From Erysipelotrichaceae bacterium (GTDB lineage Bacteria > Bacillota_I > Bacilli_A > Erysipelotrichales > Coprobacillaceae): DNA of 64,000 nucleotides. The notes under the pieces were generated by a model. It was given only the letters and a program-made list of their open reading frames with translations, was not told the origin of the DNA and ran no database searches. Below, piece by piece: positions 1 through 64,000 of this stretch. Positions within the stretch are counted from its first letter, which is position 1. Each line of letters opens with the position of its first letter. The stretch covers positions 1 through 64,000 of the forward strand of contig JAGBPZ010000071.1 of the NCBI GenBank assembly GCA_017633115.1, in the 5' to 3' direction. The translations under genes were made by a program, and so were the position numbers.

Positions 1-287
1 TGACCATCCTCATGGTGGTGGTGATGATCATGATTATGGTGGTGACCATCCCCATGGTGGTGGTGATGGAGAACGGCTCCTTCTTCTTCACCATTAACCA
101 ATACTTTCATGTGTTTGCCATAAATACCACATTTTTCACATTCTTCAAGTATAAATTCAACATCAGGAATACCTAACTGATTTAATTCTTCAACAATGCT
201 CTGAGGATCATCAAATAAATCAATAAGAGCTGCAGTCAACATGTCCCCTGCTGCACCCATGCCACAATCAATATATAATGTTTTCAT
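1..287 (-). CDS. larC: Nickel-pincer cofactor nickel insertion protein LarC (partial, runs off window)
   Basis: Only the first 95 codons are in the window; the gene continues beyond base 1. The N-terminus (MKTLYIDCGMGAAGDMLTAA) is the LarC family signature. LarC is a CTP-dependent nickel insertase that completes the pyridinium-bisthiocarboxylate (nickel-pincer) cofactor used by lactate racemase and other LarA-type enzymes. Codons 76-95 encode a His-rich stretch with runs of three to five His, read from the GGTGGT repeats at 1-75; this kind of insert is common in LarC and is assumed to bind nickel. The start at 287 has GGAGG eight bases upstream; an ATG at 292 is followed at once by a stop. 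The LarA, LarB and LarE partners are not visible. Confidence 0.9.
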   Translation of the reverse strand, partial: MKTLYIDCGMGAAGDMLTAALIDLFDDPQSIVEELNQLGIPDVEFILEECEKCGIYGKHMKVLVNGEEEGAVLHHHHHGDGHHHNHDHHHHHEDG

Positions 288-310
288 CTCATTTGCCTCC
301 CTAAAAGTAA

Positions 311-333
311 GGGAATTACCAATGGTAATTCCC
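311..333 (-). terminator. Hairpin between DUF362 gene and larC
   Basis: A perfect 10-bp stem with a 3-nt loop (GGGAATTACC/GGTAATTCCC) lies in the 80-bp gap. It has a T-rich flank on both sides: TTACTTTTAG on the minus strand, TATTTTTA on the plus strand. It can end the DUF362 transcript, but it sits only about 10 bases ahead of the larC ribosome site, so it may instead act as an attenuator or RNA-stability element. Confidence 0.5.
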
Positions 334-367
334 TATTTTTACATTAATTTTTGTACCGATATTAGGA

Positions 368-1369
368 CTATTTCATGTACTCCATGATATCTTTTGCGAA
401 TGGTTTAACACCTTTAACCGCATCTTTAGCGACGATTTCTGCTTCGTCATTATCTAAGTCAATCAGTACATAGCGATCATTACCCATGCCCAATTCCTTC
501 ATGTATGATAACTGACGTAAACCATGTCTAGTCTCGATACGTTCTACCAGATCTTTATGATCAGCTTCTTCTAATGCATAAACCAGATCAACAGAAGCTG
601 CATCAATGGCAAGAATGTCTTTAGAAGCTAAGATACCAATATTTGGTGTGACGACTGGTGCAGCAGCTACACCTTCACAGTCACAAGATACTGACATATT
701 TCTAAGAACATTGACAAAAGTAATATGGTCGCCAAAGAAATCTACAGTCGCTTTTGATGATTCAGCGATACGTTCCATCAATTCTTCCTGAGCGATACTC
801 CATTTATCATCACTACCCTCGCGTTGATGGATTGCTTTTTTACCAATTCGGCCATCTGCACAACCAATACCGATATTTTTGTTTGAACCGCCAAAGCCAC
901 CCATTGCGTGACCTTTAAAGTGTGTCAAAACAAACATTGAATCATAATCGATCATTGTTTTACCAACAGTCATATGATCGAACCATTTACCACCTTTAAC
1001 TGGCAAATCAACTGTACCTTCAGCATCCATGATATCAACATCACAGAAAGTCCAACCGTTGATTTCTAATGTTTTACGATGATCTTCCGTTGTATAACGA
1101 TCACCATTATAGAATGTATTTGTTTCAACTATAGTTGCATCTGGCAAATCATCTTCAATAAGGCTTCTGACCCAAGGTCTAGGAATAATATTAGGACCTT
1201 TTGGTTCACCTGTATGTAATTTGATAGCTACTTTACCTGTCATGTTATCATTGACTTTACGATAAGCTTTTTTTAAGCCTTCAGCAGATAAGTCTCTTGT
1301 GAAGTAAACAACTGATGTATCACCTGTACGCTGGTCAAATGGTACATATAAACTTTTTTCTTTTCGCAT
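368..1369 (-). CDS. DUF362 domain-containing protein
   Basis: 333 aa. The sequence matches the DUF362 family: a central region around residues 140-175 contains VLTHFKGHAMGGFGGSNKN and a conserved GCADGRIGKKAIH segment. DUF362 proteins often carry two C-terminal 4Fe-4S motifs; this one has none, only two Cys close together in NMSVSCDCEG plus one in GCADG. It is probably soluble, since there is no signal peptide. Its function is unknown. It is separated by 80 bp and a hairpin from larC, so a link to nickel-cofactor enzymes is only contextual. Confidence 0.75.
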   Translation of the reverse strand: MRKEKSLYVPFDQRTGDTSVVYFTRDLSAEGLKKAYRKVNDNMTGKVAIKLHTGEPKGPNIIPRPWVRSLIEDDLPDATIVETNTFYNGDRYTTEDHRKTLEINGWTFCDVDIMDAEGTVDLPVKGGKWFDHMTVGKTMIDYDSMFVLTHFKGHAMGGFGGSNKNIGIGCADGRIGKKAIHQREGSDDKWSIAQEELMERIAESSKATVDFFGDHITFVNVLRNMSVSCDCEGVAAAPVVTPNIGILASKDILAIDAASVDLVYALEEADHKDLVERIETRHGLRQLSYMKELGMGNDRYVLIDLDNDEAEIVAKDAVKGVKPFAKDIMEYMK

Positions 1370-1449
1370 AATTGTTCAGCTCCTTTACTCTTAATATTTT
1401 AGCAAAATTCTACTTGCTATACAATTAACATGCCCACAATTATCATTTA

Positions 1450-2379
1450 TTAAATGATAGCCATATAGATGGCGGTCATGATTGGCATTGTTACAATACT
1501 GGTAATTGTTGTCATGACATTAATAGTGCTGGCATAATCAGGTGCTTGATCATGCAACTGGGCAAGCTGTGTCACCATTGCTGCCGTTGGTGAAATAACA
1601 GCTAAAAAGCTGATATACAAAATCGTTTTCCCATTAGTTATCATATAAGGAACACCTGACACCTTAATACAGAGTAGTATTATCAATGGCATCACAATCA
1701 TTTTCAAAAACGTCACGATATAGACACTTTTTCGTGAAAAAACATCCTTCCACTTAACACTTGCAAGAATCATACCAATCATAATCATGGCGATAGGTCC
1801 AAGAACACTAGCAACCTGTCCTACAAAATCTGTTAAAAGTGATGGCAGTCTTATACCCGTTGCAAACATACAAATACCTATCATAGCAACAATAAGATTA
1901 ATATTTGTGATTATTTTCTTAATCGATATATGCTTTTCACCACTGATCAGACTTTCGGCATGAGTCCACAAAAAGAATACCTGAACACAAATAAAGGCAC
2001 TTGCGTAAACAACCCATTCTTCACCTAAAACATAGGTGACCAAAGGGATAATCAAATTAGCCGCATTGGCATAACTGATTGACGCTTTTTCAATCGCATT
2101 TAAATGAAGCGGTTTGGCGATTAATTTTGTAAGCACAATCAATAAGATGTTGATAATAATAGCTGCCATAATGGCGACAAGGAAACCAGTTTTGACTTCT
2201 TCTGTTAAATCGATTTGAAAAGATTTCAATATAGAACATGGCAAAAGTATATAAATACAGAGAATTGACAATATCCGACTGTCATCAGCGGCCAATAAGC
2301 CTGTCTTGACGAGTATCATGCCAAGCAACATCATAAGAAATAAGATTGTGATTTGTTTTAATAATATTAATGTCATCAT
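1450..2379 (-). CDS. AEC (auxin efflux carrier) family permease
   Basis: About 309 aa and very hydrophobic, with roughly ten membrane segments in two halves, as in the AEC/PIN-like family. The N-terminal helix followed by GLLAADDSRILSILCIYILL and the LPCSILKSF segment are typical. Bacterial members carry organic acids such as malate or other small anions; the substrate cannot be read from sequence. I place the start at the ATG at 2379, which follows AAAGGGTGAG; a TTG 15 bases upstream would put the ribosome site inside the gene. Confidence 0.8.
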   Translation of the reverse strand: MMTLILLKQITILFLMMLLGMILVKTGLLAADDSRILSILCIYILLPCSILKSFQIDLTEEVKTGFLVAIMAAIIINILLIVLTKLIAKPLHLNAIEKASISYANAANLIIPLVTYVLGEEWVVYASAFICVQVFFLWTHAESLISGEKHISIKKIITNINLIVAMIGICMFATGIRLPSLLTDFVGQVASVLGPIAMIMIGMILASVKWKDVFSRKSVYIVTFLKMIVMPLIILLCIKVSGVPYMITNGKTILYISFLAVISPTAAMVTQLAQLHDQAPDYASTINVMTTITSIVTMPIMTAIYMAII

Positions 2380-2433
2380 TCTCACCCTTTTCAACTCTTA
2401 TTATAACAGAACCAATTCTGAGAACATAAAAAA

Positions 2434-2462
2434 TCTCTCTCTGGAATGATTCCAGAGAGAGA
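2434..2462 (-). terminator. Terminator of the hydrogenase operon
   Basis: A 12-bp stem (TCTCTCTCTGGA/TCCAGAGAGAGA) with a short loop lies 12 bases after the hydA stop. On the minus strand it is followed by six T. Confidence 0.85.
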
Positions 2463-2473
2463 ATCTTTATCGA

Positions 2474-4246
2474 TTATTCTTCGTCAAGAACGTGATATTT
2501 AGTTTTAGCTGTATAATGTGTGTGCAATAATTTTTCAGCTAATTCACTACCAGGTTCACCTAAATAATCTTTGTATAAAGCCTGAATCTGAGGGTTATCA
2601 CATGATACTCTTAAGTCCATGAGTTCGTCTTCATCATACAGAGCTTTCATACGTAATTCTTTATAGCCATAGCCCAATTCGCCATTCTTAACTTTAGAAG
2701 GGATAATAGACTGACCGCCACCATTGATACATCCACCAGGGCAACCCATGATTTCAATGAATGTGTACTTAGACTGACCAGCTTTAACTTCTTCTAATAA
2801 TGGTTTTGCATACTTCATGCTTGAAGCGATGGCAATCCACAATGTCTTACCTGCAACTTCAACAGCTGCTTCTTTAACGCCTTCCATACCACGGCAAGCT
2901 TCGAAATCAACTTTTTCAAGTTTCTTGTTTTCAACGATCTGCTTAACAGTACGTAAAGCTGCTTCCATAACACCACCAGTTGTACCGAAGATAACACCAG
3001 CACCAGTGTAGTCATGAACTAAGTCAGTATCGAAATCATCATCTTCAAGAGTTTCCCAATCAATACCCATCATCTTAATGAGTCTGCCGCATTCTCTTGT
3101 AGTTAATACGTAGTCTACATCTTCGACACCTGCAGTATTGCATTCTGGTCTTCTTGCTTCTGATTTCTTAGCGATACATGGCATGATTGAAACAGTAACG
3201 ATGTCTTTTGGATCGATACCATTATTTTCAGCCCAGTAGCTCTTTAAAATAGCACCAAACATCATATGTGGAGATTTTGCAGATGATAAGTGTGGTAATA
3301 ATTCAGGATACTGATATTCAATATATCTAACCCATCCTGGAGAACAAGATGTGAACATTGGTAAGACTGCATCAGGATTGTTCAGACGACGAAGTAATTC
3401 GCTGCCTTCTTCCATGATTGTCAAGTCAGCACTGTAGTTAGTGTCATAAACACGGTCAAAACCACAAGCCTTTAAAGCAGCTGCCATTTTGCCAGTAACA
3501 CGAGTACCGATTGGCATACCAAATTCTTCACCTAAAGATGCACGAACTGCAGGAGCAGTCTGAACGATAACTGTCTTAGTTGGATCGTTAAGAGCATCGA
3601 TAACATAGTGAATATCTTCTTTTTCAGTTAATGCGCCAACTGGACAGTTGATAACGCACTGACCACACTGCATACAGTTAACATCATTGAAGCCTTTGTT
3701 GAAAGCTGGACCCATGAATGTTTCGAAACCACGATTCTGTAAGCCTAAGATACCTAAGCCCTGAACCTTCTTACAAGTCTGGATACAACGTTCGCAAAGT
3801 ACACACTTAGAAGTATCTCTAACGATACCATAGCTTGCGTTTTCTAAAGTTGTAGGTGTATGAGCACCTTCAAATTTATTTTCACGAATGCCTAATTCTT
3901 CACATAATGTCTGTAATTCACAGTTCTGGTTTCTCTTACAAGATAAGCAGTTCTTGTTGTGGTTAGACATAATCAATTCAACAGTATTTCTGCGGCCTTT
4001 TAAAGCACGAGCAGAATTAGTGAAGACTTCCATGCCTTCAGATACTGGAGTTGTACATGCAGATAATAAAGTACGTGCATTCTTAACTTCAACTAAGCAG
4101 ACACGGCATGCACCAGATTTGTTGATGTCTTTTAAATAACATAGAGTTGGAATGTAAATTCCGTTTTCACGTGCAGCTTCAAGTACAGTTTGACCAGCTT
4201 CAGCAGTGATAGCTCTATTATTGATTTTTAAATTAACAGTTGCCAT
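2474..4246 (-). CDS. hydA: [FeFe]-hydrogenase catalytic subunit HydA (electron-bifurcating type)
   Basis: 590 aa, group A trimeric NAD-linked type. Domains in order: plant-type 2Fe-2S (residues 1-75, with CYLKDINKSGACRVC), a His-ligated 4Fe-4S motif (HNKNCLSCKRNQNCELQTLC, about 96-115), two 4Fe-4S motifs (CVLCERCIQTCK; CMQCGQCVINCP), then the H-cluster domain with L1 TSCSPGW, L2 MPCIAKK and L3 MGCPGGCINGGGQ, and a C-terminal small-subunit region. All H-cluster motifs look intact. The enzyme reduces protons with electrons from ferredoxin and NADH, or the reverse, in the cytoplasm with HydB and HydC. Last gene of the operon, 11 bp after hydB, with TAGGAGGAG upstream. No maturase genes (hydE, hydF, hydG) are in the window. 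Confidence 0.95.
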   Translation of the reverse strand: MATVNLKINNRAITAEAGQTVLEAARENGIYIPTLCYLKDINKSGACRVCLVEVKNARTLLSACTTPVSEGMEVFTNSARALKGRRNTVELIMSNHNKNCLSCKRNQNCELQTLCEELGIRENKFEGAHTPTTLENASYGIVRDTSKCVLCERCIQTCKKVQGLGILGLQNRGFETFMGPAFNKGFNDVNCMQCGQCVINCPVGALTEKEDIHYVIDALNDPTKTVIVQTAPAVRASLGEEFGMPIGTRVTGKMAAALKACGFDRVYDTNYSADLTIMEEGSELLRRLNNPDAVLPMFTSCSPGWVRYIEYQYPELLPHLSSAKSPHMMFGAILKSYWAENNGIDPKDIVTVSIMPCIAKKSEARRPECNTAGVEDVDYVLTTRECGRLIKMMGIDWETLEDDDFDTDLVHDYTGAGVIFGTTGGVMEAALRTVKQIVENKKLEKVDFEACRGMEGVKEAAVEVAGKTLWIAIASSMKYAKPLLEEVKAGQSKYTFIEIMGCPGGCINGGGQSIIPSKVKNGELGYGYKELRMKALYDEDELMDLRVSCDNPQIQALYKDYLGEPGSELAEKLLHTHYTAKTKYHVLDEE

Positions 4247-4257
4247 ACTTTCTCCTC

Positions 4258-6060
4258 CTACTTTCTGATGACTGCATTGAAACGACAGTTACTCATACAA
4301 GCACCACATTTGATACATTTAGTTGAATCAATGACATAAGGAACTTTACCAGGTGTACCTGAGATACAGCCAACTGGACAGTTTCTAGCACATAATGAGC
4401 ACTTTCTACATCTATCTGGATCGATTTCGTAAGTCAGCAATGCTTTACATACGCCTGCTGGACATTTCTTATCGATGATGTGAGCGAGATATTCATCACG
4501 GAAGCTCTTTAATGTTGATAAGATTGGGTTTGGAGCTGTCTGACCAAGACCGCATAATGCAGTATCCTGGATTTCATGACATAAGTCTTCCATTTCATCT
4601 AACATTTCTAAAGTACCTTTACCTTCAGTAATGTCAGTCAACATTTCTAATAATCTCTTAGTACCGATACGACATGGTGAACATTTACCACATGATTCGT
4701 CACAAATGAATTCCATATAGAATTTAGCAACGTCAACCATACAGTTGTCTTCATCAAGAACGATCATACCACCTGAACCCATCATTGAGCCAGCAGCAAT
4801 CAGGTTGTCGTAATCGATTGGAGTATCAAGTTCTTTTTCAGTTAAGCATCCACCTGATGGACCACCAGTCTGAACAGCTTTGAAAGCTTTATTATTTGGA
4901 CAGCCGCCACCGATTTCGTAGATGATTTCACGTAAAGTTGTACCCATAGGGATTTCAACAAGACCAGTATTCTTGATCTTACCACCAAGAGCGAATACCT
5001 TAGTACCTTTAGATTTTTCAGTACCCATAGATGCATACCAATCTGCACCTTTGTACATAATCTGAGCAACGTTTGCTAAAGTTTCAACGTTGTTGATTGA
5101 AGTAGGTTTGCCCCATACACCACTTACAGCTGGGAATGGTGGTTTTGGTGTTGGCATACCACGCTTACCTTCGATTGAAGCGATCAATGCAGTTTCTTCA
5201 CCACATACGAATGCACCAGCACCTAATCTGATTTCGATATCAAAATCGAAGCCAGTATCGAAGATGTTCTTACCTAAAAGACCATATTCATGAGCCTGCT
5301 GAATGGCAATTCTTAAACGGTTTACAGCGATTGGATATTCTGCACGGATGTAAACATAACCTAAATGAGCACCAACTGCATAAGCCATGATAGCCATACC
5401 TTCGATGATTGCATGTGGGTCACCTTCAAGGATTGAACGGTCCATGAATGCACCTGGGTCACCTTCGTCGGCATTACAGATAACGTATTTTTCATCACCT
5501 GGTGAATTACGTTCAAACTGCCATTTCAAACCAGTTGGGAAACCAGCACCACCACGACCTCTTAAGCCTGAAGCTTTCATTTCATCGATAACTTCCTGAG
5601 GTGTCATTTCAGTTAAAACTTTACCTAATGCAAGATAACCATCCATAGCGATGTATTCCATGATATCTTCTGGGTTGATCTTACCGCAGTTACGTAATGC
5701 GATACGTCTCTGTTTTTCATAGAATTTAATCTTTTCGATATCAAGAATCTTTTCACCACTATTTAAGTCTTCATCAGATAACTGTAATCTAGGTACAACA
5801 CGACCTTTATAAATGTGTTCAGCAACGATTTCAGCTGCATCTTCAGGTTTTACCTGTGCATAGAAAATGTTATCTGGATAGATAGCAACGATAGGACCCT
5901 TCTGGCATAAACCGAAGCATCCAGTTCTAACAACGTTAGCTTCATTTTCAAGTCCGTACTCTTTTAACGCTTTTTCAAATTCGTCACAGATTTCTGCAGA
6001 TCTACTTGCAGTACATCCTGTACCAGCACAGACTAGAATATTCGTACGATAATTTGGCAT
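4258..6060 (-). CDS. hydB: NuoF-like diaphorase subunit HydB
   Basis: 600 aa. An N-terminal thioredoxin-like 2Fe-2S domain (CAGTGC and CFGLC) is followed by the NuoF core: the Gly-rich GRGGAGFPTGLKW NADH/FMN region, GAGAFVCGEETALI, and the CxxCxxC ligand set CGKCSPC with a fourth Cys in LCGLGQ. A C-terminal ferredoxin domain holds two 4Fe-4S motifs (CRKCSLCARNCP, CIKCGACMSNC). This layout is that of HydB in bifurcating hydrogenases; it binds NAD(H) and FMN and is thought to be the bifurcation site. The start codon shares one base with the stop of the preceding gene (TAATG), indicating translational coupling. Confidence 0.95.
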   Translation of the reverse strand: MPNYRTNILVCAGTGCTASRSAEICDEFEKALKEYGLENEANVVRTGCFGLCQKGPIVAIYPDNIFYAQVKPEDAAEIVAEHIYKGRVVPRLQLSDEDLNSGEKILDIEKIKFYEKQRRIALRNCGKINPEDIMEYIAMDGYLALGKVLTEMTPQEVIDEMKASGLRGRGGAGFPTGLKWQFERNSPGDEKYVICNADEGDPGAFMDRSILEGDPHAIIEGMAIMAYAVGAHLGYVYIRAEYPIAVNRLRIAIQQAHEYGLLGKNIFDTGFDFDIEIRLGAGAFVCGEETALIASIEGKRGMPTPKPPFPAVSGVWGKPTSINNVETLANVAQIMYKGADWYASMGTEKSKGTKVFALGGKIKNTGLVEIPMGTTLREIIYEIGGGCPNNKAFKAVQTGGPSGGCLTEKELDTPIDYDNLIAAGSMMGSGGMIVLDEDNCMVDVAKFYMEFICDESCGKCSPCRIGTKRLLEMLTDITEGKGTLEMLDEMEDLCHEIQDTALCGLGQTAPNPILSTLKSFRDEYLAHIIDKKCPAGVCKALLTYEIDPDRCRKCSLCARNCPVGCISGTPGKVPYVIDSTKCIKCGACMSNCRFNAVIRK

Positions 6061-6440
6061 TATACATTACCCTCCGCTTTTCTAGCAGCTTCTACTGTGA
6101 ATTTTTCAATGACATGACCCTGACCGACATGTTCCTGAAGAATTCTGACTGCTCTATGTGGATCAACATGGACATAAGTTGTATGGTTACCATCTTTGTC
6201 GTATACTTCAACGATTGGTTCATAAGTACACATACCGATACAACCAGTCTGAGTGACTAAACAATCATAATCATTCTTTGCAGTTTCCTCAACAAGACGG
6301 TTTAATACAGGTCTTGCACCAGCAGCGATACCACAAGTTGCCATACCAACAACTATACGATATGTTTTGCCACCTTCACGCATCTCTACTTTTTTCAGAG
6401 CTGACTCACGCATCTTCTTGAGATCTTCCAAACTTTTCAT
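6060..6440 (-). CDS. Thioredoxin-like (2Fe-2S) ferredoxin-domain protein
   Basis: 126 aa. Contains the TCGIAAGARPVLN and QTGCIGMCTYEP segments of the small thioredoxin-fold 2Fe-2S proteins common in clostridial hyd operons, similar to the N-terminal domain of HydB. It shows three candidate cluster Cys (one in the first motif, two in the second), which is usual for this subgroup. Likely an extra electron carrier or assembly partner of HydB, with which its stop overlaps. Its own start overlaps the end of the upstream HATPase gene by four bases. Confidence 0.85.
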   Translation of the reverse strand: MKSLEDLKKMRESALKKVEMREGGKTYRIVVGMATCGIAAGARPVLNRLVEETAKNDYDCLVTQTGCIGMCTYEPIVEVYDKDGNHTTYVHVDPHRAVRILQEHVGQGHVIEKFTVEAARKAEGNV

Positions 6441-6994
6441 TGTGTATCCTCCTCCTTAGCTTGTTCAATTCCCTGGTTTATATAATCTTTGATCCATAAT
6501 AATATTTCTGGCAATAGAAGGCTGACGCCATCTAATGTTTCTCTAATCATTTTTGTGTCGAAATGGAATGCATTGACATCAGTAATGTAATCAAATTCAT
6601 AATCGATGTCGCCATTCGACTGGATTGACTCCATCAGGATTTCCCCAATGTCGCCAAGTTCTGGTGTGTCTATATTAAGTTTTTGTACAGTGGCTGTGAC
6701 TGTTGTGCCGACGCCTAACTGGGAATCAATCTTAAATGTCCCGTTACAGGTTTCTGCGAGTCCTTTCATGAACGAAAGACCTAAACCAATCTTTCTTGTT
6801 GTACGAGATGTTGTAAATGGATCAGCTGCTTTGGCTGCCATTTCTTCACTCATACCTTTACCATCATCGATAATTTCAATCTTGATCACATCTTGATCTA
6901 AACTATCAGTGATTCTTAAGATGATCAGACTGGCACCTGCTTTTATGGAATTCATCAGGATTTCCAATATATGCATGGCAATATCTTCCATCAT
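6437..6994 (-). CDS. HATPase-fold ATP-binding protein of the hyd operon
   Basis: 185 aa. A GHKL-type ATP-binding domain occupies residues 1-110: N-box HILEILMNSIKAGAS, G1 box DDGKGM, and G2 region GLGLSFMKGLAET. There is no dimerisation/His-phosphoacceptor domain, so it is not a complete histidine kinase. The C-terminal 70 residues are not recognised. It probably acts as a regulatory ATPase or kinase within the operon. The start ATG overlaps the PHP stop (ATGA). Confidence 0.8.
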   Translation of the reverse strand: MMEDIAMHILEILMNSIKAGASLIILRITDSLDQDVIKIEIIDDGKGMSEEMAAKAADPFTTSRTTRKIGLGLSFMKGLAETCNGTFKIDSQLGVGTTVTATVQKLNIDTPELGDIGEILMESIQSNGDIDYEFDYITDVNAFHFDTKMIRETLDGVSLLLPEILLWIKDYINQGIEQAKEEDTQ

Positions 6995-7692
6995 AAGTCT
7001 TCACCCCACAATTTTTGATAAACAGAATCACGTAAATAATGATCTGCTTCGCTCATTTCGACTAAGCGATGAGCATCACTGTCAATAAACCAATTGGTAG
7101 AATCTTCAGTGATCCATGGATTCGACTCAATCACACGCAATCTCTGTTCTTCCGATTTTACTTCCAGGCCATCGTATGGTAAATCCATTGGAATGAAACC
7201 AAGCTGATTGGTCACACTATTAGCACGGTCTAAGACATGGGCCAATATTGCTCTTCCACCATATTTGTGAATGGCATCTACTGTTTGTTCTAATGTCGCA
7301 TAGAGTGACACTAGCAGCAAACGTCGTTCATGAGCAATGATTTCATCCTTTTCATTCATGATCCATTGATGACCAAAGAAATCTTCATCAAGTTCTACTT
7401 CAGGCATATAGAAATCAATCCATTCCTGAAATTTCTGACTCTTTTCTAATGTATTGAACAATCCCAATACATGAACTTCTTCGTTGGTCTCAATTTCAAC
7501 ACCATACAATAACTTCATCCCTACTTGTTTAGCAACTTTATCGATCGCTGGCAGCTGTTTGGTTGAATTATGGTCCGTTACAGCAATGAGATCCAAACCG
7601 ATAATTGATGCCATATTGACAATATTGTTAGGGGTCATTTCATCTTCAGCACATGGTGACAGACAACTGTGCATGTGTAAGTCATAAAACAT
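6991..7692 (-). CDS. PHP-domain metal-dependent phosphoesterase
   Basis: 233 aa. The N-terminus DLHMHSCLSPCAEDEMTPN and the AVTDHNST segment carry the PHP metal ligands, and further ligands are in GVEIETNEEVHVLG and the C-terminal WFIDSDAHR. PHP proteins hydrolyse phosphoesters with a tri-metal centre; its substrate is unknown. It lies between the DRTGG and HATPase genes, coupled at both ends, which suggests a signalling role for the hydrogenase operon rather than DNA repair. Confidence 0.85.
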   Translation of the reverse strand: MFYDLHMHSCLSPCAEDEMTPNNIVNMASIIGLDLIAVTDHNSTKQLPAIDKVAKQVGMKLLYGVEIETNEEVHVLGLFNTLEKSQKFQEWIDFYMPEVELDEDFFGHQWIMNEKDEIIAHERRLLLVSLYATLEQTVDAIHKYGGRAILAHVLDRANSVTNQLGFIPMDLPYDGLEVKSEEQRLRVIESNPWITEDSTNWFIDSDAHRLVEMSEADHYLRDSVYQKLWGEDL

Positions 7693-7693
7693 T

Positions 7694-8026
7694 TTAGATA
7701 CCTAAAGATGCAAGTGTTTTTGCAGTTTCGTATTCAGGTAATCCACTTTCAATCAAAATCATTTCTTCTTCAATGAACTTGTTGATAAATTCAGGTGTAA
7801 CATTGGCATTTTCAGCAACGATGATGCAGGCAAAGTCACGTAACAAAGCAACTGCAATCACATTTGAATGAACCTGAACTGTGATCCATGCCTGACCAGG
7901 CTGGCCTTTACCCATGACCCAGCTTAACAAGTCACCACAGTATGCACCTTCGATTTCCATTGAAGTGTCTAATTCTGGTGTGTCAAGTTTCCAGTTAGTT
8001 TTTTCTATTAATTCAGCTATTGTCAT
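7694..8026 (-). CDS. DRTGG-domain protein (second copy in hyd operon)
   Basis: 110 aa. The segment GAYCGDLLSWVMGKGQPGQAW followed by hydrophobic beta-strand/helix repeats matches the DRTGG/HPr-kinase-N-like fold found in these operons. There are no catalytic motifs, so a sensor or scaffold role is likely. It overlaps the upstream H-cluster gene by 14 bases and ends just before the PHP gene. A second DRTGG protein is encoded at 9622-9987. Confidence 0.75.
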   Translation of the reverse strand: MTIAELIEKTNWKLDTPELDTSMEIEGAYCGDLLSWVMGKGQPGQAWITVQVHSNVIAVALLRDFACIIVAENANVTPEFINKFIEEEMILIESGLPEYETAKTLASLGI

Positions 8027-9197
8027 TTTCTTTCTCCTTCAATGCGTTGAGTACACGGCAATCTTTTTCATTTTTATTGCCTTTGACAATTTCTTCTGCC
8101 ATCAGACGACATGTCTGCATACCACAGGCACTGCAGTCATATCCTGGCAGACGTTCAAGCTGTGCAGTCACATCTTTGAAAAAACGTGTACGCTCAATGA
8201 ATGAACGCTTATCTTCAGTTGTCTTCCAAAAATCTTCAGTATAGAATTCTTCGAATGGTATATCGGATTCTTTCTTGTTGCAAACTTCTTTTAAACTATC
8301 AATATTATTTTTCATAACGAAGCTGTTGCCCCATAAAAGATGTCCACCAATACAGCCATTGAAGCATGGATAGAGAATCAATAATTTGAATTGATTCAGC
8401 AATCCAAATTCCGCCATATCAAGTACTTTGCAGATTTTGTCAAAGCCATCTGCGATTAAATAGTCATCTTTAGCAATGATACGTAATGGATTGGATGTCT
8501 GTAATCCTTCCAGACAGAAGTTCACTTCTTCTTTACCGGTATGAAGATTCCTTCTGATTGTAGGGAACACATCAACAAGTGCTAAAGCATGGTCAATTTC
8601 ATAATCCCCATCATTTGGATGTTTCGCAATGGCCAGCTTAGCCTCACATTCACATAAATTGAAGATGCCGACATTTTTATCACTTAGGCGTTTACGAATC
8701 TGTTTAGCGGCAATTTCCGCATCATAATTGATTGGCAGGATTGTTTCCTGAAGGACTTTATAACGATTTGCAATTAAATGATTGATGACCGGACAGAATG
8801 ATGAAATATAAGTATCATCACCATCATCAGCAAGTAAGTATGATTCTTTCATACGTCTTGCAGTGACATCGGAAATATCGATGACTTCATCAAACCCCAA
8901 CATCTTAATCGCATGGAACAATTCCTGGGCTTCTTCAGCACTTGAACAATGATTGATCAAAGCTCCTGGTACCATACAAACTGTATAATCATAATCCTTA
9001 ATTGCTTCTAAAGAACTGCCTTTGGCAACAATCCCCTGGTTGGTACATGATTGGATACAATGACCACAACCAATGCAGCGCTCATCATTGATGACGATAC
9101 GATTGCCAACACGAGATAAGGCACTTGTAGGACAGTTACGTACGCATTTCATACAACGTACACATTGATCCATTGTATACTTTACGCTGTTAATCAT
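8013..9197 (-). CDS. H-cluster-domain protein, sensory-type [FeFe]-hydrogenase homologue
   Basis: 394 aa. The N-terminus has two 4Fe-4S motifs (CVRCMKCVRNCP, CIGCGHCIQSC). The middle aligns with the hydrogenase large-subunit domain: L1 is SSFCPVINHL instead of TSC(C/S)PxW, L2 is LCECEAKL instead of PCxAKK, and L3 is YPCFNGCIGG. One Cys each in L1 and L2 and two in L3 are retained, but the neighbouring Cys of L1 is Phe. The C-terminus carries a 4Fe-4S 'Fes' motif (YDCSACGMQTC). There is no PAS domain, unlike HydS. This pattern fits sensor-type hydrogenase homologues that respond to H2 or redox state rather than turning over H2; that role is inferred. Confidence 0.85.
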   Translation of the reverse strand: MINSVKYTMDQCVRCMKCVRNCPTSALSRVGNRIVINDERCIGCGHCIQSCTNQGIVAKGSSLEAIKDYDYTVCMVPGALINHCSSAEEAQELFHAIKMLGFDEVIDISDVTARRMKESYLLADDGDDTYISSFCPVINHLIANRYKVLQETILPINYDAEIAAKQIRKRLSDKNVGIFNLCECEAKLAIAKHPNDGDYEIDHALALVDVFPTIRRNLHTGKEEVNFCLEGLQTSNPLRIIAKDDYLIADGFDKICKVLDMAEFGLLNQFKLLILYPCFNGCIGGHLLWGNSFVMKNNIDSLKEVCNKKESDIPFEEFYTEDFWKTTEDKRSFIERTRFFKDVTAQLERLPGYDCSACGMQTCRLMAEEIVKGNKNEKDCRVLNALKEKENDNS

Positions 9198-9622
9198 ACG
9201 TCAGATCTGAATGACAGTGTAAGTGTCGTTCCGTCCTTTCCAGACTGGATGTCAAATTCATCAGACACACGAAGAATATTTGGCAATCCCATACCTGCAC
9301 CAAAACCCATAGCACGTGCTTTTTCACTTGCAGTTGACCATCCCGGTGTTAACGCTTTTTCGATATCTTCAATGCCTGGTCCTGGGTCTTTAAAGACCAG
9401 TTTCACAGTTCCGTCATCAAAGATATCCATTGTAATATCGCCACCCCAGGCATGAATCAGCATGTTAATTTCTGACTCATAACTGGCGACTGCAATACGT
9501 CTCATCACTTTTGGACTAAAGCCGATTTTCTTGAGTGTACGCTTGATATCTGAACTGACACGTCCTGCAGATGCATAGTCGTCACGTTCAACGACATAAT
9601 CTTGATGAAAAACAACTTCCAT
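9194..9622 (-). CDS. RsbT/anti-sigma-like HATPase of the hyd operon
   Basis: 142 aa. A single HATPase domain of the anti-sigma-factor/RsbT class: N-box ASYESEINMLIHAWGG, DPGPGIEDIEKAL, and the Gly-rich GFGAGMGLPNI. It could be a Ser/Thr protein kinase or an ATP-dependent switch. It overlaps the neighbouring genes at both ends, so the three middle genes are probably made in fixed ratio. The pairing with a DRTGG protein just upstream recalls partner-switching modules, but no STAS partner is visible. Confidence 0.8.
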   Translation of the reverse strand: MEVVFHQDYVVERDDYASAGRVSSDIKRTLKKIGFSPKVMRRIAVASYESEINMLIHAWGGDITMDIFDDGTVKLVFKDPGPGIEDIEKALTPGWSTASEKARAMGFGAGMGLPNILRVSDEFDIQSGKDGTTLTLSFRSDV

Positions 9623-9987
9623 TAGATTGCACCTCCTAAGCCGTTAGCATATAAGATACCGCATGCTTCATACATAGAATAATCTGTACCAAGTAAGACA
9701 ATATCCATATCAACTGCCATCTGAATAAATTCATCTGGTGGATACTTTCCTCTAACGAGAATCGCAAATGTCATATCAAGCATTTCCAAAGTGCGAAAAG
9801 TCTGATCGGCTGCTAAACCTGTGATGAGGACTGTAATATCAAAATCATCCTGACACATTGCCAGAACATCACTCATCAAATCTGTTGCAAACGCTTTGGT
9901 AAACTCACGTTCCTGTGCATATTCATCCCAAAGTGTATATGTAATTGGAACAGCCTTTAGCAATTTAGCAATTTCTTTTGCTTTCAT
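9622..9987 (-). CDS. DRTGG-domain protein (first copy in hyd operon)
   Basis: 121 aa. The sequence alternates hydrophobic strands and helices (MCQDDFDITVLITGLAAD and AILVRGKYPPDEFIQMA) as in DRTGG/HPr-kinase-N-like proteins of hyd operons. It has no Cys pairs and no nucleotide motif. It lies between hydC and the HATPase gene and is likely a ligand-sensing partner of that ATPase, by position only. Confidence 0.7.
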   Translation of the reverse strand: MKAKEIAKLLKAVPITYTLWDEYAQEREFTKAFATDLMSDVLAMCQDDFDITVLITGLAADQTFRTLEMLDMTFAILVRGKYPPDEFIQMAVDMDIVLLGTDYSMYEACGILYANGLGGAI

Positions 9988-9995
9988 TCAAACCT

Positions 9996-10493
9996 CTATG
10001 CTACTTTGTCGTGTTCTTCAGCAATGATTTTTGTGAGTGCTTTGACAAGTTTGTTCTGTTCATTTGCCTGACCAATTACGTGATCATCAATGACAGCAAC
10101 TGGAGCTAAACCACATGCACCTAAACAACGAGTTGCATCAACTGAGAATAAACCATCAGGGCTTGTACCATTAACTGGAGCTCCTGTTAATTCAGTTGCA
10201 CGGTCAACAAGCGCCTGAGCACCTTTAACATAGCATGCTGTACCAAGGCAAATGTTGATGACATGTTTACCTTTAGGTTCTGTAGTAAACTGTGCATAGA
10301 ATTTTACTACACCGTAAACTTCAGCCACACTAGTGCCGCATGCATCGGCAATTTTTTCCATTGCTTCAAAAGGAATGTAACCAATTTTGTTCTGTACGTC
10401 ATGTAACATAACGATTGTTGGTCCTGGTTCATCCTTATGAGCTGCTACAATTGCATCGATATCTGCTAATGCAGCTGGACTTAATCTTTCCAT
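9996..10493 (-). CDS. hydC: NuoE-like 2Fe-2S subunit HydC
   Basis: 165 aa. A NuoE-family thioredoxin-fold protein with the four ligands CLGTAC (C-x4-C) and CLGAC (C-x3-C), and the family segments EVYGVVKFYAQF and GPTIVMLHDVQNKIGYIP. HydC transfers electrons between the HydB flavin and HydA. It is the first gene of the operon, preceded by AAGGAGGAAT. Here hydC is separated from hydB by seven genes, whereas in Thermotoga the three subunit genes are adjacent. Confidence 0.93.
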   Translation of the reverse strand: MERLSPAALADIDAIVAAHKDEPGPTIVMLHDVQNKIGYIPFEAMEKIADACGTSVAEVYGVVKFYAQFTTEPKGKHVINICLGTACYVKGAQALVDRATELTGAPVNGTSPDGLFSVDATRCLGACGLAPVAVIDDHVIGQANEQNKLVKALTKIIAEEHDKVA

Positions 10494-10563
10494 AATTATT
10501 CCTCCTTATTATTAATAAGAGTTATGTATGATTAAATGCACACACACATTTCTCCTACATAGC

Positions 10564-10600
10564 ATTATATCATAAATATATCTAGTTAGTGAAAACTAAC
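10564..10600 (-). promoter_or_regulatory. Hydrogenase operon promoter with overlapping inverted repeat
   Basis: On the minus strand, -35 TTCACT (10588-10593) and -10 TATAAT (10564-10569) are 18 bp apart. The -35 box lies inside a perfect inverted repeat, GTTAGT-GAAA-ACTAAC (10585-10600). A regulator bound here would block the polymerase. The repeat is not a clear Rex site (TTGTTAA-N4-TTAACAA), though its centre spacing is similar. Confidence 0.55.
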
Positions 10601-10662
10601 CTTTTCTTAATTTGACAGCCTTGTCATTCCTCTGGTTATTGTTTTCTTATGATGCAAAAAAC

Positions 10663-10677
10663 ATTGATTTAATCAAT
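10663..10677. promoter_or_regulatory. Palindrome in the hyd-rnf divergent region
   Basis: A perfect 7-bp inverted repeat with one central base (ATTGATT-T-AATCAAT) lies about 95 bp upstream of the hyd -10 box and 150 bp upstream of the rnf -10 box. It contains TTGAT and ATCAA half-sites like those of CRP/FNR proteins, but with a 3-bp instead of 4-bp centre. Candidate shared operator. Confidence 0.35.
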
Positions 10678-10825
10678 ATTTTTAAATTTGGCAATTAATT
10701 ATCATAAAGTGATTGAGACAAAGCATTGAAATATGTCTCGATTGCAAATGTTTCTTCTCAAATTGTCACAACTTTTCATAATCATAAACATTTTTTAGAG
10801 TTCTCATCAAAAGATGAAAACTTTG

Positions 10826-10838
10826 TGTTATAATAACA
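10826..10838 (+). promoter_or_regulatory. rnf promoter -10 region within a palindrome
   Basis: A TATAAT box (10829-10834) lies 41 bases before the rnfC start, inside a perfect 6-bp inverted repeat with one central base (TGTTAT-A-ATAACA). I see no good -35 box at the normal distance, so an activator may be needed. The overlap also suits a repressor. Confidence 0.45.
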
Positions 10839-10874
10839 TCCGTATCATTTTAAAACTAACCGAGGTGACTTAAT

Positions 10875-12215
10875 TTGGGTTTATTAACTGGTCGTATAGA
10901 ACGACATTTAATCAGTCATAAAGACATAACAAAAGATAAGCCTATTATCGAAATGCCTGCACCAGATCGCATTTATATTCCTCTAGTTTGCGGCATGGCT
11001 ACTGATTTTGACATTCTTGTCAAAGCCGGTGATCATGTAGATATCGGCACTATGATTGCCCGTCGCAAAAGTATGGATGTTCCTTTATACGCAACTGTTT
11101 CAGGCACTGTGGTAGGCACAGAAAAGCGCATGCATGCGAGTCGTCGTCCGCAAAATCATATCGTCATTGAAAATGACCACAAAGATACCTTTGTGCCAAT
11201 CGTCGATACATCCAATGTCGATGAATGCAGTCGCGAAGAATTATTCGAACGCATGAAACTCATTGGTTTGATGGGCATGGGTGGCTCTGGCTTTCCTACT
11301 TATATGAAATATACCAAAACTGACAATATCGATACGATACTGATTAACGGTGTTGAATGTGAACCTTACATCACCAGCGACCATGTCACAATGAAATTAC
11401 ACACAAAAGCATTGTTTGATGGATTAAAGCTGATGATGCGTATCGCTGATGCACAAAATGGGATTATCGCTATTAAAGAAGGCAAAGTTGAACTACAAAA
11501 AATTCTCGAACGCGAAGTTTTCAATCATCCTAATATCGATATAGCCATCGTCAAAGACGTCTATCCAATGGGATGGGAACGTCATTTGATCCGCACAGTA
11601 ACCGAAAAGTTATATGATAAACTGCCTTCAGAAGTTGGCATCATCGTCAACAATGCAACGACAGCTATCGCTTTATCTTATGGACTCCGCGAAGGCAAAC
11701 CGGTCACTCATCGACTGGTCACTGTCAGTGGTGACATCGCCAATCCATGTAACGTCCATGTCCGTGTTGGCACTCCAGTCCATGATATTTTAGAATACTG
11801 TGACATCCATGATGAAGGTGACTTCTATCTTATTTCTGGTGGTCCGATGATGGGATTATCATTACGTAACGATTTATTTGTCATTTCATCTTATATGAAT
11901 GCCATTACGATTAAACGTGTGCCAGAAGATGAATCGGCACCATGTATGCGTTGTGGTTACTGCACCCTTCATTGTCCGCAGAATCTGCAGCCAGTACGTA
12001 TTATGAATGCCGAAAAATTGATGGATACCGATTTACTTAGAAAACTTGATGTCGAAAGTTGTATCAATTGCGGTTTCTGTAGTTTCATCTGCCCTTCACG
12101 TATTGAAGTCACTGGTTATATCCAGATGGCTAAGCGTCGTCTGCAGATTGAAGCACGTAAGCAGCAGACTGCCCAGAAACGACGCGAATCACAAAAGAAG
12201 GAGGTTAAATCATGA
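10875..12215 (+). CDS. rnfC: Rnf complex subunit RnfC
   Basis: 446 aa. Soluble NADH-binding subunit of the ferredoxin:NAD oxidoreductase (Rnf), which pumps Na+ or H+. The N-terminal barrel-like region is followed by the Gly-rich MGMGGSGFPTYMK segment and NGVECEPYITSD of the NADH/FMN fold, then two 4Fe-4S motifs near residues 360-415 (CMRCGYCTLHCPQ and CINCGFCSFICPS). The start is TTG at 10875 with GAGGT eight bases upstream. First gene of the rnf operon, whose order rnfCDGEA(B) is the clostridial one. Confidence 0.93.
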   Translation: MGLLTGRIERHLISHKDITKDKPIIEMPAPDRIYIPLVCGMATDFDILVKAGDHVDIGTMIARRKSMDVPLYATVSGTVVGTEKRMHASRRPQNHIVIENDHKDTFVPIVDTSNVDECSREELFERMKLIGLMGMGGSGFPTYMKYTKTDNIDTILINGVECEPYITSDHVTMKLHTKALFDGLKLMMRIADAQNGIIAIKEGKVELQKILEREVFNHPNIDIAIVKDVYPMGWERHLIRTVTEKLYDKLPSEVGIIVNNATTAIALSYGLREGKPVTHRLVTVSGDIANPCNVHVRVGTPVHDILEYCDIHDEGDFYLISGGPMMGLSLRNDLFVISSYMNAITIKRVPEDESAPCMRCGYCTLHCPQNLQPVRIMNAEKLMDTDLLRKLDVESCINCGFCSFICPSRIEVTGYIQMAKRRLQIEARKQQTAQKRRESQKKEVKS

Positions 12216-13306
12216 ATTATCTGATCAAACCTGCAAGTCCTTCGTATAAACGTCGTCGCCGTACCCGCGACATTATGAAAGAACTTTTGATTGGACTTTA
12301 CGTACTTGCTGTTTATGCCGTAGGCTTCCAGCTCTTTGTTTTTGGCTGGCAGCGTGCACTTAGAGTTCTCGCCATCTTTGTCTTGGCAACATTGACCTCA
12401 TTAGCAACTGAGGTCATCTGGGGACGTATGCATGAATCTGATTTCCAAAAAATCATGGAAAAACAGTTCCCATTAATTACGCCAATCATTTATGCCTTTA
12501 CGCTACCAGCCACAACACCTTTCTATATTGTCATGCTGGGCGCTTTCCTGGCTACTTTCTTTGGCAAACTGGTTTATGGTGGCTTTGGACAAAATATTTT
12601 TAATCCTGCATTAGTTGGTCGTGTCATCATCCATTTATCATTCCCTACTGCTATGAAACCTACGGTCATGATTGATGGTATGACTTCTGCGACGCCAGCA
12701 TCAGCCTTAGCTTCAGCCAACTGGTTCTATAATCATGGCTATGTCTTCAATGTGATGGACATTGTCAAGGGCACTTATGGGGGCGCTATCGTTGAAACAT
12801 GCGTCATTCCAATTATCATTGTCGCTATCTGTTTATCAATACGTCAGATTTATGATTTACGTCTGTCATTGTCATTCTTAGGTACAGTCGCTGTGATTGC
12901 CTTATTCATGGGCTTAGTTATGGGCGTCAATCCTGTCACTAATATGGCTATTCATTTATGCCTTGGGGGATTGATCTTTGGTGCCTTCTTTATGGCTAGT
13001 GATCCCGTCACGACCCCTACTTCACCATTCGGAAAAATCTTGTTTGGTATTGGTATGGGCTTTATGACAATGTTGATCCGTACCAAAGCAAATTATCCTG
13101 AAGGTGTCTTAATTTCTATTTTGATCTTCAATATGCTTGTGCCACTATTTGATGGTATCACTATGGGACGTACTGACCGTAACCTCATTAGACGTTACAT
13201 TCTGTTGGTTGCAGCTGTCGCACTGGCAACAATCATTATCTGTATCATCGTTTCTGGATTTGAACCAGTCGCTGCCTTCTCTATGATTGGAGGTGTACTG
13301 TCATGA
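12212..13306 (+). CDS. rnfD: Rnf complex subunit RnfD
   Basis: 364 aa integral membrane protein with about ten hydrophobic segments. It contains the RnfD/NqrB-type segments PLITPIIYAFTLPATTPF and FNPALVGRVIIHLSFP, and MTSATPAS in the region where the family carries a covalently bound FMN (an S/T-x-AT type Thr). The start overlaps the rnfC stop (ATGA). Basic residues are enriched in the first 25 positions, as expected for a cytoplasmic N-terminus. Confidence 0.92.
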   Translation: MNYLIKPASPSYKRRRRTRDIMKELLIGLYVLAVYAVGFQLFVFGWQRALRVLAIFVLATLTSLATEVIWGRMHESDFQKIMEKQFPLITPIIYAFTLPATTPFYIVMLGAFLATFFGKLVYGGFGQNIFNPALVGRVIIHLSFPTAMKPTVMIDGMTSATPASALASANWFYNHGYVFNVMDIVKGTYGGAIVETCVIPIIIVAICLSIRQIYDLRLSLSFLGTVAVIALFMGLVMGVNPVTNMAIHLCLGGLIFGAFFMASDPVTTPTSPFGKILFGIGMGFMTMLIRTKANYPEGVLISILIFNMLVPLFDGITMGRTDRNLIRRYILLVAAVALATIIICIIVSGFEPVAAFSMIGGVLS

Positions 13307-13839
13307 AGTCAATTATGAAACTTGGTATCGTTTTAGCACTTGTTGCCGCTATTTCTGGAGGCATGCTCTCCTACGTTTATAATTTGACTAATCCAATTAT
13401 TGAAGCCGCCAATTTACAGCGACGCGAAGAACAGCTTACTTCCATCTATGATGGTGGTGAAGAATTCGTTGAAATCACTGATTATATTGATCAGTTCAGC
13501 ACAATTACCAATTGCTTTAAAGTTGTTAAAGATAATACTGTTGAAGGTTATGTCTATCAGATGTCAGTCAATGGCTATGGTGGCAAAGTCACTTATCTTG
13601 TCGCTTTAGATGAATCAGGCATCTACAAAGGCTATGAAACCATCGATGTCACAACTGAAACAAGCGGTTTTGGCAGCCGTGTTGCTACCGACGAAATGAA
13701 AGCTAAAGTTATTGGCAAAGATATCGGTTCTAAGCTTGATGCTTTAACTGGTGCTACGATCACATCAAGTGCCGTCATCAGAGGAATCGATGATGCTGTT
13801 GCTCATTATCAAATGCTGAAAGGTGGTAAATCTTCATGA
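13303..13839 (+). CDS. rnfG: Rnf complex subunit RnfG (covalent FMN)
   Basis: 178 aa with one N-terminal membrane anchor (residues 5-27) and an extracytoplasmic FMN-binding domain. The LTGATITSS motif near residue 150 is the flavinylation site, with FMN joined through phosphoester to the second Thr of GATIT. It overlaps rnfD and rnfE by ATGA. No ApbE flavin transferase, needed for this modification, is encoded in the window. Confidence 0.92.
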   Translation: MKSIMKLGIVLALVAAISGGMLSYVYNLTNPIIEAANLQRREEQLTSIYDGGEEFVEITDYIDQFSTITNCFKVVKDNTVEGYVYQMSVNGYGGKVTYLVALDESGIYKGYETIDVTTETSGFGSRVATDEMKAKVIGKDIGSKLDALTGATITSSAVIRGIDDAVAHYQMLKGGKSS

Positions 13840-14489
13840 AAGACAAATTAAATATCATCAAAAACGGCATCATTAAGGAAAATCCAATCTTCATCATGTT
13901 GTTGGGTCTCTGTTCAGCACTTGCCATTTCCACTTCACTCACTAATGCGGTTGGTATGGGTATGGCTGTTACCTTTGTATTGATTATGAGTAACGTCATC
14001 ATTTCTACCATCCGTCACCTGATTCCTGATGAAATCCGTATTCCAGTCTTTATTGTCATCATTGCAACAGCCGTTAAATGTGTACAGTTCTTGATGAACG
14101 CTTATACTCCTGCACTATATACATCGCTGGGCGTCTTCATTCCTTTGATTGTCGTCAACTGTATCATCCTTGGCCGTGCTGAAAGTTTTGCTTCAAAAAA
14201 CAGCGTTATTGATTCTTTATGCGACGCGATCGGCATGGGGCTCGGCTATACACTAGCATTACTGATCATCTCCGCTATTCGTGAGTTGATTGGTACTGGT
14301 GGCTTGAGCTTCGTCAATCCATTTAATGCTACACAAACAATTTTCCGATTCTCATTCTTTAAAAGTTGTGCCATCTCATTATTGACTCAGCCATCTGGCG
14401 CCTTTATTACCCTGGGTTGTATCCTGGCTTACTTACAGCATCGTCGACTGAAAAAAGTTATTGAAATCCAGAAAGGAGAACGCAAATAA
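13836..14489 (+). CDS. rnfE: Rnf complex subunit RnfE
   Basis: 217 aa with six predicted membrane helices. Family segments include ENPIFIMLLGLCSALAIS near the N-terminus and PLIVVNCIILGRAESFASKN, whose Cys is one of the conserved Cys that RnfE and RnfA use for a shared intramembrane iron-sulfur centre. Overlaps rnfG by four bases and touches rnfA. Confidence 0.92.
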   Translation: MKDKLNIIKNGIIKENPIFIMLLGLCSALAISTSLTNAVGMGMAVTFVLIMSNVIISTIRHLIPDEIRIPVFIVIIATAVKCVQFLMNAYTPALYTSLGVFIPLIVVNCIILGRAESFASKNSVIDSLCDAIGMGLGYTLALLIISAIRELIGTGGLSFVNPFNATQTIFRFSFFKSCAISLLTQPSGAFITLGCILAYLQHRRLKKVIEIQKGERK

Positions 14490-15061
14490 TGAAACTATTT
14501 GAATTATTCATCTCACTGGCTTTCGTCAACAATGTCGTCCTGTCAAAGTTCTACGCCATCTGCCCATTAATGGGTGTATCCAAGAAGCCGAAAAATGCCC
14601 TCAATATGGGGCTGGCTGTCATCTTTGTCATCGTTATTGCATCAATCGTGACATGGTTACTTTACTATTATGTGCTCGTTCCTTTAGATATCATCTATAT
14701 GGATTTGATCACCTTCATTCTTGTTATCGCATCACTGGTTCAGTTCCTGGAAATGTTGCTGAAGAAAACAAGCCCTGAAGTCTATAAAGCTATGGGTGTT
14801 TATCTACCACTTATTACAACGAACTGTGCCGTTCTTGGTGTTGCTCTTGACAATATCACTGCTGGTTACAATCTCATCGAAGCGATTGTAGCTGGATTCG
14901 CAGTATCATTTGGCTTCCTGGCCGTTATTTATATCTTCGCATTGATTCGCGAACGTCTTGACTATTCAGATGTTCCTGAAGCATTCAGAGGTGCACCGAT
15001 TGCTCTTATTTCAGCAGGTATCATGGCATGTGCTATCTGCGGATTGGCAGGTTTGATTTAA
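14489..15061 (+). CDS. rnfA: Rnf complex subunit RnfA
   Basis: 190 aa with six membrane helices, homologous to RnfE in inverted topology. It contains FVNNVVLSKFYAICPLMGVS and PLITTNCAVLGVALDN, each with the conserved Cys of the family. The stop shares one base with the next start (TAATG at 15059-15063). Confidence 0.93.
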   Translation: MKLFELFISLAFVNNVVLSKFYAICPLMGVSKKPKNALNMGLAVIFVIVIASIVTWLLYYYVLVPLDIIYMDLITFILVIASLVQFLEMLLKKTSPEVYKAMGVYLPLITTNCAVLGVALDNITAGYNLIEAIVAGFAVSFGFLAVIYIFALIRERLDYSDVPEAFRGAPIALISAGIMACAICGLAGLI

Positions 15062-15225
15062 TGATTTATGCAGTTATATGGTTCGTACTGATTTGTGCGA
15101 TTTACTTCACTCTTTATATTCTTAATCATCGTACACCTGCACCTGAAGGGTGTGAATTTGAATCACCAGCATGTGCAGGCTGTCACAATATTGCCTGCAC
15201 TCACAGAAAGGATGATGAGTCATGA
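15061..15225 (+). CDS. 54-aa Cys-rich single-pass membrane protein in the rnf operon
   Basis: Start ATG at 15061 overlaps the rnfA stop, and the stop overlaps the rnfB start (ATGA), so it is translationally coupled on both sides. Residues 1-20 form one hydrophobic helix (MIYAVIWFVLICAIYFTLYI). The tail holds four Cys (C-x7-C-x2-C-x4-C) and a His. The pattern resembles the small FeoB-associated Cys-rich proteins, which also have one helix and a Cys-rich tail. It could bind a metal or an Fe-S centre next to RnfB. A reading frame beginning upstream at 15028 lies inside rnfA and is unlikely. Confidence 0.75.
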   Translation: MIYAVIWFVLICAIYFTLYILNHRTPAPEGCEFESPACAGCHNIACTHRKDDES

Positions 15226-15530
15226 ACGCTATAATCGCTCTTGCCGTCATTGGTGGTGTTCTCGGTTGTCTGCTAGGAATTGCCAATCGCTACTTAAAAG
15301 TTGAAGTTGATGAACGTACAGAAGTCGTCACTAATCGTTTGCCAGGTGTCAACTGTGGTGCCTGTGGTTTCCCTGGCTGTGCCGGCTTAGCTGATGCCCT
15401 GGTTACAGGTGAAGTCAATAGTGTCTCAACATGCCGTGTCCTTAATAACACTGCTAAAAAAGAAATCGTCGATTATCTACAAACAACTCCTGGACCTGAT
15501 GGATCTGTTCGCAGTGACGTTACATTATAA
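15222..15530 (+). CDS. rnfB: Short RnfB: membrane anchor plus Fes 4Fe-4S domain only
   Basis: 102 aa. An N-terminal helix (residues 4-24) is followed by the RnfB 'Fes' motif NCGACGFPGCAGLADAL and a downstream Cys (TCRVL), giving four cluster ligands. Normal RnfB proteins (about 190-330 aa) continue with two or more ferredoxin-type CxxCxxCxxxCP motifs; these are absent here. The stop is followed directly by an intrinsic terminator, with no ferredoxin motif in any frame before it. The short form is therefore genuine or the product of a clean deletion. How ferredoxin electrons enter is unclear. Confidence 0.85.
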   Translation: MNAIIALAVIGGVLGCLLGIANRYLKVEVDERTEVVTNRLPGVNCGACGFPGCAGLADALVTGEVNSVSTCRVLNNTAKKEIVDYLQTTPGPDGSVRSDVTL

Positions 15531-15560
15531 AAGCAAGCTCAATTTCGAGCTTGCTTTTTT
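15531..15560 (+). terminator. Terminator of the rnf operon
   Basis: A perfect 10-bp stem AAGCAAGCTC/GAGCTTGCTT with a 6-nt loop is followed by six T (15555-15560). It begins at the base after the rnfB stop. Confidence 0.9.
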
Positions 15561-15600
15561 AGTCTTTAATCATCTCTTTTTCAATACTTAAAACTGTATT

Positions 15601-16566
15601 CTATTTGTTGACGACGTTGATTGGATGACCATCAATGAAGGATGCTATATTGTCTCTGGTCGTGTTCAAAATACGTTGTCTTGCATCCTTAGCTGCCCAG
15701 GAAATATGTGGTGTAATAAAGCAATTTTTAGCTTTAAGTAACGGATTGTCACCTTTAATTGGTTCCGTAGAAACAACATCCAGACCTGCTGCGTAAACTT
15801 TGCCACTATTGAGAGCATCTGCAAGATCCTGTTCAACAACCAAACCACCACGCCCATTATTAATGATAATGACACCATCCTTCATTTTGGCAATTGTCTC
15901 TTTATTGATGAGCCCTGCTGTTTCTTTAAAGAGTGGACAATGAAGGAAAATGACATCTGATTGTGTCAATAGTTCATCTAATTCAACATAGCGTGCCAGC
16001 TCTTTGCCTTTTTCAGATTGAAAACGATCATAAGCCAGGACATTCATACCTAAAGCTTTGACGATTTCACCTGTCGCCTGACCGATACGACCAAAGCCAA
16101 TGATACCAGCAGTCTTTTGGTCCAGTTCAATCATTGGATAATCCCAGAAACAAAAGTCAGGACAATTTTCCCAGCGTCCCTTCTTGACCTGTTCATCATG
16201 ATAAGCGATATGATTGCATATTTCTAACAACAAGCCAACGGCAAACTGACCAATCATCTTCACCCCATAGAATGGGACATTCATGACCGGAATACCTTTT
16301 TCACGACAATAATCAGTATCAACCACATTATAACCTGTCGCTAAAACCGCCACTGCTTTAATACCTGGACAGGCATCAATCGTTGCCTTTGAAATCGGTG
16401 TTTTATTAGTTACGACAATATCGTTATCGCCAATGCGTTCAATAATAAGCGGTGATTCCACTGTCGATGTACGATCATAAAGTGTCAATTCACCCAATGC
16501 AGCAATTGGATCCCAGCTTAAATCACCAGGATTGAGTGCATATCCATCTAATACAACTATTTTCAT
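15601..16566 (-). CDS. D-2-hydroxyacid dehydrogenase (glycerate dehydrogenase-like)
   Basis: 321 aa, family-typical length. The NAD-binding motif GFGRIGQATG sits near residue 155. Catalytic Arg is in NNGRGGLV, Glu in DVVSTEP and His in TPHISWA. It reduces a 2-oxoacid such as hydroxypyruvate or glyoxylate with NAD(P)H; the exact substrate is not clear from sequence. Monocistronic, preceded by GGGAGGTCAA, just after the terminator of the GH1 gene. Confidence 0.87.
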   Translation of the reverse strand: MKIVVLDGYALNPGDLSWDPIAALGELTLYDRTSTVESPLIIERIGDNDIVVTNKTPISKATIDACPGIKAVAVLATGYNVVDTDYCREKGIPVMNVPFYGVKMIGQFAVGLLLEICNHIAYHDEQVKKGRWENCPDFCFWDYPMIELDQKTAGIIGFGRIGQATGEIVKALGMNVLAYDRFQSEKGKELARYVELDELLTQSDVIFLHCPLFKETAGLINKETIAKMKDGVIIINNGRGGLVVEQDLADALNSGKVYAAGLDVVSTEPIKGDNPLLKAKNCFITPHISWAAKDARQRILNTTRDNIASFIDGHPINVVNK

Positions 16567-16593
16567 ATTTGACCTCCCATTCTATGATGCAAA

Positions 16594-16622
16594 AAGGCAT
16601 CCGTATCAGCTACAGACGCCTT
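16594..16622 (-). terminator. Terminator of the GH1 gene
   Basis: On the minus strand AAGGCGTCTGTA pairs with TACGGATGCCTT (12 bp with G-U pairs), loop GCTGA, followed by five T. Confidence 0.8.
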
Positions 16623-16629
16623 AAAACCA

Positions 16630-18117
<1,488 letters not shown>

Positions 18118-18245
18118 CTATTTCCTCCTTCTTTGATAAAAATTGTTCCTACTTTAATTATATCAAAAAAATCGATCAGAACATACGACAATTGGTGAAA
18201 TTAATATGACTCGCTAATTTGTTTTCAACGTTCTCATCAATATTC

Positions 18246-18251
18246 TATAAT
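18246..18251 (+). promoter_or_regulatory. -10 box of the TMEM86-like gene
   Basis: TATAAT with TTCAAC 16 bp upstream. The -35 region carries AACGTT within a cre-like sequence (12 of 14 positions by eye), so catabolite control is possible but weakly supported. Confidence 0.4.
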
Positions 18252-18274
18252 AGAGGTAGAAAGGAGTTGTCTTC

Positions 18275-18973
18275 ATGCTTGCACTACTTCTTATTGCAGG
18301 ATCAATCACATTGGTCATCTTTATCCACCAACAAATCAAATCATATTCCTTAAAGGCAGTAATGATCAAATCCGTTGTGTCCTTCTTCTTCCTGGCCACA
18401 GCCATTTATGGATTCTACAAACAACCCACAATTCTTGGTCCATTCATCACTTTAGGACTTCTATGTGGTTTACTTGGCGATATCTGGTTGGGACTCAAAC
18501 ATGTTTTTCCGATGCACGATCGTCTTTTAACATATGCTGGCTTTTTGTCTTTTGGTATCGGACATCTCTTTTATATGACTGGTATGATTATGCAATTCTT
18601 TCACCACGAAAGCTGGCTTTATCTGATCGTACCTTTCCTTCTTGCCATTATTGCAAGTCTCATCAATGCTTTTGTATTAGAAAAGCCTATGAAACTTAAT
18701 TATGGCAAAATGAAGCCAACAGTTATTATCTATGGCATACTTCTTTTTACAATGATGCTGATGAGCGGTTGTTTCTCCCTGATGTATCATTGCCGCTCTT
18801 TATCGCTTAATATCATTTTCATCGGCAGCATTCTGTTTACCTTGTCAGACTTAGTCTTAAGCGGTACTTATTTTGGTAAAGGTCAACATCGACCAATCGA
18901 TATTATTGCCAATTATGTTCTATATTATGGCGGCCAATATCTTATCGCTTTGTCTTTATTATTTATTCAATGA
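18275..18973 (+). CDS. YhhN/TMEM86 family lysoplasmalogenase-like membrane protein
   Basis: 232 aa with about eight hydrophobic segments. The family motifs are visible: GLLGDIWLGLKH and FTLSDLVLSGTYFG, each with a membrane-embedded Asp, and NYVLYYGGQYLIALS near the C-terminus. TMEM86 proteins hydrolyse the vinyl-ether bond of lysoplasmalogens. Plasmalogens are common in anaerobic Bacillota, so the activity would make sense, but the bacterial substrate is inferred. GAAAGGAG precedes the start. Confidence 0.75.
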   Translation: MLALLLIAGSITLVIFIHQQIKSYSLKAVMIKSVVSFFFLATAIYGFYKQPTILGPFITLGLLCGLLGDIWLGLKHVFPMHDRLLTYAGFLSFGIGHLFYMTGMIMQFFHHESWLYLIVPFLLAIIASLINAFVLEKPMKLNYGKMKPTVIIYGILLFTMMLMSGCFSLMYHCRSLSLNIIFIGSILFTLSDLVLSGTYFGKGQHRPIDIIANYVLYYGGQYLIALSLLFIQ

Positions 18974-18989
18974 TTAGTCTGACTAATCA
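18971..18989. promoter_or_regulatory. 19-bp palindrome at the LysR gene promoter
   Basis: TGATTAGTC-T-GACTAATCA is a perfect palindrome with one central base. It begins at the stop codon of the upstream gene and covers the -35 region of the TATAAT box at 19001-19006. It fits the T-N11-A rule of LysR binding sites, so it is a likely autoregulatory operator. Confidence 0.55.
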
Positions 18990-19030
18990 ATCAAACATGA
19001 TATAATAAATAATGGTGGTGATAGAAAAAT

Positions 19031-19921
19031 ATGTTGTTGAAACAAATGAAATATTTCGTCACAATTGTGCGTTGTGGCAGTTTTACTGAAGCAGCAGAAG
19101 AATGCTTTATTTCCCAATCCGCTATTTCTCAGCAGATTAAAGCTTTAGAGAAAGAATTCGGTGTTGAATTAATGCACCGTCAAAACCGCAGTTTCATTTT
19201 AACACCAGCTGGTGAATATTTTTATCGTCACTGCCTTGGTGTCCTTGATGAAATTGAACGTATTAAAAGTGAAACCATACAAATTGGCGAATATGATGAT
19301 CAGACCCTGTCCATTGGTCTGATGGAAGGTTTATCCTTCTCTGAAATACGTAAAGCTATCGCCAAATTTGCTTCACTTTATCCTGAAGTTGAGATCGACA
19401 TTAAGACTGGCAGTCATGAAGACTTATTCAATTATATGCAAAGTGACGAAGTTGATATCAAACTCAACGATCAGCGTCGTGCTTTCAGTGATTTATACGT
19501 CAATTTTCATCTCATGGATCAGCCTTTCTATGTTGGCCTCTCACCACAGAATCCCTTAGCTGATCTTGATTATCTGACCATTGATGATTTACGACGTCTG
19601 CCTTGTATTATCGTAGCCTCAAGCTCTCAGGAAGATACTGAACGCGATTATTATCACAATAATATCGGCTTTGGCAATAACTTTATCTTTGTACGCAATC
19701 AAGAAACTGCCAATCTGATGGTTGCTGCCAATAAAGGCTTTAATCCTAATGATGGTTATCGCCCCCAGCGTGAAACAATCGTTTATAAACCGCTTTATGA
19801 GGGAAAACAGCCATTGATCAGACACTATTATCTGTTCTGGAAAAAAAACCATACCAATTATTATATTGAAGAATTTGCCAATATTCTTTATAACATTTAC
19901 CATCCAGAAGAAAACGATTAG
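19031..19921 (+). CDS. LysR-family transcriptional regulator
   Basis: 296 aa. The N-terminal winged helix-turn-helix spans residues 1-60 (MKYFVTIVRCGSFTEAAEEC, then SQSAISQQIKALEKEFGVEL). Residues 90-290 form the periplasmic-binding-like effector domain. The gene precedes flavodoxin, NTF2-like and Fe-S aldo-keto reductase genes on the same strand, so these are plausible targets; the effector is unknown. The promoter region overlaps a 19-bp palindrome. Confidence 0.88.
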   Translation: MLLKQMKYFVTIVRCGSFTEAAEECFISQSAISQQIKALEKEFGVELMHRQNRSFILTPAGEYFYRHCLGVLDEIERIKSETIQIGEYDDQTLSIGLMEGLSFSEIRKAIAKFASLYPEVEIDIKTGSHEDLFNYMQSDEVDIKLNDQRRAFSDLYVNFHLMDQPFYVGLSPQNPLADLDYLTIDDLRRLPCIIVASSSQEDTERDYYHNNIGFGNNFIFVRNQETANLMVAANKGFNPNDGYRPQRETIVYKPLYEGKQPLIRHYYLFWKKNHTNYYIEEFANILYNIYHPEEND

Positions 19922-20007
19922 TTCTGCTTATCAATAACTCCATCAATTCAAATTGTTTAATGATGTCAAATACATTACAATAATAATGAAAGTTGAGGTA
20001 TGACAGA

Positions 20008-20520
20008 ATGAAAAATTTAATTATTTATTATTCAAGAAAAGGCCAAAACTATGTCAGCGGTTCAATCGTTGATTTACCAAAAGGCAATACTGAAATCGTT
20101 GCCGAATATATTCAGGAAGCTGTAGGTGGTACATTATTTGAAGTCGATACAGTCAAACCGTACCCAGTTGACTATATGAAATGTACTGAAGTGGCCAAAG
20201 AAGAATTAAGAAATCAGGCGCGTCCAGAAGCAAAAGAATATCTGGATTCAATTGATGACTATGACAATATCTTCGTTGGTTATCCAAACTGGTGGGGAAC
20301 AATGCCAATGGTTATGTACACTTTTTTGGAACATTATGATTTTACTGGTAAAAATATTATCCCATTCTGCACCAACGAAGGCAGCGGTCTTGGCGGCAGC
20401 GTGAAACAGATTCAAAAGATCTGCCCTACTGCCAACGTGAAGAACGGTTTATCAATCCACGGTACAGTGGCTAAACAATCAAAAGACCGTGTAGCTTCCT
20501 GGGCAGTGAAATCTGTTTAA
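20008..20520 (+). CDS. Flavodoxin
   Basis: 170 aa. The N-terminal FMN phosphate loop is MKNLIIYYSRKGQNY, and the flavin-side motifs are VGYPNWWGTMPMVMYTFLEHY and FCTNEGSGLGGS. The WWG motif is typical of flavodoxins of the NAD(P)H-quinone-reductase-like subgroup. I place the start at 20008, nine bases after GAGG; a TTG at 19993 would put the ribosome site inside the gene. Likely electron carrier for the neighbouring oxidoreductase. Confidence 0.87.
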   Translation: MKNLIIYYSRKGQNYVSGSIVDLPKGNTEIVAEYIQEAVGGTLFEVDTVKPYPVDYMKCTEVAKEELRNQARPEAKEYLDSIDDYDNIFVGYPNWWGTMPMVMYTFLEHYDFTGKNIIPFCTNEGSGLGGSVKQIQKICPTANVKNGLSIHGTVAKQSKDRVASWAVKSV

Positions 20521-20531
20521 AGCAAAACATT

Positions 20532-20891
20532 ATGGACGATCTTAAACAACTTTACATCTATATGTGGGAAGCAATGATCACAAAGGACATTGATTATCTG
20601 AGAACGATTCATGATCATCACTTCACCCTGACTCACATGACAGGACACAAGCAAAACCGTGAAGCCTATTTTAAAGATATCGCAAATGATCAACTTGGCT
20701 ATCGCAGTGTCAAGCATGATCGTATTGATATCATTCCCGATGACAATTATGTCACGCTTAAAGGCTATTCACGTGTACGTGCTTCTGTTTATGGTTACAG
20801 CGAAACAGTCTATCGTCTTAATCTGAATTTTACCTGTGAAAAAATCAATGGTAAATGGATGTTGATGGATTGTGTAGCTCATGCTTATTAA
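20532..20891 (+). CDS. NTF2-like (SnoaL-fold) protein
   Basis: 119 aa, single domain. The N-terminal helix with DIDYLRTIHDHHFTLTHMTG, the following strands, and a C-terminal GKWMLMDCVAHAY match the nuclear-transport-factor-2-like fold. Such proteins bind or isomerise small hydrophobic ligands. It lies 11 bp after the flavodoxin gene and is followed by a terminator, so the two form a unit. Specific function unknown. Confidence 0.65.
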   Translation: MDDLKQLYIYMWEAMITKDIDYLRTIHDHHFTLTHMTGHKQNREAYFKDIANDQLGYRSVKHDRIDIIPDDNYVTLKGYSRVRASVYGYSETVYRLNLNFTCEKINGKWMLMDCVAHAY

Positions 20892-20896
20892 TATTG

Positions 20897-20920
20897 CCAT
20901 CTGATTTTTCAGATGGTTTT
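20897..20920 (+). terminator. Terminator after the NTF2-like gene
   Basis: Perfect 8-bp stem CCATCTGA/TCAGATGG with loop TTTT, followed by TTTTCTTC. Confidence 0.8.
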
Positions 20921-20948
20921 CTTCTATCATCAAAAATGGAGGTATGCA

Positions 20949-22067
20949 ATGGAACAATTTAAAAACGTCAAGAAAAATTTTGGCTTCGGCTTTATGCGTC
21001 TGCCTATGAACGGCAGTAAAATCAATGACGAACTCACCAATCAAATGGTTGACATGTTTATGAAAGAAGGATTCAACTATTTTGATACAGCCCATGGTTA
21101 TCACGGTGGCTTAAGCGAAACAGCTATTCGTGAGTGTGTTGTTAAACGTTACCCTCGTGATTCATTCATCCTGACAAATAAACTGTCAACACACTTCTTT
21201 TCCCGTGAAGATCAGATTATTCCTTTATTTGAATCTCAGCTTAAAGCCTGTGGTGTGGATTACTTCGATTTTTATTTAATGCATGCCCAGGATGGACCAA
21301 TCTATGAAAAATATCAACGTACGCATGCCTATGAAATTGCCAATCAGTTAAAAAAAGAAGGTCGCATCAAACATTTTGGCATCAGTTTCCATGATCAGGC
21401 AGATGTGCTTGACAGAATTTTAACTGAACATCCAGAAATCGAAGTCGTTCAGATTCAGTTTAATTACTTAGACTATGAAAATCCGTCTGTTGATAGTAAA
21501 GGTGTTTATGAAGTCTGTGAAAAACATGATAAACCGGTCATCGTTATGGAACCTGTTAAAGGTGGCAGTCTTGTCAATCTTCCTGAAGAGGCACAAAAAG
21601 TATTCAATGAACTTGATAGCAATATGTCCAACGCAAGCTATGCGATCCGTTTTGCAGCCTCATTCAAAAATATTTTCATGGTTTTATCAGGCATGAGTGA
21701 TCTGACTCAAATGAAAGACAACTTGAGCTATATGAAAGACTTTGTACCTTTAGATGAAAAAGAAATGGCAGCCGTCGCAAAAGTCAGGAATATCTTCGAC
21801 AATATGAACATGATTGCCTGTACAAGCTGTCACTATTGCGTGCTTGATAACGATTGTCCAAAGAACATCAAAATCCCTGAGCTCTTCAATTGTTACAACC
21901 TGAAGGTCACCTTCAATAGTTGGAATCAGGATTACTACTATAATGTTCAGACACGAAACAACGGCAAAGCCAGTGATTGTATCAAATGCGGTAAATGTGA
22001 ACGCATCTGTCCACAGCACTTACCAATCAGACAATTACTTGAAGATGTCGCCCGTGAATTTGAATAA
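20949..22067 (+). CDS. Aldo/keto reductase with C-terminal 4Fe-4S ferredoxin domain
   Basis: 372 aa. Residues 1-270 form an AKR barrel: the Asp and Tyr of the tetrad are in FDTAHGYHG, Lys in LTNKLS and His in LMHAQDG. The C-terminal domain holds a Cys-rich motif CTSCHYCVLDNDCPKNIKIP and a 4Fe-4S motif CIKCGKCERICPQHLPI. This two-part form is widespread in anaerobes and may draw electrons from ferredoxin or the nearby flavodoxin. Start chosen at 20949 after GGAGGT; an in-frame ATG at 20913 lies ahead of that site. Confidence 0.87.
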   Translation: MEQFKNVKKNFGFGFMRLPMNGSKINDELTNQMVDMFMKEGFNYFDTAHGYHGGLSETAIRECVVKRYPRDSFILTNKLSTHFFSREDQIIPLFESQLKACGVDYFDFYLMHAQDGPIYEKYQRTHAYEIANQLKKEGRIKHFGISFHDQADVLDRILTEHPEIEVVQIQFNYLDYENPSVDSKGVYEVCEKHDKPVIVMEPVKGGSLVNLPEEAQKVFNELDSNMSNASYAIRFAASFKNIFMVLSGMSDLTQMKDNLSYMKDFVPLDEKEMAAVAKVRNIFDNMNMIACTSCHYCVLDNDCPKNIKIPELFNCYNLKVTFNSWNQDYYYNVQTRNNGKASDCIKCGKCERICPQHLPIRQLLEDVAREFE

Positions 22068-22075
22068 CGGCTAAG

Positions 22076-22099
22076 AGCTGGCGTGATGCCAGCTTTTTT
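22076..22099 (+). terminator. Terminator after the Fe-S aldo/keto reductase
   Basis: Stem AGCTGGC/GCCAGCT, loop GTGAT, then six T. Confidence 0.88.
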
Positions 22100-22142
22100 G
22101 TTGGAAAGAAAAATAGAGAGCTCATCACTCTCTATCCTTTAA

Positions 22143-22979
22143 CTATTTTGTGTCTGGTCTTAATGGACCATAGAAATAAGAAGCTGTTGCCCCACCGTCA
22201 ACGAGGAATGTTGAACCTGTGATAAACTGAGCACGATCACTCATCACTAATTCGGCGACATCTGCCACTTCATCAGCCGTACCCGGTCTGCCTGCAGGAC
22301 ACTTTGCGAACATGTTCTTATAAAAGTCACCACGAGGGCCATTGAATTCATCAATAGCAAGTGGTGTAACGATAATACCAGGAGCAATATCATTGATGCG
22401 TGCTCCCCTTGCACCCCACTTTACTGATTCAGCCATGACACGTTTTTCATTGCAGCGTTTCGCCAGCTGATAAGCATGTAATGAATCTCTGATATTGTCG
22501 ACTTGAAGAACTTCAAGATCAAGTAATTCTTCTGTAGGTGTGCATGCGAGCTGTTCATCAATATCAGCACCTAACTGTGGCATTCTAAAACCTGACTGTG
22601 AAGAAATCGTGACACCACATCCACCAGGAGCAATGACCTTACCAACTTCTTCCAATAAGACAGCTGTACCATATAAATCAACTTTCAAAACAACTTCAAC
22701 AGGTGCCTGTGATGGTGAAACGCCAGCAGCATTGACCAGCATCTTAATATCACCATATTTCTGACATTCAGCAATAATATTTAAAATTGATTCTCTTGAA
22801 GATAAATCCATTTCAACAGCCACTGCGTCAAAACCTGCTTCGACCATGATACGACAAATCGCATTGGCATTATCAATATTTTTATCTCCGATTACGATCT
22901 TCTTACCATAACCAACGCGTCTTGCGATAGCCATACCGATCTGGCCAGCACCAGTTAATAATAAAACATCTTTAGCCAT
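22143..22979 (-). CDS. Short-chain dehydrogenase/reductase (SDR)
   Basis: 278 aa. The cofactor motif is TGAGQIGMAIA, the NAAG motif is VNAAGVSP, and the active-site YxxxK is in HAYQLAKRC. The C-terminal TGSTFLVDGGATASYFY is typical of classical SDRs. It is the last of a four-gene minus-strand operon (CMD, UPF0303, Fe-ADH, SDR), 12 bp after the ADH gene. The substrate is unknown; two dehydrogenases in a row suggest sequential oxidation or reduction of an alcohol/ketone compound. Confidence 0.85.
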   Translation of the reverse strand: MAKDVLLLTGAGQIGMAIARRVGYGKKIVIGDKNIDNANAICRIMVEAGFDAVAVEMDLSSRESILNIIAECQKYGDIKMLVNAAGVSPSQAPVEVVLKVDLYGTAVLLEEVGKVIAPGGCGVTISSQSGFRMPQLGADIDEQLACTPTEELLDLEVLQVDNIRDSLHAYQLAKRCNEKRVMAESVKWGARGARINDIAPGIIVTPLAIDEFNGPRGDFYKNMFAKCPAGRPGTADEVADVAELVMSDRAQFITGSTFLVDGGATASYFYGPLRPDTK

Positions 22980-22991
22980 TTGTTTTCTCCT

Positions 22992-24164
22992 CTATAAACA
23001 TAACTTGAAGATTTCAACGACATCTTCTGGATATAAATCAACGAAACCTCTGATGACACCATTAGCGCCGCAGGCATTCTTAGCCATTTCTTCAAAGCGG
23101 CTGTCATCGATATTCAAATCACTTAGATGACTCTTAAGACCTAATGTGTTATAGAATAAGTCTTCCATCATATCGATTGCTTTAACCGCCGCATCCATAA
23201 CCGGTATACTCTGATCAATATCAAACACGTTATAAGCCATGCGGGCAATTTGAGGTGCTGTTTCTTCATTTAAGATATAACGCAGCCATCTAGGCATCAG
23301 GATGGCAATACCATGACCATGAACGATATTGTAGACACCGCCTAATTCGTGGTCCATCGCATGAACTGAAGATACCTGCTGAACACCACAAGTCATAAAT
23401 GAGTTCAATGCCCAGGCTGCAGCCCATAACAAATTGGCACGTGCTTCATAATTGTCAGGTTCAACCATAGCCACTGGTGCCCATTTGACAACAGTCTTTA
23501 AATGTTGGTCACACATGCGATAAAGCATATCCATCTTGTCATCTCTTGAGAAATATTTCGTATCAATAGTATGTGCCATGATATCCACTGAACCACAGGC
23601 TGTCTGATAAGGCGGTACTGTATAAGTCAATGTAGGATCATCAAAAGTGACAGTTGGTCTGACTGCAGGTCCAAAGATACCAATTTTTTCTTCTGTTTCA
23701 ACATTTGAAATGACTGCGCTCTGGTCCATTTCAGAACCAGTTGAAGCCATAGTAGGTAAAGTGAAGATTGGTAAAGCTTTTGTGATAGGTTTACGCGCCT
23801 TGACAATTTCCCAGATATCGTCAACATCAGCTTTGGTGAGTGAAGCAATTGCTTTGGCAGAATCGATAGCGCTGCCGCCACCTAACGCTAAAACCATGTC
23901 AATATCGTTATCACGGCACATTTTAGCACCTTCATTGATATCTGTATGACGTGGATTAGGTACAACCTTGTCATACTCATAAACTTTTAAATCACCAAGC
24001 TTGCTGACAACCTTGTCAAATAAGCCGCTTGTTTTCACATAAGCGCCACCATAAACTAATAAAACTTTAGTGCCATACTGACTCATTTCGCCATACATCT
24101 TATCCATCGCATTTTGTCCAAAATGAACTTTTGTCGTATTTTGGAATGAAAAATCTTTCATCAT
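22992..24164 (-). CDS. Iron-containing alcohol dehydrogenase (butanol dehydrogenase-like)
   Basis: 390 aa. Family III Fe-ADH of the NAD(P)H-dependent butanol-dehydrogenase subgroup. Cofactor motif is LALGGGSAIDSAKAIA. Metal ligands are probably the Asp and His of DIMAHTIDTKYF, the His pair in VHAMDHELGG and the His of NIVHGHGIAI. AAGGAG lies ten bases before the start. Operon with the CMD, UPF0303 and SDR genes. Confidence 0.88.
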   Translation of the reverse strand: MMKDFSFQNTTKVHFGQNAMDKMYGEMSQYGTKVLLVYGGAYVKTSGLFDKVVSKLGDLKVYEYDKVVPNPRHTDINEGAKMCRDNDIDMVLALGGGSAIDSAKAIASLTKADVDDIWEIVKARKPITKALPIFTLPTMASTGSEMDQSAVISNVETEEKIGIFGPAVRPTVTFDDPTLTYTVPPYQTACGSVDIMAHTIDTKYFSRDDKMDMLYRMCDQHLKTVVKWAPVAMVEPDNYEARANLLWAAAWALNSFMTCGVQQVSSVHAMDHELGGVYNIVHGHGIAILMPRWLRYILNEETAPQIARMAYNVFDIDQSIPVMDAAVKAIDMMEDLFYNTLGLKSHLSDLNIDDSRFEEMAKNACGANGVIRGFVDLYPEDVVEIFKLCL

Positions 24165-24169
24165 TGTCT

Positions 24170-24658
24170 TTAAACTCCTTTTCTCATTGATTCTAATCCT
24201 TCTATGACAACGTAATGATCTTCTTCAGGTCTCAACCCTGTACATGTCACAGTACCTCTTACTACGCCACTAATGATCAACGGAAAGCTGCCTCCACAAA
24301 TACCATAGGATTCATCCATAATCATATGATCATTGCGATGTGAGGTAATGTTGTCGAGGAAGATGTAGTAAGAAGAGTGTCCTGTTTCATTCACAACTTT
24401 CTCTTTACGTGATAACCATCCAAGTGAATCCTCACCAAGAGGTGATTGTAAAGACTCAAATATTGTTTGTCCGTCTTTAATGATACGAACGCCAACAGGT
24501 TTAGCAAATTTTTTTGCAGCAATAAACATTGCTTCCGCCATCAATTCGATGTCACTATTTGTAACTTCATCAAAGTCATAGTCTTTTTCTAAGCTCAGAA
24601 TTGATTCTGATGATGGCAAATTTGGTTTATCAGCAAAATAATGGAAATAATCAAACAT
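24170..24658 (-). CDS. UPF0303/HbpS-like (heme-degrading-domain family) protein
   Basis: 162 aa. The C-terminal half (GGSFPLIISGVVRGTVTCTG followed by EEDHYVVIEGLE) is the signature of the UPF0303 branch of the HbpS/GlcG fold. Family members have been annotated as heme-binding or as components of catabolic operons; no biochemical role is certain. The start overlaps the stop of the CMD gene (TAATG), so the two proteins are probably coupled. Confidence 0.75.
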   Translation of the reverse strand: MFDYFHYFADKPNLPSSESILSLEKDYDFDEVTNSDIELMAEAMFIAAKKFAKPVGVRIIKDGQTIFESLQSPLGEDSLGWLSRKEKVVNETGHSSYYIFLDNITSHRNDHMIMDESYGICGGSFPLIISGVVRGTVTCTGLRPEEDHYVVIEGLESMRKGV

Positions 24659-25410
24659 TATTCATCGCACGCCTTTCTTACACAAGTTAGAGCATTGAGG
24701 CTTCGCGGATAGCCTATAAATGGAAGACATTGAGAAACAATCTTAATTAAGAAATCCTTATCATTGCCATTACGCATATTAGCCTTCGCATGTGCAATTA
24801 GTTGTGGTTCACATCCACCCTGAGCTGATAAGAAACAAAACGTAATCATTTCACGTTGTTTTTTATCCAAACCTTTACGCGTATAGTAATCGCCAAAACA
24901 GTTATCAGCTAACCACAGATTAATATGTCTGGTGTCTTTATCTCCAGATTTATAGAACTCTCTCATTCCTTCGCCAAAAATATCAACTTGAGCTTCAATA
25001 CCTTTTTTAAGACGGGTTTCATGATCAGCTGTTGCTTGTTCTTCTAACGGCAGCTTTATCCCTCTTGCTTCAAAAACTTCATTGTTCGCTTTTAAACAAG
25101 GAAAGACGCGCCCAACGCCTAAATAAGCAACCGCCTGATAAGTAATTTCCTTTATTTCAACTGGCGTGACACCGAAATTAAGTGCCGCGGTGACCATCGC
25201 ACGATATTCATCATAACTTTGAGATCCAATTAATGTAGCCAAGATTGCAATAAAACGTGTTTTATCATCTAAATCATCATGATTGACCACTTCATCAAAA
25301 GCAAAATTATCAAAAGCTTCAATAAATGAAGGATCAGTTCTCAGAAAATCTGAAACATAGCCTGGGAACATTTTGTCATGATATTTCTTTGCATTATTTG
25401 TTAAACTCAT
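24658..25410 (-). CDS. Carboxymuconolactone decarboxylase family protein, tandem domains
   Basis: 250 aa, about twice the usual AhpD/CMD length, with two CMD-like helical units (residues about 40-125 and 150-245). The AhpD redox CxxC pair is absent: only single Cys occur (GGCEPQL, SQCLPF, TCVRKAC). It is more likely a decarboxylase-type or uncharacterised member than a peroxidase. Start at 25410 follows GGAGG; a longer frame to 25518 has no ribosome site. First gene of the SDR/ADH operon. Confidence 0.75.
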   Translation of the reverse strand: MSLTNNAKKYHDKMFPGYVSDFLRTDPSFIEAFDNFAFDEVVNHDDLDDKTRFIAILATLIGSQSYDEYRAMVTAALNFGVTPVEIKEITYQAVAYLGVGRVFPCLKANNEVFEARGIKLPLEEQATADHETRLKKGIEAQVDIFGEGMREFYKSGDKDTRHINLWLADNCFGDYYTRKGLDKKQREMITFCFLSAQGGCEPQLIAHAKANMRNGNDKDFLIKIVSQCLPFIGYPRSLNALTCVRKACDE

Positions 25411-25575
25411 TCCTATTCCTCCTTTTCTAAACTCATTATATATACGACAATGATAGTGAACAATTCGAATTAAGAGGCTAATTGATAAGCTGTTCTTATT
25501 GATGCTGTGCTTTATCATGAGTATAAAACAAATAAGTAAATTAATGCATCGATTTCAATAAGTATAGATAATAAA

Positions 25576-25606
25576 AAAGAATTACCAGAAACTCTGATAA
25601 TTCTTT
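25576..25606 (-). terminator. Terminator of the sigma-factor gene
   Basis: Stem AAAGAATTA-x-CAGA/TCTG-x-TAATTCTTT with one mismatch. On the minus strand it is followed by a run of T. Confidence 0.8.
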
Positions 25607-25617
25607 AATAATGTCGA

Positions 25618-26625
25618 CTACTGTCGGTAATAATCTTTTAGTGTTTTTGATTGTTGTAATTGATGAAGCACTTTAACGGTGATCTGACGAATTCTTTCTC
25701 TTGTGACATTGAATTCTTCACCAATCTGTTCCAGTGTTCTTGCGGTTTGATCTTCACATAAACCAAAACGCAAACGCATCACAAGGGCATCTCGTTCAGG
25801 CATCTGATCAAGCAGACGATCAATTTCTTCTCTTAATGCAACCTGATCAAAATAGTCTTCTGGAGAGATAACAGCTTCGTTGGCAATGAAATCCATCAGA
25901 TAGCTGCCATCTTCATCACCAATTGGTGTTTCAAGAGAAATCGTATCATAGGTAAGCGCCATGATTTCACGGACACGGTCGGCAGACATGTCACCCATGG
26001 CTTCAGCAATTTCTTCAGCTGTTGGTTCACGACCAATCAACTGAACAAGTTCACGCTCAATACGCTTCATCTTATTGACTGTTTCATGCATATGTACAGG
26101 AATACGGATTGTTCTTCCCTGATCAGCTACGGCACGGGAAATAGCCTGTTTGATCCACCAGGTAGCATAAGTAGAGAACTTATAGCCACGTCTGTAATCA
26201 AACTTATCAACTGCTTTCATCAAGCCAATACTGCCTTCCTGAATCAGGTCTTGCAATGGTAAACCTCTACCTTTAAACTTTTTAGCGATTGAAACAACCA
26301 GACGCAAGTTAGCTAGATTTAAAGCATTTCTTGCTTCTTGATCTCCTGCCTCAATTCGCTTAGCGAGTTCAACTTCCTGTTCACGTGATAATAATGCAAC
26401 CTGACCAATCTGATTTAAATACATCTTGATGGGATCGTTCAACTGCACATTAGCACCAAGTGTTTCGCCCTCAAAAACATGAATATCGTCTTCCTGATCA
26501 TCAGCCTCTAAATCAGCTGAGAAATCATAGACAGACAATCCTTCAGTGTCTTCATTAAACACATCGTCGAACTCTAATTCTTCTACATCTTCTTCAAACA
26601 TCATAACGTTATCTTTTTCGCTCAT
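25618..26625 (-). CDS. rpoD: RpoD-family RNA polymerase sigma factor
   Basis: 335 aa. Region 1.2 is [20 protein letters not shown], regions 2.3-2.4 include [18 protein letters not shown], region 3 follows, and region 4.2 is [20 protein letters not shown], which recognises the -35 box. The N-terminal 60 residues are strongly acidic, and a classical region 1.1 is not obvious. I start at 26625 after AGGTGGAG; the ATG at 26658 has no ribosome site. It is not next to dnaG, the usual partner of the primary sigma gene, so it may be primary SigA or a group-2 relative. Confidence 0.88.
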
Positions 26626-26658
26626 AATGGACTCCACCTTTCTTTTAAACTCAAACAT

Positions 26659-27244
26659 TATCTACAAGACACTGTCCCATAGATCCCAGAAATCAATGAA
26701 TGTACATTATTCACAGCATTTGTTTAAAACGCATGAATAGTGATATTATCTCCCCTCCTATACTTAATATCGGTTGAAAAAGTGAAAAAAATAAAGAAAA
26801 CCTTCGATTCCAATTTATTTCTTTTAAAATAGAAGATTCCCTTAACACATGAAAACAACATATAAACACTAATAGTTTTAACATTTTCGTCAAGACGTTG
26901 CTAAAACTCCAATATCCATAATATACAATTATCTAAGCGCTGTCAAGCGATTTTAAGAAAAAATTTATAAAAAAATTTAAATTAATTGAAAGTCCCCTTT
27001 TCTTTCCCATGCAAGACATAAGATTCAGCCTCAAAACCTTTTTTTGGCATCGTTATAGTTTTTTTACAGTGTTAAAAGTGGCAATCAATAGAAATATAAA
27101 AATAACCTTAATAATGCTTTCAAGAACTCTATTTGACTTGCTTAATCAAGTAAAATGTGTCATTAATATCTAGAATAATGAGTATCATTTGGCACTCATT
27201 ATTTATTGTAATATAATAGATATAAGTAAAGGAGGCGATAATCA
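26659..27244. other. AT-rich intergenic region, 620 bp, no gene seen
   Basis: Between the divergent sigma gene and the 191-aa anchored protein. Short frames in it have no ribosome sites or family features. It holds the promoter of the rightward gene and the 10-bp inverted repeat listed separately. I could not recognise the sigma-gene promoter with confidence. Confidence 0.6.
27174..27217 (+). promoter_or_regulatory. Promoter with 10-bp inverted repeat around the -35 box
   Basis: -35 TTGGCA (27189-27194) and -10 TATAAT (27212-27217), 17 bp apart. The repeat arms AATAATGAGT (27174-27183) and ACTCATTATT (27194-27203) flank and touch the -35 box. The left part also reads AATGA-N3-TCATT, close to the core of a Fur-type box. 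Strong candidate operator for the gene at 27245. Confidence 0.65.
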
Positions 27245-27820
27245 ATGAATCGCAGACGAATCCTTATTATTGTGATACTTATTTGCTTTGCCGCTGGTGG
27301 TATTGCAGGTGGTCTGGGACTGTTTGGTGGTAAGAAGCCAGTCAATCCTGGCAATGATTCAAGCATTGTTGATGACAGCTCAGTGACTCAGGATGGAAGC
27401 AAAACAGATGATAATCCAGCAGTCATCGATGAATCAATCGGTGAAGATCAACCAGCCATCATTGATGGTAAACCAGATAAGCCTGTTACTCGTAAAAGCA
27501 AGTATTCTGATGAAGTTTTTGACATCACATTAAAATATTGTAATGATTACGATGTTGATACCGATCACTTCAAACTCAATAAAGCGTTAATTGTGCAAGA
27601 CCTGATGAACGACTACATGTTTATCAATTTCACAGTTAAAGGCAAAACACGTTGGGAATGTTACAACTATGACTCTGCAGCATTCCGTGATGAATCGCAG
27701 AAAAAATTGAAAAAGGAATACGAAGAGTATCTTGCAGTCAAGAAAGTTGATGATGATGATCAGAATATTTACTACAATCTATCAAAAGCGGAAGTCGCCT
27801 ACATCAACGATATGTATTAA
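27245..27820 (+). CDS. Membrane-anchored protein of unknown function
   Basis: 191 aa. Residues 1-30 form a basic start and a hydrophobic helix with several small residues (IAGGLGLFGG), likely a signal anchor. Residues 35-85 are a Ser/Asp/Pro-rich linker. Residues 90-191 form a charged extracytoplasmic domain with KSKYSDEVFDITLKYCNDYD; I do not recognise it. AAAGGAGGCG precedes the start. A strong promoter with a possible metal-regulator site lies upstream. Confidence 0.7.
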   Translation: MNRRRILIIVILICFAAGGIAGGLGLFGGKKPVNPGNDSSIVDDSSVTQDGSKTDDNPAVIDESIGEDQPAIIDGKPDKPVTRKSKYSDEVFDITLKYCNDYDVDTDHFKLNKALIVQDLMNDYMFINFTVKGKTRWECYNYDSAAFRDESQKKLKKEYEEYLAVKKVDDDDQNIYYNLSKAEVAYINDMY

Positions 27821-27983
27821 AAGATCATTGTCATAAATGAATTTATTCTCTGAAAATTAGTGTTTATTGTTGATGATTATGGTAATATAGATGTAGATTT
27901 CTTAAGTATTTATTAAGTTTTTTTGTAAGAATCATCTATATGGTAAGATTTGATAATAAAAAATATGAAAACGGAGGGGTAAA

Positions 27984-30659
27984 ATGGAGAAAAAGAAAAC
28001 CATAAAAACAGCAATAAGAGCTTTATCACTCTTCTTTGCTATATTAGGCTGTGCACTTTACTTCAACATGCAAACCGTTGAAGCGGCAACGGCTTATCTC
28101 AACAAGCAGGAAATCACTCTAAACTACAAACAGACATATAAGCTTTCGGTTAAAAACAATAAAAAATCTGTCAAATGGTCAACGAGCAAGAAAAGCGTTG
28201 CGACAGTCAGTAGTAAAGGTACTGTTACTGCCAAGAAAAAATCTGGTACAGCTTATATCACAGCAACCGTCAAAGGTGGTAAGAGCTATGTATGTGTCGT
28301 CCATGTTCAAAAAGGCAAGTTGAACACAACTGCCATCACATTAAAAAAAGGTGGTACCTACACCATCCGTAAATCAATCAAAAATTCTGCAACATGGTCA
28401 TCAAGCAATAAGTCAGTTGCAACAGTCAGCAGTGCTGGTGTTGTAACCGCTAAAGGCAATGGGTCTTGTACTATTACTGCAAAAATAAGCGGTAAGAATT
28501 ATACTTGTAAGGTCACTGTAACAACTGATGGTTCAACCGTTAAAATCACACCTACAACATCACCTTACAACAACAAGTACACAACTGATGCAGAATACAC
28601 AACGCGTACAAGAACAACTTACACACTCCGTTCTTATATGACTAAATTCCAGAACGAAGGCGGCGGAACAATCGTTTTCGAACCTGGTACATACTGCATT
28701 ACCCGTGCCGTTTACGTCCCTTCTAATGTTACTTTGAAATTCTCTGATGGTACAACTATAGCTAAGACTTGGGACACTGGTAAAAAGAGTATCGAACATC
28801 AGGTGTCACTGTTTATCGTATGTCCACCTAAAGTCGTTACCGCTGTCACAAAAGAAAAGACTGCCTACATCAGTACGCACAAAGGTGAAGAAGACCTGAC
28901 TTTCCGTTATCCTAGTGGTATCAAGGCTTATAACGGTTCACAGAATGTAGTATTCCAAGGTTCAACAAGCAAGGAAAATGGTGGTTCATGTTTCGACCAC
29001 GATGGTTATTACTATACATTCGGTATTTCTACAGGACATTGTAATGGCTTAAGTGTTAAGAACATTAATTTCTACAACATGGATGGTAACCACTTTATCG
29101 AACTAAACTCAGCTAAAAACGTATCGGTCACTAACTGTACATTTACAGACGACGTGTCAACATATGGCTGGGTCGAAAAAACAAATGGCGAAACTTATCT
29201 TTATAACTCAAGTCAGGATCTTCCTGATTATGAAAAGACAAAGATCGACAATAAGGAAGCTATTAACGTTGACGCTTGTGACCCTAACTATTTGGGATAC
29301 AACTATCCATGGGCTTATCATGACTACACACCATGTGATGGTGTCACAATCACAAAATGTACTTTCACCCGTATTATTCGTCCAATTGGTTCACACAAAT
29401 ACACTGCTAAAAAGAACAGCAAGGGCGTTTGGTCTACTCAGGTTTACAACAAGAATATCACAGTTAAAGACAATACCTTTATTGATACTGGATGTAACTG
29501 TGTTGAATTGACAAACTGGGAAAATGCCGAAATCTCTGGCAACAAGTTCCTAGGAGTCAACAACTCACTTGATGATCCTTATCTTGAAGAAGGTAAACGT
29601 ACAATCAAAGCTCAGGTCTACAAAGACTGGTACTGGGGCAAACTCTATGTTGTTGACAAGAAGAAATCAGTCACAACAACAACCCCTAAATTCTACCATT
29701 CAATCAACCCATCAAAGAGTGTTGATGGTGAGAAAGTCATTGAAACTAATGGGGCAATGAAGCAGAAATGCGGTATCCTCATTATTGGCGGTAAAGGATT
29801 CAATATCCACGACAATACCTTCGATGATATGTATTGTGGTATCGCTGTCTTTAATGGTCAAAACAAAAATGGCGGTTCCGAATATGAACCAACCAAATAT
29901 ACATTGACAGCTGCTGAAAAGAAGAAGATGATTGAAAATAACACTTACAGTAATATCTGGACCGGTGTCACCGTCTTCTCATGTAATGACAGTTCACTCA
30001 AGAATTACAAAGGCTCATTGAGAACCTTCTCTGGTAAGCGTGAATATCTGGCAAGCGAATACAATATCGACTGGGATAAAGAACTCAATAAATACTATCT
30101 TGCCAACTTCGCAACAGAAGAAGATCAAGCATTGATTGCCCAGATTAATGAATTAACTGCTGCAGCTAAAGCTGCAAAGGCAACTGCCACAACAATCAAT
30201 TCAAAAATCACTGCAGCTAACAAGTTAATCACAGCAGCCCAGAAACTTGTCAACTCAGCAACAACCGAGGAACAAAAGAAGGCTGCCGTTGCCGCAGCTA
30301 AAGAAGCTGGTGTCGCAGCAAGAGCTGCTTATGGAGAAGCTGTTGATCTTGATACAATGGCGAACGGTTATCTGACTACTGCATCAAAATGGGTTAAAGA
30401 TTACGCTAAAGTTTATTATCTGCTCATTCCGGCAAAAGAAGCTAAATCAGCCGCAACTGATACCACAACTGCTTCAAAGACAACGCTCACAAATGCAGAA
30501 AAGATGATGACTGCACTTGAAGCATTAGAAAAGAGTGCTGGTATCACAAAGACAAAAGCTGATGAGGAAACTGAAGAAGTCGAAGAAACAGAAGTCAACG
30601 AAGAAGTTGAAAATGAAACTGAGACAGAAACAGTCGAAGAAGAAACAGTAGAAGAATAA
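27984..30659 (+). CDS. Large secreted protein: two BIG2 repeats, beta-helix, helical tail
   Basis: 891 aa. A signal peptide (about 1-36, ending VEAATA) is followed by two bacterial Ig-like BIG2 repeats (about 37-180), each with the VATVSS-x-G-x-VTAK pattern. Residues 200-660 form a right-handed parallel beta-helix of the pectate-lyase type, with ladders such as VSVTNCTFTDD and ITVKDNTFIDTGCN. Residues about 700-840 are Ala-rich helical/coiled-coil, and the last 45 are Glu/Thr/Val-rich. There is no LPxTG or other obvious cell-wall anchor; the BIG2 repeats or acidic tail may mediate attachment. A polysaccharide-binding or -cleaving role is inferred from the fold. Confidence 0.8.
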   Translation: MEKKKTIKTAIRALSLFFAILGCALYFNMQTVEAATAYLNKQEITLNYKQTYKLSVKNNKKSVKWSTSKKSVATVSSKGTVTAKKKSGTAYITATVKGGKSYVCVVHVQKGKLNTTAITLKKGGTYTIRKSIKNSATWSSSNKSVATVSSAGVVTAKGNGSCTITAKISGKNYTCKVTVTTDGSTVKITPTTSPYNNKYTTDAEYTTRTRTTYTLRSYMTKFQNEGGGTIVFEPGTYCITRAVYVPSNVTLKFSDGTTIAKTWDTGKKSIEHQVSLFIVCPPKVVTAVTKEKTAYISTHKGEEDLTFRYPSGIKAYNGSQNVVFQGSTSKENGGSCFDHDGYYYTFGISTGHCNGLSVKNINFYNMDGNHFIELNSAKNVSVTNCTFTDDVSTYGWVEKTNGETYLYNSSQDLPDYEKTKIDNKEAINVDACDPNYLGYNYPWAYHDYTPCDGVTITKCTFTRIIRPIGSHKYTAKKNSKGVWSTQVYNKNITVKDNTFIDTGCNCVELTNWENAEISGNKFLGVNNSLDDPYLEEGKRTIKAQVYKDWYWGKLYVVDKKKSVTTTTPKFYHSINPSKSVDGEKVIETNGAMKQKCGILIIGGKGFNIHDNTFDDMYCGIAVFNGQNKNGGSEYEPTKYTLTAAEKKKMIENNTYSNIWTGVTVFSCNDSSLKNYKGSLRTFSGKREYLASEYNIDWDKELNKYYLANFATEEDQALIAQINELTAAAKAAKATATTINSKITAANKLITAAQKLVNSATTEEQKKAAVAAAKEAGVAARAAYGEAVDLDTMANGYLTTASKWVKDYAKVYYLLIPAKEAKSAATDTTTASKTTLTNAEKMMTALEALEKSAGITKTKADEETEEVEETEVNEEVENETETETVEEETVEE

Positions 30660-30665
30660 TGATTC

Positions 30666-30688
30666 GAGCCCCCATCGGGGGCTCTTTT
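30666..30688 (+). terminator. Terminator of the 891-aa protein gene
   Basis: Perfect 8-bp GC-rich stem GAGCCCCC/GGGGGCTC, loop ATC, then TTTTCTTTT. Confidence 0.9.
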
Positions 30689-30703
30689 CTTTTAGTCAAA
30701 AAA

Positions 30704-30723
30704 AGAGAGTTCAATGACTCTCT
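30704..30723 (-). terminator. Terminator of the CoA-transferase gene
   Basis: Stem AGAGAGT/ACTCTCT, loop of six, followed on the minus strand by a T run. It faces the preceding terminator in a convergent gene pair. Confidence 0.8.
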
Positions 30724-30730
30724 CATAGAA

Positions 30731-32242
30731 TTATCTTTCAACTTCAAACGGTAATTGAGAAATAATATCTTTTTCTTCATCGATGCCAGGATAAACTTCT
30801 AACAGTTTTAGTCCTTTTGGTGTTAGCTGGAAAATACAGCGTTCGGTAATATAAAGGACTTTCTGACCATTTTGGATAGCGCGCTGTGCTGAGAATGATA
30901 CACTGGCAACTTTTTTGACGAATTTAGATATCGTTCCTTCCTGATGAATCGTTACGATGCCTTTTTTGCGTGAGACCTTTAAACCTTTCGTATTAAATGA
31001 TAAGCAGAAAATGACAGTTGGTGTTTTGGCTGTGATATTGGCAAAACCACCAATACCGGCATAAGCACCAGGACCACGATGCGCATTGACGTTACCATAC
31101 TGGTCAACTTCATAAGCACCCATGAAACAAATATCAAGACCACCATTATCATATAAGTCAAACTGGTTGGCCATATCATAAACAGAAGCCGCACCAATCA
31201 TAGCACCAAATGCTTCACCGGATACTGGAAAACCACCAATACCGCCTGATTCAACAGTCAACGTGATACGATCAAGCATACCATTTTTACGGGCATGACG
31301 AGAAACCATTTCTGGTAAGCCAATACCAATATTGACAATGTCATCAACACGTAATTCTTTTGCTGCTCGACGACCAATGATATTTCCTACCGGATTACGT
31401 CTTGTACCTTTAATTGATAAGGAATCAATTTTTTCATTCCAGTTTTCCCACTCATCATATTTGATTTCAAAGCTGCCTGTTAATGCTTCGTAAGCTTCAT
31501 TACGCTTTTCCGGTTCAATGACAACGATGGCATCTACTAAGCAACCAGGAATGATCGCATTTCTTGGGCGAGATGGTGTATCAACAAGACGGTCAACCTG
31601 AACAATGACTTTACCGCGATTAGCTTTAACTGCCTGACAAATTGATAAAGCATCACCAGACATAAACTGATCATCATAAGTAATATTGCCCTTGCGGTCA
31701 GCAGCGGTGCCTTTGATTAAGGCAACAGTGATTTTTGGCAGTTTATAGTAAAGGAATTCTTCACCATCAACCTCAACATATTTCACAAGCCCATCATCCA
31801 TGGATAAACGGTTAATACCTGGGCCCTCTTGTCTTGGATCAACAAATATATCCAGACCAACTTTTGAAAGGCATCCTGGCAAGCCCCCTGCCTGAGCACG
31901 TATAGCATGAGAAATGCATCCTAAAGGCAGATTATAAGCCTCAAAGCGATCTTCCAAGACAAGTTTTTTTGTTGACAACATAGCCCCAAAATGGCCACAA
32001 ATCAACTTATCCACAGCGCCATCACGAATGTAGCCTTCGGCATTACGGTTTTCATCCCAGACACCAAAACCAGCACTGGAAATCATTGTCAAATGACGAG
32101 GTGCCTGCATTTTCTGATAACGACGGTATATAGCTTCATGAAGTTCTACCGGAGATTCAATTCCAACAAAAGAATTGACGCAAATACAATCGCCATTGCG
32201 AATCATGCGGATAGCTTCATCAGCACTCATAATTTCAAACAT
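30731..32242 (-). CDS. Acyl-CoA:acetate/propionate CoA-transferase (YdiF/Pct type)
   Basis: 503 aa with fused alpha and beta halves, as in propionate CoA-transferase and YdiF. The alpha half has SFVGIESPVELHEAIY and AGGLPGCLSKVGLDIFVDP. The beta half has GNIIGRRAAKELRVDDIVN and the catalytic-Glu motif TVESGGIGGFP. It transfers CoA between short-chain acyl-CoA and acetate or propionate, so it fits fermentative end-product metabolism. Single gene with its own promoter and terminator. Confidence 0.9.
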   Translation of the reverse strand: MFEIMSADEAIRMIRNGDCICVNSFVGIESPVELHEAIYRRYQKMQAPRHLTMISSAGFGVWDENRNAEGYIRDGAVDKLICGHFGAMLSTKKLVLEDRFEAYNLPLGCISHAIRAQAGGLPGCLSKVGLDIFVDPRQEGPGINRLSMDDGLVKYVEVDGEEFLYYKLPKITVALIKGTAADRKGNITYDDQFMSGDALSICQAVKANRGKVIVQVDRLVDTPSRPRNAIIPGCLVDAIVVIEPEKRNEAYEALTGSFEIKYDEWENWNEKIDSLSIKGTRRNPVGNIIGRRAAKELRVDDIVNIGIGLPEMVSRHARKNGMLDRITLTVESGGIGGFPVSGEAFGAMIGAASVYDMANQFDLYDNGGLDICFMGAYEVDQYGNVNAHRGPGAYAGIGGFANITAKTPTVIFCLSFNTKGLKVSRKKGIVTIHQEGTISKFVKKVASVSFSAQRAIQNGQKVLYITERCIFQLTPKGLKLLEVYPGIDEEKDIISQLPFEVER

Positions 32243-32285
32243 AATGTTTCCCCTCCATTGGTGTTAAAAACAACACGCACTAAAA

Positions 32286-32314
32286 ATTATAAGTAAACAT
32301 TACCGTTTTGTCTA
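32286..32314 (-). promoter_or_regulatory. Promoter of the CoA-transferase gene
   Basis: Minus strand: -35 TAGACA (32309-32314), 17-bp spacer, -10 TATAAT (32286-32291), about 45 bases upstream of the start. Confidence 0.7.
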
Positions 32315-32482
32315 TAATAATTCGCAAAGACCTTAAAATTCTTTTGATTTCACTAAAAAGCACTAAACAATCACCATATAAGCAATTTTTTCTAAATATT
32401 GAGCTTATTTATCTTGACAAACGTATTTTTAATAATATTCAAACGATTTTAAGCACCAAAAAGTTATTTTATAAAGAAAAAA

Positions 32483-32499
32483 CGGCAGTTTTACTGCCG
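32483..32499 (-). terminator. Terminator of the PRD regulator gene
   Basis: Perfect 7-bp stem CGGCAGT/ACTGCCG, 3-nt loop, followed on the minus strand by six T. Confidence 0.85.
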
Positions 32500-32511
32500 A
32501 ATCATCTTATT

Positions 32512-34623
32512 TTACGTCATTTCACTGCTGAAATACTTAACTAAAGCCTCTTTTACGTAAGCCTGTGACTTATCCATATCCTGAGCTTTTAATGACTTCA
32601 GGAAGTCCCCTTCTTCAACCAGCATTGATGAGATGCGGCCGATGGACTCCAAGGCGAACATATTATTTTCTGGAACAATCATGACAACTGCTCCATCCAC
32701 TTTGCCCTTATCATTCACAAACTCATTTGTCACCCCAATATAACCAAAGCGCGCCTGAGAGACAACATTGGTGATACAGTGGAACAAATAAATACCCATA
32801 TCCTTGATATAAGTATCAAGCAAAACTTCGCGATCAGACATGCCATGATAAATAATCTGATAATCATCAGTATTATGTGCAAATAATTGTGCCGCCTGTT
32901 TGATCAAATCGTTTTTACTGCGTATATTATCAACTGTATCCAATGTCAAGTGATCTACTATACCTTTAATCTCCAAGCCAAGCTGTGTCAGCCTGATGAC
33001 ATCTTCATAATTGTAAGAAACTGTCTCTTTAGCTTTTTCACGTGTCAAAGCATTGACAGATTCATTGACAATACGTTCGATTTCATTACCAACAAGCAGG
33101 CAATCATCAGATTTAAGGATGATATTTTTGACTTGAACAACTGGGAAATCAATATCTAGTGGAGTGGTGGTGACAATCATATCAATACCATCATTCTTTA
33201 ACTGATCCACATCAATATTAAAAGCTGACATGATTCTGATAACATCAACATTTGAAAATGCTTTCTGCAGACTGGCTGCGAGAATCTTTGAACTGCCGAC
33301 CCCTAGTGGACAAACAATTGCGACACCAATCTTTTGGGTGCGCTGTTGTATACGAATCGCTTCAGCAGCAAAATGAAGGGCAATATAACCAACATCAGCT
33401 TCACGAAGTTCTTTTGGTGAGATCCACTCACGTAAGACCTGACAAGCCGTATCAACGGCTTTGAATAAGTCTGGATAGTTTTCCTTGAGTTCCCTTGTCT
33501 GGCGGTTTTCTTCAACAATATCCAAAGATATACGTTTTTCAACAATACGAATATGGTTGATCAGATCATCACTGAATTTATTATTGTCGAACTTCAAACC
33601 TGTCATTTGTTCAACGACACGAATCATAGAATTGACAACCTGCCATAATTCCATTGACTGACTTGGGTCTTTAAACTGTGACGTATCGGTCCAAACACGT
33701 GATGAAGCAAGAAACATTGCCATTGCATAAACTTCTGACTGCGGAATTTTAATGTGAAATTTTTCCTCAATCATTGCCATCATCTGAATAGAAACTGACT
33801 GTTCCATCATTGATGATAAGCGGTTTTGTGCTTTTGGCAATTGGGTAATAAATGCACCCTGCTGCATACGGTTAATAGCTAAATCATAGCGAAATGCCAG
33901 ACGAATACGGCCACCATCAGTAAAGTTGACGCGCATTTGTTGCTCTGCGTAGTCAACCAGACTATAAGCAAATTCATAAATATCAGGTTTCAAAAATGAT
34001 AACAGTGGATTCTGAGCAACTGCTTTAAAAGCAGTTTCATCATTGAGCATACCTACAGGCACCTGGTCAAAATCACAGAATTTGAAGATATAATTCATGA
34101 TGGCCTGGCGAAGATTGTATTCATCACCTTCGATATAGATACCAACACCCTTTTTACGAATAATGACGACATTATAGTCTGCCAACCATAAATCCAGTGA
34201 ATCCAAATCGGCGAAAAGTGTATTTTGCGAAATTCCCAAATGGGTTGTCAAAGCATATGTTTTAATCGGTTCAGACTGATTGAATAAAGTTCCAAGAATA
34301 TACTGACGACGTTCATTGCGACTGTAGTCAAATGGTCTTTCGTCGATTTCCAGTAACTCTCTAATGAGTTCCATATTATCCTGATCTTCATTAATTTGTA
34401 GTCCAACACCAGGTTTGTGGTCAAATGAGAAGTCATTCTCATTCATCCATTCCTCAATTCGGGAGATATCTCTAAGAATGGTACGATTCGATACTTCCAA
34501 ACGCTCAGCAATTGTTTTGACGGCAATCGATTTACCTTCAAAACGGGTCAGAATATCAACGATTTCTTTTTGACGTTTTGTCAAAGCACGATGATGTGAA
34601 CGTGGTTTTAATATCTGTGCCAT
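32512..34623 (-). CDS. BglG/MtlR-type PRD transcriptional regulator with EIIB and EIIA domains
   Basis: 703 aa. Order: DeoR-type HTH (about 15-70), Mga-like HTH (about 95-165), PRD1 and PRD2 (about 190-420), a PTS EIIB-like domain with VCPLGVGSSK (about 428-515), and a PTS EIIA(Fru/Mtl)-like domain (about 560-700, candidate His in YLFHCITN). These regulators activate sugar operons, controlled by PTS phosphorylation of the PRDs. No PTS permease gene lies in the window, so its target is elsewhere or unlinked. AAGGAGGG precedes the start. Confidence 0.9.
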   Translation of the reverse strand: MAQILKPRSHHRALTKRQKEIVDILTRFEGKSIAVKTIAERLEVSNRTILRDISRIEEWMNENDFSFDHKPGVGLQINEDQDNMELIRELLEIDERPFDYSRNERRQYILGTLFNQSEPIKTYALTTHLGISQNTLFADLDSLDLWLADYNVVIIRKKGVGIYIEGDEYNLRQAIMNYIFKFCDFDQVPVGMLNDETAFKAVAQNPLLSFLKPDIYEFAYSLVDYAEQQMRVNFTDGGRIRLAFRYDLAINRMQQGAFITQLPKAQNRLSSMMEQSVSIQMMAMIEEKFHIKIPQSEVYAMAMFLASSRVWTDTSQFKDPSQSMELWQVVNSMIRVVEQMTGLKFDNNKFSDDLINHIRIVEKRISLDIVEENRQTRELKENYPDLFKAVDTACQVLREWISPKELREADVGYIALHFAAEAIRIQQRTQKIGVAIVCPLGVGSSKILAASLQKAFSNVDVIRIMSAFNIDVDQLKNDGIDMIVTTTPLDIDFPVVQVKNIILKSDDCLLVGNEIERIVNESVNALTREKAKETVSYNYEDVIRLTQLGLEIKGIVDHLTLDTVDNIRSKNDLIKQAAQLFAHNTDDYQIIYHGMSDREVLLDTYIKDMGIYLFHCITNVVSQARFGYIGVTNEFVNDKGKVDGAVVMIVPENNMFALESIGRISSMLVEEGDFLKSLKAQDMDKSQAYVKEALVKYFSSEMT

Positions 34624-34672
34624 ACTCGATTTCCCTCCTTTCCTTTATGTTTGATGATTTTGGGTCAATTCT

Positions 34673-35647
34673 TTATTGAGCTTTAATCAGGCCTACTAAT
34701 TCGTGAGGACGATAAAGTTCTTCCAAATAAGTAACATCATCTTGTGACAATTTCAAATCACAAGCTTTAATTGCCTGATCAAAATGGTTCATTTTTGTTG
34801 CGCCTACGATTGGTGCGGTGACACCTTTTGCGTAATGCCATGCAAGTGCCACTTCACTCATCGAGACATGATATTTGTTGGCAATTTCAGCCACACGATC
34901 AACAATCAGAATATCACTATCTTTGGTACTGTCATACTTTTCAATCGCAATCTGATCAGTCTTATTGCGAAGCGTACCACTATCCCATCCCAGGTGTGCT
35001 AAATGACCAGCCGCTAATGGTGAAAATGGAATCAAAGACATCCCAAACTGGCGACACACTGGAATCAGTTCGCGTTCATCTTCACGGTATAACAGGTTGT
35101 AATGATTCTGCATTGTTGAAAACTGTGTCCAGCCATGTTCTTTAGCTATATTTTGCATATTATGCAACTGATAGCCATACATTGCAGAAGCACCTAAAGC
35201 GCGGACTTTTCCTGCTTTGACAAGCGAATCTAAAGCTGCCATAGTTTCTTCTATTGGGGTGTTATAGTCAAAACGATGGATTTGATATAAATCGACATAA
35301 TCAAGACCTAGACGTTCCAATGAACCATCGATTTCTCTTAAAATGGCTTCTTTTTTGAGGTTGCCCTCATTAAAGAAAACTTTTGTGGCAACAACGATTC
35401 GATCACGAGGAATAGCTAAATCTTTGAGTGCTTTACCGATAAATTGTTCACTTGTCCCTTTAGCATAGTTATTAGATGTATCAATAAAGTTCACACCCAT
35501 ATCATAAGCATGAGCAATCATTTCTGTTGTTTCATGCTGTGACAATAGCCATTGATGACCACCTTTGATATGTTCACCAAAAGACAAACCACCAATACAC
35601 AGGCGTGAAACTTCAATATCAGTTTGACCTAATTTGGCATATTTCAT
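34673..35647 (-). CDS. Aldo/keto reductase
   Basis: 324 aa, classical AKR barrel without an Fe-S domain. Tetrad: Asp and Tyr in FIDTSNNYAKG, Lys in VATKVFF, His in YQIHRFDY. NADPH-binding elements are near the C-terminus (PIVGATKMNHFDQA). The substrate is unknown. It lies two bases after the ASCH gene, in an operon with a PsiE-like membrane protein. Confidence 0.87.
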   Translation of the reverse strand: MKYAKLGQTDIEVSRLCIGGLSFGEHIKGGHQWLLSQHETTEMIAHAYDMGVNFIDTSNNYAKGTSEQFIGKALKDLAIPRDRIVVATKVFFNEGNLKKEAILREIDGSLERLGLDYVDLYQIHRFDYNTPIEETMAALDSLVKAGKVRALGASAMYGYQLHNMQNIAKEHGWTQFSTMQNHYNLLYREDERELIPVCRQFGMSLIPFSPLAAGHLAHLGWDSGTLRNKTDQIAIEKYDSTKDSDILIVDRVAEIANKYHVSMSEVALAWHYAKGVTAPIVGATKMNHFDQAIKACDLKLSQDDVTYLEELYRPHELVGLIKAQ

Positions 35648-35649
35648 CT

Positions 35650-35994
35650 TTATTGCCTCCTGATTTCAATACCTAAAACACCATAATGTCGCTGCTTTTC
35701 TGGTGTATAGTAACGATCCATATCATGTGGTGATGCATCCTTAATTGTTTCCGAATCATAGCCACATTGAAGCAGCGGTAAATCACTATATAACGCTTCA
35801 AACGTCGGATAATGATGGAGGGCTATGACTTGTACATGAATTGTTTGTGAAGGATCATCTTTAAGGCTAAAAATAATCTCATCCCCAACCTTGATTTGTG
35901 AACGCTTCTCATCGTTTAGTCGCAGTTCAATCGTTTTCTGACCACTTTTGATCATCTTGAAAGGATGGTCAAACAACGTCATATTATGCGTCAT
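35650..35994 (-). CDS. ASCH-domain protein
   Basis: 114 aa, full-length single ASCH domain. FKMIKSGQKTIELRLNDEKR followed by KVGDEIIFSL and the C-terminal YGVLGIEIR match the family. ASCH proteins have a PUA-like fold and bind RNA or modified nucleosides; some are ribonucleases or amidohydrolases. It overlaps the upstream gene by 11 bases and has GGAG upstream. Confidence 0.82.
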   Translation of the reverse strand: MTHNMTLFDHPFKMIKSGQKTIELRLNDEKRSQIKVGDEIIFSLKDDPSQTIHVQVIALHHYPTFEALYSDLPLLQCGYDSETIKDASPHDMDRYYTPEKQRHYGVLGIEIRRQ

Positions 35995-36460
35995 TCTTAT
36001 CTCCAGCTGTTACTACTTTGACTTCATTACCACTCTTTTTAAGATTTGTTTCAATTTGATCATCAAGAGCAAAGCGACGCACAAACATCAGAATCGCGAT
36101 ACAGGCAATTGAAATCAACATATTAACCGCATTTTCATGATCAACGATCAAACCTCTGGCAATCGCAAAGACTAATACTTCGACAACGCTCATCATTGAA
36201 TGCTTGATCAGCATTCTGACAAATTCAACGATAATGATCAATGAGAAGCAGAATTCAAGCAGTTCATGGAAGCTTTCCGTGGTCGCTGGCATATTGGCGG
36301 CCATTGTGATTTGGCCTAAGAGTCTAACACTCCAGAAGAAGACGACGATACCTAAAAATGTCGCAATGATAATTTCAATAATATGGGTGCCTGTCATCAA
36401 CAAATCAATCGCATGCATTTGTAGATATTTAAGCACCTGTTTAAATTTTTTATAAAGCAC
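35984..36460 (-). CDS. PsiE-like four-helix membrane protein
   Basis: About 158 aa from a GTG at 36460, which follows GAGGTGAG with normal spacing; an ATG at 36496 would place that site inside the gene. Four hydrophobic segments and the pattern EFVRMLIKHSMMSVVEVLVF followed by IARGLIVDH resemble the phosphate-starvation-inducible PsiE family. Charged C-terminal tail. Role unknown; first gene of a three-gene unit with ASCH and AKR. Confidence 0.6.
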   Translation of the reverse strand: MLYKKFKQVLKYLQMHAIDLLMTGTHIIEIIIATFLGIVVFFWSVRLLGQITMAANMPATTESFHELLEFCFSLIIIVEFVRMLIKHSMMSVVEVLVFAIARGLIVDHENAVNMLISIACIAILMFVRRFALDDQIETNLKKSGNEVKVVTAGDKNDA

Positions 36461-36510
36461 TACTCTCACCTCTTTTTCTAGAGTAACATATTTCACATGT
36501 TTTGCCTATA

Positions 36511-36546
36511 AATAAACCCCAATCCACAAAAGGATTGGGGTTTATT
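36511..36546 (-). terminator. Terminator of the tex gene
   Basis: Perfect 15-bp stem AATAAACCCCAATCC/GGATTGGGGTTTATT with a 6-nt loop, starting just after the tex stop. Followed by a T-rich stretch on the minus strand. Confidence 0.85.
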
Positions 36547-36548
36547 GT

Positions 36549-38696
36549 TTAAACAAGTGGGTCAATCATACTCAAAGCAACACGCTTTTTCGCTAAATCA
36601 ACACCTATGACCCAGACATTAACGATATCACCGACATTGACAACATCCAGTGGATGGTTCACTTTTTTAGCTGCCAGTTTAGAACGATGGACAAGGCCAT
36701 CATTTTTTAAGCCGATATCTACAAAAGCACCAAAATCAACAACGTTACGGACAACACCCTCAAGCATCATTCCTTCTTTAAGGTCTTCAATCGTCAAGAT
36801 ATCTGATTTAAGGACTGGAGCATCATATTCATCACGGGGACTGCGATGTGGTGACATAAAGGCATCAATCAAATCTTCTACAAGATAGTGATCCATATTC
36901 AAATCCTTCATGACCTTTGTCTGATCAACCATTGACAATGTCTTTTTCATTTCGTCACTGCCGATGGCATCTATTGTCATATCGACATAGTCAAGCAGTT
37001 TCAACGCATCCTGATAGTTATCAGGGTGAATTGGCGTTTCATCAAGCTTATTGCTGCCATCAAGGATTCTCAGAAATCCAACTGACTGTTCAAAACTCTT
37101 TGGTCCTAGTTTTGGTACCTTTTTGATCTGGTTACGATTCGTATAGGCACCATTGGCTTCACGGTAATTGACAATATTTTTGGCAGTTGTGCTGTTTAAA
37201 CCAGACACATATTGAAGCAGTGACGGTGAAGCGGTATTGATATTGACGCCTACCTGATTGACAACTTTTTCAACCACGAAGTCAAGCTGTTCACCTAAAC
37301 GTTTCTGATTCATATCATGCTGATACTGACCAACAGAAATAGCCTTTGGTTCAATTTTGACCAGTTCTGATAATGGGTCCTGTAAACGACGGCCAATTGA
37401 AACTGCCGAACGTTCTTCAACCTGATAATCCGGAAATTCTTCTTTCGCAATAGCACTGGCTGAATAAACAGAAGCACCAGCTTCAGAAACGATGGTATAT
37501 TGAACTGGTAAGCCATAACGCTTGATCAGTTTGGCAATAAAGGCTTCGGTTTCTCTGGAAGCCGTACCATTACCGATCGCAATCAATTCAATATGATAGT
37601 CTTTGATCATTGACAGTAGCACATGTTCATCACGGGTATAATCTTTTTTCGGAATCGTGATATACACTTTATCGATAGCCAAAACTTTGCCAGTAGGGTC
37701 GAGGGCAGCAAGTTTACAGCCTGTTCTAAAGGCTGGGTCAACACCTAAAACGTAGCGATCCTTCATCGGTGGTTGCAGTAACAGCTTTTCCAGATTGCGG
37801 GAAAAGACAACAAGTGAAGCAGCTTCGGCTCTGTCTGTCAAATCGTGACGTACTTCACGTTCTATAGAAGGCAAAATAAGACGTTTTAAAGCATCTTTGA
37901 CACAATCACTTATAAATGGCTTCACACATGTTGAACGATTCCAAATCAGCCCTTTAAGGATAAAATCGTGAAGACGATCTTCATCAACACTGACACTGAC
38001 ATTCAATACTTTCTCTTTTTCACCACGATTGATGGCAAGCACACGATGGTCAGGAATAAATTTTACACGCTCACTGTGGTCATAATACATCTCATAAATC
38101 TGCTTTTCATCTTCAGCATTGCGTTTAAGAGACGTATTGATCATGCCTCCGGAAAACATCTGACGTTTGACATGTTGACGGAATTTCGCATTATCGGCAA
38201 TACTTTCAGCAATAATATCCTGAGCACCCTGAATGGCCTGTTCAAGAGTCAAATCGTCTTTGACATAGTCCTGAGCAAACCCTTCTACGCTGCCATAACG
38301 GGGATAGGTCATAATGAAATCAGCAAGCGGTTGTAAGCCGGCGGCTTTAGCGACCGTTGCTCTGGTTTTCTTCTTTTCTTTATAAGGACGATAATAGTCT
38401 TCAACAACAGAAAGCTGATCAGCTTTTAAGATCTGATTCTTCAATTCCGCTGTCATCATTCCTTTTTCTTCGATCAGACGAATGACGTCTTCTTTACGCT
38501 GCTGTAAATGGACGCTATATTCATAAACACTGTTGATTTCACGAATTTGATCTTCGTTCAAGCCACCAGTACGTTCTTTACGGTAACGAGCAATAAAAGG
38601 TACAGTAGCTCCTTCTTTAAGTAAATCTAATACAGCGCTAACCTGCTGGTCTTTTAAATGAAGTGTTTGCGCTGTCTGGTGAATCATTTGATCCAT
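36549..38696 (-). CDS. tex: Tex-family RNA-binding protein
   Basis: 715 aa, normal for Tex. The N-terminal HTH-like helices start with FIARYRKERTGGLNEDQI, a YqgF/RNase H-like core follows (VLGVDPAFRTGCKLAALD), then helix-hairpin-helix motifs (LLQYVSGLNSTTAKNIVNYR) and a C-terminal S1 domain (GMMLEGVVRNVVDFGAFVDI). Tex binds nucleic acid and affects transcription and translation. Start has AAGGAGAG upstream. Confidence 0.95.
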   Translation of the reverse strand: MDQMIHQTAQTLHLKDQQVSAVLDLLKEGATVPFIARYRKERTGGLNEDQIREINSVYEYSVHLQQRKEDVIRLIEEKGMMTAELKNQILKADQLSVVEDYYRPYKEKKKTRATVAKAAGLQPLADFIMTYPRYGSVEGFAQDYVKDDLTLEQAIQGAQDIIAESIADNAKFRQHVKRQMFSGGMINTSLKRNAEDEKQIYEMYYDHSERVKFIPDHRVLAINRGEKEKVLNVSVSVDEDRLHDFILKGLIWNRSTCVKPFISDCVKDALKRLILPSIEREVRHDLTDRAEAASLVVFSRNLEKLLLQPPMKDRYVLGVDPAFRTGCKLAALDPTGKVLAIDKVYITIPKKDYTRDEHVLLSMIKDYHIELIAIGNGTASRETEAFIAKLIKRYGLPVQYTIVSEAGASVYSASAIAKEEFPDYQVEERSAVSIGRRLQDPLSELVKIEPKAISVGQYQHDMNQKRLGEQLDFVVEKVVNQVGVNINTASPSLLQYVSGLNSTTAKNIVNYREANGAYTNRNQIKKVPKLGPKSFEQSVGFLRILDGSNKLDETPIHPDNYQDALKLLDYVDMTIDAIGSDEMKKTLSMVDQTKVMKDLNMDHYLVEDLIDAFMSPHRSPRDEYDAPVLKSDILTIEDLKEGMMLEGVVRNVVDFGAFVDIGLKNDGLVHRSKLAAKKVNHPLDVVNVGDIVNVWVIGVDLAKKRVALSMIDPLV

Positions 38697-38828
38697 AAAG
38701 TCTCTCCTTGTAAAACGGTGTATTAGAAAAAAATAGGCCCTGATTCAATTGATCAGGAACATCTACCACTATACCATAAATATGGCAAAAAGTAAGGCTT
38801 TAATCGGTTGTTTCAAATATTGAACAAA

Positions 38829-38859
38829 AAGTCTTAAGGACTTTTTGCCCTTAAGACTT
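38829..38859 (-). terminator. Terminator of the vWA gene
   Basis: Stem AAGTCTTAAGG/CCTTAAGACTT with a 9-nt loop, followed on the minus strand by six T. Confidence 0.87.
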
Positions 38860-38865
38860 GATTGG

Positions 38866-39492
38866 TTATGAACGGTTTTTAAAATCTTCATCGATATCAT
38901 CACACCATGAAGCATCAATATCACCGGTGAAACGATAATTTCTCACTGCTCTTTCTAGAGTTGCATAGTTTAAAGCGACACCCTTACTGTCATTATGGAA
39001 CTGAGCAGCACGGTCGGCTTTAATCCCCATACGTCCTGCCTCTTTGGCGGCATCGATATTAGCACCCAGAAAAATAAATTCCCAGCCTTCTTCTTTCTTC
39101 TGATCAATCAATTTAGCGACCATTTCATAAGAATAATGTCTTGATGCATTTTCATAGCCATCTGTCATAATGACAACGATGGTATTGTCTGGTTTTTCAA
39201 CATGCTTTTGAATTAAATCAATATCTCTGATGGTGAAGCCTACAGCATCTAACAGAGCCGTTGTACCTCTGACATAATAATCATCTGCGGTTAAAGGTTT
39301 GACCTTGTCAATAGTGAGACGATCATGGATTTTCATGATATCATGATCAAATAAAATGGTCGTAACAAAGGCTTGACCCTCAATATCTTTCTGTTTGGTA
39401 ATAAAACTGTTGTAACCACCAATAGTATCATTTTCTAAACCTGCCATAGAACCACTGCGGTCTAAGATCATAATAATTTCTGTTGCTTTCAT
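38866..39492 (-). CDS. vWA-domain protein (small, cytoplasmic)
   Basis: 208 aa, a single von Willebrand A domain. The metal-ion site is DRSGSM (DxSxS) near residue 10, with the conserved Thr in RGTTALLDAVG and Asp in VIMTDGYENAS. No signal peptide or membrane segment. Start at 39492 after AAGGAGG; an upstream extension lacks a site. Last gene of a three-gene unit with the macro and zinc-ribbon genes. vWA domains act as protein-binding scaffolds, so it may assemble with those partners. Confidence 0.85.
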   Translation of the reverse strand: MKATEIIMILDRSGSMAGLENDTIGGYNSFITKQKDIEGQAFVTTILFDHDIMKIHDRLTIDKVKPLTADDYYVRGTTALLDAVGFTIRDIDLIQKHVEKPDNTIVVIMTDGYENASRHYSYEMVAKLIDQKKEEGWEFIFLGANIDAAKEAGRMGIKADRAAQFHNDSKGVALNYATLERAVRNYRFTGDIDASWCDDIDEDFKNRS

Positions 39493-39570
39493 TGTTTGTT
39501 CCTCCTTCAATTGACAACTATAATTTACCGCATCAGAGATAAAAAAAGGTCGCTTTAAAAGCGACATTTT

Positions 39571-40695
39571 TTATCTGCTGCCTAAAAGTGGACAGTCATA
39601 ATCAAACAATACGGCATTGATTTCGAAGATGTTGTATTCTCTCTGGAGAATGAAATATTCAACAATGATATCAAATTTTGAACTATGGGTAAGCGTATAG
39701 CCTGCATGAGCAAGTAAATCGATTGTTTCATCAAGATTAAGTTCCAGGGCAATCGCAAAAGCCAGGCAGGTCGATTTACGAGGCTGATAATCCGGATGGA
39801 GCTTGATTTTATTAAAAAGCTTACGGCTGATATTAGCTTTTTTATAAACATAAGCATCACTTAGACCACGACGATCAATATGATCAAGTAAAGCTTCAGC
39901 AAACGTATCATCTTTTTTACGTAACAAGTCATCTAAACTGAGTTCTTTTCCTACAGAATAAGAAAACGTTGTTGACGAAGCTGCAGTTTCACGATTCTCA
40001 AAGTCTTCTGCAATCGAAAATTCTACTGCTTCATCGACAGTTGCGTCACCTTGACGATATTTTTTAAAGCGAGGCTTTTTAGCTTTAGCAGGTCGTGGAG
40101 ACTCTTTAGAGCGAGCATAGCGAGGACTTAAAAGATTAGAGGCAGCTTGCACATATTCACTGCGTACTAAATCGTCGACAAAGTTATCCTCAATGTAGCT
40201 TTGAACAGAGTTATGCAATCGTTGTGACAAACGAAAAGCTTCCTTATCAAAGACCACAAGAATCAAGTCCATGGTATGCGTCATACAAAAATCACTGACA
40301 GCATCAAGAACGATTTTTAAAGCGACTTCCTGTGGAAAACGATAAGTCCCAGCACCAACTAAAGGAAAAGCTAAAGATTTGATATGATGCTCATCAGCGA
40401 GCGCAAAAGCCTTGTCATAACACTGACGCAGCTTTTCCCTTGCATGATCATCAAACCAGGTCGGCGCAGCCATATGGATGACATATTTAGCCTTTAAATT
40501 ATAACCTTTAGTCATATAGACATCGCCAACATCCATCAAACCTATTTCACGGCGGGCACGTAAAAGTTCTTCTCCGGCATATTGATGAATCGTCAAATCA
40601 GACCCACCAAGAATCTCGGGAACCGTGCTAGTCGTATTAATGATACATTCGGCATCAACTTCAGCTATGTTGTGACGTATAATTTGAAATGGCAT
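39571..40695 (-). CDS. Macro-domain protein with C-terminal HTH-like domain
   Basis: 374 aa. Residues 1-160 form a macro domain: AECIINTTSTVP replaces the usual NAAN loop, GGSDLTIHQYAG retains the Asp, and LAFPLVGAGTYRFP is the second ADP-ribose loop. Residues 200-255 are a basic, low-complexity linker. Residues 260-374 form a helical XRE-like domain (YKKANISRKLFNKI and SSKFDIIVEYFI). Loss of the second Asn of the NAAN loop could weaken hydrolase activity and favour binding. It probably reads or removes ADP-ribose-type signals. Confidence 0.85.
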   Translation of the reverse strand: MPFQIIRHNIAEVDAECIINTTSTVPEILGGSDLTIHQYAGEELLRARREIGLMDVGDVYMTKGYNLKAKYVIHMAAPTWFDDHAREKLRQCYDKAFALADEHHIKSLAFPLVGAGTYRFPQEVALKIVLDAVSDFCMTHTMDLILVVFDKEAFRLSQRLHNSVQSYIEDNFVDDLVRSEYVQAASNLLSPRYARSKESPRPAKAKKPRFKKYRQGDATVDEAVEFSIAEDFENRETAASSTTFSYSVGKELSLDDLLRKKDDTFAEALLDHIDRRGLSDAYVYKKANISRKLFNKIKLHPDYQPRKSTCLAFAIALELNLDETIDLLAHAGYTLTHSSKFDIIVEYFILQREYNIFEINAVLFDYDCPLLGSR

Positions 40696-40706
40696 TGATT
40701 GATCTC

Positions 40707-41825
40707 CTAATAAAGCCTATGTTCAGCTCGTTCAAGTTTGACCCAGGTATTATATCCCTGAATCTTCGTTAATAATTCATTATAGAATTCAGATAGTGTT
40801 GGATCAGCATCAATATCAGCTAAAGAGCTTGACAACTGCAACTGACGTTGTTGATGTGCATCGCGGGTTCTGTTGACTGACTGAGTCAAGACACGGGATT
40901 GTGCTTCAATCATATGAATATGGTCATAAATCATGCGTTGTTCATCTAACTGCTCCAGATTAGCTTCCAGATCGATCAGATTACCCGCAATGTGACCACG
41001 CATCAATTCCATATCGAATTGTGAATAAGCACCACCTTCACCATCTAAATGAGTACAAGTACGTTTATCAAGATAAGCATACATCGTCGCAACAGGGACA
41101 AGGGTCTGATACCTTTTATTAAGCAAATCAGCATCATAATACCTTTGACGCCAGCTAAGATACTCTGAATTGATACGTTGACATTTTGTCAATTCACCAT
41201 TGTAGTAAGGAACCGTGACATCACTGTAATTGCGCAGCTGACGATCAATATCATCGATTTGACGGTTGTTCTCACTGATTTTATTGTTGTAGAGCATCTT
41301 GGCAGCCTGATCTTTTCGCTGTCTGACACCACGCTGATGAAATAGCGAAAGAATTAATGGAACCCCCACCAATAGCGCTAAAATCGTACGCAAAGTACCA
41401 AAGCGTTCAGCAGACCATGCAACCGGCATTGTCAAAGCATCAAAATTGAACATTGATAATACCACGAATAGAATGAATAAAATCACTGATATGAAGAACG
41501 ACCCGCCAAGCCAGGCACCAAAATCAAACGATGTTGTGACCTGAGAACGCTGACGACGTAAACTGTCATTTTGCTGATTGAGATGCATACGCTGTGTGCT
41601 CAATTGTTGGTATCTGTATTTTGCCTGTTCCAGCAATGTTGACAACTGTTTTTGCATTAATTCCAGATGATAACGTCCATATTCTATTTCGGCAGCATTA
41701 GCCATATACTGATGGATGTAATCATAGTCTGACTGAGTTGAAATATGGCGAAATTTCTGACCGCAGGCAGGACAGTACAAATCATCATCCTGCATGATAA
41801 ATCCACAATATGCGCATTTTTTCAT
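40707..41825 (-). CDS. Zinc-ribbon coiled-coil membrane protein
   Basis: 372 aa. The N-terminal zinc ribbon has two CxxC pairs (CAYCGF and CPACGQ). A coiled-coil segment follows (about 35-95), then two membrane helices (about 105-165) and a second long helical/coiled-coil part. Start at 41825, behind GGTGAG. It is 12 bases upstream of the macro gene, so the three genes form a unit. Function unknown; the cytoplasmic zinc ribbon and helices could tether the macro and vWA proteins to the membrane. Confidence 0.7.
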   Translation of the reverse strand: MKKCAYCGFIMQDDDLYCPACGQKFRHISTQSDYDYIHQYMANAAEIEYGRYHLELMQKQLSTLLEQAKYRYQQLSTQRMHLNQQNDSLRRQRSQVTTSFDFGAWLGGSFFISVILFILFVVLSMFNFDALTMPVAWSAERFGTLRTILALLVGVPLILSLFHQRGVRQRKDQAAKMLYNNKISENNRQIDDIDRQLRNYSDVTVPYYNGELTKCQRINSEYLSWRQRYYDADLLNKRYQTLVPVATMYAYLDKRTCTHLDGEGGAYSQFDMELMRGHIAGNLIDLEANLEQLDEQRMIYDHIHMIEAQSRVLTQSVNRTRDAHQQRQLQLSSSLADIDADPTLSEFYNELLTKIQGYNTWVKLERAEHRLY

Positions 41826-41947
41826 TGACTTCTCACCTACTCTCAATTTCATTACCTAATATATCACAAGTAATTGTCTACATAAATAAAGAAATCCTTA
41901 AAAAACAAAGTGTTTTCGTTTAAAAAGAAACCAAAGCAAAACAAAAG

Positions 41948-41984
41948 CCTGTATGATCTTAAAGAGGAACAAATCATACAGGCC
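41948..41984 (-). terminator. Terminator-like hairpin in the gap upstream of the zinc-ribbon gene
   Basis: Perfect 11-bp stem GCCTGTATGAT/ATCATACAGGC with a 15-nt loop. On the minus strand it is followed by TTTTGTTTTG. It lies 120 bp upstream of the zinc-ribbon gene and far from the htpG terminator, so it must end or attenuate a separate transcript. Confidence 0.7.
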
Positions 41985-42131
41985 TAAGTATTATCAAATA
42001 TTGTAACTGCTGACATGTTTCCTTTCTTTATTGAGGATTATAAAAAGTCAAACAATGTCCCTATCAAGTCACAATATTTTCCCCAGTGATTGACTGCCAG
42101 TATCAATCTCTATCAAGAGTTTTTCTTTGTG

Positions 42132-42230
42132 TTAAATGTCATAATTACAGTTCATCTGATGAAAAGCCCTTTCTCCTTCTTCACCAGATGCCACAAAATA
42201 GCTCTGTGGTCTATACTTTAAAGCAATCAA
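42132..42230 (-). CDS. Possible 32-aa small protein or leader peptide
   Basis: A TTG-initiated frame of 32 codons with AGGAGGG ten bases upstream, too short for usual gene calling. The peptide has a hydrophobic/aromatic start (IALKYRPQSYFV) and a charged middle (SGEEGERAFHQ). The ribosome site and start lie in the loop of an 11-bp inverted repeat, so translation could be controlled by folding. The ribosome site is the strongest argument for it; no family is recognised. Confidence 0.35.
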   Translation of the reverse strand: MIALKYRPQSYFVASGEEGERAFHQMNCNYDI

Positions 42231-42384
42231 TTCTTTCGCTCCCTCCTATCTCCCACATATGATTACTAATCACTTTAAAGTATCATGAGATGGTCGTACT
42301 TTCTGGCAAATCTTCGTCCTTTTTTGACCTTTATTTGAGCCATCAGACAAGCGCTTTTCAAGGCAAAATGTGGGCGAATTTAAG

Positions 42385-42413
42385 TACATAATCAGACTAT
42401 TAAAAAAAGTCAA
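42385..42413 (-). promoter_or_regulatory. Promoter-like sequence in the gap
   Basis: Minus strand: TTGACT (42408-42413), 17-bp spacer, TATGTA (42385-42390). Part of the T-rich -35 context is a homopolymer, so chance occurrence is possible. Confidence 0.45.
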
Positions 42414-42581
42414 AAAAAAATAGATTTCACCCACGAAATGCACGATTTTTGCATGAGTGACAAGATTTTGTAGGCTACCGACAACATTTTGCCTTATTTG
42501 ACAAGTTTTGAGTTTGTCTTTTTTGTCATCTTTTTAGGGCTTTTTTGACGAAAATCAAGCCACTTTCAAGCATCAAAAAAA

Positions 42582-42604
42582 CCACATCAACGATTGTGAT
42601 GTGG
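42582..42604 (-). terminator. Terminator of htpG
   Basis: Stem CCACATCA/TGATGTGG, 7-nt loop, followed on the minus strand by seven T. It starts just after the htpG stop. Confidence 0.87.
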
Positions 42605-42612
42605 CTTTATTT

Positions 42613-44508
42613 TTATTTGTTTGCGGCAATCATTAATTCTGCAATTTTCTGTGAGAAAGCAACAGGATCTTCGATTGTGAAACCTTCAATTAAGAGGGCC
42701 TGATCATACATCAACGAAGCATAGTCATTGATCTTAAGAGGCTGAGTTTCATAAACAGATTTAAGTGCTTCAAAGACTGGATGATTTGGATTGATTTCCA
42801 GATTTCTACCAGCTTTGACTTCCTGAGCATCTGGCATCGCATTGAGGACTCGTTCCATTTCGAAAGAGACACCTTCTGTTGATGACAGACAAACAGCTGC
42901 AGATTTTAATCGTGATGATAATTTGACATCTTCGACTTTTCCATCCAGGGCTGCTTTGATGGCTTCAATTAAATCTTTGTTTTCTTCAGTTGCTTCTTCG
43001 AGTGCTTTCTTTTCTTCATCAGTATCGATGTCTAAATCTCCCTGAGTGATGTTCTTGAATGACTTACCATCGTAATCTCTCATCATCTGGAAGCAGAATT
43101 CATCAACATTGTCGGTGAGATAAAGGATATCGAAACCTTTGTCTTTAACTGTTTCAACCATTGGCAGCATATTGAGCTTGTCAACTGATTCACCAGAAGC
43201 GAAATAGATTTCCTTCTGTGTTTCTGGCATTGCATCAACATATTCACGTAAAGTGATCATTTCACCTTTAACAGCTGAATGATACATCAATAAATCCTGA
43301 AGTTCTTCTTTGAGCATACCATATGACTGATAGATGCCGAATTTTAACTGGATACCGAAGTTTTCAAAGAATTTGATATAGTCTTCACGATCCTTATTAA
43401 GCATATCTTTGAGTTCTTTAGTGATACGCTTTTCAATACGATCAGCAATCACTTTCATGGAACGGTCATGCTGTAACATTTCACGAGAGATATTTAAGTT
43501 CAAATCCTGTGAGTCAACAAGACCACGAACGAAACGGTAATGTTCAGGCACTAAGTCTTTAGCTTTATCCATAATGAAGACACCACGAGAATAAAGTTGT
43601 AAGCCTTTTTCATATTCAGAGCTGAAATAGTTCATTGGTGTTTTTGAAGGGATGAATAATAATGAGTCATAAGAAACAGCACCTTCAACTTTATTATGCA
43701 TAACTCTTAGTGGGTCTGAGAAATCACCAAATTTAGATTTATAGAATTCGTTGTATTCTTCATCAGTGATATCTTTCTTCATACGTTTCCATAAAGGTAC
43801 CTGTGAGTTCAATGTCTTATTTTCAATGACATCTTCGTATTCATCAGTTTCTTCATTTTTCACAGAAGTTGTGACATCCATTTTGATTGGATAATGAACA
43901 TAATCTGAATATTTCTTAATCAGATGTTCGATTTCATACTGCTGTAAGTAGCGGTCATAATCTTCATCTTCAGTATTGTCTTTCAGATAAAGGTTGATCT
44001 TTGTACCATGATGTGGCAATGATGTTTCAAAGATTTCATAGCCGTCAGAATCATCACTGACCCAGACATAAGCCTGGTCTTCACCATATTTCTTAGATAG
44101 AACTTCGACTTTATCAGCAACCATGAATGCACTGTAGAAGCCAACACCAAACTGACCGATGATATCGACATCTTCAATACCTTCTTCTAAAGCATTTTTG
44201 AATTCACTTGAACCACTATGAGCAATTGTACCTAAATGTTCTTCTAATTCTTCCTGATTCATACCAATACCATTGTCTTCAATTGATAAGACACGTTTGT
44301 CACGATCAACAGTGATATTGATTGTTAAATCATCACGTGAGATTCCAGGAATATGCTCGGTTAAAACTTTGTAATATAATTTATCTTCCGCATCACTGGC
44401 ATTGGAAATCAATTCTCTTAAGAAGATTTCTTTATGTGTATAAATTGAATTGATCATTAAGTCTAACAAGCGTTTAGACTCAGCTTTAAATTCCTTTTTT
44501 GCAGGCAT
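42613..44508 (-). CDS. htpG: Molecular chaperone HtpG (Hsp90)
   Basis: 631 aa, full length. N-terminal GHKL ATPase: FLRELISNASDAEDKL, DNGIGMNQEEL, GQFGVGFYSAFMVAD. The middle domain has the catalytic-loop Arg in SREMLQHDRS, and the C-terminal dimerisation domain is present. It is an ATP-dependent chaperone. AGGAGGAATAT precedes the start. A CIRCE-like operator and a strong promoter just upstream predict HrcA-controlled heat induction. Confidence 0.96.
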   Translation of the reverse strand: MPAKKEFKAESKRLLDLMINSIYTHKEIFLRELISNASDAEDKLYYKVLTEHIPGISRDDLTINITVDRDKRVLSIEDNGIGMNQEELEEHLGTIAHSGSSEFKNALEEGIEDVDIIGQFGVGFYSAFMVADKVEVLSKKYGEDQAYVWVSDDSDGYEIFETSLPHHGTKINLYLKDNTEDEDYDRYLQQYEIEHLIKKYSDYVHYPIKMDVTTSVKNEETDEYEDVIENKTLNSQVPLWKRMKKDITDEEYNEFYKSKFGDFSDPLRVMHNKVEGAVSYDSLLFIPSKTPMNYFSSEYEKGLQLYSRGVFIMDKAKDLVPEHYRFVRGLVDSQDLNLNISREMLQHDRSMKVIADRIEKRITKELKDMLNKDREDYIKFFENFGIQLKFGIYQSYGMLKEELQDLLMYHSAVKGEMITLREYVDAMPETQKEIYFASGESVDKLNMLPMVETVKDKGFDILYLTDNVDEFCFQMMRDYDGKSFKNITQGDLDIDTDEEKKALEEATEENKDLIEAIKAALDGKVEDVKLSSRLKSAAVCLSSTEGVSFEMERVLNAMPDAQEVKAGRNLEINPNHPVFEALKSVYETQPLKINDYASLMYDQALLIEGFTIEDPVAFSQKIAELMIAANK

Positions 44509-44526
44509 TTTATATTCCTCCTTTGT

Positions 44527-44586
44527 TTAGCACTCATGTAAGATAAATGCTAAAAGTATATTACACCTATCATTTAGCACTGTCAA
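44527..44586 (-). promoter_or_regulatory. htpG promoter and CIRCE-like HrcA operator
   Basis: Minus strand: -35 TTGACA (44581-44586), 17 bp, -10 TAATAT (44558-44563). Just downstream is a CIRCE element (44527-44553): one arm is perfect (TTAGCACTC on the plus strand), the spacer is nine bases, and the other arm is AAATGCTAA instead of GAGTGCTAA (two mismatches). HrcA repression is therefore likely, perhaps weaker than for groESL or dnaK. Confidence 0.82.
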
Positions 44587-44648
44587 GGAACAATTGCCAA
44601 TATTTGCATCAGTATACGTCTGTCACCCTCAACTTCAGGGCATACAAA

Positions 44649-44691
44649 AAGAGATGTCGCACAATGACTCAGTCGTTGTGTCGCATCTCTT
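44649..44691 (-). terminator. Terminator of the beta-helix gene
   Basis: Imperfect 20-bp stem from AAGAGATG to CATCTCTT with a short loop, followed on the minus strand by five T. Confidence 0.82.
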
Positions 44692-44700
44692 CATGACTTC

Positions 44701-46506
44701 TTATTTATTTTTAGAGCCTTTCTTATTACCAGAGAAAGAATTACTCTTTAAAGTTGAACTCTTGTTGTAGCGTTCAAGACCATAACGTTTATTCTTTTTT
44801 AACTCATTGTATTTAATATTTTTAACTTTACCTTTAGAAGTTAAATAAATACCACTGCCACTGCAGCTGTTAACAGTATTGTAATTGATCTCAGTAACTG
44901 TTGTCTTAGTGACATAGATACCATGAGAGCCACTGCTTTCAACAGTATTGTAAGAGATATCACTGCTCTTGCCTGAACCCTGGATGGCAATACCTTTGCC
45001 TTTTGAAGCAGTAATCGTATTACCTTCAATGGCATCAATTTTAGAACCAGAACCTGTAACTAATACGCCATAATCACCATTTGAAGAAATCTCGTTACCG
45101 TTATCCTGATCACCAAAGTCAGCGATACGACCTTTGCTGGAAACTTGAACGCCTCTTGTCTTACCTTCAATCGTATTGCCTTCAGCTTTAGAAGTAATAG
45201 CACCTGAAGAGGTTAAAGCTAAGCCAACTTTCTTGGTTGACTTGATGGTGTTGTTTTTAAGAACATCAATAGCGCTGCCAGAAGCAGAAATATGAACACC
45301 ATAATAAGCTTCAGATACGATTGTATTTGAACTAACTTCATCTAAAGCAGATTTGCCATAAACAACTAAACCAATGCTGACTTTACCAGTTTTTTCATCA
45401 TTACCTTTGACGTAGACAGAATTGCTTTTGATATTGCCACCACTGACATAACCAGTTGTTGTTGAAGAACCACTGCCAGCTTTATATTCTTTGGCATTAT
45501 TACAATAAATACCATGGCCATTGAATGGTGAAGAACTTGAACCAATACTATTGTCTATAACATCAACATCACCACTTGCGACATAAATAGCGCGTGTGTA
45601 ATTACCAGTGATTTTGTTGCCACTGATTTTTGAATTATCAAAGCCAAATGCCCAAATGGCAGGATCAGTTGCAGCTAAAGTATTCTTAAAAGTATTATTT
45701 GTGATTTTGATATTTGTGTTGTGATAGCCATTAACAGTATGGTGATTACCGACACCTGATGGATAATCCTTAAACTGACAGCCATCAATAGTGATATTTT
45801 TGCATGGTGTTTTGTCTGATTTGAATGTCCCGTTCCAATTACAGTTTGCACCATTATAAGCGATATCTAATTGAATAGCTTCATGATCACTCTTAGTGTC
45901 GCCACTCTTTAATGTCCAGCCGGTAAAAGTACAATCAGATACAGTCGAATTGCTGCAGCCACATAATTCAATTAAGTGTGCCCCATAACAATTCTTAAAA
46001 CTGACATCACTGAATTTGACATTATCTGCATGTCCGAAGTTGACGACATTATAACGTGAGCCAAAGTCTCCGCCACTACCATCAAGGGTCCCATTCTTGA
46101 TTGTAATGTTTTCTGAAAGACCATAACCACCTGCTGACTGATTCCCCTTTGAGTCAGCATTTTGAACAAGATTTTTCATTTCACCATGGCGTACTAAAGT
46201 TGCACCATTAAGATTTAGCGTTGTATTAGAACGAATCTTAAGCGCACCGCCACTTGATTTTGCGATGTAGTAAGTACCAGAACCACTGATTTTAACAGTC
46301 AAAGGACTGCCTGAAGTTGCTGAAGAAGCTTTGTCCAATGCTCCCTGCAACGCTTTATAGTTATCATAAGCAGCGCCTTTGCCTGTTTCTAACGTGACCG
46401 ATACAGAACTTGCAGCCTTGACTGTTGCTGTACTTATCAACAATGCTCCAAAAACCATACAGCTGACAATAATTGACTTTAGCAAGTATCGAGCTTTTTT
46501 AGTCAT
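44701..46506 (-). CDS. Secreted right-handed beta-helix protein
   Basis: 601 aa. Start at 46506 after GGGGAGGAAG; a frame upstream to 46572 lacks a site. A signal peptide (about 1-30, ending VKAASS) is followed by a beta-helix over almost the whole length: many short turns of the type NTI-x-x-x-x-x-GV, for example DNVKFSDVSFKNCYG and KSSDISYNTVESSGSHGIYV. It resembles pectate-lyase/parallel-beta-helix repeats. The basic C-terminus (NKKGSKNK) has no LPxTG anchor. A family-typical active site cannot be pinned down by eye. Probably acts on or binds extracellular polysaccharide. Partner fold to the 27984-30659 protein. Confidence 0.8.
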   Translation of the reverse strand: MTKKARYLLKSIIVSCMVFGALLISTATVKAASSVSVTLETGKGAAYDNYKALQGALDKASSATSGSPLTVKISGSGTYYIAKSSGGALKIRSNTTLNLNGATLVRHGEMKNLVQNADSKGNQSAGGYGLSENITIKNGTLDGSGGDFGSRYNVVNFGHADNVKFSDVSFKNCYGAHLIELCGCSNSTVSDCTFTGWTLKSGDTKSDHEAIQLDIAYNGANCNWNGTFKSDKTPCKNITIDGCQFKDYPSGVGNHHTVNGYHNTNIKITNNTFKNTLAATDPAIWAFGFDNSKISGNKITGNYTRAIYVASGDVDVIDNSIGSSSSPFNGHGIYCNNAKEYKAGSGSSTTTGYVSGGNIKSNSVYVKGNDEKTGKVSIGLVVYGKSALDEVSSNTIVSEAYYGVHISASGSAIDVLKNNTIKSTKKVGLALTSSGAITSKAEGNTIEGKTRGVQVSSKGRIADFGDQDNGNEISSNGDYGVLVTGSGSKIDAIEGNTITASKGKGIAIQGSGKSSDISYNTVESSGSHGIYVTKTTVTEINYNTVNSCSGSGIYLTSKGKVKNIKYNELKKNKRYGLERYNKSSTLKSNSFSGNKKGSKNK

Positions 46507-46596
46507 GTCAGACTTCCTCCCCATTTGGTTTGATTCATTGATTACAGACGTTAGAAAATTCTGTATTTTCATTAATGATTTTTCGATATTTCACAA

Positions 46597-46610
46597 TTAA
46601 AACGTTTACA
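46597..46610 (-). promoter_or_regulatory. cre-like catabolite-repression site before the beta-helix gene
   Basis: The minus strand reads TGTAAACGTTTTAA, which matches the B. subtilis cre consensus TGWAANCGNTNWCA at 13 of 14 positions. It lies about 90 bases upstream of the start codon. CcpA control would fit a polysaccharide-related gene. Confidence 0.5.
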
Positions 46611-46827
46611 TATATAAATATAACATAGAAGCTCTATTTTTTAAAGGCTTTCAAGAAATATAATGTCCTTTTTTGACAAATTTCGTGTTTTAATTGATTT
46701 TGTTTATGTTTATCATAAATATCATTTCTATTTCTTAGATTTTGCCCTTTGTTCCAACATTTTTTCATTTCTTAATCTTGCGATTTTATGCTATATAACA
46801 TACAATTTTATATAAGGAAGTGATTAC

Positions 46828-47574
46828 ATGTGCAGCCAATTTTCGTATTTTCCTATCGTTGAGCCAATATCAGCAAGTAGAGAGGAATGTTCCTCTTCGC
46901 CAATGATAGAGAAAGCAAAAAAGCTTTGTCTTAAAGCGCATGAAGGACAATTTGACAAAGCTGGTAACCCCTATTATACACATCCTTTTTTTGTTGCTTC
47001 ACTAGTCAAAACTGAAGATGAAAAATGTGTAGCTTATTTACATGATGTGATTGAAGATACGTCTTATACACTTGAAGATATCGCTGCCTTAGGCTTTAAT
47101 AATGAGGTCTTAAGAGCTCTCTCACTTATGACCCATGACCCTCATGTCCCCTACATGGATTATGTTCTGGAAATACGTCAGAACCCTATTGCCAGGGTTG
47201 TTAAAATAGCTGATTTAACCCATAATAGTGACCTTTCAAGAATCTCCCATGTACGACAAATTGATCTGGATCGTTTGCGTAAATATCGTATCGCTAAGGC
47301 ACTTTTAAACGACGATGAAATGGTTGATGACAGCTATCATAAAATCATTCCTTTAACTGAGCATTCGAAGCTGACAATGGTATATGACACAAAATCAAAG
47401 GTTGAATTTTATAAATTAACATCAGCGAAAATCTGTTATCGATTGACATCTGATCAGATTGCCTGTCTTTATGAACGAATCAAAGTGCCTGGACTTTCTC
47501 TGTATGAATGCCTGAGCAATGAACTGACTCACAATCAAGATTTCATCACCAACTTACTCGTAGGTGATAATTAA
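46828..47574 (+). CDS. HD-domain hydrolase (RelA/SpoT-HD-like)
   Basis: 248 aa. Residues 25-125 form an HD domain of the (p)ppGpp-hydrolase/bifunctional class: GNPYYTHPFFVASLV, YLHDVIEDTSYT (the HDxxED metal site) and KIADLTHNSDLSR. The RelA synthetase domain is absent. The remaining 110 residues are not recognised. It may hydrolyse ppGpp-like or other nucleotides. AAGGAAGTG precedes the start. Confidence 0.75.
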   Translation: MCSQFSYFPIVEPISASREECSSSPMIEKAKKLCLKAHEGQFDKAGNPYYTHPFFVASLVKTEDEKCVAYLHDVIEDTSYTLEDIAALGFNNEVLRALSLMTHDPHVPYMDYVLEIRQNPIARVVKIADLTHNSDLSRISHVRQIDLDRLRKYRIAKALLNDDEMVDDSYHKIIPLTEHSKLTMVYDTKSKVEFYKLTSAKICYRLTSDQIACLYERIKVPGLSLYECLSNELTHNQDFITNLLVGDN

Positions 47575-47600
47575 TCAAAAGTACAAATTCTAAGCAAATA

Positions 47601-47624
47601 AAAAAGGTGGCGAACCACCTTTTT
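47601..47624. terminator. Bidirectional terminator
   Basis: Stem AAAAAGGTGG/CCACCTTTTT with loop CGAA serves both the HD gene (plus) and the DUF937 gene (minus), which converge here. Confidence 0.9.
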
Positions 47625-47625
47625 A

Positions 47626-48186
47626 TTATTTCATAAACTGAGCTAATGTACTAAGCAAAGCACTGCCATCTACTTTAGCACTATTAGTTGTACCACCAGA
47701 CATCTGTGACATGATGCCCATGATATCATTCATGTCGATTCCATCTGATAAATCAACTTTAGCTGCTGGCTTTTTGGCTTTGCCACTTGCTGCAGCAGAA
47801 ACTGTGCTCAATAAAGCTGGAGCAATATTATTCAATACAGAGCTAACCTGATTTGTTGTCAGACCACTCTGAGCTGCCATAGTTTTAACCTGAGCATCAG
47901 CATTGTTGCCGAGAATGTGACCAATAATCTTAGCACCATCAGCTGTATCTGCACCAGCTAACTGTTTCTGAACTGAATCATCAGTTTTATGCTGAGATAA
48001 AGCATTGACTAATGATGCAGCACCATTCTTAGCTTTAGAATTTGCCGTTAAAGCATAAAGCAACATTGGAATGGCAATTCTTAATAATTTCTTGATCTGT
48101 GGTCCAGATAAGCCAGTGTTAGATGATAACTGATTAACACTATCATTTGAAGTTAAACTACCTGTTAATAAACTCAATAAATTCAT
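47626..48186 (-). CDS. DUF937-domain protein
   Basis: 186 aa. Helical protein with the DUF937 layout: an N-terminal unit (LSSNTGLSGPQIKKLLRIAI) and a repeat (AQSGLTTNQVSSVLNNIAP), each with a Leu/Ile-Pro motif. An Ala/Lys linker and a Met-rich tail follow. Function unknown. Start at 48186 after AAGGAGGAG. Confidence 0.78.
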   Translation of the reverse strand: MNLLSLLTGSLTSNDSVNQLSSNTGLSGPQIKKLLRIAIPMLLYALTANSKAKNGAASLVNALSQHKTDDSVQKQLAGADTADGAKIIGHILGNNADAQVKTMAAQSGLTTNQVSSVLNNIAPALLSTVSAAASGKAKKPAAKVDLSDGIDMNDIMGIMSQMSGGTTNSAKVDGSALLSTLAQFMK

Positions 48187-48234
48187 AATTGTCTCCTCCT
48201 TAAAACCATTATAAATCAAAAAGACGATTAGTGA

Positions 48235-48927
48235 CTAATTTTTATATCGATAACGAAAATAAACTACACCATTGATGATTTCTGAGCTAATGAGTTCATA
48301 GGATTGTAAGGCTGCCTGATGGAATAAAAGACCACACTTGGCTCCACCAATGGTTGGAGACTGTACCAGACTCAACTCATCGATAACACCTTCACGTTCA
48401 AAAGCACCATTGATGACACTGCCACCTTCTAGAAGTAAAGTGTCAATACCAAATAATGTTTTCAACTTATAAAGTGCTAAAGGCAAGTCAAGGTCATCAT
48501 CACCGCAAATGATATATGAAACGCCAATACTTTCAAGATAAGCAAGATAAGCATCACTTGCCTGGTAGGTTACAACTTCAATGATGTGTCGCTGATCATA
48601 CCCAGGATCCTCATCATAAATCATACCATCACGCCAGCCTAAGCTTCCTTTACGGTCAAACGCTACAGCATAACATCCCGATTGACTGGCGATAAAGTCT
48701 GTACGTTCAACTGGAACATCTTTAAAAGGCGCTAAATCAGGTTCATAACCTTGGGTAAAACTGCCCATCATTGTCACTTTGCCACAAGCAAAAGCTTCTG
48801 CTTTAAATTGACGATGAAGATCAAAATAAAGTTCATCGATTTCATCAGGTTGACTTCTAAGAAAGTCACCTGTCACATTACCATCGATGGACATAACCAT
48901 ATGACAAATTATATAAGGTCGATTCAT
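48235..48927 (-). CDS. RibD C-terminal/dihydrofolate-reductase-like protein
   Basis: 230 aa. The N-terminal MSIDGNVTGDFL and the C-terminal LLEGGSVINGAF and DELSLVQSPTIGG segments are those of the RibD C-terminal reductase fold. The deaminase domain of true RibD is missing, and no other riboflavin gene is near, so it is a stand-alone reductase of unknown substrate. AGGAGG precedes the start. Confidence 0.82.
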   Translation of the reverse strand: MNRPYIICHMVMSIDGNVTGDFLRSQPDEIDELYFDLHRQFKAEAFACGKVTMMGSFTQGYEPDLAPFKDVPVERTDFIASQSGCYAVAFDRKGSLGWRDGMIYDEDPGYDQRHIIEVVTYQASDAYLAYLESIGVSYIICGDDDLDLPLALYKLKTLFGIDTLLLEGGSVINGAFEREGVIDELSLVQSPTIGGAKCGLLFHQAALQSYELISSEIINGVVYFRYRYKN

Positions 48928-49127
48928 ACAGACATCCTCCTTTTTACATTTTATATAAACAACGACTCATGATAGTCATTAAACGAATAAATGTCTCATG
49001 AGTTAAATGTAACATACTTTTTAAATAATAGACAGTCTATAAAACCTTTATCTTTTTTTAAGATTAACGATAGCATTTATCATGTACAATAAAGATAGAA
49101 ATTTTTCTCAGAAAGGATGATATAGAC
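48928..49127. other. Divergent promoter region of the RibD-like and serpin genes
   Basis: 200 bp. Contains an 8-bp inverted repeat, ACTCATGA (48965-48972) and TCATGAGT (48996-49003), with 23 bp between, and a TACAAT box about 40 bases before the serpin start. The repeat may be a shared operator; support is weak. Confidence 0.35.
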
Positions 49128-50429
49128 ATGTTGTTTTCAATTAAGCGCTCTATCACTTTATTACTACTATCATTAAGTTTGATCCTTACTGGTTGCTCCT
49201 CTTCACCTGCTGCAATTAAAAAATATGAAGCTCAAGACATCGTCCAAAAATATGATGGTGATGTTGAAGAATTTTTGAACAGTGAAGATTATTTAAAATG
49301 GCTTGATGAATATGGTCAGTCTACTGAAGCATCAGTAAAACTACAAAAAAAGATGAAGCATTTCTATACTTCAACATTGCCTGTATTACTTCAGGCAGAT
49401 ACAAAGAAGAATATGGTTTATTCTCCTCTCAACATTTTCTTCGCTTTAGCTATGCTTGCTGAATGTGCTGGCGGGGAAACACAAAAACAGATTTTATCAT
49501 TGCTTGGAGTATCTTCTACTGATGAACTCAAAGAGATGGTCAAGACACTTATGTATGCCAACAGCGTTGATAATCCTGTCTTAGCATCAAAGCTCGCCAA
49601 CTCCTACTGGCTCAGTAACGAAGGCAATTACAAGGAAGATGTCCTCAATACCCTTGTCAAAGATTATTACGCTTCTTCATATATCGGTGATATGAAAGAT
49701 GGAGCTTATATCAAAGAGATGAAAAAATGGCTCAATGAGCATACTGGTGACCTCCTCAAAGATTCTGTTGATGGTCTCACCGTTGATCCTGCGACAATTA
49801 TGGAAATAATGTCAGCAATCTATTACAAAGCTTCATGGAATGACGGCTTCACAACTAAGATGACAAAAACATTCCATGGTGCTAATGGGGATACTGATGT
49901 TGAAATGATGATGCGTACTGGTCAAATGGATTATTATGCTGATCCAGATTTTAAAGCTGTTATGATTCCTTTATCTCATTCTGGTTCTATGTATTGCTTC
50001 AAAGTGAACAAAGGTACATCTATTGAAGACCTGACAAAAAATCAGAAAGTCATTGATCTTATCAACGGCAGTGTAAAAGCTGATTATAGACGCGTTGAAT
50101 TGACAGTTCCAAAATTTGATGTTGATGCCAATATCGATTTGACGGATTCGTTGAATACCCTTGGTGTCGTTGATGCTTTCACTGATCAAGCAAACTTTAA
50201 ACCATTGACTGATGATGCAGTGATCCTTTCACAGGCAGAACATGCAGCCCGCGTGACTGTTGATGAACAAGGTGTAACAGGTGCTGCTTATACAATCTTT
50301 GGTATTAAAGAAAGCTCAATAATGATTGAAGATGTGCCAATCAACTTCACGTTAGATGAACCTTTCTTGTTCGTTGTGACTGGTGCTGATCATTCAATCT
50401 TATTTAGTGGTACTATTTTCGATTTATAA
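49128..50429 (+). CDS. Secreted serpin (serine-protease inhibitor) lipoprotein
   Basis: 433 aa. A lipobox LTGC at about residues 20-23 indicates a lipid-anchored surface protein. Serpin segments: VYSPLNIFFALAMLAECAGG, MSAIYYKASWNDGF and the C-terminal FTLDEPFLFVVTG. The reactive-centre hinge reads VDEQGVTGAAYT, close to the inhibitory consensus EEGTxAAAAT, but P14 is Val and P9 Tyr. By spacing the scissile bond is near KESS, giving a Ser-type P1. This probably inhibits an elastase- or subtilisin-like protease in the host or community, as shown for the Bifidobacterium longum serpin; the target is inferred. Confidence 0.9.
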   Translation: MLFSIKRSITLLLLSLSLILTGCSSSPAAIKKYEAQDIVQKYDGDVEEFLNSEDYLKWLDEYGQSTEASVKLQKKMKHFYTSTLPVLLQADTKKNMVYSPLNIFFALAMLAECAGGETQKQILSLLGVSSTDELKEMVKTLMYANSVDNPVLASKLANSYWLSNEGNYKEDVLNTLVKDYYASSYIGDMKDGAYIKEMKKWLNEHTGDLLKDSVDGLTVDPATIMEIMSAIYYKASWNDGFTTKMTKTFHGANGDTDVEMMMRTGQMDYYADPDFKAVMIPLSHSGSMYCFKVNKGTSIEDLTKNQKVIDLINGSVKADYRRVELTVPKFDVDANIDLTDSLNTLGVVDAFTDQANFKPLTDDAVILSQAEHAARVTVDEQGVTGAAYTIFGIKESSIMIEDVPINFTLDEPFLFVVTGADHSILFSGTIFDL

Positions 50430-50457
50430 AATAAGCTCATTCCAATCAAAGCAAACT

Positions 50458-50487
50458 AAAAAAGTTGTCTCTCATGACAACTTTTTT
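50458..50487. terminator. Bidirectional terminator
   Basis: Stem AAAAAAGTTGTC/GACAACTTTTTT with a 6-nt loop, between the converging serpin and deoC genes. Confidence 0.9.
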
Positions 50488-50500
50488 GTGGTTTTATCAT

Positions 50501-51190
50501 TTATTGATGAGCTTCATCATATCCCTTTAAAATCGCAAAAGATGAGCTTGTGCCAATACGGGTAGCACCAGCATCAATCATGTTTGCGCATTGTTCCCAG
50601 GTACGAACGCCTCCGGCAGCTTTGACACCAACTTCATAACCTACAGTTTCTTTCATCAGACGTACGTCTTCAACAGTGGCGCCACCAGTGCCAAATCCAG
50701 TGCTTGTTTTAATGAAGTCAGGTTTAACCGCTTTGGCAATTAAAGCCAACTCTTTGATTTCTTCTTTTGACAGATAACAGTTTTCAAAAATAACTTTGAT
50801 GATTTTATGATGCTTATGGCATAACTCAACCATGGCTTCCATTTCTGCCCTAATAGCATCATAGCGATGCATAATGGCATCCCCAACGTTAATGACATAA
50901 TCGATTTCATCAGCGCCATCATCAATCGCATTTTTAGCTTCAGCTAATTTTGATGCCGTTGTCATTTGACCTAAAGGAAAAGCGATGGCAGCTCCGACAT
51001 GAATATCAGTATCCTTCAATAGCTGATGACAATATGCTACTGGTGCCGAATTGATGGCAACCATGGCTGCATGAATCTGTTTAGCTTCATCAGTAAGTCG
51101 TTTAAAATCTTCATCAGTTGCGTTTGGTTTCAGATTCGTATGATCAAATAGTCTTGATAATTCTTCTCTGGTAATAGTTTGACTGTTCAT
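50501..51190 (-). CDS. deoC: Deoxyribose-phosphate aldolase
   Basis: About 229 aa. The Schiff-base Lys is in FIKTSTGFGTGGAT and the second Lys in VGVKAAGGVRT; early DHTNLKPNA is also typical. It cleaves 2-deoxyribose-5-phosphate to acetaldehyde and glyceraldehyde-3-phosphate in nucleoside salvage. Start at 51190, preceded by GCGAGGT; a longer frame overlaps the upstream gene by 55 bases and has no site. Confidence 0.93.
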   Translation of the reverse strand: MNSQTITREELSRLFDHTNLKPNATDEDFKRLTDEAKQIHAAMVAINSAPVAYCHQLLKDTDIHVGAAIAFPLGQMTTASKLAEAKNAIDDGADEIDYVINVGDAIMHRYDAIRAEMEAMVELCHKHHKIIKVIFENCYLSKEEIKELALIAKAVKPDFIKTSTGFGTGGATVEDVRLMKETVGYEVGVKAAGGVRTWEQCANMIDAGATRIGTSSSFAILKGYDEAHQ

Positions 51191-51201
51191 AAATACCTCG
51201 C

Positions 51202-52062
51202 TTATAAATGGTCTAATGCATAATGAATAGCTTCTGCAAAGCCACCATCCTGACAACGAGAAACAACATGATAGGCATGTTTTAAAATCCCTTCATCACT
51301 GTTGCATGGGGCAAAGGAATAAGGAAAACATTCAAAAAGTGATAAGTCATTCATACCATCACCTAAGACGATGACTTCTTCTTTTGTGATGCCCTTTTTC
51401 TTAATGACCTCCTCAAGAATAAAACCCTTCTGTGCACGGACATTCGTCACTTCAACATTATCAGAGAAAGATGATAAGTAAGAAATACCAGGAATCTTTT
51501 CTAATAATTCATGGGAAGGCAAACATTTTGTTTCATCTTCATGAAAGGCTTCTACCTTGATGATTTCATGATTCTCTGCTAAAAAAGCATCCATGTCTTC
51601 GATTTTCTGCAGGTGACAACATGGCATATCGCTGCGTGATCCACCAGGTTCAAAATCCGCTAAAGATGCATCAAATCGAGCATGGCAACGACGGGCAAAC
51701 ATGATACGTACATATTCAGGTTCGTAACAAGTATAAAAGCCATCGGTCATGTAAACCATGTAAGGTATGTCTAATTGATGAAAGATTGATAATACATCTT
51801 TAAAGACACTTTTATCCATGTAACAGCTCATGAGGACTTCATCATGTTCATCACGATATTCCGCACCATTACCAACAATCGCTGAACATTGAATATCAAA
51901 TGGTTTAAGAACAGGACGAATACTGGCTATATCACGACCGGAAGCAATCGCAAATTCAATCCCCTGTTTTTGCATCTGGTGAATGATATCCACATCTTCC
52001 TGACGGATTTTGCCTTTATATAATAGAGTGTTGTCTAAATCACTGGCAACCAGTTTAATCAT
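51202..52062 (-). CDS. Cof-type HAD phosphatase
   Basis: 286 aa. HAD motif I is DLDNTLLYKG, motif II GIEFAIASGRD and motifs III/IV VIVLGDGMNDLSLFE. The large cap domain between residues 80 and 190 marks the Cof/IIB subfamily, which dephosphorylates sugar phosphates or flavin mononucleotide. Located 11 bp upstream of deoC, so a role in sugar-phosphate handling is plausible. Confidence 0.88.
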   Translation of the reverse strand: MIKLVASDLDNTLLYKGKIRQEDVDIIHQMQKQGIEFAIASGRDIASIRPVLKPFDIQCSAIVGNGAEYRDEHDEVLMSCYMDKSVFKDVLSIFHQLDIPYMVYMTDGFYTCYEPEYVRIMFARRCHARFDASLADFEPGGSRSDMPCCHLQKIEDMDAFLAENHEIIKVEAFHEDETKCLPSHELLEKIPGISYLSSFSDNVEVTNVRAQKGFILEEVIKKKGITKEEVIVLGDGMNDLSLFECFPYSFAPCNSDEGILKHAYHVVSRCQDGGFAEAIHYALDHL

Positions 52063-52071
52063 AAAGGATCC

Positions 52072-52344
52072 TTATAATGCCTTGTCAAAGACATCTTTGA
52101 CATGCGCTTTGACTGCTGCATAGTCATGACTAGGTGAACATTCATAGACTTTCACTTCATCAATATAGAATGTTGGAACATAGTAATAATCATAAGAATC
52201 AGCTAATGCCACTTCAACATTTTCGTTGATTTGTGTCATAGTGATGTCACGATATTTATCTTCTTTTTTGAGTTCATCAATAGCTTTAAAAGCATAACGG
52301 CAATAAGGACAGCCATTCATATAAAACATTTTAATGTCTTTCAT
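52072..52344 (-). CDS. Thioredoxin/glutaredoxin-fold protein
   Basis: 90 aa with an active-site CPYC at about residues 12-15 (MNGCPYCRYAFKAI) and the cis-Pro strand VPTFYIDE. A dithiol oxidoreductase; similar in length and layout to the protein encoded at 62626-62907, so the two are probably paralogues. Start at 52344 after TGGAGGAAAG. Confidence 0.82.
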   Translation of the reverse strand: MKDIKMFYMNGCPYCRYAFKAIDELKKEDKYRDITMTQINENVEVALADSYDYYYVPTFYIDEVKVYECSPSHDYAAVKAHVKDVFDKAL

Positions 52345-52379
52345 TGTCTTTCCTCCATTATTAAATAATTTCAATTGAT

Positions 52380-52637
52380 TTAAATAGTAAAAAGCTGACC
52401 ACAGTCAAGACAGCGATAACCTTCACTGCCATCACTGTTGACAATTTCAACAACGTTGACACTTTCACAGTAAGGACATCTGATTGGATTCACAAAGAAT
52501 GTGCCCGCGATAAGGTCTTCTGGATAATCAATACCTTCTGCTTCAAAAAGCATCATTACATCAAATAAACTTTCACATCTATAAGCTTTCATTGCGATTC
52601 TCTTTGGCAATGTTTTTACGAATTCTTCTAGTTCCAT
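52380..52637 (-). CDS. Small zinc-ribbon protein
   Basis: 85 aa. The C-terminal half has two CxxC pairs (CPYCES and CLDCGQ) 23 residues apart, a zinc ribbon; the N-terminal 45 residues are helical. Function unknown. It is 35 bp upstream of the thioredoxin-like gene and may share its transcript. Confidence 0.65.
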   Translation of the reverse strand: MELEEFVKTLPKRIAMKAYRCESLFDVMMLFEAEGIDYPEDLIAGTFFVNPIRCPYCESVNVVEIVNSDGSEGYRCLDCGQLFTI

Positions 52638-52709
52638 TCTTTAAAATCCTTTCTTTTTTATGGCTCAAAGTATACCATAAACATTTTATTTCGTCATTGT
52701 ATATGCATT

Positions 52710-53393
52710 TCACATTTTTTCAAGCAGAGAGGGGATCTCTGCTAATGTCGTTACCCGAAGATCGACATCTTCTCCATTTGAATAACGATCATAACGATCA
52801 AACAAACAAGTCTTGATGCCTGCTTCACGTCCTCCGGCCATATCTGAAGTCAATGAATCACCAATAATGATGATTTCATCTTTTTCAAATGGAATTCGTT
52901 GAAAACAGTAATCAAAGAACTCAAGTAGCGGTTTTTGATAACCAACTTGTTCAGATACAAAAACATCATCAAAGTAATGAAGCATATTGGCCTTCTCTAA
53001 ACGATTGAGTTGTTGCTTATATGGTCCATTGGATACGACATAAAGATGATAGTGTCCATGAAGTGCCTCAAGTAATTCATAACTGCCTGTTACTGGAATC
53101 CCACAATCAAAGAGATAACGACGGAAATAGTCTTCAAAGACAGCACCATCAAAATCTATATCAAAAGCTTTAAATATGCGCTGCCAGCGAAACTCACGTA
53201 ATTGTGGCAATGTCAGTTCACCACGCTCGATTTCCTGCCATAGTGCTCCATTGATACGGTTGAATGTGGCAATCATCCAGTCTTCATATGGTCGTAATCC
53301 AAAGTAGGCAAAACCATCCTTCATCGCCTCGATACAAAAACCTTCAAAATCTAACAAGGTATCATCAATATCTATTAAAACAGCTTTAATCAT
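52710..53393 (-). CDS. HAD-superfamily hydrolase (YjjG/5'-nucleotidase-like)
   Basis: 227 aa from the ATG at 53393. HAD motif I is DIDDTLLDFEG, motif II VVSNGPYKQQ, and motif IV IIGDSLTSDMAGG. The small helical cap suits subfamily I (YjjG-type nucleoside monophosphatases and haloacid-dehalogenase-like enzymes). The gene overlaps the GNAT gene by eight bases. An upstream extension to 53483 lies inside that gene. Confidence 0.83.
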   Translation of the reverse strand: MIKAVLIDIDDTLLDFEGFCIEAMKDGFAYFGLRPYEDWMIATFNRINGALWQEIERGELTLPQLREFRWQRIFKAFDIDFDGAVFEDYFRRYLFDCGIPVTGSYELLEALHGHYHLYVVSNGPYKQQLNRLEKANMLHYFDDVFVSEQVGYQKPLLEFFDYCFQRIPFEKDEIIIIGDSLTSDMAGGREAGIKTCLFDRYDRYSNGEDVDLRVTTLAEIPSLLEKM

Positions 53394-53829
53394 TATGAGG
53401 ATCCTTTCTAAGACGCATTTTGATATGAGGAATACCATCTTCATCAAATGGCTCACCAAAGCTTTTAAAACCAAGTCGTTCATAAAATCCCTCAGCGTAA
53501 CATTGAGCTTCTATATAAATTGAGGTGATTCCTGCTTTCTTAAAACATTCATCAATACCTTTCGCCACGATTTGACGTCCAAGTCCTACACCTCTAATGC
53601 GCGTCAAAACACGTCCAATCTGCATCGTCGTGTCATCTCTTTGGAAAAAGCGAAGATAGGCATTGATTTGCCCATTCTCTTCTATCCATAAATGAGAGCT
53701 TTGAGGATCGAGATCATCGATATCTGCGTAAATGCAGGATTGTTCAATGATAAAAACTTCTTCACGCACTTTTAAAATGCGATAGAGTTCATCAACACTC
53801 AGTTCAGAAAAGTTTTTACAATAGTGCAT
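53386..53829 (-). CDS. GNAT-family N-acetyltransferase (ElaA-like)
   Basis: 147 aa. The acetyl-CoA loop is RGVGLGRQIVAKG at about residues 80-92, the start ELYRILKVREEVFIIEQ is the ElaA-like N-terminus, and AEGFYERLGFKSFGE follows. Acetyl acceptor unknown. It is preceded by GGAGGATCG and a small hairpin. Confidence 0.88.
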   Translation of the reverse strand: MHYCKNFSELSVDELYRILKVREEVFIIEQSCIYADIDDLDPQSSHLWIEENGQINAYLRFFQRDDTTMQIGRVLTRIRGVGLGRQIVAKGIDECFKKAGITSIYIEAQCYAEGFYERLGFKSFGEPFDEDGIPHIKMRLRKDPHND

Positions 53830-53856
53830 AATGTTTCGATCCTCCTTTTCAAAAAA

Positions 53857-53878
53857 GCCCTCTGTTTATACAGAAGAC
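53857..53878 (-). terminator. Terminator after the RluA gene
   Basis: On the minus strand GTCTTCTGT pairs with ACAGAGGGC (nine pairs, two G-U), loop ATAA, followed by six T. Confidence 0.75.
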
Positions 53879-53880
53879 TC

Positions 53881-54516
53881 CTAACTTTCAATACAATCAA
53901 ATACTGTCCATGGATATTCATCAGGCGGTGATATTTTAAACTCGACTCGTCGATGATGATCAATAAAGGACAATTCACAATGACATAAGGCAAGATGATT
54001 TGCTTTCACACGTGAACCATATTTCCCATCGCCAACAAGAGGCATTGCACGGGCTGCAAACTGACATCTGATTTGATGGAAACGTCCCGTCTTAAGCTTG
54101 ATTTTAACCAAAGACAAATCATTGGCCTGATTATAGGCTAACCTTTGATAAGATAGACGAGCCTCTTTGACACCTTTACGTTGACGTTTAACAACATAGG
54201 ATTTACCCGCACGACGATCACGATAGAGATAATCAATCATCTCACCCTGATCATCAATCAAGCCTTTAACGACTGCAAGGTAGGTTTTATGCAGCTGCTG
54301 CGATTGGATTTGTTGCGATAAATCATTCGCAAAGGTTTTGTTTTTAGCATAAACAAGTAATCCCGAGGTTGGCGTATCGAGGCGATGGACACAATAATAA
54401 GTGGCATCATCATTTAAGGCAGCCGCAACACCATGTTCAGCTTCAATACCCGCTGGTTTATTAATGACAATATAGTCATCCGTTTGGGCAATAATATTAA
54501 TCTTCGTCAAATTCAT
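53881..54516 (-). CDS. RluA-family pseudouridine synthase
   Basis: About 211 aa. Catalytic motif HRLDTPTSGLLVYAK with the Asp near residue 54; GRFHQIRCQFAARAM and LVGDGKYGS are also typical of RluA. It converts uridine to pseudouridine in rRNA or tRNA; there is no S4 domain, so the target class is uncertain. The start at 54516 follows AGGA and overlaps the DUF1292 gene by 20 bases. Confidence 0.88.
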   Translation of the reverse strand: MNLTKINIIAQTDDYIVINKPAGIEAEHGVAAALNDDATYYCVHRLDTPTSGLLVYAKNKTFANDLSQQIQSQQLHKTYLAVVKGLIDDQGEMIDYLYRDRRAGKSYVVKRQRKGVKEARLSYQRLAYNQANDLSLVKIKLKTGRFHQIRCQFAARAMPLVGDGKYGSRVKANHLALCHCELSFIDHHRRVEFKISPPDEYPWTVFDCIES

Positions 54517-54772
54517 AGACATCCTGGAAGTGTTCTTTGAAGATTTCAAAAACACCCTCTAAGATTTCATCGCTTAAATCGCCATCAAAGACTACTTCGT
54601 CACCATCAGTATCTTCAATTTTGACGATAATGACATCACCCTGATCATCATCTGTCACAGGTAAAAAGACACCATATTCATTATTGTCATAAAAAACTGT
54701 ATCCTGTAACTCACATTCAAAAGTTGTGCCATCTTCATTTTCAAAGACCATTAATAAATTATCTTCAATCAT
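54497..54772 (-). CDS. DUF1292 protein
   Basis: 91 aa, strongly acidic. It shows the DUF1292 pattern: an N-terminal FENEDGTTFECELQDTVFYD and a V-E-D-T-D-G core, with a long acidic C-terminus. Function unknown; in Bacillota members often lie near yrrK/yqgF, but not here. The gene lies 11 bp downstream of the acidic 221-aa protein gene. Confidence 0.8.
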   Translation of the reverse strand: MIEDNLLMVFENEDGTTFECELQDTVFYDNNEYGVFLPVTDDDQGDVIIVKIEDTDGDEVVFDGDLSDEILEGVFEIFKEHFQDVYEFDED

Positions 54773-54783
54773 TTGTCTGTCTC

Positions 54784-55449
54784 CTAATCTTCTACACCTT
54801 CAAGCATATCATCCATATGACTGCGTAAGTAACGTGAAAGTAATCCGTGATAATTATTTGTTTGATTCAGATTGATAAATGCTTCATCAAAATAATAAAG
54901 CGCATATTGATCATAGATGCGATCATAAACATCTTCAAAATCTTCATCATCATCCATGTCGATATTAAAATCATCCATATCAAGCTGACTGCTCATAAAG
55001 AAACTGCGGTAAAGGTTGGCATAATCATGGCCGCCAATTGTGTCAAGACATTGTGGCACTAATGGTACGAGACCAGGTTCTTCAATCAAGAAGTCACCAA
55101 AGCGTTCATCGAGGCAGCTGTCACCTAAAGTATCGAGAACATAATAAACTGTCTGCACCGGATTCAGGGCTTCGAGAATCTCTTCATCTTCCTCAAAATC
55201 TTCGGTAATACGATAGACCTTTTGGGACAATGCCACCAACATTTCATCGTCATCAAGCGCGAGAATGTCATCTTTTGTAGCATGAACATAAGCGTCTTCT
55301 TCCTCGTGATCCCTACCATCGACAAAAGCTTTGACGTCTTCCATGATATCATTGATCATCATGTTAGGATCAAAATTGCCTTCTTCCATTTGTTTCTTAT
55401 ATTTTTCTTGTGATTGACGTAAAAATTCTTGAAATTTTGGGTCATCCAT
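54784..55449 (-). CDS. Acidic protein of unknown function
   Basis: About 221 aa, with Asp/Glu-rich blocks (DMDDFNIDMDDDEDFEDVYD). A central region (VYYVLDTLGDSCLDERFGDF to PQCLDTIGGHDYANLYRSFF) is weakly reminiscent of the DUF4375/DMP19 family, but I cannot confirm this. Start at 55449 after AGGAG, rather than the GTG nine bases upstream. Coupled with DUF1292 and RluA on the minus strand. Confidence 0.6.
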   Translation of the reverse strand: MDDPKFQEFLRQSQEKYKKQMEEGNFDPNMMINDIMEDVKAFVDGRDHEEEDAYVHATKDDILALDDDEMLVALSQKVYRITEDFEEDEEILEALNPVQTVYYVLDTLGDSCLDERFGDFLIEEPGLVPLVPQCLDTIGGHDYANLYRSFFMSSQLDMDDFNIDMDDDEDFEDVYDRIYDQYALYYFDEAFINLNQTNNYHGLLSRYLRSHMDDMLEGVED

Positions 55450-55508
55450 ATGTATCACTCCTCGAGCCCTATTGTATCAAAACCAATAATAAATGAAAAG
55501 ACAAACTA

Positions 55509-55533
55509 AAAGCGCCAGATATCCTGACGCTTT
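55509..55533 (-). terminator. Terminator of the manA-GH1 operon
   Basis: Stem AAAGCG-x-CAG/CTG-x-CGCTTT with a 5-nt loop, followed by T on the minus strand. Confidence 0.78.
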
Positions 55534-55541
55534 GAATAAGA

Positions 55542-56924
55542 TTAAGCTAAATCTTCACCATTACTGCCAAATGCTTTTGCAGCCCAGGCAAATGATTTCT
55601 TAGGTACACGACGTAAATCTCTTAAGTCGGTATCAGTTCTATTGACGAAGACGAAACCATAACGTTTAGCGACTTCACAAGATGATGAAGGGATATCAAT
55701 TGGACCCCAAACGATATAACCAAGACAATCAACGCCATCTTCAAACATAGCCTGTTTCATAGCTTCGATATGGTTGCGGTGGTATTCGATACGATAATCA
55801 TCATTAACTTCGCCATTTTCATCAAGTTCTTCACGAGCACCCATACCATTTTCAAGAATGAAAACTGGCATTCTATAACGCTGATACATATCACATAAGA
55901 TCCATCTTAAACCAACAGCATCTTTTTCCCAGCCCCATTCAGTGGCATCAAGATGAGGATTCTGAATGATATGATCTTCGATACAGTCATTAAATGGACG
56001 TTCGTAATCAAATGTACCTTCAGTTAAAGTATTTGAACGATAGTATGAGAAGCAGAGGTAGTCAACAGTTGATTCAAGCATTAATTCTTCATCGCCTTCT
56101 TCCATTTCTGGATACCAGCCACGATTCTTTAAATAAGTTGTCCAATATGCAGGATATTTACCAGTTGCCTGTACTTCAACAACCCACTGAGAATGATAGT
56201 TGTAAGCCTGCTGACAGAAGAGATTGTTTTCTGGAGTCATAGTTGCTGGATAGTAATTAGTAACAGTTGTCATACCACCCATTTTTGCATCAGGTACCAT
56301 TTCATGTAAAAGTTTAGTTGCTTTACAATGAGCAATCATAACATTATGAGCAACCTGGTAAAGGTGAGCAGCTTCGCTCTTACCTTCTGGTACATCATAA
56401 GCATTAGAGACTCTGATGAAAACTGAATGAAGATTCTGTTCATTGAAAGTCATCCAATGTTTAACACGGTCACCAAAACGTTCATAACAAACTTTTGCAT
56501 AACGAGCAAATAAATCAACAACAGTTCTTGAAGCAAAACCGTTATACTTCTTAACTAAGTGAGCTGGCATATCGAAATGAACAAGAGTGATCATTGGTTC
56601 GATACCTGCAGCTAATAACTTATCAATCAAATCACTGTAGAACTTAACGCCTTCTTCGTTAACTTCATCATCACCATTAGGAATGATTCTGCTCCAGCAG
56701 ATTGAGAAACGATAGAAGTTGAAGTTCATTTGACGCATTAATTCGATATCTTCATCATAGCGATGGTAAGCATCGATTGCGACTTTCCAGTCGGCATGAC
56801 CTTCTGGTGTTGGTGTAATGTCATAAATACTAACGCCTTTACCGCCTTCGTCCCAGGCGCCTTCAGTCTGGAATGATGATACGCTGCCACCCCAGAAAAA
56901 TCCTTTTGGTAATTGTTTGTTCAT
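55542..56924 (-). CDS. Glycoside hydrolase family 1, 6-phospho-beta-glucosidase (second)
   Basis: 460 aa from the ATG at 56924, which follows GGAGGAAAC. Signature PKGFFWGGSVSSFQTEG, acid/base Glu in MTFNEQNL and nucleophile Glu in FILENGMG. It hydrolyses beta-glucoside 6-phosphates. It follows manA in an operon facing the RpiR-type regulator, which suggests control by a phosphorylated sugar. No PTS permease is in the window. Confidence 0.9.
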   Translation of the reverse strand: MNKQLPKGFFWGGSVSSFQTEGAWDEGGKGVSIYDITPTPEGHADWKVAIDAYHRYDEDIELMRQMNFNFYRFSICWSRIIPNGDDEVNEEGVKFYSDLIDKLLAAGIEPMITLVHFDMPAHLVKKYNGFASRTVVDLFARYAKVCYERFGDRVKHWMTFNEQNLHSVFIRVSNAYDVPEGKSEAAHLYQVAHNVMIAHCKATKLLHEMVPDAKMGGMTTVTNYYPATMTPENNLFCQQAYNYHSQWVVEVQATGKYPAYWTTYLKNRGWYPEMEEGDEELMLESTVDYLCFSYYRSNTLTEGTFDYERPFNDCIEDHIIQNPHLDATEWGWEKDAVGLRWILCDMYQRYRMPVFILENGMGAREELDENGEVNDDYRIEYHRNHIEAMKQAMFEDGVDCLGYIVWGPIDIPSSSCEVAKRYGFVFVNRTDTDLRDLRRVPKKSFAWAAKAFGSNGEDLA

Positions 56925-56938
56925 GTTTGTTTCCTCCA

Positions 56939-57874
56939 TTATAAAGTTGTCATCATAACTTCAAGCTGTCCTTCATAAACAACTTCGTCAACATCACTAC
57001 AGATTACAAAGTTATCGCCTTTCACAGCTTCTTCACCATTAATTGTACCATGACCTTCAATAACAGTTAATAGCTGGAATGGGTTATTATTTTTAATTAC
57101 TGCTTTGGAAGTGACATCAATTCTATAGACTGATAAGTAGTCGCTCTTGACGAAGCGATGGATGATATAACCATCATAAACTTCTTCCTTTTCAGCATTC
57201 GTTTCACCAATGATTGCAGGACATTTTGTGACTGCAACTGCCTGATCGATATGGAGTTCACGTTCCTGACCATTGTCATCTTTACGATGATAATCATATA
57301 GACGATAAGTGATATCAGATGACTGCTGAGCCTCATAAACCAGGGTTCCAGCACAGATTGCATGAATTGTGCCAGCTGGAATGAAGAAGAAATCACCTTT
57401 CATGATTGGGAATTTATTCAACAAACCATCCCAGTCATCACGTTCAATAAAGTCTTTAAGTTCTTCCTTTGTTTCAGCATGATGACCTACGATCATGTCT
57501 GTCCCCTGTTTGGCGTCGAGAATATACCATGCTTCTGTTTTACCCAATGAGTTTTCATATTTGCTTGCATAGTCATCATCAGGATGAACCTGTACAGATA
57601 AATCATCAGAAGCGTCAATGAATTTGATCAATAATGGGAATTCTTTGCCTTCGATGTTACCGAACAATTCACGGTGCTGATCGAATAATTCTGCAAGAGT
57701 CATGCCTTTGTATTCACCATTGACAATTGTACTTGGACCATTCTTATGACCTGAGATAACCCAGGCTTCACCAGTTTTGTTGCTTGGAATAGGATAATTA
57801 TATAAATCTTTTAATCTATGACCGCCCCAGATTTTTTCTGAAAGAGCAGGTGCCATTCTTAATACATGTGCCAT
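56939..57874 (-). CDS. manA: Class I mannose-6-phosphate isomerase
   Basis: 311 aa. Zinc-site motifs of the short class I type: KFIDASDDLSVQVHPDDDYA, AEYILD-like AWYILDAKQG, and FIPAGTIHAICAGTLVYEAQ. It interconverts mannose-6-P and fructose-6-P. Its stop overlaps the ribosome site of the GH1 gene, and it is divergent from the RpiR gene with a 241-bp region between them. Confidence 0.92.
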   Translation of the reverse strand: MAHVLRMAPALSEKIWGGHRLKDLYNYPIPSNKTGEAWVISGHKNGPSTIVNGEYKGMTLAELFDQHRELFGNIEGKEFPLLIKFIDASDDLSVQVHPDDDYASKYENSLGKTEAWYILDAKQGTDMIVGHHAETKEELKDFIERDDWDGLLNKFPIMKGDFFFIPAGTIHAICAGTLVYEAQQSSDITYRLYDYHRKDDNGQERELHIDQAVAVTKCPAIIGETNAEKEEVYDGYIIHRFVKSDYLSVYRIDVTSKAVIKNNNPFQLLTVIEGHGTINGEEAVKGDNFVICSDVDEVVYEGQLEVMMTTL

Positions 57875-57954
57875 TTGTTACTTCCTCCTTGCTTGATTGT
57901 ATTTTACAATGACACTGTTTTTTTGAAAAGAGATTAACCTTTTGAAGAACATTT

Positions 57955-58013
57955 GTTTCATATTTTTAAGGTGTTTTTTTTCGTTTATGAAACCACGTTT
58001 CATCCAATGAAAC
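57955..58013. promoter_or_regulatory. Operator array between manA and the RpiR regulator gene
   Basis: Alternating half-sites with 3-bp spacers: ATGAAAC-CAC-GTTTCAT-CCA-ATGAAAC (57987-58013), plus a further GTTTCAT at 57955-57961. The central pair is a perfect 7-bp inverted repeat. These are plausible sites for the neighbouring RpiR-type protein, controlling both directions. Confidence 0.6.
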
Positions 58014-58115
58014 AAAGTCCTGATTCAAACCCTTTTTAACCCCTGAATTCTTTAAATATCTGCCACTTTTATTCTTTTAAAGGGCATTTTTCGGTATAAT
58101 ATAAAAGGGTGATCA

Positions 58116-59000
58116 ATGATGAATCTGACAAAGAAACTTGAACTCATGCAGGATATGACAGAGTCGGAAAAGACAATCAGTCATTTTATTCTCGATCAGG
58201 GCATGGAAGTCCTGTCACTAAGTGTGAAAGACTTAGCGAAAGCAACCTATACTTCACCAGCGACCGTTGTCCGTTTGACAAAAAAGTTAGGACTTGATGG
58301 CTATAATGATTTTAAAATTAAATATTCGGCTGAATTACAAAGTACTCTTCACACTTCTGGGGTCGATGTCAATTTCCCTTTCACTGAATATGACTCAGCG
58401 CAACAGGTTGTCCATCAGATGGCGACCATGACAAAAGAAGTCATCGATGATACCTTGCAGTTGATTGATTACGTCCAGCTTGATCGTGCTGTCAAATTGA
58501 TTCTTCAGGCTGAATGCATCGATATCTATGGAGTGGGCAATACAATCAGTGCTGCTTTGACTTTTCAGCATGAACTGACCCGTATCGGACGCAATGTCAA
58601 TATGCGTCTGATGGCAGGAGAACAGCACTTTTTAGCCCAGACGTCGAATCCAAAACATGTCGCTGTTGTGATTTCCTACTCAGGTGAAACCAGTGAAGTT
58701 ATTCGTACAGCAAGAATTCTTAGTGCCAGCCATACCCCTATAATTGCCATCACATCAATTGGTGATAACCGTCTCTCCCGTTTAGCGACCGTCACCCTTA
58801 ACGTCAGTTCCCGTGAAAAACTGTACAAGAAAATCGCCCCATTTGCTTCAACGATTTCTATCAATTATATGTTGAATTTACTTTTCTCTTTAACATTTAA
58901 AAATGATTATGATGTCAACCTTGACTGGAAATTACGATTTGACCGCATGACCGATAATCGTGCACCACAATCCAGTCCAATTATTGAAGACAATCATTAA
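58116..59000 (+). CDS. RpiR/MurR-family transcriptional regulator
   Basis: 294 aa. N-terminal HTH (about 1-75) with TYTSPATVVRLTKKLGLDGY. C-terminal SIS domain (about 125-260), which binds a phosphosugar: DIYGVGNTISAAL and VVISYSGETSEVIRTA. It faces the manA-GH1 operon with inverted-repeat half-sites between them, so it probably regulates that operon and itself. TATAAT and AAAGGGTGA precede the start. Confidence 0.9.
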   Translation: MMNLTKKLELMQDMTESEKTISHFILDQGMEVLSLSVKDLAKATYTSPATVVRLTKKLGLDGYNDFKIKYSAELQSTLHTSGVDVNFPFTEYDSAQQVVHQMATMTKEVIDDTLQLIDYVQLDRAVKLILQAECIDIYGVGNTISAALTFQHELTRIGRNVNMRLMAGEQHFLAQTSNPKHVAVVISYSGETSEVIRTARILSASHTPIIAITSIGDNRLSRLATVTLNVSSREKLYKKIAPFASTISINYMLNLLFSLTFKNDYDVNLDWKLRFDRMTDNRAPQSSPIIEDNH

Positions 59001-59011
59001 TAGAAGATCAT

Positions 59012-59037
59012 AACGTATGCTCAAGCATGCGTTTTTT
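59012..59037 (+). terminator. Terminator of the RpiR gene
   Basis: Stem AACGTATGCT/AGCATGCGTT with one G-U pair, followed by six T. Confidence 0.82.
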
Positions 59038-59049
59038 CTTTGCACACAA

Positions 59050-59069
59050 AAAGGTGCATCTGCACCTTT
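59050..59069 (-). terminator. Terminator of ndk
   Basis: Stem AAAGGTGCA/TGCACCTTT with a tight loop; on the minus strand followed by T-rich sequence. Confidence 0.78.
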
Positions 59070-59086
59070 ACTGTTTAAGATCGTTT

Positions 59087-59491
59087 TTATCCAAAGAAAC
59101 GTTTAATTTCAATTTCAGCATTTTCGACTGAATCAGAGCCATGAATGATATTGAAAGTGGTCGTATTGGCATAATCACCACGAATTGTACCAGCTTTCGC
59201 ATCTTCAAACTTTGTTGCGCCCATAATTGTACGCATACCCATGACCGCATTTTCACCTTCAACGATCATTGCCAATACTGGTCCAGACGTCATATAGTCA
59301 AGCATCCCTGGGAAGAATGGCTTGTCAGCGATATGTGCATAATGTTCACGTAAAATAGGTTCATCCAAAGTCATCATTTTTGCGTCTGTGATTTTATAAC
59401 CTTTGCGTTCAATGCGGCTGATGACTTCCCCCATTAAGCCTCTTTGAATACAGTCAGGTTTCAACATGATATAAGTTCTTTCAATTGCCAT
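59087..59491 (-). CDS. ndk: Nucleoside-diphosphate kinase
   Basis: 134 aa, family length. YIMLKPDCIQRGLMGEVISR at the N-terminus, active-site His in the NIIHGSDSVENAEIEI motif, and VGANKxA-like MGATKFEDAKAGTIRGDY. It balances the NTP pools by phosphotransfer through phospho-His. Closely followed upstream by the small membrane protein gene. Confidence 0.95.
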   Translation of the reverse strand: MAIERTYIMLKPDCIQRGLMGEVISRIERKGYKITDAKMMTLDEPILREHYAHIADKPFFPGMLDYMTSGPVLAMIVEGENAVMGMRTIMGATKFEDAKAGTIRGDYANTTTFNIIHGSDSVENAEIEIKRFFG

Positions 59492-59497
59492 AATCCT

Positions 59498-59824
59498 TTA
59501 CTCCTTAAATGCTAAGCCGCTGACGATTTGAGCCACAATTGCAACAACAACCGCAATCAAACCAATCATCCAGCTAAATGAATGGAATACTACTAATGGG
59601 GCAATAATACCCAAAACTCCAGCTGCCACAACGAATCCAACTTTATAAACGAACTCACTGCCTTTCATCAATAAAGCTCCGATCAAAGTTGCTACCTGGA
59701 ACAAAACATAGAAATGTATAATGGTATAACCCATCTCATGACCTTCGATTGAATGGATCATTGGCCAGATCATACTGATCAGTGCCATAACGACGATAAT
59801 ACCAAAACCAATATATTTTTTCAT
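59498..59824 (-). CDS. Small membrane protein of unknown function
   Basis: About 108 aa from the ATG at 59824, nine bases after AAGGG; an upstream extension has no site. Four predicted membrane helices with few charged residues (GIIVVMALISMIWPMIHS; VLFQVATLIGALLMKG). I do not recognise the family. It lies six bases before ndk and may be co-transcribed. Confidence 0.65.
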   Translation of the reverse strand: MKKYIGFGIIVVMALISMIWPMIHSIEGHEMGYTIIHFYVLFQVATLIGALLMKGSEFVYKVGFVVAAGVLGIIAPLVVFHSFSWMIGLIAVVVAIVAQIVSGLAFKE

Positions 59825-59912
59825 TAGAATCATCCCTTCTTTCCTATCCCTATTGTAACAAGATTCAATGTAAAAAACATTGTATTTTAGACTTTTTAAG
59901 AAAATCATTATC

Positions 59913-59942
59913 TTGTCAAAAAGAAGCGCATGTGTTTATAAT
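59913..59942 (+). promoter_or_regulatory. Promoter of the panT-coa operon
   Basis: -35 TTGTCA (59913-59918), 18 bp, -10 TATAAT (59937-59942). Transcription would start at about 59948, the first base of the leader helix. Confidence 0.78.
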
Positions 59943-59947
59943 AAGGG

Positions 59948-60050
59948 TGTATTGAGAACGTACATTTGGTGGCTACCATCTGGAGTCAACAGTATTGACC
60001 CAATACAAATTTTTAGGAAGCGTCGTATTGTTACAAACGACAGTGGAGGA
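59948..60050 (+). ncRNA. Candidate riboswitch-like leader of the panT operon
   Basis: The first seven bases TGTATTG (59948-59954) pair with CAATACA (60001-60007) to close a three-way junction whose arms are TGGT/ACCA and GTCAA/TTGAC. CAATAC can alternatively pair with GTATTG at 60025-60030. That alternative would break a GTCGT/ACGAC hairpin (60022-60041) next to the ribosome site GGAGG. Two exclusive helices are the hallmark of a switch. It matches no riboswitch I know. The ligand might be pantothenate or a CoA-pathway compound, inferred from the genes. Confidence 0.5.
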
Positions 60051-60055
60051 AACAA

Positions 60056-60652
60056 ATGAATAAACGTAAAACACAGAACCTGACGTATCTCGCATTCTTC
60101 GGAGCCTTAGAAGCCGTTATGATGATGGTACCGTTCTTAGGATTTATCCCAATTGGTCCCTTAAGAGCAACGACATTACACATTCCGGTCATTATCGCCG
60201 CTATCGTTCTCGGACCTGAAGATGGTTGTATCGTAGGTTTTATTTTTGGTCTTTTTTCACTCATCAATAATACTGTCAATCCAACTGTGACATCATTCGT
60301 CTTTTCACCATTTATCAGTGGTAACATCCTGAGTGCTGTCATCGCGATTGTGCCAAGAGTGATGATTGGGTTCGTGAGTGGTCATATCTATCAATTATTG
60401 AAAGACCGCTTCGACACCATTGCGATGTCAATCAGTGCCTTATGTGGCGCCTTGACAAATACCGTTCTCGTTCTTGGTGGTATTTATCTTCTCTTTGGCA
60501 GTAGCTATGCCACTGCCATCGGCAAAAGTTTTGAAGCATTGTTACCTTATTTCATCACAATTATTACCACCCAAAGCTTACTTGAAGCTGTGGTTGGCAT
60601 GTTCATCAGCGTAGCAGTGTCTAAAGCCCTGCTGCATATCATAAGGAAGTGA
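60056..60652 (+). CDS. panT: ECF transporter substrate-binding (S) component, probably pantothenate-specific PanT
   Basis: 198 aa with about six membrane helices. The N-terminal LTYLAFFGALEAVMMMVPFL carries the small-residue helix used by S components to dock EcfT. PanT assignment comes from the operon: it is followed directly by coaBC and coaX, which use pantothenate. The energising EcfA/EcfT genes are elsewhere. GGAGGAAAC precedes the start; a structured leader lies upstream. Confidence 0.78.
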   Translation: MNKRKTQNLTYLAFFGALEAVMMMVPFLGFIPIGPLRATTLHIPVIIAAIVLGPEDGCIVGFIFGLFSLINNTVNPTVTSFVFSPFISGNILSAVIAIVPRVMIGFVSGHIYQLLKDRFDTIAMSISALCGALTNTVLVLGGIYLLFGSSYATAIGKSFEALLPYFITIITTQSLLEAVVGMFISVAVSKALLHIIRK

Positions 60653-60657
60653 TTGGT

Positions 60658-61848
60658 TTGAGCAAAAAAATCATTATCGGTATTACCGGCTCTATTGCGG
60701 CATTTAAAACAATTCAATTTATCAGTGATTTAACAAAAGAAGACTATGAAATCGAAGTCATTCTCACTGAAGCAGGAAGTCGTTTCGTGACCCCTGTTTC
60801 TATTCAGGCACTCACAAAAAAGCGTGTTTATATCGATGTTTTTGATGATGATCCAGGCACGATTACCCATGTTGATCTTGTCAAGGACGCCGATGCCTTT
60901 CTCGTCATGCCAGCTTCAGCAACAACGATTGCCAAACTGGCTCATGGTATCGCTGACAATATGTTGACAGCTGCCTACTTGGCGGCAACATGTCCAAAAG
61001 TCATTGCCCCTGCAATGAATGTCCATATGTTTGAAAATCCAGTGACTCAGCGCAATCTTAAGCAGCTTGTCGATGATGGGGCTTTGATCGTTGATCCAGA
61101 TGTTGGCTTACTCGCATGTGGCGATGTCGGCAAAGGTAAACTCGCTAAGGCCAGTGATGTCAAGATGATTCTCGAGTATGCGATGAGCGAACATCCATTA
61201 AAAGGATATAAAGTTGTTGTCAGTGCTGGACCAACCCAGGAAGCCATTGACCCAGTTCGCTTCATTTCAAATCATTCATCAGGCAAAATGGGTTATGCAA
61301 TTGCCAAAGCCGCCTTTACTTTAGGAGCAGATGTCACACTTGTCAGTGGCCAGGTCGCTTTATCACCATTGCCATTTATTAAAAATGTCTCAATCACATC
61401 AGCTCAGGATCTGTACGAAGCTATGATTGAAGAAGCTCAGGATGCTGACTTTATCATCATGTCTGCAGCTGTTGCCGACTATACTCCAGCCACGACGGCA
61501 ACCGAAAAAATCAAAAAGAATGATTCTGATTTAACTCTATCGCTGAAGAAGACAAAGGATATCCTTTATGAATTAGGTCAGAAAAAGCCAAAGGGACAGA
61601 TTATTTGTGGCTTTGCGATGGAAACAACTGATTTGATCAGCAACGCCACTAAAAAATTGACAAAGAAAAATGCCGACCTGATTATCGCCAACAGTCTCCG
61701 TACTGCAGGAGCAGGCTTTAAAACTGATACAAATATCGTCACAATTATCGATCAAGATGGTATCCGACCTTTAGAAATCATGTCTAAAGATGAACTCGGA
61801 TTCGTCATCTTAGCAGAATGTTTGAAGAAAAGAGAGGCACAATCATGA
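60658..61848 (+). CDS. coaBC: Bifunctional phosphopantothenoylcysteine decarboxylase/synthetase CoaBC
   Basis: 396 aa from a TTG at 60658, eight bases after AAGGAAG; a GTG at 60649 is too close to it. The CoaC half: GITGSIAAFKTIQ, active His in ITHVDLV, APAMNVHMF, and the ACGDVGKGKLA clamp. The CoaB half starts about residue 185: SAGPTQEAIDPVRFISNHSSG and a KIKK Lys near residue 290. It makes 4'-phosphopantetheine from 4'-phosphopantothenate. Confidence 0.95.
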   Translation: MSKKIIIGITGSIAAFKTIQFISDLTKEDYEIEVILTEAGSRFVTPVSIQALTKKRVYIDVFDDDPGTITHVDLVKDADAFLVMPASATTIAKLAHGIADNMLTAAYLAATCPKVIAPAMNVHMFENPVTQRNLKQLVDDGALIVDPDVGLLACGDVGKGKLAKASDVKMILEYAMSEHPLKGYKVVVSAGPTQEAIDPVRFISNHSSGKMGYAIAKAAFTLGADVTLVSGQVALSPLPFIKNVSITSAQDLYEAMIEEAQDADFIIMSAAVADYTPATTATEKIKKNDSDLTLSLKKTKDILYELGQKKPKGQIICGFAMETTDLISNATKKLTKKNADLIIANSLRTAGAGFKTDTNIVTIIDQDGIRPLEIMSKDELGFVILAECLKKREAQS

Positions 61849-62624
61849 TTCTCGTTATTGACATTGGAAACACTAATATTACAGTAGGTATTTATAATGA
61901 TCAGGACCTTGTCAGTAGTTTCCGTCTGACAACCCGTGTCCATCGTACATCTGATGAATACGGTCTCTTGTTGATTGACTATTTGACAGCACGTCACATC
62001 GACAGCAAGGCTGTTGAAGATGTTATTATCAGTTCCGTCGTTCCAAAAATCAACTACTCATTCTCAAGCGCGATTATAAAATATTTTGACATCAATCCCC
62101 TTTTCGTTGGTCCTGGTGTCAAATCTGGTATCGCAATCCATGTTGATTCACCTAAATCATTAGGTGTTGACCGTCTTGTCGATGCTGCCGGTGCTTATTA
62201 TACCTATGGTGGACCATGTCTGATTATTGACTTTGGTACAGCGACAACATTTGATGTCATCAATGAAAAAGGCGTATTCCTTGGTGGTTCAATCACACCT
62301 GGTATTGGTATCGTCTCAAATGCCCTTTCATCAATGGCAGCACAGCTTCCAGAAATCGAAATCATGAAACCTGAACATGCCATCGCTAAAAATACCATTA
62401 CGGCGATGCAGTCTGGTCTTGTCAATGGCTATATCGGACAGACCGAATATCTGATTCAAAAAATTAAAGAAGAATATGGTTCCGATATGCGTGTCATTTC
62501 CACCGGTGGTTATGGTAAAATGATTACTAGAGAAACAGATATGATTGATATCTTCGATGGTGATCTTACATTTAAGGGTTTAAAAATCATTTACGATAAA
62601 AATAAAACAAATAAGGAGAAATAA
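61845..62624 (+). CDS. coaX: Type III pantothenate kinase
   Basis: 259 aa. Phosphate-binding DIGNTNITVGIY, the GVDRLVDAAGAY segment and DFGTATTFDVIN are the CoaX signatures. It phosphorylates pantothenate, the first CoA step, and is insensitive to CoA feedback, which makes control at the level of the operon leader plausible. The start at 61845 overlaps the coaBC stop (ATGA). Confidence 0.95.
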   Translation: MILVIDIGNTNITVGIYNDQDLVSSFRLTTRVHRTSDEYGLLLIDYLTARHIDSKAVEDVIISSVVPKINYSFSSAIIKYFDINPLFVGPGVKSGIAIHVDSPKSLGVDRLVDAAGAYYTYGGPCLIIDFGTATTFDVINEKGVFLGGSITPGIGIVSNALSSMAAQLPEIEIMKPEHAIAKNTITAMQSGLVNGYIGQTEYLIQKIKEEYGSDMRVISTGGYGKMITRETDMIDIFDGDLTFKGLKIIYDKNKTNKEK

Positions 62625-62625
62625 A

Positions 62626-62907
62626 ATGAAACAAATCATTATGTTTTACCTCGATGATTGTGGTTACTGCCACAAGGCTCACAAAGCTCTCGATGAATTA
62701 ATGGAAGCTGATCCTCGTTATCAGGCTATTGACATCAAGAAAGTAGAAGAAGAACAAAATGCCGACTATGCCAATCAGTTCGATTACTTTGCTACACCTA
62801 CATTCTATGTTGGTAAAGACAAGATTTTTGAAGCCCATATTGGCATGACTTATGATCAAATCAAAGCAGAAGTCAAAAACGTTTTAGATACTGCTTTGAA
62901 TTCATAA
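62626..62907 (+). CDS. Thioredoxin/glutaredoxin-fold protein
   Basis: 93 aa with active site CGYC (LDDCGYCHKAHKAL) and cis-Pro strand TPTFYVGK. Paralogue-like to the protein encoded at 52072-52344. Begins one base after the coaX stop and ends the operon. A dithiol reductase; any link with CoA metabolism is unproved. Confidence 0.82.
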   Translation: MKQIIMFYLDDCGYCHKAHKALDELMEADPRYQAIDIKKVEEEQNADYANQFDYFATPTFYVGKDKIFEAHIGMTYDQIKAEVKNVLDTALNS

Positions 62908-62912
62908 AAATG

Positions 62913-62937
62913 AGTACGCGTTAAGCGTACTTTTTTT
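62913..62937 (+). terminator. Terminator of the panT-coa operon
   Basis: Perfect 7-bp stem AGTACGC/GCGTACT, loop GTTAA, then seven T. Confidence 0.9.
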
Positions 62938-62998
62938 CATTAATTGAATTTAATTATGTTACAATAATGTCAACGATAGGAAAGCAGAGGAAAAACTC

Positions 62999-63931
62999 AT
63001 GGGAATTGTTGTATTAGGCTCAGTATTCGTTGATATCAAAGGCTATCCTTTTGGTCAATATATTCCAGGTGGCCGAAATGCCGGACGTGTCATTCAGGTT
63101 CATGGTGGTGTCAGCCGTAACATCGTTGAAGACATTGCCAATATTGAATTGCGTCCTACTTTTGTCAGTCTCGTCGATAATACTGGTACCGGTGTTGATG
63201 TCATCAATAAGCTGAAACGACATAAAGTCAACACTGACTACATTCGCGTCGTTCCTGATGGCTTAGGCACATGGCTTGCAGTCTTCGATAATCAGGGTGA
63301 TGTCGTTGCTTCAATTTCTAAACGTCCTAATTTGGATGAAATCGGCAGAATCATTGATGAACAGGGTGATGAAATATTTAAAGATTGCGACAGTATCGTT
63401 GTTGAAATCGATATGGAACGCCATCTTCTTAATCGTGTTTTTGATTTTGCTGAAAAGTATCACAAAAATGTTTATGCAGCTGTTTCCAACATGTCGATTG
63501 CGATTGAACGTCGTGACTTATTGAAACATACAAGTTGCTTTGTCTGTAATCAACAGGAAGCAGGTATTTTCTTCACTGAAGAATATGATCATTTAAGTCC
63601 CGAAGAAATCAGAAAAATCCTGAATCATAAAATCAAATCAGCCGGTATTCCAAATATGGTTGTCACGTCTGGAAGTGAGGGTGCTGTATGGGCAACGATT
63701 GATGGGCGTTCAGGCGTCGTCCCACCACAAAAAGTCGACGTCATTGATACGACTGGTGCAGGTGATTCGTTCTTTGCCGGAGTGGTCATTGGTTTGACTT
63801 ATGGCAAATCGCTTGATGAAGCATGCCAGATTGGTACTAGACTGGCTTCATCCGTCATCGCCACAAAAGAAAATGTCTGTCCTCGCTTCATGCCAGCCGA
63901 ATTTGGCATTGAGGTCGAGATCAAAGACTAA
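62999..63931 (+). CDS. PfkB-family carbohydrate/nucleoside kinase
   Basis: 310 aa. Signature 1: GGVSRNIVEDIANIE near residue 36; signature 2: DTTGAGDSFFAGVV near residue 250 with the catalytic Asp. The GGVxRNIAE-like start is common in pseudouridine or related nucleoside kinases, but the substrate is not certain. Followed by a terminator. No partner gene (e.g. pseudouridine-5'-phosphate glycosidase) is visible. Confidence 0.83.
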   Translation: MGIVVLGSVFVDIKGYPFGQYIPGGRNAGRVIQVHGGVSRNIVEDIANIELRPTFVSLVDNTGTGVDVINKLKRHKVNTDYIRVVPDGLGTWLAVFDNQGDVVASISKRPNLDEIGRIIDEQGDEIFKDCDSIVVEIDMERHLLNRVFDFAEKYHKNVYAAVSNMSIAIERRDLLKHTSCFVCNQQEAGIFFTEEYDHLSPEEIRKILNHKIKSAGIPNMVVTSGSEGAVWATIDGRSGVVPPQKVDVIDTTGAGDSFFAGVVIGLTYGKSLDEACQIGTRLASSVIATKENVCPRFMPAEFGIEVEIKD

Positions 63932-63948
63932 AAGAAAAAAACTCATCG

Positions 63949-63982
63949 AAGGTACACATCAATCCCTTCAATGAGTTCTTTT
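63949..63982. terminator. Terminator after the PfkB kinase
   Basis: Stem AACTCAT-x-GAAGG/CCTTC-x-ATGAGTT with one mismatch, followed by CTTTTTATTT on the plus strand. Confidence 0.8.
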
Positions 63983-64000
63983 TATTTGACTTTAAAGAGC

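Follow-up and report, generated by a model that had tools for sequence, protein, structure and literature searches.

The stretch of DNA analysed here (the window) covers 64,000 nucleotides of contig JAGBPZ010000071.1 from an Erysipelotrichaceae bacterium. It carries a ten-gene operon in the order HydC, s121, HATP1, a HydS-like protein, s110, PHP, HATP2, a [2Fe-2S] ferredoxin, HydB, and HydA (Table 1). The HydS-like gene is the fourth of the ten, between HydC and HydA, in agreement with its placement inside a hydABC operon by the initial annotation, and its open reading frame shares 4 and 14 bases with the flanking genes. Residue and motif coordinates of the protein were verified by translating the open reading frame. 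On the plus strand, a run of genes identified by eye as Rnf-like (10875-15061; RnfC- and RnfD-like) is transcribed divergently from the hyd operon.

Table 1. The hyd operon of the window and the motifs of its HydS-like protein, listed from upstream to downstream.
Feature	Positions	Strand	Remarks
Promoter-like site TTCACT-18-TATAAT, TG ahead of -10	10564-10593	minus	precedes the operon; such sites are no commoner than in shuffles
HydC (NuoE-like), operon gene 1	9996-10493	minus	Pfam/NCBIfam profiles
s121, small protein	9622-9987	minus	weak HprK-N similarity, DRTGG in homologues; Ser39 invariant in 17/17
HATP1, RsbW/SpoIIAB-like HATPase	9194-9622	minus	directly upstream of the HydS-like gene; ATP motifs look intact
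HydS-like protein, group D lineage	8013-9197	minus	394 aa, ATG at 9197
Two N-terminal [4Fe-4S] motifs, C12-C51	9045-9164	minus	Cys invariant in alignments A1 and A3
L1 SSFCP, residues 132-136	8790-8804	minus	ligand C135; F134 at the relay-Cys position
L2 CECEAK, residues 182-187	8637-8654	minus	C182 at the 353 position, E183 replaces Pro, ligand C184, K187 at the 358 position
Segment EGLQTSNPLRIIA	8472-8510	minus	at the site of the GGE loop (E252) of TamHydS-like proteins
L3 LYPCFNGC, residues 275-282	8352-8375	minus	ligands C278 and C282; Y276 at the 497 position
C-terminal Cx2Cx4Cx16C cluster motif, PF04060	8058-8135	minus	Pfam match and translation
s110, small protein	7694-8026	minus	weak HprK-N/DRTGG similarity; Ser35 invariant in 19/19
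PHP-domain phosphoesterase	6991-7692	minus	metal-type His/Asp/Glu invariant in 18/18
HATP2, histidine-kinase-type HATPase	6437-6994	minus	
Thioredoxin-like [2Fe-2S] ferredoxin	6060-6440	minus	
HydB (NuoF-like, 2Fe-2S and two 4Fe-4S)	4258-6060	minus	
HydA, group A6 [FeFe] hydrogenase	2474-4246	minus	NF040763, 855 bits (cut-off 765)
Terminator-like hairpin	2434-2462	minus	3' of hydA

The ATP-site residues of HATP1 and the metal-type residues of PHP are invariant among the aligned operon homologues. The similarity of the window's s121 and s110 to HprK-N and DRTGG domains stays below threshold. Pfam detected neither a STAS protein nor a sigma factor among the ten operon genes, and anti-sigma partner switching by HATP1 was rejected for this reason. 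The L1 motif of HydA, TSCSPGW, is shared with the solved HydA1 of A. woodii (7q4v), and the operon's HydA is of the same type as this enzyme and other bifurcating HydABC hydrogenases of group A6. The HydS-like protein, in contrast, lacks their catalytic residues.

The arrangement of the operon is widely conserved. In the first 18 loci, the core gene order is identical wherever the open reading frames are readable, the exceptions being HydC placed beside the ferredoxin gene in several loci of two families, a split HydB (L049), an uncalled s121 (L036), and antisense reading frames that mask genes (L045, L048). Most of 80 further loci on named contigs have the same order, with gaps at contig ends or where GC-rich antisense reading frames win; an Alkaliphilus locus (L140) deviates. 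In the closest relative (L073), a gene for a TM1266-like regulator lies close to the operon, upstream of HydC.

According to the initial annotation, the HydS-like protein retains the H-cluster ligand cysteines of L1, L2, and L3, carries Phe where L1 would have its proton-relay Cys, has lost the Pro of L2, and contains no PAS domain. Translation bears out the ligands (C135, C184, C278, and C282), the Phe (F134), and the lost Pro (now E183), and the Pfam scan found no PAS domain at E ≤ 0.001, which is normal for group D. The altered position of L1 corresponds to C299 of CpI, the relay Cys that marks the catalytic group A. The two N-terminal [4Fe-4S] motifs, the C-terminal cluster, HATP1 as a second HATPase, and the small proteins s121 and s110 are additions to the initial annotation. 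In addition, I274, whose codon immediately precedes the L3 stretch, stands at the position of E289.

The protein matches PF02906 (E 4.6e-8) and PF04060 (E 1.3e-9). The H-domain match is weak, at 33 bits versus 317 for the HydA of the operon. An AlphaFold model built from 38 sequences (pLDDT 89.9) aligns with CbA5H over 316 residues (Z 28.6, rmsd 2.7) and with CpI entries at Z values of about 22 to 26; sequence identity to the solved hydrogenases compared is ~14-20%. A whole-protein sequence search of the PDB returned only ferredoxin-type or other Fe-S matches, limited to the N-terminus. The kinship with the H-domain is drawn from Pfam and the predicted fold, not from the PDB sequence search. 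Taken with the conservation of the ligand Cys, the two Pfam matches and the fold match make the H-domain assignment more than chance.

Group D (M2e) has an architecture known for TamHydS of Thermoanaerobacter mathranii. Members have no PAS domain, are often operon-linked to a group A hydrogenase, and were earlier proposed as an alternative sensory type without PAS, as set out by Land et al. (PMC8163306). A sensory proposal for the lineage is thus already known. In a maximum-likelihood tree of 62 proteins, the HydS-like protein groups with the proteins of group D (35 rows, support 100/100), separate from 12 rows of group A, 4 of group B, and 10 of the PAS-type group C; the C label is verified by a PAS domain in 3/10 rows and the B label by TIGR04105 in 1/4. 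The phylogeny with groups A-D that the initial annotation had proposed as a check thus places the protein in group D. TamHydS, TmHydS, and CpI are not in this tree, and the join of its long A and B branches is flagged as unsafe. The Erysipelotrichales branch to which the protein belongs is itself long (1.0 change per column, 100/100).

The protein resembles TamHydS in its two N-terminal [4Fe-4S] motifs, its H-domain, the C-terminal Cx2Cx4Cx16C motif, and the absence of both PAS and Cys299, and the tree position is likewise that of group D. The operons are also alike in that a HATPase accompanies a group A hydrogenase in each (PMC8163306, PMC10407848, and PMC13104023). The C-terminal cluster of TamHydS is not reduced by H2 (PMC13104023). 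The window protein differs from TamHydS by Phe at 299, Cys182 rather than Ser at 353, where group D has a hydroxyl residue (Ser/Thr), and loss of the GGE loop with E252 and of E289, a proton path lost in its clade. The window operon differs by its ten genes, which include the PHP and DRTGG-like genes. TmHydS of Thermotoga maritima, a sensory protein of group C (M2f), similarly combines an H-domain with a C-terminal FeS domain, lacks the relay Cys, and is a proposed sensor. However, the window protein lacks the C-terminal PAS domain of group C, has other pocket residues, and belongs to a clade apart from the ten PAS-type proteins of the tree. The initial annotation held that sensor-type hydrogenases are altered at the same L1 site. 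This applies to two PAS-type proteins, with Ala (L030) or Ser (L032), but 4/6 keep CC at L1; loss of Cys299 is therefore not a general mark of sensors.

The extent of residue loss was followed through 98 loci (18 plus 80 on named contigs), which gave 96 full-length proteins, or 97 with the window's; three genomes occur twice. The ligand Cys of L1 and L3 are present in 97/97 and that of L2 in 96/97, the remaining protein having a gap. The homologues split into three sets. The TamHydS-like branch, mostly of Clostridia (n = 42), has A299 in 41, S/T353 and E289 in all 42, and the GGE loop with its E252 in 39. Two further families (n = 7), in several loci of which HydC adjoins the ferredoxin gene, have Q, H, or N at 299, S/T353, N358, and E289 in 7/7, with E252 in 0/7. 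The Erysipelotrichales branch (n = 48, window included) retains the ligand Cys in all 48, save for the one L2 gap, and K358 in 43. It has F299 in 41, C353 in 43, F/Y497 in 39, E289 in 1, E252 in none, and Cys or Ala at 299 in 0/48. TamHydS, CpI, and TmHydS are outside this alignment: their positions were mapped through motifs given in the papers, and E252 and E289 were located from the surrounding sequence that the primers of PMC10407848 imply, without aligning TamHydS. What is new is this Erysipelotrichales branch, which lacks the group D proton path.

The consequences of such losses can be judged from TamHydS, whose protons are proposed to travel by way of E252 and E289. In PMC10407848, the E252V and E252D variants keep <0.01% of H2 oxidation and the E289A and E289D variants ≤3%, and the E252 variants show little or no shift under H2. 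Since the branch has lost this pair besides Cys299, a direct H2-reporting H-cluster is doubtful. The "sensory-type H-cluster" of the initial annotation thus holds as regards a lineage proposed to be sensory without PAS, and is weakened as regards the H-cluster. In CpI, K358 anchors a cyanide of the [2Fe] unit. Its retention in 43/48 proteins of the branch indicates that [2Fe] may still bind; in the HydS-like protein, [2Fe] is probably absent or unused for turnover.

HydF is a maturase of the H-cluster cofactor, and HydG is regarded as the source of its CO and CN ligands. Of 80 related genomes, 68 gave a PF02906 match, 14 a HydF over the cut-off, and 10 a HydG over the cut-off, two of these with stops. 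In the 20 genomes that carry the HydS-like gene, HydF was found in 4 (the window's genome, G000, and G025, G223, and G043) and HydG in 3, and HydF was not found in the other 16. When 33 of the 80 named HydS loci were traced to their genomes (33 in total), HydF was found in 7. The sequences of L106 and L096 are identical to those of L036 and L044, which makes G209 Massilimicrobiota timonensis An13 and G291 Dielma fastidiosa JC13; neither HydF nor HydG was found in these two. HydA from HydF-negative loci has all three H-cluster motifs in 38/38 (35 distinct), and HydA of the same operons as the HydS-like proteins keeps the H-cluster ligands and K358 in 71/71. Therefore, the H-cluster is presumably made by some route in these cells.

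Pocket residues were rejected as a marker of maturase loss, the F299 type occurring both with HydF (G025, G223) and without it. In most genomes with HydABC and HydS in the same order, no HydF was found, nor HydG where tested, and the HydA motifs are intact. The maturase genes beside the hyd operon of G324 are broken or poorly sequenced: at C108, where HydF has the same place as in G343 (genome of L102, VE202-01), HydG has six internal stops and HydF is split. A MAG labelled as Coriobacteriaceae (G358, L191) has adjacent HydF and HydE, with no HydG seen within 20 kb.

Because the cluster-holding Cys are kept and the H2-handling residues are lost, the HydS-like protein is probably a signalling relay rather than an enzyme. 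The reading we favour, with moderate confidence, is that it represents a divergent, Erysipelotrichales-type branch of group D HydS that no longer turns over H2 and serves as an Fe-S relay acting on the operon's HATPases and PHP. It would hold three or four [4Fe-4S] clusters, one of them at the H-cluster site, and would receive electrons from the HydABC/ferredoxin pool. Its redox state would alter the activity of the RsbW-like kinase HATP1, of HATP2, or of both; a possible target is the serine conserved in every row of s110 and of s121, from which PHP would remove the phosphate. The level or activity of the hydrogenase would thereby track the redox state. Reporting to the nearby HATPase and PHP proteins, as first suggested, is supported by the residue losses and the strongly conserved operon order; the part of that suggestion in which an H-cluster reports H2 directly is doubtful.

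It is rather unlikely that the protein is a genuine H2 sensor with a complete H-cluster, whose altered pocket slows turnover and whose state is passed to HATP1/HATP2. Such a role has been proposed for group D and would suit the retained ligand Cys, the mostly retained K358, and neighbours of a signalling type. It has to contend with the loss of E252, E289, and the GGE loop, given the behaviour of the TamHydS E252 variants under H2, and with the missing HydF in 16/20 gene-carrying genomes, although this last point weighs equally on HydA. We consider it improbable that the protein is a non-signalling accessory subunit of HydABC, serving electron transfer or structure: the hyd genes are almost always adjacent and there are four Fe-S sites, but the gene sits in a kinase- and phosphatase-like block away from hydB, and the A. 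woodii and T. kivui enzymes are reported as solved HydABC complexes. There is very little to recommend a scaffold or carrier for H-cluster assembly, comparable to NifEN for FeMo-co. It would explain a HydA paralogue with a non-catalytic pocket in genomes without a found HydF, yet several genomes (e.g. G113, G011) have HydA with neither a HydF found nor a full HydS-like match, and T. saccharogumia and others carry both HydF and HydS; HydS as the missing maturase was rejected as the main reading on account of G113 and G011. Least probable of all is an active [FeFe] hydrogenase whose protons take an unusual path, which would fit the H-domain fold but not the replacement of the relay Cys299 and of the group D pair E252/E289.

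Both HydE and HydF are present in the window's genome, and HydG gave no match over the cut-off there (95.9% complete, 171 contigs; an assembly gap is possible). HydF without detected HydG occurs in four genomes: G000, G175, G188, and G317. HydE was seen in HydF-positive genomes as a cross-match of the HydG model, not through a model of its own. These four genomes share an island of Hyp and nitrogenase-like genes (L153 5548 to L154 1386 in G175; L155 and L157 in G188 and G317; L035 and L158 in the window's genome). The order in G175, G188, and G317 is a HydB-like flavoprotein, HydA, NifH-like, NifD-like, NifE-like, HypF, HypC, HypD, HypE, a second pair of NifD-like and NifE-like, HydF, and HydE, with a group B hydrogenase nearby. 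In the window's genome, one contig (L158) holds NifH-like, NifD-like, NifE-like, and a HypF truncated where the contig stops, and another (L035) the end of HypD, HypE, TM1266, NifH-like, NifD-like, NifE-like, HydF, and HydE; HypC was not seen in this genome.

HypF, HypD, and HypE of G175 exceed their cut-offs. HypE ends in PRIC, HypD has CGTH and GPGCPVC, the NifH-like protein has a P-loop and both cluster Cys, and HydF and HydE have their Fe-S motifs. HypC, HypD, HypE, and HypF derive CN from carbamoyl phosphate and lead to the Fe(CN)2CO unit. HypD is present in G000 (a contig-end fragment below the cut-off), G175, G188, G317, G311 (82% complete, the contig ending inside HypD), G076, G043, and G053. 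In a search of 16 genomes for the large subunit of [NiFe] hydrogenase, G043 and G076 gave a match; G000, G175, G188, G317, G311, and G053 gave none. The NifE-like marker exceeds 300 bits in 4/80 genomes, all HydF-positive and HydG-negative, and in 0/10 HydG-positive genomes (4/4 vs 0/10, Fisher p 0.001, a value that ignores kinship, the four genomes being three genera of one family). Across 392 genomes of the phylum, the strong NifE-like matches are the same four.

This gene content hints at an H-cluster maturation that is independent of HydG in the window's genome and its three relatives. We tentatively propose, as a possibility we hold somewhat below even confidence, that HypC/D/E/F, the NifH-like protein, and the two nitrogenase-like pairs replace HydG and feed HydE and HydF, with the HydS-like protein as an Fe-S-only regulator of the hydrogenase. 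No description of such a route was found in the literature on HydG absence, Hyp/Nif links, and group D, viewed mostly at the level of titles and abstracts, which falls short of proving novelty. PMC9431212 describes, with no firm explanation, acetogens that have HydE and HydF, no detected HydG, and in some cases HypCDEF without HypAB.

The observation on the HydS-like protein is confirmed, and the protein belongs to a known family; new are the loss, across its branch, of the residues that handle H2 and the adjoining maturation puzzle. Group D has been studied as an H2 sensor on the basis of one enzyme. A branch that keeps the gene order without the H2-handling residues would uncouple the role of the module from H2 chemistry, and it points to residues worth testing. 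The maturation gap is weightier than the branch: if the proposal is true, the island of HypCDEF, nitrogenase-like proteins, HydE, and HydF would be a second biosynthetic route, and it would bear on why several acetogens lack hydG, for which PMC9431212 gives no firm explanation.

Follow-up and report, generated by a model that had tools for sequence, protein, structure and literature searches.

Comparison with relatives indicates that the panT-coaBC-coaX operon in the window (the whole stretch of 64,000 nucleotides of Erysipelotrichaceae DNA that was analysed) is preceded by a real, conserved cis-regulatory RNA, and this leader is very probably a pan-type element. It is thereby identified as a previously unrecognised form of the pan RNA and not as a novel class. 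Comparison also reveals that its second hairpin (hairpin B) shares one motif with the hairpins in the Rfam pan RNAs, and that this motif tracks pantothenate/CoA genes. Since the window scores below the threshold of the Rfam family RF01749 (gathering threshold 36.2 bits), we call the leader pan-type rather than a member of that family as now defined. The first-pass annotation of this DNA had proposed a structured cis-regulatory leader with a pathway signal on a pantothenate-uptake/CoA operon, which is supported: the genes encode a PanT-like S component, then CoaBC and CoaX. Its failure to match the leader to a known class has been overtaken, for the architecture is that of pan even though the RF01749 model misses the window.

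Coordinates of the leader and of the operon that it precedes are collected in Table 1. The genes follow the leader in the order panT-coaBC-coaX, and panT was present in 58 of 60 related genomes searched. The solved structure that best matches its product, 4rfs_S, is that of ECF-PanT. The TATAAT box is found at the same place ahead of helix P1 in the relatives (22 leaders of the same family). Given the promoter, transcription is expected to start at about 59948-59950, which agrees with the earlier proposal of a start at the 5' strand of a 7-bp helix.

Table 1. Features of the panT leader and operon in the window
Feature	Position	Strand	Basis or remark
Promoter TTGTCA-18 nt-TATAAT	59913..59942	+	near-consensus, 11/12 consensus positions match
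P1 5' strand UGUAUUG	59948..59954	+	arm covariation in 22 leaders; fold
P2 5' strand GUAC, weak	59960..59963	+	pairs with GUAU 59992-59995; fold of P1 domain
Hairpin A G-UGGCU-A-CC AUCU GG-AGUCA-A-C	59969..59990	+	bulged A at 59975 and 59989
P1 3' strand CAAUACA	60001..60007	+	arm covariation in 22 leaders
Hairpin B C-GUCGU-A-UUG UUA CAA-ACGAC-A-G	60021..60043	+	bulged A at 60027 and 60042
Shine-Dalgarno (SD) GGAGG of panT	60045..60049	+	1 nt (U) past hairpin B; spacing kept in nearly all relatives
panT, ECF transporter S component for pantothenate	60056..60652	+	PF12822; closest solved relatives 4rfs_S (E 2e-23), 6zg3_C
coaBC	60649..61848	+	TIGR00521, 438 bits
coaX, type III pantothenate kinase	61818..62624	+	TIGR00671 and NF009855 above cut-off; PF03309

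The promoter-proximal helix P1 (7 bp) encloses hairpin A, and in the predicted fold P1, P2 and hairpin A are stacked into one rod. This fold speaks against the three-way junction proposed before, and hairpin A takes up the GUCA that a second junction hairpin would require. Short P2-like helices are visible by eye in relatives, for example UUAGC/GCUAA in locus L003. Hairpins A and B have a common plan: an outer pair is followed by a bulged A in the 3' strand, a helix of five pairs, a bulged A in the 5' strand and an inner stem. As seen in the alignment, the five-pair helix thus carries a bulged A after each of its strands, which gives the motif a pseudo-twofold symmetry. The hairpin that the first-pass annotation placed beside the GGAGG of panT was found there as hairpin B, strongly covarying; hairpin A, the two bulged As per hairpin and the architecture common to both had been overlooked.

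Folded as a single sequence, the leader does not stand out (z -0.9); the case for its structure rests on comparison. For most leaders both hairpins are predicted to form by default, with a probability of about 0.9 or more. The window leader is the exception (0.43 for hairpin A, 0.14 for hairpin B), which is probably due to a chance complementarity between CAATAC and GTATTG. The SD is predicted to be about 55% unpaired on average in the leaders of relatives.

We compared 22 homologous panT leaders from the same family; an alignment that took in four distant leaders placed hairpin A wrongly by one column and was set aside. The -10 box, the helix at the start and the two hairpins recur throughout. 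Over 15 pairs, 98.8% of the 330 cells are paired (against 86.8 +/- 1.0 in shuffles), and changes on both sides occur at 11 pairs, with 58 double-change cells against 16 +/- 4 in shuffles. Not one of 500 shuffles matches these values, and slid controls drop to 25-59%. Within the same 22 leaders the paired fraction is 97.4% for hairpin A, with double changes at five of its seven pairs, and 100% for hairpin B. With a strict scanner, a pair of bulged-A hairpins that do not overlap is found in the window leader and in 17 others of the 22, whereas the rate in shuffles of these leaders is 0-0.7%. For the P1 arms, the mean duplex energy is -10.6 kcal/mol within a genome against -5.9 +/- 0.54 when arms are swapped between genomes, a difference reached in 0 of 2000 permutations.

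The sampled genomes are phylogenetically related and the shuffles consequently overstate significance. The SD-proximal hairpin can however be followed further, in a set of 40 drawn from panT leaders of Lachnospiraceae (L031-L042) and from the class of the window. Here 99.7% of cells pair, double changes occur at all nine pairs and both bulged As are invariant. Such changes at every one of the nine pairs, in several families, do not hang on shuffle significance alone. The Lachnospiraceae panT leaders themselves have a single pan-type hairpin before the SD (for instance ACAGU-A-UCCC cau GGGA-ACUGU-A-A), and Rfam flags none of the four that were scanned (L031, L032, L038, L041).

The pan motif, RF01749, was described upstream of panB, panC and panD in 2010 (Weinberg et al., PMC2864571). 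A search of Rfam, which the first-pass annotation named as a check, matched no family to the window: RF01749 gave nothing even at E 10 and permissive thresholds yielded chance-level matches only. Among the sampled genomes, RF01749 was found in 0 of 149 from the window's phylum and 0 of 296 from its class, and in 98 of 250 taken around a Lachnospiraceae genome. Weak RF01749 matches in five Lachnospiraceae genomes had no pantothenate synthesis gene at the match and were taken as chance.

The hairpin plan had been written down from panT leaders before any pan sequence was compared. The RF01749 hairpins, GG-GCAGU-A-UC..GA-ACUGC-A-CC and CCG-CUUGG-A-UCC..GGA-CCGAG-A-CGG, follow the same plan as those in the window, and a scanner based on this plan gives 44 matches in 2.8 kb of RF01749 RNA versus 32 in 90 kb of flanking sequence on the same strand. 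The tandem model R1 has no significant match to clostridial pan RNAs, for which reason homology was tested with single hairpins instead. The covariance model R2 was built from the 40 SD-proximal hairpins with no RF01749 locus in training. Run over 90 RF01749 loci, it yields 17 matches from 92.8 kb (E 5e-4 for the best, the E-values of R1 and R2 being rough) and 13 from a further 223 kb; all 30, from 316 kb around RF01749 RNAs, fall inside these RNAs. In the window, which belongs to the training set, R2 matches hairpin B (60020-60044, 26.3 bits, E 1.8e-4) and misses hairpin A. No second convincing R1 or R2 site was found in the window's genome; a weak R2 match at 9198-9218 (+) of the window (E 0.31) is probably chance. 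Elsewhere in the class, R2 matches with E 0.0003-0.01 in L179, L189-L191, L193, L196 and L198 have no adjoining pathway gene and were treated as false.

The genes under these RNAs extend from synthesis to uptake. RF01749 RNAs lie upstream of operons with a panG-like DUF2520 gene, panB, panC and panD, but in Clostridia they also stand before birA-panT-coaX (L055/L078, L102), panT (L116, L121) and panT-coaX (L132; in L134 a little downstream). In L116 the second hairpin adjoins the panT SD as it does in the window (GACCGGGAUGGGAGG). At L124 (G412:C21, 339-2146) an RF01749 RNA lies ahead of a PanS-like transporter gene (NF047939, below its cut-off) and panC-panD; this suggests that the pan regulon includes precursor import. 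At L088 (G576:C27, 237-2759) the RNA is followed by an OPT-family transporter and a type II pantothenate kinase (NF009842 above cut-off), and we predict the OPT-family protein to be a new pantothenate or pantetheine importer. One RF01749 match (L079, G385:C110:69692-69787) had none of the tested pathway genes downstream.

In the window's class, the confident R1 matches (those with E <1e-4, and most of those with E <0.01) lie before panT except one in genome G007, where panT and coaBC-coaX are at separate places and each has its own element. In the element before coaBC-coaX (L147, G007:C119:34018-34089), a terminator-like stem (GCCAUUU...AAAUGGC UGUUUU) comes after hairpin B in place of an adjoining SD. 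Another genome has two panT copies with a tandem element on each (G213:C1, 2144291-2147229; L148, L162). Single-hairpin leaders also occur (e.g. L186, L197), the hairpin being 26 nt long. One of the window's class, before panB (L164, G227, about 1457-1490 of the reverse complement), has a single SD-adjoining hairpin, GCUAAG-A-UCC guuc GGA-CUUAG-A-C U GGAGG. In the window's family, R2 has a match (E 0.001) ahead of a panD gene that is divergent from the panT operon (L016, G027, 642-669, minus strand). The panB gene is absent from the window's own genome (G000) and exceeds its cut-off in only 2 of 120 genomes of the class. With a class nearly devoid of panB, the signal is probably pantothenate or a compound downstream of it (phosphopantothenate, CoA).

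We consider it likely, by inference, that the leader serves feedback repression of translation. A terminator is often found at the end of clostridial pan RNAs, and its 5' arm has an alternative partner in the strand that follows the bulged A of the second hairpin; a rough search found this alternative at at least 18 of 80 loci (for example CGGAAGGU / ACCUUUCG / UCUGAAAGGU in L065). A stabilised second hairpin would then favour termination. In the window's class the hairpin touches the SD, and stabilising it should hinder ribosome binding. Both platforms would thus repress when bound, the sign expected for feedback by a pathway product. In most relatives both hairpins are predicted to form by default with the SD still about 55% unpaired, so that blocking is expected from a bound factor and not from base pairing alone.

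In the model that we tend to favour as a whole, a tandem pan-type RNA mediates factor-bound feedback repression of panT-coaBC-coaX. At high levels of a product of the pathway, which is most likely pantothenate, phosphopantothenate or CoA, hairpins A and B would be bound by a factor. It would most likely be a homodimeric RNA-binding protein that recognises the pseudo-twofold pair of bulged As. Bound factor would fix hairpin B, block ribosome entry at the adjoining GGAGG and lower expression of the operon; in relatives with a terminator, the fixed hairpin would keep the strand from forming an antiterminator. We lean towards a protein over direct binding of a metabolite. Single-hairpin leaders imply a small recognition site, and together with the variable loops and the pseudo-twofold symmetry of the aligned hairpins they modestly favour a homodimeric protein. 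CoaX was tried as the RNA-binding partner, that is, as a self-regulating kinase. It occurs in 104 of 107 pan-positive and 45 of 53 pan-negative genomes, and with so high a base rate and three positives lacking CoaX its co-occurrence decides nothing.

A true riboswitch is possible, if on the unlikely side: the tandem hairpins, or B alone, would bind pantothenate, phosphopantothenate or CoA with the bulged As as the pocket, and the ligand would stabilise B against the SD. The unpaired As are strictly conserved, as is the U-A/C-G step that follows the 5' bulge, which would fit such a pocket; the gene context is solely pantothenate/CoA, and tandem arrangements are familiar from cooperative riboswitches. 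No CoA-sensing riboswitch is yet known, an absence that Breaker's review calls puzzling (PMC9971707). However, very few unpaired nucleotides are conserved, the apical loop varies freely and 26-nt hairpins stand alone in some leaders, while tandem simple stems have been judged suggestive of a dimeric protein site (Weinberg et al., PMC2864571). The bolder proposal that the pan-type hairpin is a natural RNA sensor of CoA (or phosphopantothenate), a bulged-A aptamer of some 26 nt which, alone or paired, would govern how pantothenate is made, imported and phosphorylated across Bacillota, seems doubtful to us.

Two further readings were weighed. The leader might have arisen by convergence, as an independent panT element that merely resembles pan RNAs through its bulged-A hairpins. 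Tandem-level models indeed fail to recognise each other, and hairpin A is unlike the first pan hairpin in sequence (GAC...GG vs AUC...GA). Yet the held-out R2 matches (30/30) lie inside pan RNAs, the regulon is the same, and there are intermediates: the Lachnospiraceae panT hairpin ACAGU-A-UC...GA-ACUGU nearly equals pan H1, GCAGU-A-UC...GA-ACUGC. This makes convergence improbable. Least credible, and in our view very improbable, is the switch suggested by the first-pass annotation, in which CAAUAC (60001-60006) pairs by turns within P1 and with the 5' arm of hairpin B. The repeats on which it drew are borne out in the sequence (GTATTG at 59949-59954, 59992-59997 and 60025-60030, CAATAC at 60001-60006 only), the complementarity is an exact 6 nt, and the competing pairing reduces the predicted hairpin B in the window leader. 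Across the 22 leaders, however, the linker complements hairpin B no better within than between genomes (own -2.66 vs swapped -2.72 kcal/mol, p = 0.61). Of the two helices that the first-pass annotation wished to see tested for covariation, P1 thus covaries (see above) and the CAATAC/GTATTG pairing does not, and the mutually exclusive structures proposed are not conserved in these leaders.

The pan RNA has been an orphan since 2010, and a literature search, with subscription papers outside its scope, found no functional study of it. Its signal was previously pointed to by synthesis genes alone. A pan hairpin on an uptake/CoA operon, in a class almost without pantothenate synthesis, makes pantothenate or a later compound the likely signal; RF01749 RNAs before panT, before panS and before a transporter with a type II pantothenate kinase shift it likewise. 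The recognition unit is at the same time reduced to one 26-nt hairpin, a concrete candidate for the CoA-sensing RNA whose lack has been called puzzling (PMC9971707). The form found in panT leaders widens the pan gene-control family, and the regulon predicts new pantothenate transporters such as the OPT-family protein.

Summarizing the likeness to the described pan motif, both have tandem hairpins with two conserved bulged As each, one per strand and five bp apart, both lie in the 5' untranslated region of pantothenate genes, and a common model finds hairpin B. The window leader differs in having its first hairpin on the P1-P2 rod, in a second hairpin that adjoins the SD and not a terminator, and in the diverged sequences of its linker and hairpin A. 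Its genes also serve uptake and CoA assembly (panT-coaBC-coaX), whereas those described are panB, panC and panD.

Vitamin riboswitches precede the genes of several ECF S components (TPP-thiT, FMN-ribU, THF-folT). With these the window leader has in common its position before an S component and a logic of vitamin-dependent repression, but their aptamers are large and rich in conserved positions, their ligands are known, and none matches it. Protein operators with bulged nucleotides are known as well: the PyrR-binding hairpin, the MS2 coat operator and the eukaryotic iron-responsive element. They too are short hairpins with one or more bulges a fixed number of pairs apart, and they block translation or steer termination. 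Their proteins, however, also read a conserved apical loop, whereas in the window hairpins the loop is free to vary and a pseudo-twofold axis relates one bulge to the other.
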